In this document: one piece after another, positions 1 to 28,422 of the stretch
Position numbering within the stretch: the first letter of the stretch is position 1
How the letters are laid out: each line of letters starts with the position of its first letter
Virus record (IMG/VR): IMGVR_UViG_3300001533_000533
Location: 1 to 28,422 of that record
Source of the DNA: a virus
Strand: one strand, 5' to 3'
DNA length: 28,422 nt
Notes under the pieces: model-generated
Databases searched by the model: none
What the model was told of the DNA's origin: nothing
What the model saw: only the letters and a program-made list of their open reading frames with translations
Made by a program: the position numbers and the translations under genes

Positions 1-393
1 ATTTATACTTTTGTAATCTCCCACAATACCCATCATCATCTATTATACAAACATAACCAACACCATATAAATCATTAATTTCACTTAATGAATATTCTAT
101 ATAACCATCTTTTATAAATGTAGAATCAGAATCCATTAACATGTAATATTCAGATTCATATTTATTTATTAAATAGTTTAGTCCTGGTCCATGATGAATA
201 TTATAACCTAAAAAATCAAAAGTTATATTTTATATCGTTCTTGTAATTTCTTTGATTCGTTAATATAATTATTTTTATCTGAACCATCAACTATATGTAA
301 TTCATATTTATCATAACCAAACTTATAATAACTTTCAATTAAATTTTCAATTAAATCCGGTGTATTGTAATTTACAACTAATATTTTTATCAT
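1..393 (-). CDS. Family 2 glycosyltransferase, frame-disrupted and cut by the window edge
   Basis: GT2 enzymes transfer a sugar from a nucleotide-sugar donor. Starting at the ATG at 393-391, the first frame reads 56 codons beginning MIKILVVNYNTPDLIENLIES, the usual GT-A start, and contains IVDGSDKNN. It stops at 225-223. From about 229 the -1 frame stays open to the window edge and reads NITFDFLGYNIHHGPGLNYL and then MLMDSDSTF, a DxD-type metal/nucleotide-binding motif (codons 133-122). The two halves join as one GT2 protein if one A is added to the four-A run at 231-228. The cause could be a sequencing or assembly indel, a real disrupting mutation, or a programmed slip; I favour an indel. 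It follows the 353-aa fibre-like gene by 17 bases. The acceptor is unknown: it could be a virion protein or a host surface glycan. Confidence 0.72.
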
Positions 394-410
394 TTTTTTA
401 TCATTTTTTT

Positions 411-1472
411 TTATAATAGATCAAAATTAATAATTGTTAATCTATCATTAAAATTATCATATCTTATTCCCATGTGATAACATTTATCTTTCGGAGCATT
501 ATTAAAGCAATTACCAGGATATGTTCCAGAAGTTACTGATAATGTTCCACTTCCAGTAACATTATAATCATAATTCCATTTACTCCAATTACAATTAGAA
601 GGATTTAAACCAACAATTTTATTAGAATATGACAAATAATAACTATAATTTGTTGAGTTAATAGTTGATTGATAAAAAGTATTATTTTCGAAATCATAAT
701 ACATTAATTTATTATCGTAACTATATTTAAAATAAACTCTTTTAATATTATCTACATCATCAAAACGCATACCACTTAAACTTGTATTATAATTATTAAT
801 TCTAAAATAACCACTACTTACATTTGAACCAATACTAGTTGATGTATTATAAACATAAGCATTTGTTAATTGGTATGGTGTCATAACTATAGTTTCACCG
901 TTTGTTATATAACCAAGAGCAAATTTATCTTTTATTGATTGTGCTTGGGTATTTGTAATTATTATTTTATTTGTTACCCAATCATAATATGATAAATAAC
1001 ATACTCTCCTATTACACCCCCATACAGTTCCATTAATATATACACAACTAGAATACTTATCTGTTCCGGTTAAATAATAACCAGAAATATTAGTGAATCC
1101 AATTGTATTGTATGTCATATCTGTTATATTAATTTTATAACCAACACTATCGTGTCTAGGAAAAAATATAGCATAATATTTACCATCTGTGTATTTAAAT
1201 ATAGATTGTGAACTAATTGATAATACTGACCAATTTGCTGTTGTTGAATTTCTAGTAATTATACCAGTATTTAGATTTATATTCCCATATGAAATTGTTG
1301 ATACGGTATTATTAACAAAATATAATATATTGTTATAAACATCTAAATATGAAATAGTATTACTTGAAATCCAAGAAATATCATCAGTATTATATATTGT
1401 TTCCACTTGATCAAAATAAGGCCTTGATAATGATTCTTGTAATTGTTGTAATATTCCAAATCTAATTGACAT
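411..1472 (-). CDS. Beta-rich, propeller-like structural protein (putative receptor-binding or fibre component)
   Basis: The 353-residue protein has no enzyme motif that I recognise. After an N-terminal stretch (MSIRFGILQQLQESL), it is rich in Tyr, Ser, Thr and Asn. It shows recurring beta-strand segments such as YLDVYNNILYFV, KYTDGKYYAIFF, CVYINGTVWGC, NKLMYYDFENNTFYQ and DRLTIINFDL, at the 40-60 residue spacing expected for propeller blades. It lies directly after the repeat-containing fibre gene and before a glycosyltransferase, a common place for host-recognition proteins. A receptor-binding role is an inference from composition and position. It resembles the 437-aa protein at 5499-6812 in style, but I cannot show homology by eye. 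Confidence 0.6.
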   Translation of the reverse strand: MSIRFGILQQLQESLSRPYFDQVETIYNTDDISWISSNTISYLDVYNNILYFVNNTVSTISYGNINLNTGIITRNSTTANWSVLSISSQSIFKYTDGKYYAIFFPRHDSVGYKINITDMTYNTIGFTNISGYYLTGTDKYSSCVYINGTVWGCNRRVCYLSYYDWVTNKIIITNTQAQSIKDKFALGYITNGETIVMTPYQLTNAYVYNTSTSIGSNVSSGYFRINNYNTSLSGMRFDDVDNIKRVYFKYSYDNKLMYYDFENNTFYQSTINSTNYSYYLSYSNKIVGLNPSNCNWSKWNYDYNVTGSGTLSVTSGTYPGNCFNNAPKDKCYHMGIRYDNFNDRLTIINFDLL

Positions 1473-1487
1473 AATAATTATTTAATT

Positions 1488-3107
1488 TTAAGATAGATTT
1501 CCAACTGCGATCCATCTTGTTCCATTCCAATATACTGATACACCAGAATACTTATCAGCAATATCAGTAGCATCATCTTTTGTGTATAATGTTGTTGTTC
1601 CACTTAATGATAATGTATAATCACTTAGATTCATTATATCACACTGAAATCCATTTGTTAAACCAGAATTTAATACAACTGTTGTTCCCGTTGTGAATTC
1701 TAATATTTTACCAAGATCATCATCTGTTAAGGGATATGTTGTTGAACCAGTTGATAATATTGTTGCTAATTTATCTTGTTTATCTTCTATATCATCTTCA
1801 ACATCATCTAATCTTCCATCTGTTGTTCCTGTATAAGAATTGTATGTTGTTAAATCAGTATATGTATTTGGAGCTGTTGTTCCGGTATAAGTTTCAAATG
1901 TTGTTTTAAGTGTAAAAACACTTGTATCTGGTATATTATCATCAACATATCTTTTAGTTATTAAATCATCATCATCATCAAAAGTATGAATGTGTGTATA
2001 TGATATTTTTTTACTTGATGTAGTTGTAGTTGGTTTTATAAGTAAATAATTAGTATCTATTCCATCTGTTGATTTGATTTGATAACTTCTACTTGTTATT
2101 AGTGATTTTGTTTCAACTATTACTGAACCAGATTCTATTTTAAATATTTGTGAATCTCCATTTGTTATTGTTCCATATCCACTTGTAATATCAACTTTAT
2201 CATCTAATAGAGAATCGGTTTGTCCAGATGTATAATAATTAGATAAATCAGTTGTGCCGCTTATACTATCAATATAATTCTTATCATAAGTAAATCCACT
2301 AACCCAGCTTTCAGTTGTGAATGTATTTGGGGCTGTCGTTCCAGTATATGTGTTAAAATCTGATTGTAAAGTATAACCACTTAAATCAACTTCTAAATTA
2401 TCAATATAATTTTTATCATAAGTAAAACCACTAACCCAGCTTTCAGTTGTATATGTATTTGGTGCTGTTGTTCCAGTATATGTGTTAAAATCAGTTTCAA
2501 GATTGTTTAAGGAACTTTCTATCGAACTGATAGAAGTATTCGTTTCACCAGAGAAAGTGTCAAATTCCCCTTGTAATGAAGTAATATCATCAGTATTTGA
2601 TTGTATATTAGAATCAGTAGTTCCTGTATAAGAATTATATACACTTAAATCAACTTTACTACCAAGTAATATATCAGTTTGCCCCGAAGTATAATAACCA
2701 CTTAAATCAACTTCTAAATTGTCTATATATTCCTTATTGTAAGTATAACCACTCACATAATCTTGTGTCTGTCCAGATGTATAATAACCACTTAAATCAA
2801 CTTCTAAATTGTCTATATATTCCTTATTGTAAGTATAACCACTCACATAATCTTGTGAATCAGAAGTAACACCAGAAGCAACAAATTTACTTCCATCATA
2901 TATTAATGTATCATTTAATGATGGGTTTTGAACTGATGAATCAACATCACCTAATTGATAAAGATATTCAGCACCTGATGGGTAAACCACGGTTCCATCA
3001 TCTTTTCTTAATACAATTGTTCCACTTTCATCTGTTCCAATATAAGTATATCCAGATGGAGGATTAGGAATATTATTAAAATCTATGTTAGTTGATTTAA
3101 TTGGCAT
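1488..3107 (-). CDS. Tail fibre protein with tandem repeats
   Basis: The 539-residue protein has a fibre architecture. Residues 1-75 form a distinct head (SGYTYIGTDESGTIVLRKDD, then YLYQLGDVDSS, a common fibre opening). The middle consists of repeated modules: DYVSGYTYNKEYIDNLEVDL occurs twice, VSGFTYDKNYID twice, and (Y)TGTT many times. A Ser/Asn-rich segment around residue 175-205 looks like a coiled coil (NIQSNTDDITSLQGEFDTF). The last ~85 residues (TYPLTDDDLGKILEFTTGTT onwards, ending VYWNGTRWIAVGNLS) resemble the C-terminal domain seen at the tip of many phage fibres. The start overlaps the end of the holin-like gene by 11 bases, which suggests coupled translation. The family assignment rests on repeat pattern and composition. 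Confidence 0.82.
   Translation of the reverse strand: MPIKSTNIDFNNIPNPPSGYTYIGTDESGTIVLRKDDGTVVYPSGAEYLYQLGDVDSSVQNPSLNDTLIYDGSKFVASGVTSDSQDYVSGYTYNKEYIDNLEVDLSGYYTSGQTQDYVSGYTYNKEYIDNLEVDLSGYYTSGQTDILLGSKVDLSVYNSYTGTTDSNIQSNTDDITSLQGEFDTFSGETNTSISSIESSLNNLETDFNTYTGTTAPNTYTTESWVSGFTYDKNYIDNLEVDLSGYTLQSDFNTYTGTTAPNTFTTESWVSGFTYDKNYIDSISGTTDLSNYYTSGQTDSLLDDKVDITSGYGTITNGDSQIFKIESGSVIVETKSLITSRSYQIKSTDGIDTNYLLIKPTTTTSSKKISYTHIHTFDDDDDLITKRYVDDNIPDTSVFTLKTTFETYTGTTAPNTYTDLTTYNSYTGTTDGRLDDVEDDIEDKQDKLATILSTGSTTYPLTDDDLGKILEFTTGTTVVLNSGLTNGFQCDIMNLSDYTLSLSGTTTLYTKDDATDIADKYSGVSVYWNGTRWIAVGNLS
2689..2857. repeat. Two tandem copies of a 79-bp sequence, 90-bp period, inside the fibre gene
   Basis: Positions 2689-2767 and 2779-2857 are identical over 79 bases. 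The 90-bp period equals 30 codons and encodes the VSGYTYNKEYIDNLEVDLSG block twice in frame. More diverged copies of the same module, with FTYDKNYID, lie at about 2270-2490. Identity at the DNA level, not only in protein, points to recent duplication or gene conversion. Confidence 0.93.
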
Positions 3108-3348
3108 TGTTTTCTGTTTCTTTTTTTAGTTTTCTTACTCCAAGTAAAGTAGCTCCTATTCCAATATAAGTAATCAAATAAGGGATTAATTCAATGGTTA
3201 ATGGTAATCCGATGAAGTAACCCACTAATACACCAAGGAATCCTAATACACCGCTTAATACTATTACAACACCACAAAAACCACTCCCGGATGTCTTACC
3301 ATTGGAATTATTAAATATCTCTTGAAATACGAATTTACTTTTATCCAT
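3097..3348 (-). CDS. Small two-helix membrane protein, holin-like
   Basis: The 83-residue protein has two predicted membrane segments, at about residues 24-46 (FCGVVIVLSGVLGFLGVLVG) and 50-68 (LTIELIPYLITYIGIGATLL). A charged tail follows (VRKLKKETENN). Size, topology and basic C-terminus fit a class II holin, which would form pores in the inner membrane so that a lytic enzyme can act. It lies between a coiled-coil/membrane protein and the fibre, at the end of the structural operon, a usual place for lysis genes. No endolysin adjoins it; the nearest candidate is the DUF5675 gene at 25587-25988. A structural membrane protein remains possible. Confidence 0.6.
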   Translation of the reverse strand: MDKSKFVFQEIFNNSNGKTSGSGFCGVVIVLSGVLGFLGVLVGYFIGLPLTIELIPYLITYIGIGATLLGVRKLKKETENNAN

Positions 3349-3740
3349 TATATTAAAAATAATTTTTGAATTGCCACAAATAAACCTAAAATAATAGACA
3401 TAATTATAATTAAATTTCTATTTGATTTCTTGACTTCTTTCTTTGTAATAACATCACTTAATACTTCGTTTAATTTAGCTGTATTCGGACAATGTAGATA
3501 CTGATCATCTAATTTATTTTCAATTCTTTTATTTTCATTCAATTGAATTGAATCAGAAATAGTCATTTCGTTTAATTTTTCTTCATGTTTTTGAACACTT
3601 CCATTTATCTTATCTAATCTGTTATGAACGCCATCTAATTTATTATCTATAATATCGTATTTAGCTTCTGTCCTCGCGTGGAATACAGTCATGTTCAGAC
3701 TTATCAGTTCTGATATTTCCTTTTTTTCTTCTGGTGTCAT
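3348..3740 (-). CDS. Coiled-coil protein with C-terminal membrane anchor
   Basis: This reading starts at the ATG at 3740-3738 (MTPEEKKEISELIS), preceded by an A-rich leader. An in-frame ATG at 3776 would add 12 residues (MYYFLKKREVIN) and cannot be excluded. The protein has ~130 residues. Residues ~1-95 form a long amphipathic helix with heptad-like spacing (IIDNKLDGVHNRLDKINGSV, then EEKLNEM). A single hydrophobic segment at the C-terminus (NLIIIMSIILGLFVAIQKLF) would place it as a tail-anchored membrane protein. Its stop abuts the start of the holin-like gene, so a joint role in lysis (accessory or spanin/antiholin-like) is a reasonable guess from position only. No lipobox or enzymatic motif is visible. 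Confidence 0.62.
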   Translation of the reverse strand: MTPEEKKEISELISLNMTVFHARTEAKYDIIDNKLDGVHNRLDKINGSVQKHEEKLNEMTISDSIQLNENKRIENKLDDQYLHCPNTAKLNEVLSDVITKKEVKKSNRNLIIIMSIILGLFVAIQKLFLI

Positions 3741-3803
3741 ATTTATTACTTCTCTTTTTTTCAAAAAATAATACATCTATTATTTTATCTATATTTGTTT
3801 TGT

Positions 3804-4367
3804 TCATCTATATTTATTATAAATTGATTTTTTAGGATTTTCAACTTTCCCTATCATCAGATTTACTTTCTTTTCATTTACTCCATCAAATCCTTGATCA
3901 TATAATGGAAAACGACTTTGATTATCATATATGTATTTTTTCATATCTCTAATAAACATATTTATATCGGATGTTATTTCTGATTTAATTATAGCTCTAT
4001 CATTTCCATCAGCTAAATATGATGTTGTATCTTCAACAGCTCTTAAACCTCCTTCTTTTAATTTAAATGATAAATTATTTATTAATCTTTTATAAGTAGC
4101 AAATGATAATATTGGTTTTAAATAATTATTCATTAAATTAGTATAACAACTCGACATTGAAGTTCCACTATTTACATAAGCTGTATAATCTGATACTATA
4201 TCTTCGTATAAATCATCTCCTAATATATCTCTTATAGTATTTCTCTGTGATAAAGCAATAGCGTAATAGATACTTTGTGTATCTGATACATTTCTTGAAC
4301 TCGGAACCATCGCTTTAAATGTTTCTTCATCAATAAATAGTTTATCCTCGTTAATAAAAGTGTTCAT
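3804..4367 (-). CDS. Head-tail adaptor, DUF6712-like
   Basis: The 187-residue, mainly helical protein has the features I associate with the DUF6712 family of Bacteroidota phages. An N-terminal segment reads ALSQRNTIRDILGDDLYEDI, a middle helix reads YLKPILSFATYKRLIN, a glycine turn follows (FKLKEGGLRAVEDTTSYLAD), and a long C-terminal helix ends in a short basic tail. Family members sit near the portal and capsid genes and are thought to form the head-completion ring. Here it lies 5 bases after the portal gene, which supports that role. No catalytic motif is seen. Confidence 0.68.
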   Translation of the reverse strand: MNTFINEDKLFIDEETFKAMVPSSRNVSDTQSIYYAIALSQRNTIRDILGDDLYEDIVSDYTAYVNSGTSMSSCYTNLMNNYLKPILSFATYKRLINNLSFKLKEGGLRAVEDTTSYLADGNDRAIIKSEITSDINMFIRDMKKYIYDNQSRFPLYDQGFDGVNEKKVNLMIGKVENPKKSIYNKYR

Positions 4368-4372
4368 TTTAA

Positions 4373-5482
4373 TTATGTTGTTTTTTCATCAAATATATCA
4401 ATATTAGTGATTTCAAAATTTGTTAAAGGAGTTTGTAAATGTTCGTTTATCTTTTGGAATTCATCTAATAATAAATTACGCATCGGATAAATTGTTTGCT
4501 TATTAAACATTGTTTCCAAAGATGGTAAATCAGCTATTCCAAATAAATTACCCGGCATTGATAAACCAGCCAACATCGGTGAAGGAATACCAATTCCTCT
4601 TGCCAGTGATGCTACTGTTAATTCAACTAATTCATCATATTTTCTTTCGCCTTGATCACCAGCTACATTAATTAATTCAACTTTATTGTCTCCTTCTTGA
4701 TTAGTATATATAACCATAGTTGATGCGGCTTTATCCGTTCCCACAAATTTCTCTTTTAATCCCTTTTCAAATGTTTCTTGATCATCTTCATCTGGTTGAA
4801 ACGGAACTACTAATATATTTGAAACCATAAAATTATTTAATACTAAATTCATATAATAATTTGGTAATTCTGAATCAACTACAATCCAAGGAATTGATTG
4901 TAAATAATTTGGTCTGGGATATATATCATTTCCTAATCTGTTTTCACCAAAATTATATAATATTTGATGATTATCTGAATTTTCATTTGAATCAAACTTA
5001 TACATAACATCAATTTCCTTATTAGCTCCTCCATAAGTATAATCAGAAAAATATGGAGAATAGAAATATAATGTTGGTTCTTCTAATTCTTCATCCATTA
5101 AACCAACTCTTACTTTATCTAAGTCTAATGAATTAAATGTATTAATATATGTGTGTAGAGTATTCCATATTATCTCTGTTGATATACCACCATATAATAC
5201 AAGATTCTTTGCTGATGATTTAAACCATTCATTTACTCTATAATCCCTTATCTTATTCTGTTCAATTTCTATTTCACTCTGAAATCCACTACCAACTACT
5301 CTCTGAACAATATTATCAACCATAGATGAATGATTAGCTGATGTTTTATACAAATCAATTAAATAATCATAGTATTTATTATCTGGTCCTAATCTATAAT
5401 ATCCATTCCTCTTATCTAAATTATCATTAAATAAAGGAATCTCTTTTGTATGATCTTTGAACTTGAATATTTCACTTTGCAT
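4373..5482 (-). CDS. Portal protein
   Basis: The portal forms the dodecameric ring at one capsid vertex through which DNA enters and leaves. Supporting segments are the N-terminal GPDNKYYDYLIDLYKTSANH, typical of portals from Bacteroidota siphoviruses, then MVDNIVQRVVGSGF and the beta-rich central part with LDLDKVRVGLMDEELEEP and FYSPYFSDY. The C-terminal clip/crown-like part reads LARGIGIPSPMLAGLSMPGN and FNKQTIYPMRNLLLDEFQKI. At 369 residues it is short for a portal (usually 400-550). It is unusual in lying downstream of the capsid gene and past an intrinsic terminator. The adjacent adaptor gene supports the call. Confidence 0.84.
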   Translation of the reverse strand: MQSEIFKFKDHTKEIPLFNDNLDKRNGYYRLGPDNKYYDYLIDLYKTSANHSSMVDNIVQRVVGSGFQSEIEIEQNKIRDYRVNEWFKSSAKNLVLYGGISTEIIWNTLHTYINTFNSLDLDKVRVGLMDEELEEPTLYFYSPYFSDYTYGGANKEIDVMYKFDSNENSDNHQILYNFGENRLGNDIYPRPNYLQSIPWIVVDSELPNYYMNLVLNNFMVSNILVVPFQPDEDDQETFEKGLKEKFVGTDKAASTMVIYTNQEGDNKVELINVAGDQGERKYDELVELTVASLARGIGIPSPMLAGLSMPGNLFGIADLPSLETMFNKQTIYPMRNLLLDEFQKINEHLQTPLTNFEITNIDIFDEKTT

Positions 5483-5498
5483 TTTGTTAAATTTATTT

Positions 5499-6812
5499 TT
5501 ATGTATTATATGTAATATCTTTTTGTGTTATATAACATACTCCTTTTTCTACAACTTCATTGGAATAATATATCCAATAATCATTATGCCCTCCTAATTC
5601 AGATGTATCAATATGTGTTAAATCAATGTTAAATTCATTATAATCAACTTCAACATCTAATGTTTGTGTTCTGTCCATGTCTACATAACGATATACACCA
5701 GTATATCCACTATCCATATAACTAATCATATATCTTGAATCATTTATGGTAGTTAAGAACATTCCTTCACTCCAATCATCTAATGGAATAGCGTTATTAA
5801 TGATTGTTATATCATCTTCAATAACTTTAATTAATGATGTGTATATCTTTATATCATTTCCACTATAATAAGATATATAAGCGTAATAATCATCTAATAT
5901 TCCTATATTTAAATCATAACAATATGAATCTTCTACAACAGATGGTATTCCAATACTGATATATTCATCATATATTCTACAATTACGAACTTTTAATTGA
6001 TCATCAACATCATAATATAATACAACCACATTTCCATCTTGATATGCTGATGAAGAAAATAATGTTAAATCATCATTAAAGACAAAAGGGAAACCAACGC
6101 TGAATATATGATCAATACTCTTTTGTGCTAATTGTATTATCCCTTGTGTATTAGTATGATATGTTAATACTATATAAGTTGAAGAAACTTTATCTATATC
6201 TAATCCTTGTGCTTCTCCATTATAAAACATTGTCGGATCATATTGTGTTAATGTTCCGTTATAAAATACTTCCTTTAAATATGATTTTTGTTCAATTCTA
6301 TCATAATATCCGATACATAATGTAGATATGTTTATTGATACTATTCTTAAATTAGATACAGCATTATCACAGAACGATTCAGAAACAAGTTCAGTCCCAC
6401 CAGAATCAACTATCACTATCATTCCCTTATCATTTGTTATATCATTAAAGATAATCCCGTATTTCGTCCCTAATTGTGTTGATTGTGTATAATTTATATT
6501 ATCATCAGAATAAAATGTGTGATTTACACCAGAAATCTGTATAATATTATTGAAAATATGTGTTAAATTAGAAAAAGCTGATATGTAATATGAATTACCA
6601 GAATAAAATTCAACTTTATCATCAAATGATAATTCAGATACATTAGTTTTACCGGAAACCCAAGGAGATTCGTCTTGTATATCCATTGTAAATCCAGTTT
6701 TACTTATATGATTAAATATTTTTAATTCGTAATCAAATGTTTCTTCTGTTGAATATGAATTTTTTAAGTAAAATGTTTTATTATTTGATTCTTCCGATTT
6801 TAATTTAAACAT
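5499..6812 (-). CDS. Beta-rich, propeller-like virion protein between tail tube and portal
   Basis: The 437-residue protein has no family that I recognise. Residues ~60-380 hold recurring beta-strand units such as YYISAFSNLTHIFNN, TLCIGYYDRIEQKSYLKEV, TYIVLTYHTNTQGIIQL, GNVVVLYYDVDDQLKVRNC, YYAYISYYSGNDIKIY and RYMISYMDSGYTGVYRYV. Each has an aromatic-rich beta strand, and the spacing of about 45-50 residues suggests six or seven propeller blades. Residues 1-60 (NNKTFYLKNSYSTEETFDYE) and the last ~50 look like separate small domains. It is the first gene after the terminator at 6901-6927 and lies 16 bases ahead of the portal. It could be a capsid decoration, a neck whisker or a receptor-binding protein; position alone cannot separate these. 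Confidence 0.55.
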   Translation of the reverse strand: MFKLKSEESNNKTFYLKNSYSTEETFDYELKIFNHISKTGFTMDIQDESPWVSGKTNVSELSFDDKVEFYSGNSYYISAFSNLTHIFNNIIQISGVNHTFYSDDNINYTQSTQLGTKYGIIFNDITNDKGMIVIVDSGGTELVSESFCDNAVSNLRIVSINISTLCIGYYDRIEQKSYLKEVFYNGTLTQYDPTMFYNGEAQGLDIDKVSSTYIVLTYHTNTQGIIQLAQKSIDHIFSVGFPFVFNDDLTLFSSSAYQDGNVVVLYYDVDDQLKVRNCRIYDEYISIGIPSVVEDSYCYDLNIGILDDYYAYISYYSGNDIKIYTSLIKVIEDDITIINNAIPLDDWSEGMFLTTINDSRYMISYMDSGYTGVYRYVDMDRTQTLDVEVDYNEFNIDLTHIDTSELGGHNDYWIYYSNEVVEKGVCYITQKDITYNT

Positions 6813-6853
6813 TCCTATATATTAATTTTTATTTATAATTGTTAATAGATTTT

Positions 6854-6893
6854 TTTGAAATTAGTTTAAAAATACTTTGAAATTATTTGAAAT
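6854..6893. repeat. Three short direct repeats downstream of the terminator
   Basis: The word tttgaaat (atttcaaa on the coding strand) occurs at 6854-6861, 6876-6883 and 6886-6893, with start spacings of 22 and 10 bp, close to whole helical turns. The repeats lie in the 88-base AT-rich gap between the terminator and the 437-aa gene. A promoter or operator for the portal transcript would be expected here. I see no clear Bacteroidota -7/-33 promoter, and the base composition makes chance repeats likely. Confidence 0.3.
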
Positions 6894-6899
6894 ATATAT

Positions 6900-6927
6900 C
6901 AAAAAAAGAGGAGCGTTCTGCTCCTCT
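6900..6927 (-). terminator. Strong intrinsic terminator after the capsid/tail-tube genes
   Basis: On the minus strand, the 8-bp perfect stem agaggagc/gctcctct (6927-6920 with 6914-6907) has a 5-base loop (6919-6915). A run of six T residues (6906-6901) follows directly. The stem is GC-rich in a very AT-rich region. It lies 48 bases past the stop of the tail-tube candidate and would cut or attenuate transcription before the 437-aa protein, portal and adaptor genes. Confidence 0.92.
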
Positions 6928-6974
6928 AAATTTATTAAGAATTTATTATAAAGATATAGAAAATATATCCTAAA

Positions 6975-7511
6975 TTAAGGACTAACAATAGTAGCCATTA
7001 TTGAACTTGCTAATGCTGGATCTAATTCATAAATCCTACTTGATTCTAATCCTTCAAGCTCTATTGTAGAACCAATTAAGTCAGCTGGTGATAAACCTAC
7101 TGTGAAATTAGAGTTTGATGTTAAATCTAAACCGTTGTCTTTACCGATAATATAGTATTTGCCTTCATTTGTTTTAACAATAGCAGCAACTGTCTTTCTT
7201 ACAAGAGCATCAAACATTTTAAGTTGATCAACTTGTAATCCGGGAATATTAAAATTAACAAGAGGACGGAAAATATATGTTCCATTAGGAATATTTATTT
7301 CCGCTCCATTTGTGAAGTTTATATTCTCTCTCGGCATTTGATATTTGTAAAAATATGTAGATCCAGACATGGATATTTCGCTTACATATTCATTATCTGT
7401 ATCAACATCAACGGCAGTTATATTAGAGTGTTCAGTAAGAAAAATCTCACTTGAACCTGGGGAATTATCTCTTCCTCTCATATCAATATTACTATCTAAA
7501 TTATATGCCAT
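6975..7511 (-). CDS. Probable major tail (tube) protein
   Basis: The 178-residue protein lies directly after the capsid gene and before a strong terminator, so it shares the transcript expected to be most abundant. The second half reads KTVAAIVKTNEGKYYIIGKD and NGLDLTSNSNFTVGLSPADL, then STIELEGLESSRIYELD. This beta-hairpin pattern (value, NGKYYIIG, NGL, then ELEGLE) matches my recollection of tail-tube proteins in Bacteroidota siphoviruses. The first half is beta-rich, with INIPNGTYIFRPLVNFNI. A capsid decoration protein is the main alternative, because the gene neighbours the capsid gene rather than the chaperone and tape-measure genes. Structure prediction would separate the two. Confidence 0.58.
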   Translation of the reverse strand: MAYNLDSNIDMRGRDNSPGSSEIFLTEHSNITAVDVDTDNEYVSEISMSGSTYFYKYQMPRENINFTNGAEINIPNGTYIFRPLVNFNIPGLQVDQLKMFDALVRKTVAAIVKTNEGKYYIIGKDNGLDLTSNSNFTVGLSPADLIGSTIELEGLESSRIYELDPALASSIMATIVSP

Positions 7512-7549
7512 TTTTTTTAAATTATTTTTTTAATCAATTTTGATGTTGA

Positions 7550-8491
7550 TTATGATTTTTGTGATACAACTATCTGTGTTCCGAATTTGTAAGCAGGACC
7601 ATATTTGAAATCAGCCATATACTTAACAACTCTATCATCTTCGCTCCACCACATTCTACTTTCTTCTCCTTCTAAATCACATACATAAAGTAAATTACTT
7701 GCTGGTGTGATTAAAACTCTCTTATCAGTGTTATTAGCCGCATTCAAACCATTAACCGGGCGAACTTTTACATTTTCTGCGCCGGGAAATTCAAATACAT
7801 CAACTCCGTTAAAATCAAACTTCTGTAATAATACATTAGTTGTGTTTAAGAAAGCTCTTGAAAGTTTTCTGAAAGCATCTTTTCCAAGGAATAATGTTAA
7901 GTCGTCTGCTCCTTGAATTTCTTCTGGAACTTCATCAATCATAGCTACATAACCAGCTATTAATTCTGAATCAGTTAAACCAGTTGCTGAAAAATCAAAA
8001 GTGTAATCTACTACATCAGAATCATCATCAACTTGATTAATAATACCACCAATGAATGTAGAGCCAGAAGCTTTAACCCAGTAGTATTTTTCAATCTGTT
8101 CAGCAATTCTCTTTGATTTTAATTGAACAAACTGTCCTTCAAATGGAAGTGTAGTATCTAATCCCGGAGTCTGTGATAATTGAAGTGAAGTATCGTTAAG
8201 ATCAGCGGGGCACAATTCTTCATAAACCATAAATGGCTTAACCTCAACATCCTTATCAGAAATAACCGTTGAACCACTTGTTGTAGGTGTTCCACAAGCA
8301 GCAGCTTGGAAATTAGCATCAGTGTCTAATATCTTTAATTGCTCTTTGTATTTTACACCCGGGTAGATTGTTATATAAGAAAGAGTTTCTCCCGCTAATA
8401 TAGCCTTTTCAAGTAACTCTTGTCCGTTTTCATTAACCCAACTTCCGATATCAGTTACAGTAAGTCCAAAATTTAATGTTTCTTTTTTCAT
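7550..8491 (-). CDS. Major capsid protein (HK97-like fold)
   Basis: The 313-residue protein follows the prohead protease and scaffold genes, the usual place for the capsid gene. The sequence reads like capsid proteins of Bacteroidota siphoviruses: YITIYPGVKYKEQLKILDTD, a Cys/Thr loop (AAACGTPTTSGST), then KPFMVYEELCPADLN, a long helix (KSKRIAEQIEKYYWVKA) and an A-domain-like part with DDLTLFLGKDAFRKLSRAF and VRPVNGLNA. The C-terminus (DRVVKYMADFKYGPAYKFGT) also fits. There is no obvious long N-terminal scaffold arm, in agreement with a separate scaffold gene. Codon composition is less AT-rich than its neighbours, as expected for a highly expressed gene; I judge this by eye. Confidence 0.83.
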   Translation of the reverse strand: MKKETLNFGLTVTDIGSWVNENGQELLEKAILAGETLSYITIYPGVKYKEQLKILDTDANFQAAACGTPTTSGSTVISDKDVEVKPFMVYEELCPADLNDTSLQLSQTPGLDTTLPFEGQFVQLKSKRIAEQIEKYYWVKASGSTFIGGIINQVDDDSDVVDYTFDFSATGLTDSELIAGYVAMIDEVPEEIQGADDLTLFLGKDAFRKLSRAFLNTTNVLLQKFDFNGVDVFEFPGAENVKVRPVNGLNAANNTDKRVLITPASNLLYVCDLEGEESRMWWSEDDRVVKYMADFKYGPAYKFGTQIVVSQKS

Positions 8492-8512
8492 TTTTAATTT
8501 TGATTTATTTTT

Positions 8513-9103
8513 TTAAGATACGATACGATTTTTAATCGCTTGATATCTTTTTTCGGAAGGAGATAATTCAACTTCCTTTTTAATTTTGGATACTTTAAAA
8601 GCTCCATCTGTTTTTTCCAATTTTTCTTTAAGTGATTGGAATTCACTTTTCATTTCTTCTGTTCCTGCCAACATATTTTCCAATGTCGCTACTCTTTCCT
8701 CTAAAAGAGCTACTACATCTTCAATAGTTTGAACATCTTCTACTACTTCTGCTACTTCTTCCTCTGTTGGAACAGTCACTTCTTCTCCTTCGGGAGTTTC
8801 AACAACTTCTTGTGCTTCAACTTCTTCTTCTTCTTCGGGAGCTTCTTCGGGAGCTTCTTCTTCCTCTGGTGTTGGTTCAACTATATCTACTATTACACCA
8901 GCGGCAACAGTCATAATCATACCATCTTCTAATGTGTATTCTCCATCTGGAAGTGGAACTGGTTCATTATTTCCTTCAATAACAACAGTAACCGCATCTC
9001 CTTCGTCTCCCTTTCCATCAACAGTAACTTCCGTTCCGTCTTGAAGTATCATAGTGCCGAAATAATTAACAATTTTGAAGATTTCTTTAAATTTTTTAAG
9101 CAT
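8513..9103 (-). CDS. Capsid scaffold protein
   Basis: The 196-residue, highly acidic protein lies between protease and capsid genes. Residues ~17-80 carry the paired motifs MILQDGTEVTVDGKGDEGD and PLPDGEYTLEDGMIMTVAAG, ending VIVDIVEP; this pattern recurs in scaffold proteins of Bacteroidota phages. Residues ~80-110 are an almost pure Glu/Pro/Ala stretch (TPEEEEAPEEAPEEEEEVE), probably disordered. Residues ~120-170 form a coiled coil (IEDVVALLEERVATLENML). The basic C-terminus (SPSEKRYQAIKNRIVS) is the likely capsid-binding end. It would direct capsid assembly and then be removed by the protease encoded just upstream. Confidence 0.78.
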   Translation of the reverse strand: MLKKFKEIFKIVNYFGTMILQDGTEVTVDGKGDEGDAVTVVIEGNNEPVPLPDGEYTLEDGMIMTVAAGVIVDIVEPTPEEEEAPEEAPEEEEEVEAQEVVETPEGEEVTVPTEEEVAEVVEDVQTIEDVVALLEERVATLENMLAGTEEMKSEFQSLKEKLEKTDGAFKVSKIKKEVELSPSEKRYQAIKNRIVS

Positions 9104-9175
9104 CTTATTAAATAATTATTTTTTAAGTTCTTTATCGTTAATATAGAACTATTAAATTAGTTTAATTTTAATTAA

Positions 9176-10105
9176 TTAAACTGTTGATAATATGGCTTCT
9201 ATGGAAAATCCCTTAACGCCTTCCATTTTGATAATATCCCAAAGTTTATCGCTTAAAATCTTGTATTCTAAGCACCAACTTCCATCTTTTAAATCATTTA
9301 TTCCACAATTATCATTTTTTTCTTCTGAATAAATCCAAGAATCCATTAGAATAGCTGTTCCAGTGATATTATCTTGGTGTTGAATGGTTAATTCTCTATT
9401 GAATCCGTATTTTTGTTTCATTTTTTTAATGGTTTCCTTCTTAAAATAACCATAATATTCATTCTGTCCATCTGTTCTATAAATTAACTTATCTGGAACC
9501 ATAGCAACTCCTTTAATCTGTCTTTTTTCCTTATTAGAGATTTCAAATTTCATAAAATTCGTATCTTTTTTGGGAACTTTACTGAATGTTTCGGGCCAAG
9601 GATATTTTAATTTATATGTTGGAACTTTTGATACTTCATATACGGGAACTAATGTGTGTCTGCAGTTATATAATTGCTGATCCAAGTTATAATTCTGTGC
9701 TTGATTTCCTCTGAACTTTGAAGTAAAATCAGATTCAGTAATCCATCCATCTTGTAATGATGATGTTGAAGAAACTTTATTAGCCCAATCCCAAATCTCT
9801 GTTATATGATATACATTATTTCCCGGTTTAGCATGTTCAATACAAAATGGATGTGATGTATCAATTTTCCAAGGCTCGTTATTTCTCGTCTTTACTTCCC
9901 AAAAATTATAACCATAAATAGGATTTCTTAATTTTTGAATATCAGTTATTGTCTTTGTTTGTCCATCTGATGTTGTTCGTGTTAAAAAATCTTGTCTTTG
10001 GAAGAACTGCATATCTAATTCTATTGCTGGATTAGATACAAGTGATACAGCTAATACTCCATCTTCATCATCTTGATCATTTAATATCCATTCAACTATT
10101 CGCAT
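9176..10105 (-). CDS. XkdF-type prohead protease with an N-terminal MuF-like segment
   Basis: Residues ~184-306 match the XkdF/peptidase S78_2 pattern: KRQIKGVAMVPDKLIYR, YYGYFKKETIKKM, LTIQHQDNITGTAILMDSWI (His at ~243), a Trp-containing strand (SWCLEYKILSDKLW) and GVKGFSIEA. The extreme N-terminus VSLVSNPAIELDMQFF is the usual XkdF opening. Between them, residues ~57-158 hold an extra segment with HPFCIEH (Cys88, His91) and YNCRHTLVPVY (Cys148, His150), which resembles the C-terminal Cys/His part of phage Mu F-like minor head proteins. The protease would cleave scaffold and capsid precursors during maturation. No separate MuF gene is seen in the window, so this may be a fusion that supplies both functions. 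The protease call is firm; the MuF relation is an inference from a short motif. Confidence 0.85.
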   Translation of the reverse strand: MRIVEWILNDQDDEDGVLAVSLVSNPAIELDMQFFQRQDFLTRTTSDGQTKTITDIQKLRNPIYGYNFWEVKTRNNEPWKIDTSHPFCIEHAKPGNNVYHITEIWDWANKVSSTSSLQDGWITESDFTSKFRGNQAQNYNLDQQLYNCRHTLVPVYEVSKVPTYKLKYPWPETFSKVPKKDTNFMKFEISNKEKRQIKGVAMVPDKLIYRTDGQNEYYGYFKKETIKKMKQKYGFNRELTIQHQDNITGTAILMDSWIYSEEKNDNCGINDLKDGSWCLEYKILSDKLWDIIKMEGVKGFSIEAILSTV

Positions 10106-10107
10106 AA

Positions 10108-10320
10108 TTATTTTAATTGTTTTTTCATAAAAATTTTAAAAGCATCCATTCCGATTAGAAACATAATATAGATACCTAAAATCATTTCAATATAAGGATT
10201 ACTATTCAATCCGTAAATAGAAAATAATACTAAATAGTTTAAAACTTTAAGTATAATTACTTGATTTTTAATGTAAAAAGACTTAATCCATTTCTTTATT
10301 TTTTCCCATAATTTTTTCAT
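10108..10320 (-). CDS. Small membrane protein between tape measure and protease
   Basis: The 70-residue protein opens with a basic amphipathic stretch (MKKLWEKIKKWIKSFYIK). Two hydrophobic segments follow, at about residues 20-37 (VIILKVLNYLVLFSIYGL) and 43-62 (IEMILGIYIMFLIGMDAF), and it ends in basic residues. The topology is holin-like, but the location inside the virion-assembly block is not typical of lysis genes. It lies 2 bases ahead of the protease start and 17 bases after the tape-measure stop. I do not recognise a family; an accessory holin, a membrane-interacting ejection factor or a superinfection factor are all possible. Confidence 0.62.
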   Translation of the reverse strand: MKKLWEKIKKWIKSFYIKNQVIILKVLNYLVLFSIYGLNSNPYIEMILGIYIMFLIGMDAFKIFMKKQLK

Positions 10321-10337
10321 TTTAATTAATTATTTTT

Positions 10338-12953
10338 TTATACTTCTGATGTCGCTTCAATATTAGTTATGATACTATTCGTATCATTTAATTCATTAAC
10401 ATTAAGGACAACTGGTATTTTATTGTATCGTTGTAATGATAAATCAATATATTCAATCATTGTATCGAATGTAATAGCGTTATAAGCTAATCTACTTAAA
10501 TCTGTATATGGATTATCGTTCAATCTCCTTATCACTTCTTCATTATTAGAATATGATACTCCCTCTGGACGAACAACCATCTCCCCTTTATGTAGATAAG
10601 CATTTCCAGTTTCTTCAAATGGTTCTTCTGAACCTACTCTGAATGTTGGTAGTGGTTTTGAAGATACTGATATAGCGGAAGCAGCACCAGTAGCAGCAGC
10701 GAAAGCGGTTAATACTACATTAGGAAGTGCTTTAACAACAGCTGCGGCTGTATCAATTGCTATTTGGAATAAAGCTAACTTCTTATCTTTCTTTGCTTGT
10801 TCGATTGCTAATTCTTTTTCCTTTTTAGCCCTTTCTTCATCTAATTCAGTTCGCATCTGTTCAGCTTCTAATTCAGATATTTGTTGATACTTTAATAATT
10901 TATCTATTTTCTCTTGTTCAGCTGAAAATTCACCATCTATTAAGTTTAATTGATTCTGATAAGCGGCTTTTTGTCTTTCAGCAATCATATTAATTCCTTC
11001 CATAGCAATATGATGTCCTAATTGAATGGATTGATCCTTTAATTCTTGTCTTTGTTTTTCCTTTTCAGAATATTGTTCTAAAATAGCGTCTCTCGCCTCT
11101 AAATACTCTTGTTCATTCAACATTTTAGTATCTAATGCTTGTATCTGTGCGTCTATTTCTGTCTGATAACGATCATATACTTCACTATTACGATAATCAG
11201 TTAATAAATCAATGTATTTCTTTTCTATCTTATATTTAGCTTGTGCGATTTCCTCTGGTGAAGCCCCAGCTTCGGCTCCTTCCTTTTCAATTAAAGCTAA
11301 TTCAGCTTCCCTTTGTTGTTCTATCGTTTTATCTAAATAATTCTTTTGGAAATCTAATAATTTCTTATGTTTTTCTTCTTGTGCCTTTAATTCTATCGTT
11401 TCTTTTTCTAATAAATAAGATTTTGTTATTTCATTTTTCTGTTTTTCAGCATCTTCATATTTAATTTCCTCTCTTTTAAGTCTTTCGTCTAATAAATCAA
11501 GTTGTTTTTGATAATCTTCCTCTAATCTGGCTAATTTATCTTCACCAAATTGGGCTTCTTCTAATTTAATCTGTGCTTTTCTTGTATCTTCTACTAATTT
11601 TTCTAATTCTTTTTTTCTATCTTCTGTATATTTTTTCTCTAAATTAGAAACATCATTATAATAAGTAGTCCAGACTTGTTTAATAGCTTCTGTTTGAACT
11701 TCGATGTCAGCCTTAGAATCTTGAATATCTTTGATTCTGGCGTCCCTTATCATCTTTAATTTAAGTGTTTCGTCCTTAACTCTTGCGTCAGATAATGATT
11801 TAGATAAATTAAGTATCTTTTGATTAGCTTGTTCAATATCATCAATTCTCTTTTTCTCTTGTCTTTCTAATATTAACTCCCTTTCAGCTTCTTCTCTCTT
11901 TTGAATTTCTATCATTTCAGCTGATATTTTTCCTTCTATCTCTATTATTCTTTCTCCATAATCAACTGAATTTTTTATCAAAGCTCCATAAGGATTTCCG
12001 ATTGATAATATTGAATTTTTTAATGAATTCCAAAAACCAAATGATTTCCTTTCAGCTTCTTCTTGTGCCGGTAAATATTTATCTTCAATTCCTCTTGCTA
12101 AATCTTCATACTTATATTGAAGTTGTGTTAATTCATATTCTTGATCAGAAATTGTTCCATTTAAGTGTTGCATTTCCAAATCAAAATCTCTAATAGTTCT
12201 TATCGTTTCATTATGTGCTTCCCTTAATTCTTCATCTTTAATTACAACTCCATCTAATGCTTTTTCAGATTCCTTTGCTTCTTCTGTATTCTTTCTGAAC
12301 GCTTTTGTTAATAAAACAATTCCAGTTACAAGTGCGGCAACAGCGGCTACGATTAATAATATCGGATTAGCGGAAACAGCCTTATTCCAAGCCTTCTGTA
12401 ATATGGTTATTTTTTTGATAGAGGACGCACTCGCTTCTTCTGCTACATTTTTTTGAATTATTGCTTTTGTTTCTTGTTTAATTAATAATGTATTTGTTAT
12501 CCTATTCTTTAAATCTTGTGCCTGTAATGGAAGTGCTTTAACAAGAGATTTTAACTTATTGGTATCAGCTATCGTCTGTAATGATGATAGAATACCAATT
12601 GTAGCCATCATTTTTCTTTGTATATTTTCAACTTTCTCTGTTTCAAGACCAAACATATCCATTCCAATACTTAAAGCTGATATAGAAGCAATAGCTGGCC
12701 CAGATAATGTAGAGAAAGAACCAAAGAAATTACCGGTGTCAACTTGATTTAATTCATCAGAGAAGTCTTTAATACCAGCTTTTAAATCTCCCATTCTCTG
12801 TAAAGCTGCCTTCGATTCTTCTGGTGATAATAACGTTAAATCTGTCTTCTGTAATTCCCTTAATTCTTGTTTCATTCCCTTAAATGAAGAATCAAATTGT
12901 TTAGTATCGACATTAACTTTTACGTTTACATTTTCATTAACTTGTCCAGCCAT
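10338..12953 (-). CDS. Tail tape-measure protein
   Basis: The 871-residue protein starts VNENVNVKVNVDTKQFDSSF, typical of tape measures, followed by an amphipathic helical region. A strong membrane-like segment lies at about residues 194-217 (NPILLIVAAVAALVTGIVLL). A very long coiled coil rich in Glu, Lys and Gln spans ~220-740. The C-terminal part has AIDTAAAVVKALPNVVLTAF, a second hydrophobic stretch, then TFRVGSEEPFEETGNAYLHK and GEMVVRPEG, the standard tape-measure ending. By the usual ~0.15 nm per residue rule, the length suggests a tail of roughly 130 nm if the whole protein is helical. It would set tail length and take part in DNA ejection. The gene lies directly after a 91-aa ORF. Confidence 0.93.
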   Translation of the reverse strand: MAGQVNENVNVKVNVDTKQFDSSFKGMKQELRELQKTDLTLLSPEESKAALQRMGDLKAGIKDFSDELNQVDTGNFFGSFSTLSGPAIASISALSIGMDMFGLETEKVENIQRKMMATIGILSSLQTIADTNKLKSLVKALPLQAQDLKNRITNTLLIKQETKAIIQKNVAEEASASSIKKITILQKAWNKAVSANPILLIVAAVAALVTGIVLLTKAFRKNTEEAKESEKALDGVVIKDEELREAHNETIRTIRDFDLEMQHLNGTISDQEYELTQLQYKYEDLARGIEDKYLPAQEEAERKSFGFWNSLKNSILSIGNPYGALIKNSVDYGERIIEIEGKISAEMIEIQKREEAERELILERQEKKRIDDIEQANQKILNLSKSLSDARVKDETLKLKMIRDARIKDIQDSKADIEVQTEAIKQVWTTYYNDVSNLEKKYTEDRKKELEKLVEDTRKAQIKLEEAQFGEDKLARLEEDYQKQLDLLDERLKREEIKYEDAEKQKNEITKSYLLEKETIELKAQEEKHKKLLDFQKNYLDKTIEQQREAELALIEKEGAEAGASPEEIAQAKYKIEKKYIDLLTDYRNSEVYDRYQTEIDAQIQALDTKMLNEQEYLEARDAILEQYSEKEKQRQELKDQSIQLGHHIAMEGINMIAERQKAAYQNQLNLIDGEFSAEQEKIDKLLKYQQISELEAEQMRTELDEERAKKEKELAIEQAKKDKKLALFQIAIDTAAAVVKALPNVVLTAFAAATGAASAISVSSKPLPTFRVGSEEPFEETGNAYLHKGEMVVRPEGVSYSNNEEVIRRLNDNPYTDLSRLAYNAITFDTMIEYIDLSLQRYNKIPVVLNVNELNDTNSIITNIEATSEV

Positions 12954-13229
12954 TTATTTTTTAATTATTTTTTCTAATTGCTCCGCAACTTCTACTCCAC
13001 TTTTTATAACAACTGTGTTCATTTTAATAGAATATTCAACAACAATGTTATAAAAAGTTTTCTTGTTTATTTTGTATTTATAAACTTCATAAACACGGTA
13101 TATTTTATTTAAAATCCGCTTATCTTTTTTACATAATTTGAATTTTCTTGGCGGCTCTATTAATCCGTTTATTTTATTCAAATAAATTAAATTGAAAACT
13201 TTAAATAAATATTCATTTATAAATTCCAT
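12954..13229 (-). CDS. Hypothetical basic protein ahead of the tape measure
   Basis: The 91-residue protein is rich in Lys, Ile, Tyr and Asn and has no family that I recognise. It is predicted to be mostly helical (EFINEYLFKVFNLIYLNKIN, then KRILNKIYRVYEVYKYKINK) with a strand-like segment FYNIVVEYSIKMN near residue 60-72. A single short motif, EPPRKFKLCKKDKR, lies near residue 25-38. Its stop immediately precedes the tape-measure ATG with no gap, so the two are probably translated together. A small tail-assembly factor is plausible from location alone. Confidence 0.6.
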   Translation of the reverse strand: MEFINEYLFKVFNLIYLNKINGLIEPPRKFKLCKKDKRILNKIYRVYEVYKYKINKKTFYNIVVEYSIKMNTVVIKSGVEVAEQLEKIIKK

Positions 13230-13247
13230 TTATTTTTTTTTTATTTT

Positions 13248-16200
13248 TTATGCTTTTTCTTCATCATAAATAGCTGATATTTCATCTTGTGTTAATGTTT
13301 TAGATTTATAAAATCTTAAATTAGCCACTCTTTGATTTACAATAAAAGAAGGAATATTATCATGTGAACCAATCATCAAAAATGATTCATTTAACATATT
13401 TGAAGTAGCGTAATTTGGACTATAACGTTCATCAATATATTCATTATTAATATATAATTTCATAATAGCTCCTGTTGTTCCACTTGGTTCAACAGTTTGA
13501 ACAATATGATTCCATCCATCAAATGAAGTAACTCCGGAACTATAACCAATAACCAACCAATCATAACCAGCATCTGTCCATACTGTAAAAAATGATCTAT
13601 CAGATGTAGTATTAGTTTTTACTCTAATAAAATTGACACATGCTTCTTGATCTCCTTGTAAACCATTAATATAATATCCATGACAACATGTAGTAGCACC
13701 ACTACTATATTGATATATCCATACAGATGAACTAAACGCATTAGATATTCCAGTTATAGGAACAAATACATCAGTCCAATTTATTTCTGAATTACCGAAC
13801 ATCGGTAAAGAACTACCACCTGGAAAATCTAATGATTGTTCTCCGGATTTAATACCATCATTCCAATATGTTGTATCACCAGAAGTTCTTGTAATCGTTA
13901 AACCACTAATTTCATCAACCAAAGTATTATTAAACGTCCAATAATAATCTGGTGATGGTGGTGGTGGTAGGTGTTGATAAATCCATAATTCTTGATCAAT
14001 TGGATAATCAGATGAAACAAATACTTTACCTAATCTTGTAATTCCTGTTATAGAATCATCAACATACCAATCAAAACTTCCATTCCCAAGTCCAGTTCCA
14101 CCAGAAATTGTAATCCAATCGTCTTGTGGTGTAGCTGTCCAATAATTAGAATATTGTGTTGTTACTTGTGATGTTCCACTTGTAACTCCGGTTACATCTA
14201 TTTCATAATAATCTAATGAAAGTGTCGCGTAATTCTGTTGAACATTAATTGTATAATTTCCAAAATCAGATGTTATATAAATCTCTCCAATCCTTGCTGA
14301 AACACCAGTATTTTCCTCTGCTACATATGTGAATGATGAAGAACCAGTTCCACTTGTAGAACCAGATATACTTAACCAAGTATTTCCAGTTGTTAAACTC
14401 CAATTATTAGTAGGATATGTAAATATTTCTATTTCATCTGTTGTATAATTAACACCAATATCCTTATATACAATATATGTATCAAATTTACTTAAAGTAA
14501 ATTCTCTACCTAAACAAGAATTTGGTGGTGTTTGTAATATATATAATACTTGATACTGATCACCAACTTGTGTTGGTCTCGTATTTGTATCTGGGAAATT
14601 TACAATTATATGATTATCTATTCCATCTTTCCATTCGTTTATATCTGATTTACAATTTGGTTCTATATACCATTGGAACCATCCAGATCCAGTTCCGCAA
14701 TATGAACCAAATGGTGGTGATCCACCCATAGGTGGTGATGTTGCTAATCCACCAGATGATGATATAATACCACCATTAATTAAATAAGGAGCAGCAATCC
14801 AATAAACACCATCTGGCGCATCTACATATGTAGTTCCGCTTAGATAACCATCAATTGTGCTACCACTCCAAGGCATAACATATATATTTTGATCTAATGA
14901 TAAATATCCAGTGTCACCAGAAGCATTATCTGGGTCGTACTTAAAAGTTAAACGAACATCATCTTTATATACAATACCACAACTATCAGATGTTAATGGT
15001 TTTACTATTAATCCAGTGCAACCACCAGTAGATGTAGGATTGACAATAACATCTAATAATAAATTACCATTTCCAGTTGTTCCATTAGTAACTTCTATTG
15101 TTGTTCCTCTATAATAGATAATAAAATTATAATAAGCACCAACATTACCAGTAAAATCCCATTCACATGTTGGATCAGAAGATATTATATCAATTGGAAC
15201 AGTAGTTAATCCACTGGCATCTATACAAGATTTACCACTATCAAATAATAACACTTGTCCATTGAAATTTGAATTTAATCCGAATGATGCTTCTTGAATT
15301 ATTGTTAATGTTTCTGGTTGATAAATATTTGGCCCATCAAATATAATTTCAGCTGTTCTACCAGTATATACACCATCTTCAAATCCACAATTAGCAGAAA
15401 TTATTATTATTGTTGTTCCAGAACCAGTCTGTCCGGTATTTGTCAATTGACAAATCCAATCAGCTGATGTAGTAGCACTCCATTGTCCCCAAGGATAATC
15501 CATTGTTATATCTACATGTTGTCCCTCGTAATATCCTTTATGTGTTTTATATGTTGTTCCACTTGGATCAATTGTTAAAGTAACCACAGTTGGAGTTTGG
15601 AATATTTCAGCTGTATTCGTCTTATCTTGTGCTATTGTTCCACCACTTAATTCAATAGATAATGTAGCTGTTCTACCAGTAATAGAATCATAATAATCAG
15701 CATTAATTGTAAATGTATCTTCACCAAAACCAGTATCACCAGTTAATTGAATCCAAGATTTATCAGCTGATAATTCCCATTCAGTATTAGAATATACAAT
15801 CATAGTTTCTGGATGTGTTCCATCCCAGTAAATATCTTGTTCTAATGGACTGATATATCCATACGGATAAGCCCCTTGAATCAATTCAAAATATAATTCA
15901 TCTTCTGATGAACAATCAGATACAGAATAAATTATAGCTGTTCTACCAGTAGCTGTCTCTGGGTTTTCGTCCCATTCTAACATGAATGAACCATTTCCAG
16001 TTCCACTTCCACATGGATCGATTATATTAACCCAATCTTCATCACAATATATTGTCCAATTATTAGTTGAATAAGCTGATACTGTAATTGATCCCATTGA
16101 ACCAGAATAATTAACATCTAAACCAGATGGAGTAGTGTTTATATAATTAGGATTATAATATGTATAAGTATCAGAACCAATCATTATCCATCCAGTATAT

Positions 16201-18845
16201 CCCGGATATAATATTTCTATTTCTATTAATTTAGTTCCGTTTTCCCAATTATCTAATGTTCCATTTTCATTATTATAATCATAAAAACTTCCCGGCATTA
16301 ATACCTGTTCTGAAATTACATTTGTATCATATAATGTATCTCCACTATCACTATAATATTTAACTCTTAAATCATAATTAGAACTAATTAATACTCTATC
16401 TGTTGAATCATTCGTTATTCTGAAATCAATATCAGCGTATGTCCCACCAGTAATTGGTGTTGTTGATGATACATTTGAAATAGATATATAATCAGCCCAA
16501 TCAGTAATATTAATATATATTCTATTATAATAAGTATCATATAAATACATTTCAATATAACACAATCCATACCAATCTGCTTCAACATTTACACTATCAG
16601 TTAATGTTTGATTTGGACTAAGTGTTCCACTAAATGATGTTGATCCGTGATAAACTGATTCACCATCATGTCCATCTGGTAAAGAATAAAATTTAATCTG
16701 TCCATTATAATTCTGTTCTTCTATTGAATCGTTATGTAATGTATATGATACATTAATATATTCTGTAATCCACACATCATAATCAGTTATTTCCCAATTC
16801 CTTATATACACTTCAATCAATTGTGTAGCTGGAATTAATAATAATTCAGCTTGTGTTCTTCTATTCGTTGGAGAATGGACTAATTTATTAACATAATAAT
16901 AAGTATCATCAATAAATATTCTATCTGCAAATGATAATTCACTTATTTCTTGTGGAGATAAATCTACTGGAATTTTTAATAATCTACTATTTTGATTTTT
17001 AATTAAATCCATATATTCTTTCCAATACTTTCTATATAATGATTGTCCTATTGATTTATCAACTGGTTCATAAGTTAAAGTATAACCACTATTTGGATAA
17101 TCAAATAAAAGACTATCAAAATTATAACCAAAAAAAGCATCACTTAAATAAGGAGTTCCGGTGTAAAATCTGGTTTTTCTATTTCCATCATTGAATTCAA
17201 ATTTCTTCAAAAAATAACTCTGTGCTAATATTCTCCAATTCCATTTAGTATTTATTTCTCCTTTCCAAGTTTCATCAGTTCTTTCTTGTTCTTTATAAAT
17301 ACTTGGCCAAACAACATTAGTTGTATCACTAAATCTGGATATAGCTGTCGGAGAACATAATAATTCAATTGTTTCAGCTTTATCAAAGAATGTAGTGTTT
17401 ACATATGTTGTTAATTCACCAATTGTTTTTTCAGTAGCATCAGTATAATACTGATTTAAATAATCTGTATCATTTTTATAAGTAAATCTATATGAACGGG
17501 AATTTATTTCAGACATTAATTTATTCTTTTTGTCTTTAACATCTACTTTATAAGTCCAATCTCTATCAGTTCCTAATGCGTAAAAATCATTAAATGGTTC
17601 TATAATTAAATTTTTAGTATCATCCTTATCAGCTTCAATATATAAATTAAACATTCTAAATATTGTGTTAAATAAATCAACTTGTTTTAAACCAGTCGGT
17701 AATATTTCAGAAATCTTAACTTCACTTAAACCAATTAATAATGATCCATCTGTTGAATAATCAATACTATAATCTAATTCATTAGTTCCTCCTTGGCAAT
17801 AAGGAACAGAAAATATATATCTATCTAATGGAATATCATCAGTAGTATATTCAAATGTTCCAGATGTAGTTCCAACTGATGTACCGGGAGTTACATCTAA
17901 ATACCATCTAAATAATTCAGTTGTTAATGTTCCATCAAATTTCTTTGAATATATACCAATCCAAGCATTAGAACAATCTTCTGATGTTAATTCATATTCA
18001 CCTACTATTTTAACTCTACCAGCAGTTGGCATCTTAAATACAAAAGGATAGTCAGATGTCCCACAACACGAATCATTTAAACTAAACGGATCATATGTAA
18101 TATTAGCTGAATATGTTGCTGTATAACCACCAGAAAAACTACTTGTGAAAGCTATTTCTTCACTATAATATTTAGTATCTCCACCAGATATGGAATTAGT
18201 ATATGGAATAAATAATCTCTTAAATTCATCACTATTAAAAAAATCACTTTCATATGTATAACCATATGTTTCAAATATCTTATCAATTAATGTCTTTATA
18301 TAAAATCCGGGAAAAAATGAATATGTATCTCCACTTGCTTGTATCTCTTCAAATGTCCAAGGAACATCACTATAATTAACCCAAGGATAATAATATCCTT
18401 CTCTTACTGTTGATTCCCAAGTATCTTCAATAAGATCTAAACTATATGTATGATCATATTCACTTAAATCCAAATCAGTTAATAAGAAGTCTCCCATATC
18501 CTCCCAGATTGTCGTATTAACTCCATAGACAATTATTTTATAGGTTATCTTTCCATCTATATCATTCACATCAGTTATCTTCTGATATCCCTCTAAGACG
18601 GGAATTGAATCAACTCTGATTTCACATCTCTTTTTTAAATTTGGATTATAACCAACTTCAATATTTTCTTCATATAAGAATCCAAATTGTTTATTATTAT
18701 TTGGTGTGCCGGGAATATCAAATTGCTTCGTCCAAGCATTATTTGTAGTAGATGGATTTCTAATATCATTGATTGATTTAGTAAATTCAATCTGTGTATT
18801 TACATCTAATTCTATATTTTTCCCTTCAACAATATATTCTACCAT
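13248..18845 (-). CDS. Giant tail protein with BACON-like repeats and a LamG-like lectin domain
   Basis: The 1865-residue protein has an N-terminal part (~1-660) like tail proteins of other Bacteroidota phages: IEFTKSINDIRNPSTTNNAW, then KQFDIPGTPNN, and later LLKIPVDLSPQEISELSFAD. A beta-sandwich section (~675-895) follows. BACON-like domains then start at about 899, 994, 1086, 1447 and 1540. They carry the pattern of a strand, TNNWTIYCDEDWVNI or SNTEWELSADKSWIQL, then a Gly/Ser loop, TGRTAxI, and a terminal strand ending near IxQ. Two more diverged units may lie at ~1187-1440. A PPPPSP linker (~1627) leads to a concanavalin-A/LamG-like domain (~1633-1865; YYWTFNNTLVDEISG, FDGWNHIVQTVE, MKLYINNEYID, VANLRFYKS). 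BACON domains are thought to bind carbohydrate or mucin, so adsorption to glycans is the likely job. The domain count is by eye. Confidence 0.85.
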   Translation of the reverse strand: MVEYIVEGKNIELDVNTQIEFTKSINDIRNPSTTNNAWTKQFDIPGTPNNNKQFGFLYEENIEVGYNPNLKKRCEIRVDSIPVLEGYQKITDVNDIDGKITYKIIVYGVNTTIWEDMGDFLLTDLDLSEYDHTYSLDLIEDTWESTVREGYYYPWVNYSDVPWTFEEIQASGDTYSFFPGFYIKTLIDKIFETYGYTYESDFFNSDEFKRLFIPYTNSISGGDTKYYSEEIAFTSSFSGGYTATYSANITYDPFSLNDSCCGTSDYPFVFKMPTAGRVKIVGEYELTSEDCSNAWIGIYSKKFDGTLTTELFRWYLDVTPGTSVGTTSGTFEYTTDDIPLDRYIFSVPYCQGGTNELDYSIDYSTDGSLLIGLSEVKISEILPTGLKQVDLFNTIFRMFNLYIEADKDDTKNLIIEPFNDFYALGTDRDWTYKVDVKDKKNKLMSEINSRSYRFTYKNDTDYLNQYYTDATEKTIGELTTYVNTTFFDKAETIELLCSPTAISRFSDTTNVVWPSIYKEQERTDETWKGEINTKWNWRILAQSYFLKKFEFNDGNRKTRFYTGTPYLSDAFFGYNFDSLLFDYPNSGYTLTYEPVDKSIGQSLYRKYWKEYMDLIKNQNSRLLKIPVDLSPQEISELSFADRIFIDDTYYYVNKLVHSPTNRRTQAELLLIPATQLIEVYIRNWEITDYDVWITEYINVSYTLHNDSIEEQNYNGQIKFYSLPDGHDGESVYHGSTSFSGTLSPNQTLTDSVNVEADWYGLCYIEMYLYDTYYNRIYINITDWADYISISNVSSTTPITGGTYADIDFRITNDSTDRVLISSNYDLRVKYYSDSGDTLYDTNVISEQVLMPGSFYDYNNENGTLDNWENGTKLIEIEILYPGYTGWIMIGSDTYTYYNPNYINTTPSGLDVNYSGSMGSITVSAYSTNNWTIYCDEDWVNIIDPCGSGTGNGSFMLEWDENPETATGRTAIIYSVSDCSSEDELYFELIQGAYPYGYISPLEQDIYWDGTHPETMIVYSNTEWELSADKSWIQLTGDTGFGEDTFTINADYYDSITGRTATLSIELSGGTIAQDKTNTAEIFQTPTVVTLTIDPSGTTYKTHKGYYEGQHVDITMDYPWGQWSATTSADWICQLTNTGQTGSGTTIIIISANCGFEDGVYTGRTAEIIFDGPNIYQPETLTIIQEASFGLNSNFNGQVLLFDSGKSCIDASGLTTVPIDIISSDPTCEWDFTGNVGAYYNFIIYYRGTTIEVTNGTTGNGNLLLDVIVNPTSTGGCTGLIVKPLTSDSCGIVYKDDVRLTFKYDPDNASGDTGYLSLDQNIYVMPWSGSTIDGYLSGTTYVDAPDGVYWIAAPYLINGGIISSSGGLATSPPMGGSPPFGSYCGTGSGWFQWYIEPNCKSDINEWKDGIDNHIIVNFPDTNTRPTQVGDQYQVLYILQTPPNSCLGREFTLSKFDTYIVYKDIGVNYTTDEIEIFTYPTNNWSLTTGNTWLSISGSTSGTGSSSFTYVAEENTGVSARIGEIYITSDFGNYTINVQQNYATLSLDYYEIDVTGVTSGTSQVTTQYSNYWTATPQDDWITISGGTGLGNGSFDWYVDDSITGITRLGKVFVSSDYPIDQELWIYQHLPPPPSPDYYWTFNNTLVDEISGLTITRTSGDTTYWNDGIKSGEQSLDFPGGSSLPMFGNSEINWTDVFVPITGISNAFSSSVWIYQYSSGATTCCHGYYINGLQGDQEACVNFIRVKTNTTSDRSFFTVWTDAGYDWLVIGYSSGVTSFDGWNHIVQTVEPSGTTGAIMKLYINNEYIDERYSPNYATSNMLNESFLMIGSHDNIPSFIVNQRVANLRFYKSKTLTQDEISAIYDEEKA

Positions 18846-20081
18846 TTAAATATTTATATATTTTTCATTTGCTAATTCACATTTAATACTGAAATTAATT
18901 AATTTATCATTCTCTTTTCTCTTAACTTCCCAATCATTATCTATAACATTCATTGATATAGCTTTTCCATCTTTAATCCAATATACATCTGGTGAAGTAT
19001 ATAACTCTTCCATAAAATCAAACCAATCTTGATCAATATAATCAGATACAAATGTAACTTCTGTATTCACATTTGCATTATAAATTGTCTTTCCCCTTTT
19101 AGATGAATCAGTTACCCAGTTATAATCACTATCATATCCATATCTGTTTTTAATAAATGAATCATTTTCTTTTGGTAAATGAACTCTTGTTTTTCCTCTG
19201 AATGTGAAATAACTATAATTTCCTAATCTGTTTAAAAAACAAATCTGTTCTAATGTGTATTTATTATCAATATGATTTAAATTAAAAGTATAATATTGTG
19301 AATATCTTGTAGCAGAATTACCACCAATCCATACTCTATATGATGTTGTTCCAGTGTGTATAATCGTTTCACCAGTGATATATAATGAATTATCTATATC
19401 ATATAATATAGAATTATTTAAATTAACTGGACCAACACCAGTAGTCTGACACATCGTATCTACATCTGATGAAGTTGTTATATTTGGATTATAATTATAA
19501 CCATCACATAACATTGAAAAATTCCTTTCACTTCCATCTGAATAATATACATCTATAAATGTTCTGTGCCAATATGAATTTTTAGCATACCCAAATGATC
19601 CTACTAAACCAGTTAATGTATAATAATCTGTTAAATTAACTTCTGTTGTTAATGGTTGATGTGTTAAGAAATATTTATCACCGGGAGTAGAAAATATATA
19701 ATCTTCATAACCAAAATCTAAATCAGCTCCGTGTAATAAATATTTTACGCCTTGTGAAGTTGGTGAATATGTATTAGTTGAACCAGTATGTCCAATTGAT
19801 ACTTTATACTGAATTAATGTATCTTGTGTATGTGTATTTCCAGTTGTATCAAATAATAATGTTGTATCTAAATAATTATATAATGTATTTGATATATCAA
19901 TTCTTCCATAATAATCTGGAAATGGCCATACTTTTTTATTTAATACTTGTCCATCTTTATTTTCAATAATAAACACATATTTAAATCCAATTTCAGTAGC
20001 GTATGTAGAATCACATAAATAGAATTCTGGTTGAAATCCTAATGATATAAAATCTGGTTCTTGTTTTAATGTTATTGCCAT
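18846..20081 (-). CDS. Tail protein upstream of the giant BACON protein (distal-tail candidate)
   Basis: The 411-residue, beta-rich protein begins ITLKQEPDFISLGFQPEFYL and contains ATEIGFKYVFIIENKDGQVL, the opening seen in many Bacteroidota phage tail proteins. A middle section has SYWHRTFIDVYYSDGSERNF and TTSYRVWIGGNSATRYSQYY. The C-terminus reads EVTFVSDYIDQDWFDFMEEL followed by YTSPDVYWIKDGKAISMNVI, which looks like a small beta domain. It sits 1 base away from the 1865-aa gene and probably assembles with it. A distal-tail or hub protein is my best guess. I see no catalytic residues and cannot name a family with certainty. Confidence 0.62.
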   Translation of the reverse strand: MAITLKQEPDFISLGFQPEFYLCDSTYATEIGFKYVFIIENKDGQVLNKKVWPFPDYYGRIDISNTLYNYLDTTLLFDTTGNTHTQDTLIQYKVSIGHTGSTNTYSPTSQGVKYLLHGADLDFGYEDYIFSTPGDKYFLTHQPLTTEVNLTDYYTLTGLVGSFGYAKNSYWHRTFIDVYYSDGSERNFSMLCDGYNYNPNITTSSDVDTMCQTTGVGPVNLNNSILYDIDNSLYITGETIIHTGTTSYRVWIGGNSATRYSQYYTFNLNHIDNKYTLEQICFLNRLGNYSYFTFRGKTRVHLPKENDSFIKNRYGYDSDYNWVTDSSKRGKTIYNANVNTEVTFVSDYIDQDWFDFMEELYTSPDVYWIKDGKAISMNVIDNDWEVKRKENDKLINFSIKCELANEKYINI

Positions 20082-20082
20082 A

Positions 20083-20640
20083 TTATGTTTTTATATTTAT
20101 TGTTCCATTTTGCTTGAACATATCTTGTATTTCTTTTCCCATATCTAATCCAATTGCTTGTGCTAATCCATCTCTGAATGGTTTTCCTTGATAAATATTA
20201 TTCCAAGGCTTTAAGAAATTAGTAGAATTAGCCCAAGTTCTTCCCTTCTTTTTAATTGAATAATAAATAGCAAAGGCAAACGCTCTTCTCTTTGCTAATG
20301 GATCTTGTTGTGCTTGTGTTCTCGCGTTTCCCATTGGTGTTCTAATCTTACCACCACCAATTGAAATCCCTTTATTTACAATCCAATCCATAATAGATTG
20401 AATAGCATTAGAACTTGGTCCTTTCTTAATTCTCCTTCTATTATCTAATACATATTTTCCATGTGCCGCATAAGTCATATTAATTTCAAAACCATCATTA
20501 TTCTGTTTATCTTTAATATCAATTTCAAAACTATTTCGTAATTTACCAGTAGCATTCCTTCTTTCCTTTATTAAGATTTCCTGTATTTTAGGAATTACTT
20601 TACTTTCAGTCTCTAATAAATATGTATAAGTATTTTCCAT
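20083..20640 (-). CDS. HK97 gp10-like tail-completion/neck protein
   Basis: The 185-residue protein matches the gp10-like pattern: an N-terminal helix (VIPKIQEILIKERRNATGKL), then RNSFEIDIKD, FEINMTYAAHGKYVLDNRRR with the typical YA-x-YV-x-GRR feature (here YAAHGKYVLDNRRRIKKGP), then SIMDWIVNKGI. After that come AFAFAIYYSIKKKGRTW and NFLKPWNNIYQGKPFRDGL, and a helical end. In related phages the protein joins head and tail. It is followed upstream by a tail-terminator-like protein, the usual pairing in siphoviruses. The separation of 2 bases from that gene suggests coupled translation. Confidence 0.7.
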   Translation of the reverse strand: MENTYTYLLETESKVIPKIQEILIKERRNATGKLRNSFEIDIKDKQNNDGFEINMTYAAHGKYVLDNRRRIKKGPSSNAIQSIMDWIVNKGISIGGGKIRTPMGNARTQAQQDPLAKRRAFAFAIYYSIKKKGRTWANSTNFLKPWNNIYQGKPFRDGLAQAIGLDMGKEIQDMFKQNGTINIKT

Positions 20641-20642
20641 TA

Positions 20643-21095
20643 TTAATCATTTTCATTATAAAAAGGAGATTTAAATCTATCTATATTATAAATTTCCTCT
20701 ATTAAAATACTTGTCTGTTGCCCACTAATTATACCACCATCATAATTATAAATAAACGGCTCTATTCCAAATCCCCAATTTATTTTATATTTTAAATCAA
20801 CAACTTGTAAATAAGAATTTATTAATTGTAATCCTTGTTCTAATATATCTGGATAATTATCTTCTTGCTGACGCATTTTATCTAAAAATAAAATCTGAAA
20901 TCCATACTGAATAAATGAATTATTATTTTCATAATTTGGAAAATTAGATTGTGAAGGAGATATAATAAAAGCTGGTGTATCAAAATTAGGATCATTTATA
21001 GATTCTGTATCAGAACCAAATTTAATATAATTTAAATTAGGATTCCTACCAGCTACTGTTATTAAATAATCTACTAAATCAGTATAATTTATCAT
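20643..21095 (-). CDS. Tail terminator-like protein
   Basis: The 150-residue protein opens INYTDLVDYLITVAGRNPNL, an N-terminal helix followed by a strand (NYIKFGSDTESIND), then PAFIISPSQSNFPN and a strand IQYGFQILFLDKMRQQEDNY. A helix (DILEQGLQLINSYLQVV) and C-terminal strands (YKINWGFGIEPFIYNYDGG, then SILIEEIYN) complete it. The alpha/beta order and size match tail-terminator proteins, which cap the tail tube at the head-proximal end. The neighbour is gp10-like, which supports the assignment. Its ATG overlaps the stop of the preceding chaperone ORF (ATGA, 21095-21092), a sign of translational coupling. The call rests on fold order rather than a recognised motif. Confidence 0.6.
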   Translation of the reverse strand: MINYTDLVDYLITVAGRNPNLNYIKFGSDTESINDPNFDTPAFIISPSQSNFPNYENNNSFIQYGFQILFLDKMRQQEDNYPDILEQGLQLINSYLQVVDLKYKINWGFGIEPFIYNYDGGIISGQQTSILIEEIYNIDRFKSPFYNEND

Positions 21096-21301
21096 CTTGT
21101 TTTATTGTTCTTTTTTTGTTCTTCCATATAAATATTTGTTAATTCTTCTTCCGCTTTACTTAACTCCAACCAAGTTAATACATTAATGAAATCTTCATTC
21201 AACACTTTTTCCAAATCTCCCACATTATTACACAATCCTTTTAAGATTAAATTCCATCCATATATTTTATTTATTTCTTTTCCTCTTTCACTTGATCCCA
21301 A
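21092..21301 (-). CDS. Tail-assembly chaperone, second frame (T-like part)
   Basis: This frame codes for GWNLILKGLCNNVGDLEKVL and FINVLTWLELSKAEEELTNI, the second part of tail-assembly chaperones that I associate with Bacteroidota phages (a GW-start helix and an NFxxALxxL-like helix). As an independent gene it has only a TTG start at 21301-21299 without a good leader, so expression as a -1 frameshift extension of the 199-aa ORF is more likely. The fused product would have about 259 residues. Stop 21092 overlaps the start of the tail-terminator gene. It would bind the tape measure and recruit tail-tube subunits. Confidence 0.68.
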   Translation of the reverse strand: MGSSERGKEINKIYGWNLILKGLCNNVGDLEKVLNEDFINVLTWLELSKAEEELTNIYMEEQKKNNKTR

Positions 21302-21870
21302 ATTTCCTTTTCCAACTTTTCTGAATATTCTATAACTCCATTCATCATAAAATTTGTTGTATAATGAAAAAAAAATCCAGTTAATTCCAATATAATTCTA
21401 ATATCTAAATCCAATACTTTTTCAGCAACATCATTTGCTTTATTTATATCAAATATTTTTGGAAAGAATTTATAAATCCTACAAGGACGTAAAAATGAAG
21501 CAATTATTTTATTACTATTTTCATTAATAAATTCATTAATCATTTTAAGATTGTTTTCCTTTGATTCTTCATCATTATAATTATCATATAGCCCTTTCAT
21601 CACTCCATCAAAATAAACCCACTGGGAGTGTTTTAAACCATCTAAATCCCTATCTACTACATACCACTTCTTCCCTAATTTAATTTTCTTATGTTCCTTC
21701 CTGCTTATTGTTAATATACTGACAAATTCTTTAATCTTTTTATCAATCTGTTTATCTGTTAATTTATTAATATCTAAATTAAATAATTTAGCAAATTCAC
21801 TCTGATGTTCCAAAGTTGTTAATCCACTTGGTATTCTATTATAATTTAAATAATCTTTTAATGTTATCAT
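21271..21870 (-). CDS. Tail-assembly chaperone, first frame (G-like part)
   Basis: The 199-residue protein starts MITLKDYLNYNRIPSGLTTL and contains EHQSEFAKLFNLDINKLTDK, then KKIKLGKKWYVVDRDLDGLK and HSQWVYFDGVMKGLYDNYND, and later IIASFLRPCRIYKFFPKIFD. A sequence order of an N-terminal DYL..IP motif, then a KxGKKWYVVD-like strand, then a helical C-terminus is what I recall from chaperone first frames in related phages. It overlaps the second ORF by 31 bases in the -1 frame with a candidate slippery site, as in the lambda G/GT pair. Lambda-type chaperones bind the tape measure in both forms. The upstream gap (21871-21899) is A/T-rich without a clear ribosome-binding site. Confidence 0.66.
   Translation of the reverse strand: MITLKDYLNYNRIPSGLTTLEHQSEFAKLFNLDINKLTDKQIDKKIKEFVSILTISRKEHKKIKLGKKWYVVDRDLDGLKHSQWVYFDGVMKGLYDNYNDEESKENNLKMINEFINENSNKIIASFLRPCRIYKFFPKIFDINKANDVAEKVLDLDIRIILELTGFFFHYTTNFMMNGVIEYSEKLEKEIWDQVKEEKK
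21277..21283 (-). promoter_or_regulatory. Candidate -1 ribosomal frameshift site GGAAAAG
   Basis: In the 199-aa reading frame, the mRNA sequence ends GAG GAA AAG AAA TAA. The heptamer G GAA AAG at 21283-21277 allows -1 re-pairing (GAA to GGA with a G-U pair in the middle position; AAG to AAA exact) two codons before the stop. After the slip the frame reads E-I-N-K-I-Y-G-W, the chaperone second part. It is not a perfect X-XXY-YYZ heptamer, and I have not found a clear downstream pseudoknot. Confidence 0.5.
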
Positions 21871-21899
21871 ATTAGTAAATAGATTTTTTTTATTTTAGT

Positions 21900-22064
21900 T
21901 TAAACAATATCTAATATTTGATAATCAACTAAATTAAATATATTCATATATATCCAAATAAATTCATCATCATATCCTAAAATTGTTAATATAATAAATG
22001 TCTTTAATTCTAATTTTGCTATCATTTTTATTCCATTTATTTCTCCGTATATTCTGTCTTTCAT
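21900..22064 (-). CDS. Small hypothetical protein coupled to the large terminase
   Basis: This 54-codon ORF reads MKDRIYGEINGIKMIAKLEL, then KTFIILTILGYDDEFIWIYM and NIFNLVDYQILDIV. Its ATG (22064-22062) shares one base with the TerL stop codon (TAATG), a typical sign of translational coupling. The hydrophobic middle (TFIILTILGY) is too short to be a firm membrane segment. Because it fills the whole gap between TerL and the chaperone ORF, it is likely to be real, but the function is unknown. Confidence 0.5.
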   Translation of the reverse strand: MKDRIYGEINGIKMIAKLELKTFIILTILGYDDEFIWIYMNIFNLVDYQILDIV

Positions 22065-23413
22065 TATGTATCTACAAAAGAGAATTTAAATCCAGATTGT
22101 TTAACATCAAATACTGTTCGCATTATAACAGCATCAGCAATATCCGGTGATCTCCCTAATTGTTTTTTAACTTTATCCTTTGGTAAAATTTGTGTCTTTG
22201 TATTATCCTTATCATAATTATACATCGTATGTGCTGCTAATTCTTGAATTAAATCATCAGAATATTTTCTATGTGAAATTTTGATTCTATCGGTATTTAC
22301 AAGTTCAGCGAACTTATACCATAACTCGTCCTTTAATATTCCATATATGGAGTTCTTTGGACGTTCATTTGCTACGAATCCAATACATCCCTTTAATAAA
22401 TCAAACAACCCAGTTCCAACACCAGATTTATCAACAACAATATTATTTATTCTGATTGAATGTTCCTTCATTAATGTTTTAATTCTTTCATAAACTTGTG
22501 GAATTGTTTTCTGTTTCATTTTCTCTATATAATAACAATCTAATCCTTCCCATATCGTAATAACTGTATCATCCTTTCCAGTGGAAGCAACATCACAAGT
22601 TAAATATTTAATCTTTGAATTTTTATCATCATCAAAAAATGAATTGTGAAACATATTTACTAATTTGTCTTGTTCAAATATACTTTCATCATTAGTTGAA
22701 TAATTCCAATCACCATACAACAATCTTGATTTTACCGGTAAATCTAAATTCTCTAAATTATTTTTATATGATTTATCAACATGTGGATTATCATCTACAA
22801 GTCCTAAAACAACATTAATATTATCCGGTAATGTTCCATCCATATATGGTTGATAAATTTCAGATTTAATAAAATTTAAAGTTGGATTAGTCACCACTAA
22901 TAATTTAGGAATTAATTTATATTCTTTATGTTTAAATCTAATTCTTGTTTGAATGATTTCAAATGCTTTCTTGGTGATTTGTGAAGCTTCATCAATTACA
23001 CAAAATGTAAATTCAGTTGAACTTATTCTTTCAAATTCTGGATCTGTCGGGTATAGATATGAATCAAATATCATTATTTTACTTCCATTCCAAAATGTAA
23101 TGATATTTGTTTTTCTATCAAATGAAAATTGTTCTCCTTCTTTACAATGGAATTCTTTTAATACTGACATTAAAGTTATTAATGTTGATTTACTAAAATC
23201 AATTAATCTTGCTCTTGTCATCCCAACTACAATACCTGGAAATTGCATACAATATAATACAGAAAAGGCACAAGCTAAATAAGACTTTCCACAACCAGCT
23301 GAACCACCAAATAATAATATATTAGTTTTATCATCTGTTAAATATTCCCACGCTTGATGTTGTAAATAAGTAGGATTAAATTCTATTTCTTTTTTTGGTG
23401 CTGATAATTTCAA
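22064..23413 (-). CDS. terL: Terminase large subunit
   Basis: TerL drives ATP-dependent DNA packaging and cuts concatemers. Visible motifs are Walker A GGSAGCGKS (residues ~36-44), the hydrophobic Walker B strand with the catalytic pair DE (FCVIDEAS, ~137-144), and the coupling segment LLVVTNPT. The RNase H-like nuclease carries acidic residues at CDVASTGKDD (Asp ~274), VVDKSGVGTG (Asp ~327) and SPDIADAVIM (Asp ~423/426). At 449 residues it has the usual length. Its start is TTG at 23413-23411 and overlaps the TGA of the sulfotransferase gene; no internal ATG would keep Walker A, so TTG is required. The unusual start and overlap indicate that its synthesis depends on ribosomes finishing the upstream gene. 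Confidence 0.97.
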   Translation of the reverse strand: MKLSAPKKEIEFNPTYLQHQAWEYLTDDKTNILLFGGSAGCGKSYLACAFSVLYCMQFPGIVVGMTRARLIDFSKSTLITLMSVLKEFHCKEGEQFSFDRKTNIITFWNGSKIMIFDSYLYPTDPEFERISSTEFTFCVIDEASQITKKAFEIIQTRIRFKHKEYKLIPKLLVVTNPTLNFIKSEIYQPYMDGTLPDNINVVLGLVDDNPHVDKSYKNNLENLDLPVKSRLLYGDWNYSTNDESIFEQDKLVNMFHNSFFDDDKNSKIKYLTCDVASTGKDDTVITIWEGLDCYYIEKMKQKTIPQVYERIKTLMKEHSIRINNIVVDKSGVGTGLFDLLKGCIGFVANERPKNSIYGILKDELWYKFAELVNTDRIKISHRKYSDDLIQELAAHTMYNYDKDNTKTQILPKDKVKKQLGRSPDIADAVIMRTVFDVKQSGFKFSFVDT

Positions 23414-24015
23414 CTCTTATCTTTCATTTTTTCATATGTTTCAACTACACTATTATACATATCTTCCACTCTTAACATTTCTTCAAGTTGCTTAATTGAA
23501 TAATTAAATAATTTATCCTTTCTATTTATTACATCTTTTGGAATAATTAATTCTTTATCATATAACCATAATTTATCATAATTTTGTATTTCATCAATTT
23601 CAACAGATTCAAAATATTCATCTCCCATAAAATCATCAAATAATTTATTCCACTCTATATAATAAATTGCCGCATTTTTAATTGATGAATATTCTGTTTT
23701 AATCGGAACATAATCATACATATATTTAGAATATCCATTTATTAATATTGATTTAGGATTAAATCTATCTAAGTCCATAAATGATTTAATTACTTTAAGT
23801 GGATGTCTATATATACGAACAATTAGATCGTCCTTATACAGTCCTAAAAACGGTGTTGCTAACCAAGATGATTCACTATGTTTTAATGGTATACTTCTTA
23901 AACGATTTGAATGAATTTCGTGCCCACATTTAATATTATTCCTTTTTAATAAATAAGCCATATAACCAGTCCCACTCCTTCCACAACCAGTTATTAAAAA
24001 ATTATCAGATTTCAT
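23410..24015 (-). CDS. Phage-encoded sulfotransferase
   Basis: The 201-residue protein starts NFLITGCGRSGTGYMAYLL, the P-loop-like 5'-phosphosulfate-binding motif of PAPS-dependent sulfotransferases (TGCGRSGTG, residues 9-17). The second motif, LIVRIYRHPLKVIKSF (Arg ~70, Ser ~78), matches the 3'-phosphate-binding site. These enzymes move sulfate from PAPS to hydroxyl or amino groups of sugars, lipids or proteins. At 201 residues it is shorter than most members (250-350), but both cofactor motifs are intact. It lies between a small SH3-like gene and TerL in the packaging operon, with its stop overlapping the TerL start. A packaging-related ATPase or kinase is unlikely given the second motif. 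The acceptor cannot be read from sequence. Confidence 0.86.
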   Translation of the reverse strand: MKSDNFLITGCGRSGTGYMAYLLKRNNIKCGHEIHSNRLRSIPLKHSESSWLATPFLGLYKDDLIVRIYRHPLKVIKSFMDLDRFNPKSILINGYSKYMYDYVPIKTEYSSIKNAAIYYIEWNKLFDDFMGDEYFESVEIDEIQNYDKLWLYDKELIIPKDVINRKDKLFNYSIKQLEEMLRVEDMYNSVVETYEKMKDKS

Positions 24016-24017
24016 AT

Positions 24018-24284
24018 TTATTTTTTATTTTTTCTTAAATAATCCATCTCCCCTTTGGTTAAACTATTTATTCCATTCTGTGAAATGTTATTTAATATTG
24101 TATCTAAATCATATTCAACAATTGAAATTAAATTACATTCATATTCCCATTCATATGTATCATTATAATATACATTATATTGTATAACATTTTTTGAACA
24201 TAATAAAATCTGATATACAATTCCATTCCTCTTAGTTATTGTATTATATACTTTATCACCGATTTTAAATCTGAAATTATTCAT
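24018..24284 (-). CDS. Small SH3-like protein with a C-terminal DUF6576-like helical motif
   Basis: The start at the ATG at 24284-24282 was chosen because the protein then opens NNFRFKIGDKVYNTITKRNG, a typical SH3/KOW-like beta-barrel start. An earlier in-frame ATG at 24353 would add 23 residues and lie wholly inside the TerS gene. The chain continues with barrel strands (NVIQYNVYYNDTYEWEYECN). The C-terminal helical motif LDTILNNISQNGINSLTKGE, followed by MDYLRK, resembles the short DUF6576 tail found on some Bacteroidota rhomboid proteins. The ATG lies inside the end of TerS (8-base overlap). Role unknown; binding of nucleic acid or a protein partner is plausible. The family link is from memory. 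Confidence 0.62.
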   Translation of the reverse strand: MNNFRFKIGDKVYNTITKRNGIVYQILLCSKNVIQYNVYYNDTYEWEYECNLISIVEYDLDTILNNISQNGINSLTKGEMDYLRKNKK

Positions 24285-24801
24285 CTGATTCTTTATTATT
24301 TTTTTCTGGTTGAATATAATTAATTGTAATTCCAACTCCATTTTCAGTTTCATCTACGATTATCTGTTGATTAATTGCTGCTCCCCTTCCAGTATATCCT
24401 AATAAATCTGTTAATCTTTGATAAGCTATATTAGCCTCTCTGTAATTTGTATCTTTAATTTTATCATAGAAAGAATAAGTTTCATTTACACATTTATCAA
24501 GCGTTAAAAAATTCTGTTCCCTAATTTGAACTTGTATATCTTCAACATATTTTTTTGCTGATGGATATTTTAAAATATTTTTTGCTCTGGCTATTAATTG
24601 TTTATCAGAATATTTTTCTCCATTTCTTTTAATATGTAATCCCGCATGAATCATCGCGTTCTGATAATGAAAATTCTCTGCGTAATGTGTAAGGAATTCT
24701 CTTTCACTTTTTGTGAATTTTTGTTTATCTTCAACTTCAACAATTTCTAATCCGTTCTTTCTTTTATTTGGAATTTTTTCTAATCCGTCTAATCTTTTCA
24801 T
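24277..24801 (-). CDS. terS: Terminase small subunit
   Basis: The 174-residue protein has an N-terminal helix-turn-helix-like region (FTKSEREFLTHYAENFHYQN, then AMIHAGLHIKRN and SDKQLIARAKNILKYPSAKK), the order found in many small terminases: a first helix, a second helix with AxxxAG, and a segment that ends in repeating lysines. A helical part (NYREANIAYQRLTDLLGYTG) follows, and the acidic tail ends in EKNNKESDE. The protein recognises the packaging site and brings the DNA to TerL. It is separated from TerL by two small genes, which is unusual but does not change the call. The exact DNA-binding residues cannot be assigned from this view. Confidence 0.8.
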   Translation of the reverse strand: MKRLDGLEKIPNKRKNGLEIVEVEDKQKFTKSEREFLTHYAENFHYQNAMIHAGLHIKRNGEKYSDKQLIARAKNILKYPSAKKYVEDIQVQIREQNFLTLDKCVNETYSFYDKIKDTNYREANIAYQRLTDLLGYTGRGAAINQQIIVDETENGVGITINYIQPEKNNKESDE

Positions 24802-24821
24802 TTCTATATGGTGATGGATTT

Positions 24822-25172
24822 TTACAGTGTTTTAATATACTTGCCTTTACAAAAAACATTTCCTTCATCATCTATATATTCAGATTTCAAGTGCCATCCT
24901 CTTGTTTTATTTACTGGTTCAATTTTTTTATCAACTATCTGATTTACTAATGAATCTGATTCTTTTTCCTTTTCGATTTTATTTTCAAAATATTCAAATC
25001 TTCTTTTTAGTTCAGCTGATACTATTGATAAACATCTTGAACATGTTCCACCTACATATTGTTTTTTATATAAGTAAAAATATGATTCAGTAATATACTT
25101 TGTTTCTACTGATGTTTTTCCTTTACAATTCTGTTTCCAAAATTCATAAAATTTTAATTCATTTTGTTCCAT
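24822..25172 (-). CDS. Hypothetical protein with a CxxC motif
   Basis: The 116-residue protein reads NELKFYEFWKQNCKGKTSVE at the N-terminus and YVGGTCSRCLSIVSAELKRR in the middle (Cys-x-x-Cys at residues ~44-47). Further cysteines lie near residues 15 and 107 (VFCKGKYIK). The cysteine set could bind one zinc ion. The C-terminal part, VNKTRGWHLKSEYIDDEGNV, is polar and beta-like. It lies just ahead of the small terminase gene in the same operon. I recall proteins of this type (FW, then CxxC, then a helix) next to terminase genes in Bacteroidota phages, but do not know a function. Confidence 0.6.
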   Translation of the reverse strand: MEQNELKFYEFWKQNCKGKTSVETKYITESYFYLYKKQYVGGTCSRCLSIVSAELKRRFEYFENKIEKEKESDSLVNQIVDKKIEPVNKTRGWHLKSEYIDDEGNVFCKGKYIKTL

Positions 25173-25181
25173 TTCTTTTAA

Positions 25182-25388
25182 TTATTTTTTATATTTATTT
25201 TTAATTAGTTTATCCATTAAATAATTATATAATTCACTATCACTTTTTTTAATAACAATAGATATATAATCTTCTTCATCATCGTAATTCTCTATATTTC
25301 TTTTATCAAAGTCAAGTATAATTTCACCATCGTAATCAGTATAAAACCATTGTTCTCCATAATCTGTCTGTAATAAAAATTGTGTCAT
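25182..25388 (-). CDS. Hypothetical acidic protein
   Basis: The 68-residue protein reads MTQFLLQTDYGEQWFYTDYD, then GEIILDFDKRNIENYDDEED and YISIVIKKSDSELYNYLMDK. The first half is beta-like and acidic, and the last 20 residues form a basic helix (LYNYLMDKLIKNKYKK). I do not recognise it. Compact spacing between neighbours (9 bases on one side, 11 on the other) suggests it is a real gene of the same operon. Confidence 0.5.
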   Translation of the reverse strand: MTQFLLQTDYGEQWFYTDYDGEIILDFDKRNIENYDDEEDYISIVIKKSDSELYNYLMDKLIKNKYKK

Positions 25389-25399
25389 TTTATTTTAAT

Positions 25400-25576
25400 T
25401 TATTTTTTTAACGATCTTATAAACTTAATGTGATTATAATTCTGTCTTAATATATCACTTAATTCATCTAAATCATCTCCATTATAATATTCTAATACAC
25501 TAATAATTTCCTTATAACTATATAATCCACAGAAGTAATTATATATTTCTTTAATATTATTTAAAGATATTTCCAT
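25400..25576 (-). CDS. Small hypothetical protein
   Basis: This 58-codon ORF starts at the ATG at 25576-25574 and reads MEISLNNIKEIYNYFCGLYS, then YKEIISVLEYYNGDDLDELS and DILRQNYNHIKFIRSLKK. It looks like a compact helical domain. It starts 10 bases after the DUF5675 stop and ends 11 bases before the next gene, a fit with the tight packing of this operon. Function unknown. Confidence 0.45.
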   Translation of the reverse strand: MEISLNNIKEIYNYFCGLYSYKEIISVLEYYNGDDLDELSDILRQNYNHIKFIRSLKK

Positions 25577-25586
25577 ATTTATTTAA

Positions 25587-25988
25587 TCATTTAATAGTTA
25601 TAATTATATTTTCTTCTTCCTCTAATATAATCATTAAATTATTAAATGTTGATATACTATTTATCACTTTTCCTTTAATCTTATTCTGGCCAACTAATAT
25701 ACATCCTTCTGTATCTAATTCATCATTACCACTATGTATAAGTATTCCAGTGAAACAAGGAACATTCTGTAACCAAGGAGTTAATACTCCATTACTTGTT
25801 CTGTGAATTAACTTAACATCATATGTTCCTTCTGGTATTGCTGTCTGTCCATATATCTTATCAGAACAATTTCCATTAATAATTCTTACTCTATCTTCAA
25901 GTGTGTCACAAAAATAAACACCATCAATATACAATCTACCTATTGTATAATCTTCTTTCTTAAATTTTCTTTCTAATATTAATTCCAT
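25587..25988 (-). CDS. DUF5675 family protein, possible cell-wall enzyme
   Basis: The 133-residue protein fits the DUF5675 pattern: YTIGRLYIDGVYFCDTLEDR, YGQTAIPEGTYDVKLIHRTS, TPWLQNVPCFTGILIHSGND and DTEGCILVGQNKI. Members occur in phages and bacteria, especially Bacteroidota, but have no proven reaction that I know of. The H-S-G-N and later G-C-I-L-V-G pair resembles the His and Cys positions of L,D-transpeptidase-like enzymes, so a role on peptidoglycan is a reasonable inference. It is the best candidate for the lytic or tail-associated muralytic enzyme in this window because no other such gene is seen. The small ORF at 25989 ends exactly at its start. Confidence 0.8.
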   Translation of the reverse strand: MELILERKFKKEDYTIGRLYIDGVYFCDTLEDRVRIINGNCSDKIYGQTAIPEGTYDVKLIHRTSNGVLTPWLQNVPCFTGILIHSGNDELDTEGCILVGQNKIKGKVINSISTFNNLMIILEEEENIIITIK

Positions 25989-26129
25989 TTATTTATTAAT
26001 TATTTTTTCATCTTCATTAGGTTTCCTTTTAGTCTTAGATAAAATATCACGCATATTATCTAATTCCTTAATATTTTTAATACGCATATCATCTGTTAAT
26101 GGTTTGTTAACAGAACGTCTTTCTTTCAA
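25989..26129 (-). CDS. Very small basic ORF before DUF5675, possible TTG start
   Basis: From a TTG at 26129-26127, 46 codons read KERRSVNKPLTDDMRIKNIK, then ELDNMRDILSKTKRKPNEDE and KIINK, a helical, highly charged product. The TTG overlaps the TGA of a 10-codon upstream reading frame that begins at an ATG around 26157, as in the other TTGA/GTGA junctions of this operon. Internal ATGs exist at the Met of TDDMRIKN and LDNMRD. Its stop directly abuts the DUF5675 start. Real status is uncertain. Confidence 0.35.
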   Translation of the reverse strand: MKERRSVNKPLTDDMRIKNIKELDNMRDILSKTKRKPNEDEKIINK

Positions 26130-26159
26130 TTATAACATTTTATATTATTTTCTTTCATT

Positions 26160-26282
26160 TTAATAATCTCTATTTGTTTTTTTATATACTATTAAATAAT
26201 TATAATCTTTAATTATACTATTATATGTTATTTTCCTTTGATCAACATCATCTATTTTAATAAATTTCCTTATTATTTTCAT
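26160..26282 (-). CDS. Very small hypothetical ORF
   Basis: This 40-codon ORF (ATG at 26282-26280) reads MKIIRKFIKIDDVDQRKITY, then NSIIKDYNYLIVYKKTNRDY. It is basic with a strand-like middle (NYLIVYKK). It begins 2 bases after the previous micro-ORF stop, so a run of adjacent start/stop pairs spans this 550-base stretch. Function unknown. In AT-rich DNA ORFs this short can arise by chance, so confidence is limited. Confidence 0.38.
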   Translation of the reverse strand: MKIIRKFIKIDDVDQRKITYNSIIKDYNYLIVYKKTNRDY

Positions 26283-26284
26283 AT

Positions 26285-26374
26285 TTAAAGGAAGTAGAAT
26301 ATAAAATCATTATTTAATTCTTCTAATGTATAATATAATCTTATATGATATATATCATATTTAATCTCTTCCAT
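26285..26374 (-). CDS. Very small hypothetical ORF
   Basis: This 29-codon ORF (ATG at 26374-26372) reads MEEIKYDIYHIRLYYTLEEL, then NNDFIFYFL. It overlaps the preceding ORF by 14 bases. The alternating hydrophobic pattern (YDIYHIRLYYTL) suggests a strand and helix, but it is too short to judge. It fills the gap between two other small ORFs. Possible remnant or microprotein. Confidence 0.28.
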   Translation of the reverse strand: MEEIKYDIYHIRLYYTLEELNNDFIFYFL

Positions 26375-26540
26375 AATATTTATATTCGTAATATTTTTTT
26401 ATCAGTTGTTCATTTAATACATCATAACCATTAAAATTATATATGTATTCTTCTCCCATACATACGATTCCGATTTCGTATCCTTGTTTTTCTCTTAACC
26501 ATAATATATAATTATGATAATCTTCATTTATTATTATCAT
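26361..26540 (-). CDS. Small hypothetical protein coupled to the methyltransferase
   Basis: The 59-residue product (MIIINEDYHNYILWLREKQG, then YEIGIVCMGEEYIYNFNGYD and VLNEQLIKKYYEYKYYGRD) has a helix-strand-strand-helix feel. Its ATG (26540-26538) overlaps the methyltransferase TGA (ATGA), which strongly suggests coupled translation. I do not recognise a family. Small accessory proteins after phage methyltransferases are common, but no specific role can be claimed. Confidence 0.5.
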   Translation of the reverse strand: MIIINEDYHNYILWLREKQGYEIGIVCMGEEYIYNFNGYDVLNEQLIKKYYEYKYYGRD

Positions 26541-27829
26541 TTTAAAAATTGTCTATATTTTTCATAAGATTTAATTCTTGCTTCTGATATTTCTATATAT
26601 TCTTTTTCCTTTTCAATTCCTATAAATCTATTCCCATTTAATAATGCTGATATACCAGTCGTTCCACTTCCCATAAAACAATCTAATACTATTCCTTTTG
26701 GTGGAGTAATTAAATTGATTAAATAATTCATTAACTTTACAGATTTTAATGTGGGATGGGTGTTCTTTTCTATCTTAAATCTTGTTAAAGGGGAATCAAA
26801 TTTTAATTGTCCTTCATCTCTCCTTTCTCTTTGTTTATCTTCAAATCCATCCAATCCCATATTCCTCTCCTTTGTTGATGGTTTGGAACAATAGAAAAAT
26901 CTTGCGGGAGTTCCTTCATCATTGAAACCACAACTATCTGTTTTATTTTTTGATGGTTTTCCTTGAAATAAATCTGATTTATTAAAATCTTTCATTCCAC
27001 CACCTTTACTAATCGTAGTTCCAGCTTTCGCAAATTCCTCCATTACTTCATCACTCCCATCGTGTAATGTGTGGGCAGGGAATCTACCTAAATTATTAGC
27101 CGTTCTTCCTTCTCCATCAGATGCCATAAATGTTGTATCTTTTTGTGATTGTTTATATCCACATTCAACTCCTTTCTTAATATTATTAAAATATTTTTTA
27201 TCAAAATATCCAATCCTACTCCCATCAATATTCAAACCACCAACTCCCCACTTCAATACATTATCAACAATAGTTTTTTCTGATAATGGTTTTCGAATTA
27301 AAAACCAAAATTCAGAAGATGGTTTAAGAGCCGTTCCAAATCCTTCCCATTCTGATGTTTCTTTTGTTATGTAATTATCTTTCCGTTTCCATTCCTTTTC
27401 GGTGAATCTTGACCAATCATCAAATGATGTTTTTTTTGATTCACCTAAAACTTCCCTATCATTCCCCAACTTCTTATCAACTCCTTTACCTATATTATAT
27501 GATTTAGGAAATCCACTACCAAATAAATATTGTATTACGTCCCTTACTTCAAATCCGGCATTCTCCAAAGCCATACCAGTCCAATGTGAAGTTCGCGGCA
27601 ATGCCCATACTAAACCATGTCCTCCCGGTTTTAATACTCTATTCACTTCTATCATGATTTCTGACAACCATTTAATCCATTCATCTCTACCTCCTTTGTC
27701 CTTATCCCAATCTTTACCCATAAAGCCAATACCAGCTGGTGGATCAGTAACGACACTATCAACACTATTCTTTGGTATTCTTTTTAATTGTTCTAAGGCA
27801 TCTCCGTTTAATAATTTATAATCTTTCAC
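26537..27829 (-). CDS. DNA methyltransferase, beta-class, DPPA variant
   Basis: The 430-residue enzyme carries motif IV as TDPPA (residues ~28-32) near the N-terminus and the S-adenosylmethionine motif I as DCFMGSGTTG near residue ~383, an order typical of beta-class amino-methyltransferases. Other matching segments are GFMGKDWD, HPTLKSVKLM, RFPAHTLHDGSDEV and RFFYCSKPSTKERNMG. The middle, KPSSEFWFLIRKPLSEKTIV followed by WGVGGLNIDGSRIGY, is the recognition part of this phage family. It would methylate the N6 of adenine or N4 of cytosine, probably protecting phage DNA from restriction. DPPA differs from the usual DPPY/SPPY, a known variant in phage members. Start is GTG at 27829-27827, overlapping the TGA of the membrane-protein gene. 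No cognate endonuclease is seen. Confidence 0.92.
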   Translation of the reverse strand: MKDYKLLNGDALEQLKRIPKNSVDSVVTDPPAGIGFMGKDWDKDKGGRDEWIKWLSEIMIEVNRVLKPGGHGLVWALPRTSHWTGMALENAGFEVRDVIQYLFGSGFPKSYNIGKGVDKKLGNDREVLGESKKTSFDDWSRFTEKEWKRKDNYITKETSEWEGFGTALKPSSEFWFLIRKPLSEKTIVDNVLKWGVGGLNIDGSRIGYFDKKYFNNIKKGVECGYKQSQKDTTFMASDGEGRTANNLGRFPAHTLHDGSDEVMEEFAKAGTTISKGGGMKDFNKSDLFQGKPSKNKTDSCGFNDEGTPARFFYCSKPSTKERNMGLDGFEDKQRERRDEGQLKFDSPLTRFKIEKNTHPTLKSVKLMNYLINLITPPKGIVLDCFMGSGTTGISALLNGNRFIGIEKEKEYIEISEARIKSYEKYRQFLK

Positions 27830-28131
27830 AAATAAACTCTATTTATTTTTGAATCTAATACATAAGTAATGATATAGATTATTAGTGCTATCTTTAATAC
27901 TTCAATAGAGAAGCCCAGATAGATTAATGTTGTCCAGAATGATATACATCCGGGGCAGTTAAGAAGTTTCTTTATTCCTTGTATAAATGTGTTTATAACG
28001 AATAATTTAGAATACATTGTAGATTCTTGGGCTATACCAAGTTTTCTTTTAATCCATTCTAATGAATCAATGTGTGATGCTAATATCAAAGAGAATGATA
28101 TTATTGCTAAATAAGTTATTATAATTTCCAT
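27826..28131 (-). CDS. Small membrane protein with CPGC motif, DUF1360-like
   Basis: The 101-residue protein has an N-terminal membrane segment (IIITYLAIISFSLILASHI), an amphipathic part (SLEWIKRKLGIAQESTMYSK), then FIQGIKKLLNCPGCISFWTT. A second hydrophobic stretch (LIYLGFSIEVLKIALIIYII) follows. The CPGCISFW pattern resembles the Cys-x-x-Cys-x-x-x-Trp signature of the DUF1360 group of small membrane proteins. It is the first gene after the double terminator, and a GTGA overlap links it to the methyltransferase. A holin-like or superinfection-related role is possible, but I have no direct evidence. Confidence 0.6.
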   Translation of the reverse strand: MEIIITYLAIISFSLILASHIDSLEWIKRKLGIAQESTMYSKLFVINTFIQGIKKLLNCPGCISFWTTLIYLGFSIEVLKIALIIYIITYVLDSKINRVYL

Positions 28132-28153
28132 AATATATTATATATATATATAT

Positions 28154-28190
28154 AAAAAACCGAAAAAAGTTTTTGATACTTAATTCGGTT
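28154..28190 (-). terminator. Second minus-strand terminator-like hairpin
   Basis: On the minus strand, aaccgaa (28190-28184) pairs with ttcggtt (28164-28158). An inner AAG/CTT pair can form after a short tt/tt internal loop. The hairpin is followed by four more T residues (28157-28154) and then an alternating TA run. It lies about 23 bases upstream of the start at 28131. The stem is shorter and weaker than the terminator at 28231-28284. It could also act as a 5' leader structure of the downstream gene. Confidence 0.6.
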
Positions 28191-28230
28191 CTTGATAATA
28201 TATGATACAAATGTTCAGAATGTAGTTCTT

Positions 28231-28284
28231 AAAAAAGGAAGCCAAGAAAATGGAAAAAGAATCTATATTAAATCTTGGCTTCCT
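28231..28284 (-). terminator. Intrinsic terminator at the right end of the operon
   Basis: On the minus strand, aggaagccaaga (28284-28273) pairs perfectly over 12 bp with tcttggcttcct (28247-28236), loop 25 bases, followed by T residues at 28235-28231. It would end transcription from genes to the right of this window and separate them from the leftward operon starting at 28131. The loop is long for a terminator, so an extra regulatory role is possible. Confidence 0.85.
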
Positions 28285-28388
28285 ATGAAATGTTTTATTA
28301 CATATTTTATATATGATATATTATTATAAAAGTTTATTTTTTTTAATAATTATTATTCTTTTTTATTCTTTTTTATTTTTATTATAAT

Positions 28389-28422
28389 TTAAAATATCCC
28401 GGCTTTTTTTAATCTAAATCTT
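28389..28422 (-). CDS. Possible C-terminal end of an upstream gene
   Basis: The minus-strand frame entering at 28421 reads R-F-R-L-K-K-A-G-I-F and stops at 28391-28389. The local GC-richer codons (GCC GGG) and the terminator about 100 bases further on fit the tail of a gene that lies mostly outside the window. Ten residues cannot identify a family. Confidence 0.35.
   Translation of the reverse strand, partial: RFRLKKAGIF

Follow-up and report, generated by a model that had tools for sequence, protein, structure and literature searches.

A compact gene lodged between the terminase genes of an uncultured tailed phage probably encodes a PAPS-dependent sulfotransferase that is carried as moron cargo, made late and directed at a carbohydrate hydroxyl with host PAPS, a reading to which we give a probability of about 0.65. 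The DNA analysed here, called the window throughout, is a virus record of 28,422 bases. In the proposed mechanism, the auxiliary gene sits at the TerS-TerL junction, where it probably shares a transcript and translational coupling with terL; such coupling would place its expression late in the infection. The enzyme would take its sulfate from host PAPS and transfer it to a hydroxyl group. The acceptor would most likely be a carbohydrate, with a host surface polysaccharide, an LPS-type glycan or a virion glycan as the candidates. The phage might benefit from a surface glycan changed during infection or from a masked particle. This reading is supported by a family-specific profile, by the predicted structure, by the mobility of the family among unrelated phages and by the tolerance of the junction for cargo.

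Organization of the terminase locus

The features of the locus and the motifs of the encoded protein are the following, all on the minus strand.

22064-23413, minus strand: TerL (terminase large subunit); Pfam Terminase_6N and Terminase_3, phrog_2 E = 8.9e-31
23410-23413, minus strand: TTGA overlap of the sulfotransferase stop and the TerL start, from reading of the sequence
23410-24015, minus strand: predicted sulfotransferase gene, 201 aa, ATG start; motifs, family profile and predicted structure
23782-23808, minus strand: 3'-PB motif RHPLKVIKS, residues 70-78; R70 and P72 invariant, S78 conserved at 90% or above
23851-23877, minus strand: SESSWLATP motif, residues 47-55; typical of the clade with the window gene
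23917-23925, minus strand: GHE motif, residues 31-33; H32 and E33 invariant in 42 members
23965-23991, minus strand: 5'-PSB loop TGCGRSGTG, residues 9-17; G10-T16 invariant in 42 members
24018-24284, minus strand: 88-aa ORF between TerS and the sulfotransferase; weak, C-terminal DUF6576 match
24277-24801, minus strand: putative TerS (terminase small subunit); Terminase_2 E = 0.02, below cut-off, and position
26537-27829, minus strand: N6/N4-type DNA methyltransferase, context only; PF01555 E = 9.3e-34

The assignment of TerL is secure from its domain matches, while the identity of TerS rests mainly on position, since its Pfam match is weak. A preliminary description of this DNA had placed the sulfotransferase gene between terS and terL. 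This order holds (putative TerS, 88-aa ORF, sulfotransferase, TerL), with the qualifications that the 88-aa ORF also intervenes and that TerS is weakly assigned. The genes are tightly packed: the putative TerS overlaps the 88-aa ORF by 8 nt, and the ATG of the sulfotransferase gene lies 2 nt past the stop of that ORF. The previously described overlap with the TTG start of terL is confirmed, the TGA of the sulfotransferase gene (23412-23410) sharing bases with the TTG (23413-23411) in the 4-nt TTGA. This TTG is the sole usable ATG, GTG or TTG start before the Walker A motif of TerL, because an in-frame TAA stands two codons upstream.

The nearest isolates by TerL are Cellulophaga phage phi10:1 and Flavobacterium phage 11b (35-37% identity), and the tailed phage of the window therefore probably infects a host in the Bacteroidota. 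With a GC3 of 0.139, the sulfotransferase gene resembles its neighbours (0.132-0.148) and thus gives no sign of a recent import.

The 201-residue protein as a predicted sulfotransferase

The two PAPS-binding motifs reported earlier for the 201-aa protein are both present, with the TGCGRSGTG loop at residues 9-17 and RIYRHPLKVIKSF beginning at residue 67. The distance from R70 to S78 corresponds to the usual spacing of the 3'-PB motif, in which an arginine and a serine lie eight residues apart. In an alignment of 42 family members, GCGRSGT (G10-T16), H32-E33, R70 and P72 are invariant, and H32-E33 are candidate catalytic residues. The C-terminus of the window protein departs from the family consensus, which closes with a conserved YGY.

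Standard searches returned little. In Pfam, the window protein matched Sulfotransfer_3 (PF13469) at E = 0.009, with 16.7 bits against a curated cut-off of 27; because this score falls under the cut-off, we assign the protein to the PAPS-dependent sulfotransferase superfamily and not to Pfam Sulfotransfer_3. Relatives were not found with single-sequence searches of viral contigs, GenBank phages (tblastn) or the PDB, nor with a two-sequence query of genome contigs, and no useful assignment came from PHROGs and NCBIfam. A profile search of the PDB gave a coiled-coil chance match at the top, followed by weak matches to the sulfotransferases SgdX2 and CurM.

The entry point to the family was provided by DNA-pattern searches with the P-loop motif. 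The closest homologue is a full-length protein with about 41% identity from a 55-kb virus record, after which the family came to 38 viral and 24 genomic loci. When the window protein and this closest homologue were left out of a family profile, the profile scored the window protein at 102 bits (E = 1.7e-27 at Z = 1e6), compared with at best 5.2 bits among 201 controls (200 shuffles and a reversal). This score and the invariance of the motifs across 42 members argue that the motifs are not due to chance. At E<=0.01, 17 of the 42 members matched Sulfotransfer_3, and at that threshold none of the 42 matched a non-sulfotransferase Pfam family.

The AlphaFold2 model of the window protein has a mean pLDDT of 90.3 and a pTM of 0.87. 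When it was compared with the PDB by Foldseek, sulfotransferases ranked first (3rnl, 6bdq, heparan sulfate 3-OST 1vkj and SgdX2 8y9p), with probabilities of 0.9-1.0, TM-scores of 0.39-0.53 and E-values of 0.0018 or worse, so that no match in the PDB reached E<=0.001. The 5'-PSB loop, the 3'-PB motif and the fold together place the protein in the PAPS-dependent sulfotransferase superfamily, and we predict with high confidence that it acts as a sulfotransferase. The identity proposed in the preliminary description thus withstood both the profile searches and the structure prediction. That the protein belongs instead to the nucleotide kinases, or to some other group of P-loop enzymes outside the sulfotransferases, is very unlikely. 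The weak Pfam sulfotransferase score and the Fap7 and adenylate-kinase folds further down the Foldseek list would fit such an enzyme, but the Walker A lysine is missing from its GCGRSGT loop, and its 3'-phosphate motif (R70-S78) is maintained across the family. We rejected a kinase on the Pfam matches of the family and on the Foldseek ranking.

Cargo genes at the TerS-TerL junction

The tight packing and the TTGA overlap could also be taken to mean that the protein acts in packaging or particle maturation through a functional tie to TerL, as had been suggested earlier together with a survey of related phages for a conserved terS-sulfotransferase-terL order. When the family profile was run on the stored flanks of the 80 viral loci whose TerL is most similar, a family sulfotransferase was found at none of them (0/80), and the gene is also absent from the terminase loci of 11b and phi10:1. 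The order is therefore not conserved in related phages. The closest homologue lies 6.3 kb from terL in another phage and in a different setting. Among 15 other phage lineages in which both genes could be located, the sulfotransferase lay within 3 kb of terL in 3, against 2.4 expected by random placement (P = 0.43); enrichment near terL is not seen in this test, which uses fragments, has low power and sought TerL by one PHROG. Together, the terL survey and the proximity test led us to reject a role in packaging, and a TerL-coupled function in the maturation of the particle appears highly improbable, all the more as the junction is held by other, unrelated genes in sister phages.

The prevailing arrangement in the sister loci is an HTH-type TerS that overlaps the start of terL; no sequence relatives of the TerS and 88-aa ORF of the window are present in the 80 sister loci. 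Another cargo enzyme occupies the junction in L098 (2969-4004), where a TerS-like ORF is followed by a 193-aa GT2 glycosyltransferase and TerL, and small ORFs lie between a TerS-like ORF and terL in L096, L102 and L106. Directly upstream of terL are found a C5 DNA methyltransferase (L126), an HNH endonuclease (L129 and relatives) and a metallophosphatase-like gene (L104, L105, L108 and L109). The recognition of TerS relied on cluster and position only, and the DNA upstream of terL is short in a few loci; a TerS-like ORF precedes the cargo in L098, L106, L096 and L102, and a placement between TerS and TerL is unproven for the three other gene types. The presence of unrelated genes at the same spot in sister phages indicates that the junction tolerates cargo, and in these phages it appears as a place where cargo genes settle. 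The earlier proposal of a moron gene that uses the late operon agrees well with this tolerance and with a family that moves among phages of unrelated kinds.

Relatives of the enzyme and its likely acceptor

The family tree separates two groups at 99/99 support. Clade I contains the window gene and its closest homologue together with genes from Planctomycetota, Microbulbifer and several viruses, and many of its members have an SSWLAxP-type motif. The gene contexts of these relatives are informative. In Microbulbifer, the family gene lies amid GT2 genes, a Kdo kinase and a Kdo transferase, a locus of LPS-core type; in Planctomycetota, it adjoins a dTDP-sugar epimerase; and in the phage locus L034, a Methyltransf_24/CmcI-like gene is followed by a GT2 gene and the sulfotransferase, the last two overlapping. 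A Methyltransf_24-like gene is also found near the family gene in G009. In clade II, a member (L004) lies within a run of genes that were judged glycan-like by reading.

As relatives in its clade adjoin GT2, sugar-type methyltransferase and LPS-core genes, a carbohydrate is the likeliest acceptor of the window enzyme. Outside a 1,865-aa ORF (13248-18845), the scan of the window gave no recognised glycosyltransferase, which implies that the acceptor would be a host glycan or would be made by genes off the contig. A more specific proposal, in which the enzyme would sulfate glycans of virion proteins alongside phage or host glycosyltransferases, is in keeping with the late-operon position of the gene, with the methyltransferase-GT2-sulfotransferase run of L034 and with the GT2 gene just ahead of terL in the sister phage L098. 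We nevertheless consider it rather unlikely in view of the same lack of a recognised glycosyltransferase outside the 1,865-aa ORF; it also overlaps our preferred reading, in which the carbohydrate is kept general.

The 1,865-aa protein itself has repeated segments that by eye resemble BACON domains and a possibly lectin-like C-terminus, and is likely a tail or adsorption protein. Elsewhere in the family, the sulfotransferase genes form tandem pairs in L047 (4739-5925) and L081 (3078-4645). In G027 (2027-2407) and G028 (5727-6107), the records behind L048 and L049, the reading frame of the family gene contains a single in-frame TGA, the sign of either a decayed gene or a recoded stop.

PAPS supply and the possibility of sulfated DNA

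The window holds no APS kinase, and the phage would therefore use host PAPS. In two other phage lineages (L010, and L006/L009/L011/L017), an APS kinase is paired with a family member, which supports the PAPS dependence of the family. The APS kinase gene overlaps the family sulfotransferase gene in L010 (1115-5901), and methyltransferase-like and glycosyltransferase-like genes are close by; a small nucleotidyltransferase lies near the pair in both lineages. The run of L010 is possibly a compact phage supply of PAPS. More generally, this work outlines a compact sulfotransferase family that extends across phages and bacteria and divides into two clades, and its readable gene contexts (the LPS-core locus, the methyltransferase-GT2-sulfotransferase runs and the sulfotransferase-APS kinase pairs) offer concrete acceptors to test.

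TET/JBP enzymes are base oxygenases, and they bring in DNA as another conceivable acceptor. In L011 (4163-9903), a run of genes encodes a ParB-like protein, a Tet_JBP oxygenase (E = 1.7e-24), a sulfotransferase, a 306-aa protein, a DUF2061 protein, an APS kinase (E = 5.8e-19), a nucleotidyltransferase and TerL, and runs of this type are also present in L006, L009 and L017. The 306-aa protein of L011 has only near-identical copies among the sequences searched. This run is possibly a cluster for DNA sulfation or another hypermodification, and a sulfated DNA base is conceivable in such phages given the activity of TET/JBP enzymes. Tet_JBP genes also lie just upstream of TerS-TerL in two phages whose TerL is related to that of the window, L093 (2847-3650) and L143 (1875-2756), the latter with an additional FkbM-type methyltransferase, and probably likewise in L097 and L101; in L044, a Tet_JBP-like gene is located about 2 kb from the sulfotransferase.

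Extended to the window, these observations could mean that its enzyme sulfates a modified base of the phage DNA (e.g., hydroxymethylated or glycosylated) and protects it from restriction, which would explain a place beside DNA-packaging genes. In some such phages, TET/JBP would hydroxylate the base and a family sulfotransferase fed by a phage APS kinase would sulfate it before packaging, directly or via an added group, with the window phage as a reduced or partly unsequenced version. Both the general scheme and its extension seem improbable to us. The window has no Tet_JBP gene, although its contig may be incomplete, and its methyltransferase is of the N6/N4 type; the sulfotransferase of the L006-type run belongs to a clade other than that of the window protein, and, among the 43 sulfotransferase-bearing records, Tet_JBP is found in only 5, from two lineages. 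It is the L006/L009/L011/L017 lineage that offers much the stronger case; that for the window is weak. The TET/JBP-sulfotransferase-APS kinase run beside terL is a candidate for a new DNA modification and merits a study of its own.

Comparison with known sulfotransferases

Sulfotransferases carried by phages have been reported as auxiliary genes whose function is called unclear, and Sulfotransfer_3 enzymes are borne, for example, by OM43 phages and by Synechococcus phage S-SRM01 (PMC10580990); one sulfotransferase is also listed as a previously reported auxiliary gene (PMC8290583). The claim that the window gene is the best candidate for an undescribed system was therefore overstated, even if its exact place is unusual: it is phage-borne like the auxiliary sulfotransferases of PMC10580990, but a place between terminase genes is not described there. 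With Sulfotransfer_3 enzymes, including SgdX2 (8y9p) and the Alicyclobacillus protein 3rnl, the window protein has in common the PAPS-binding motifs, the fold and a compact single domain, whereas sequence similarity is very low and the structural matches are moderate. The sulfotransferases of the Microbulbifer LPS-core loci (L074-L077) belong to the same clade and have the P-loop and GHE-type motifs of the window protein, but they are chromosomal and lie amid GT2, Kdo kinase and Kdo transferase genes. As to the TET/JBP-linked DNA modification clusters of phages, L011 has a distant member of the family in a run of this kind ahead of terL, in contrast to the window, which is without Tet_JBP and has its sulfotransferase in the other clade. 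To conclude, the window gene is a new and divergent addition to the known phage sulfotransferases, in an unusual place.
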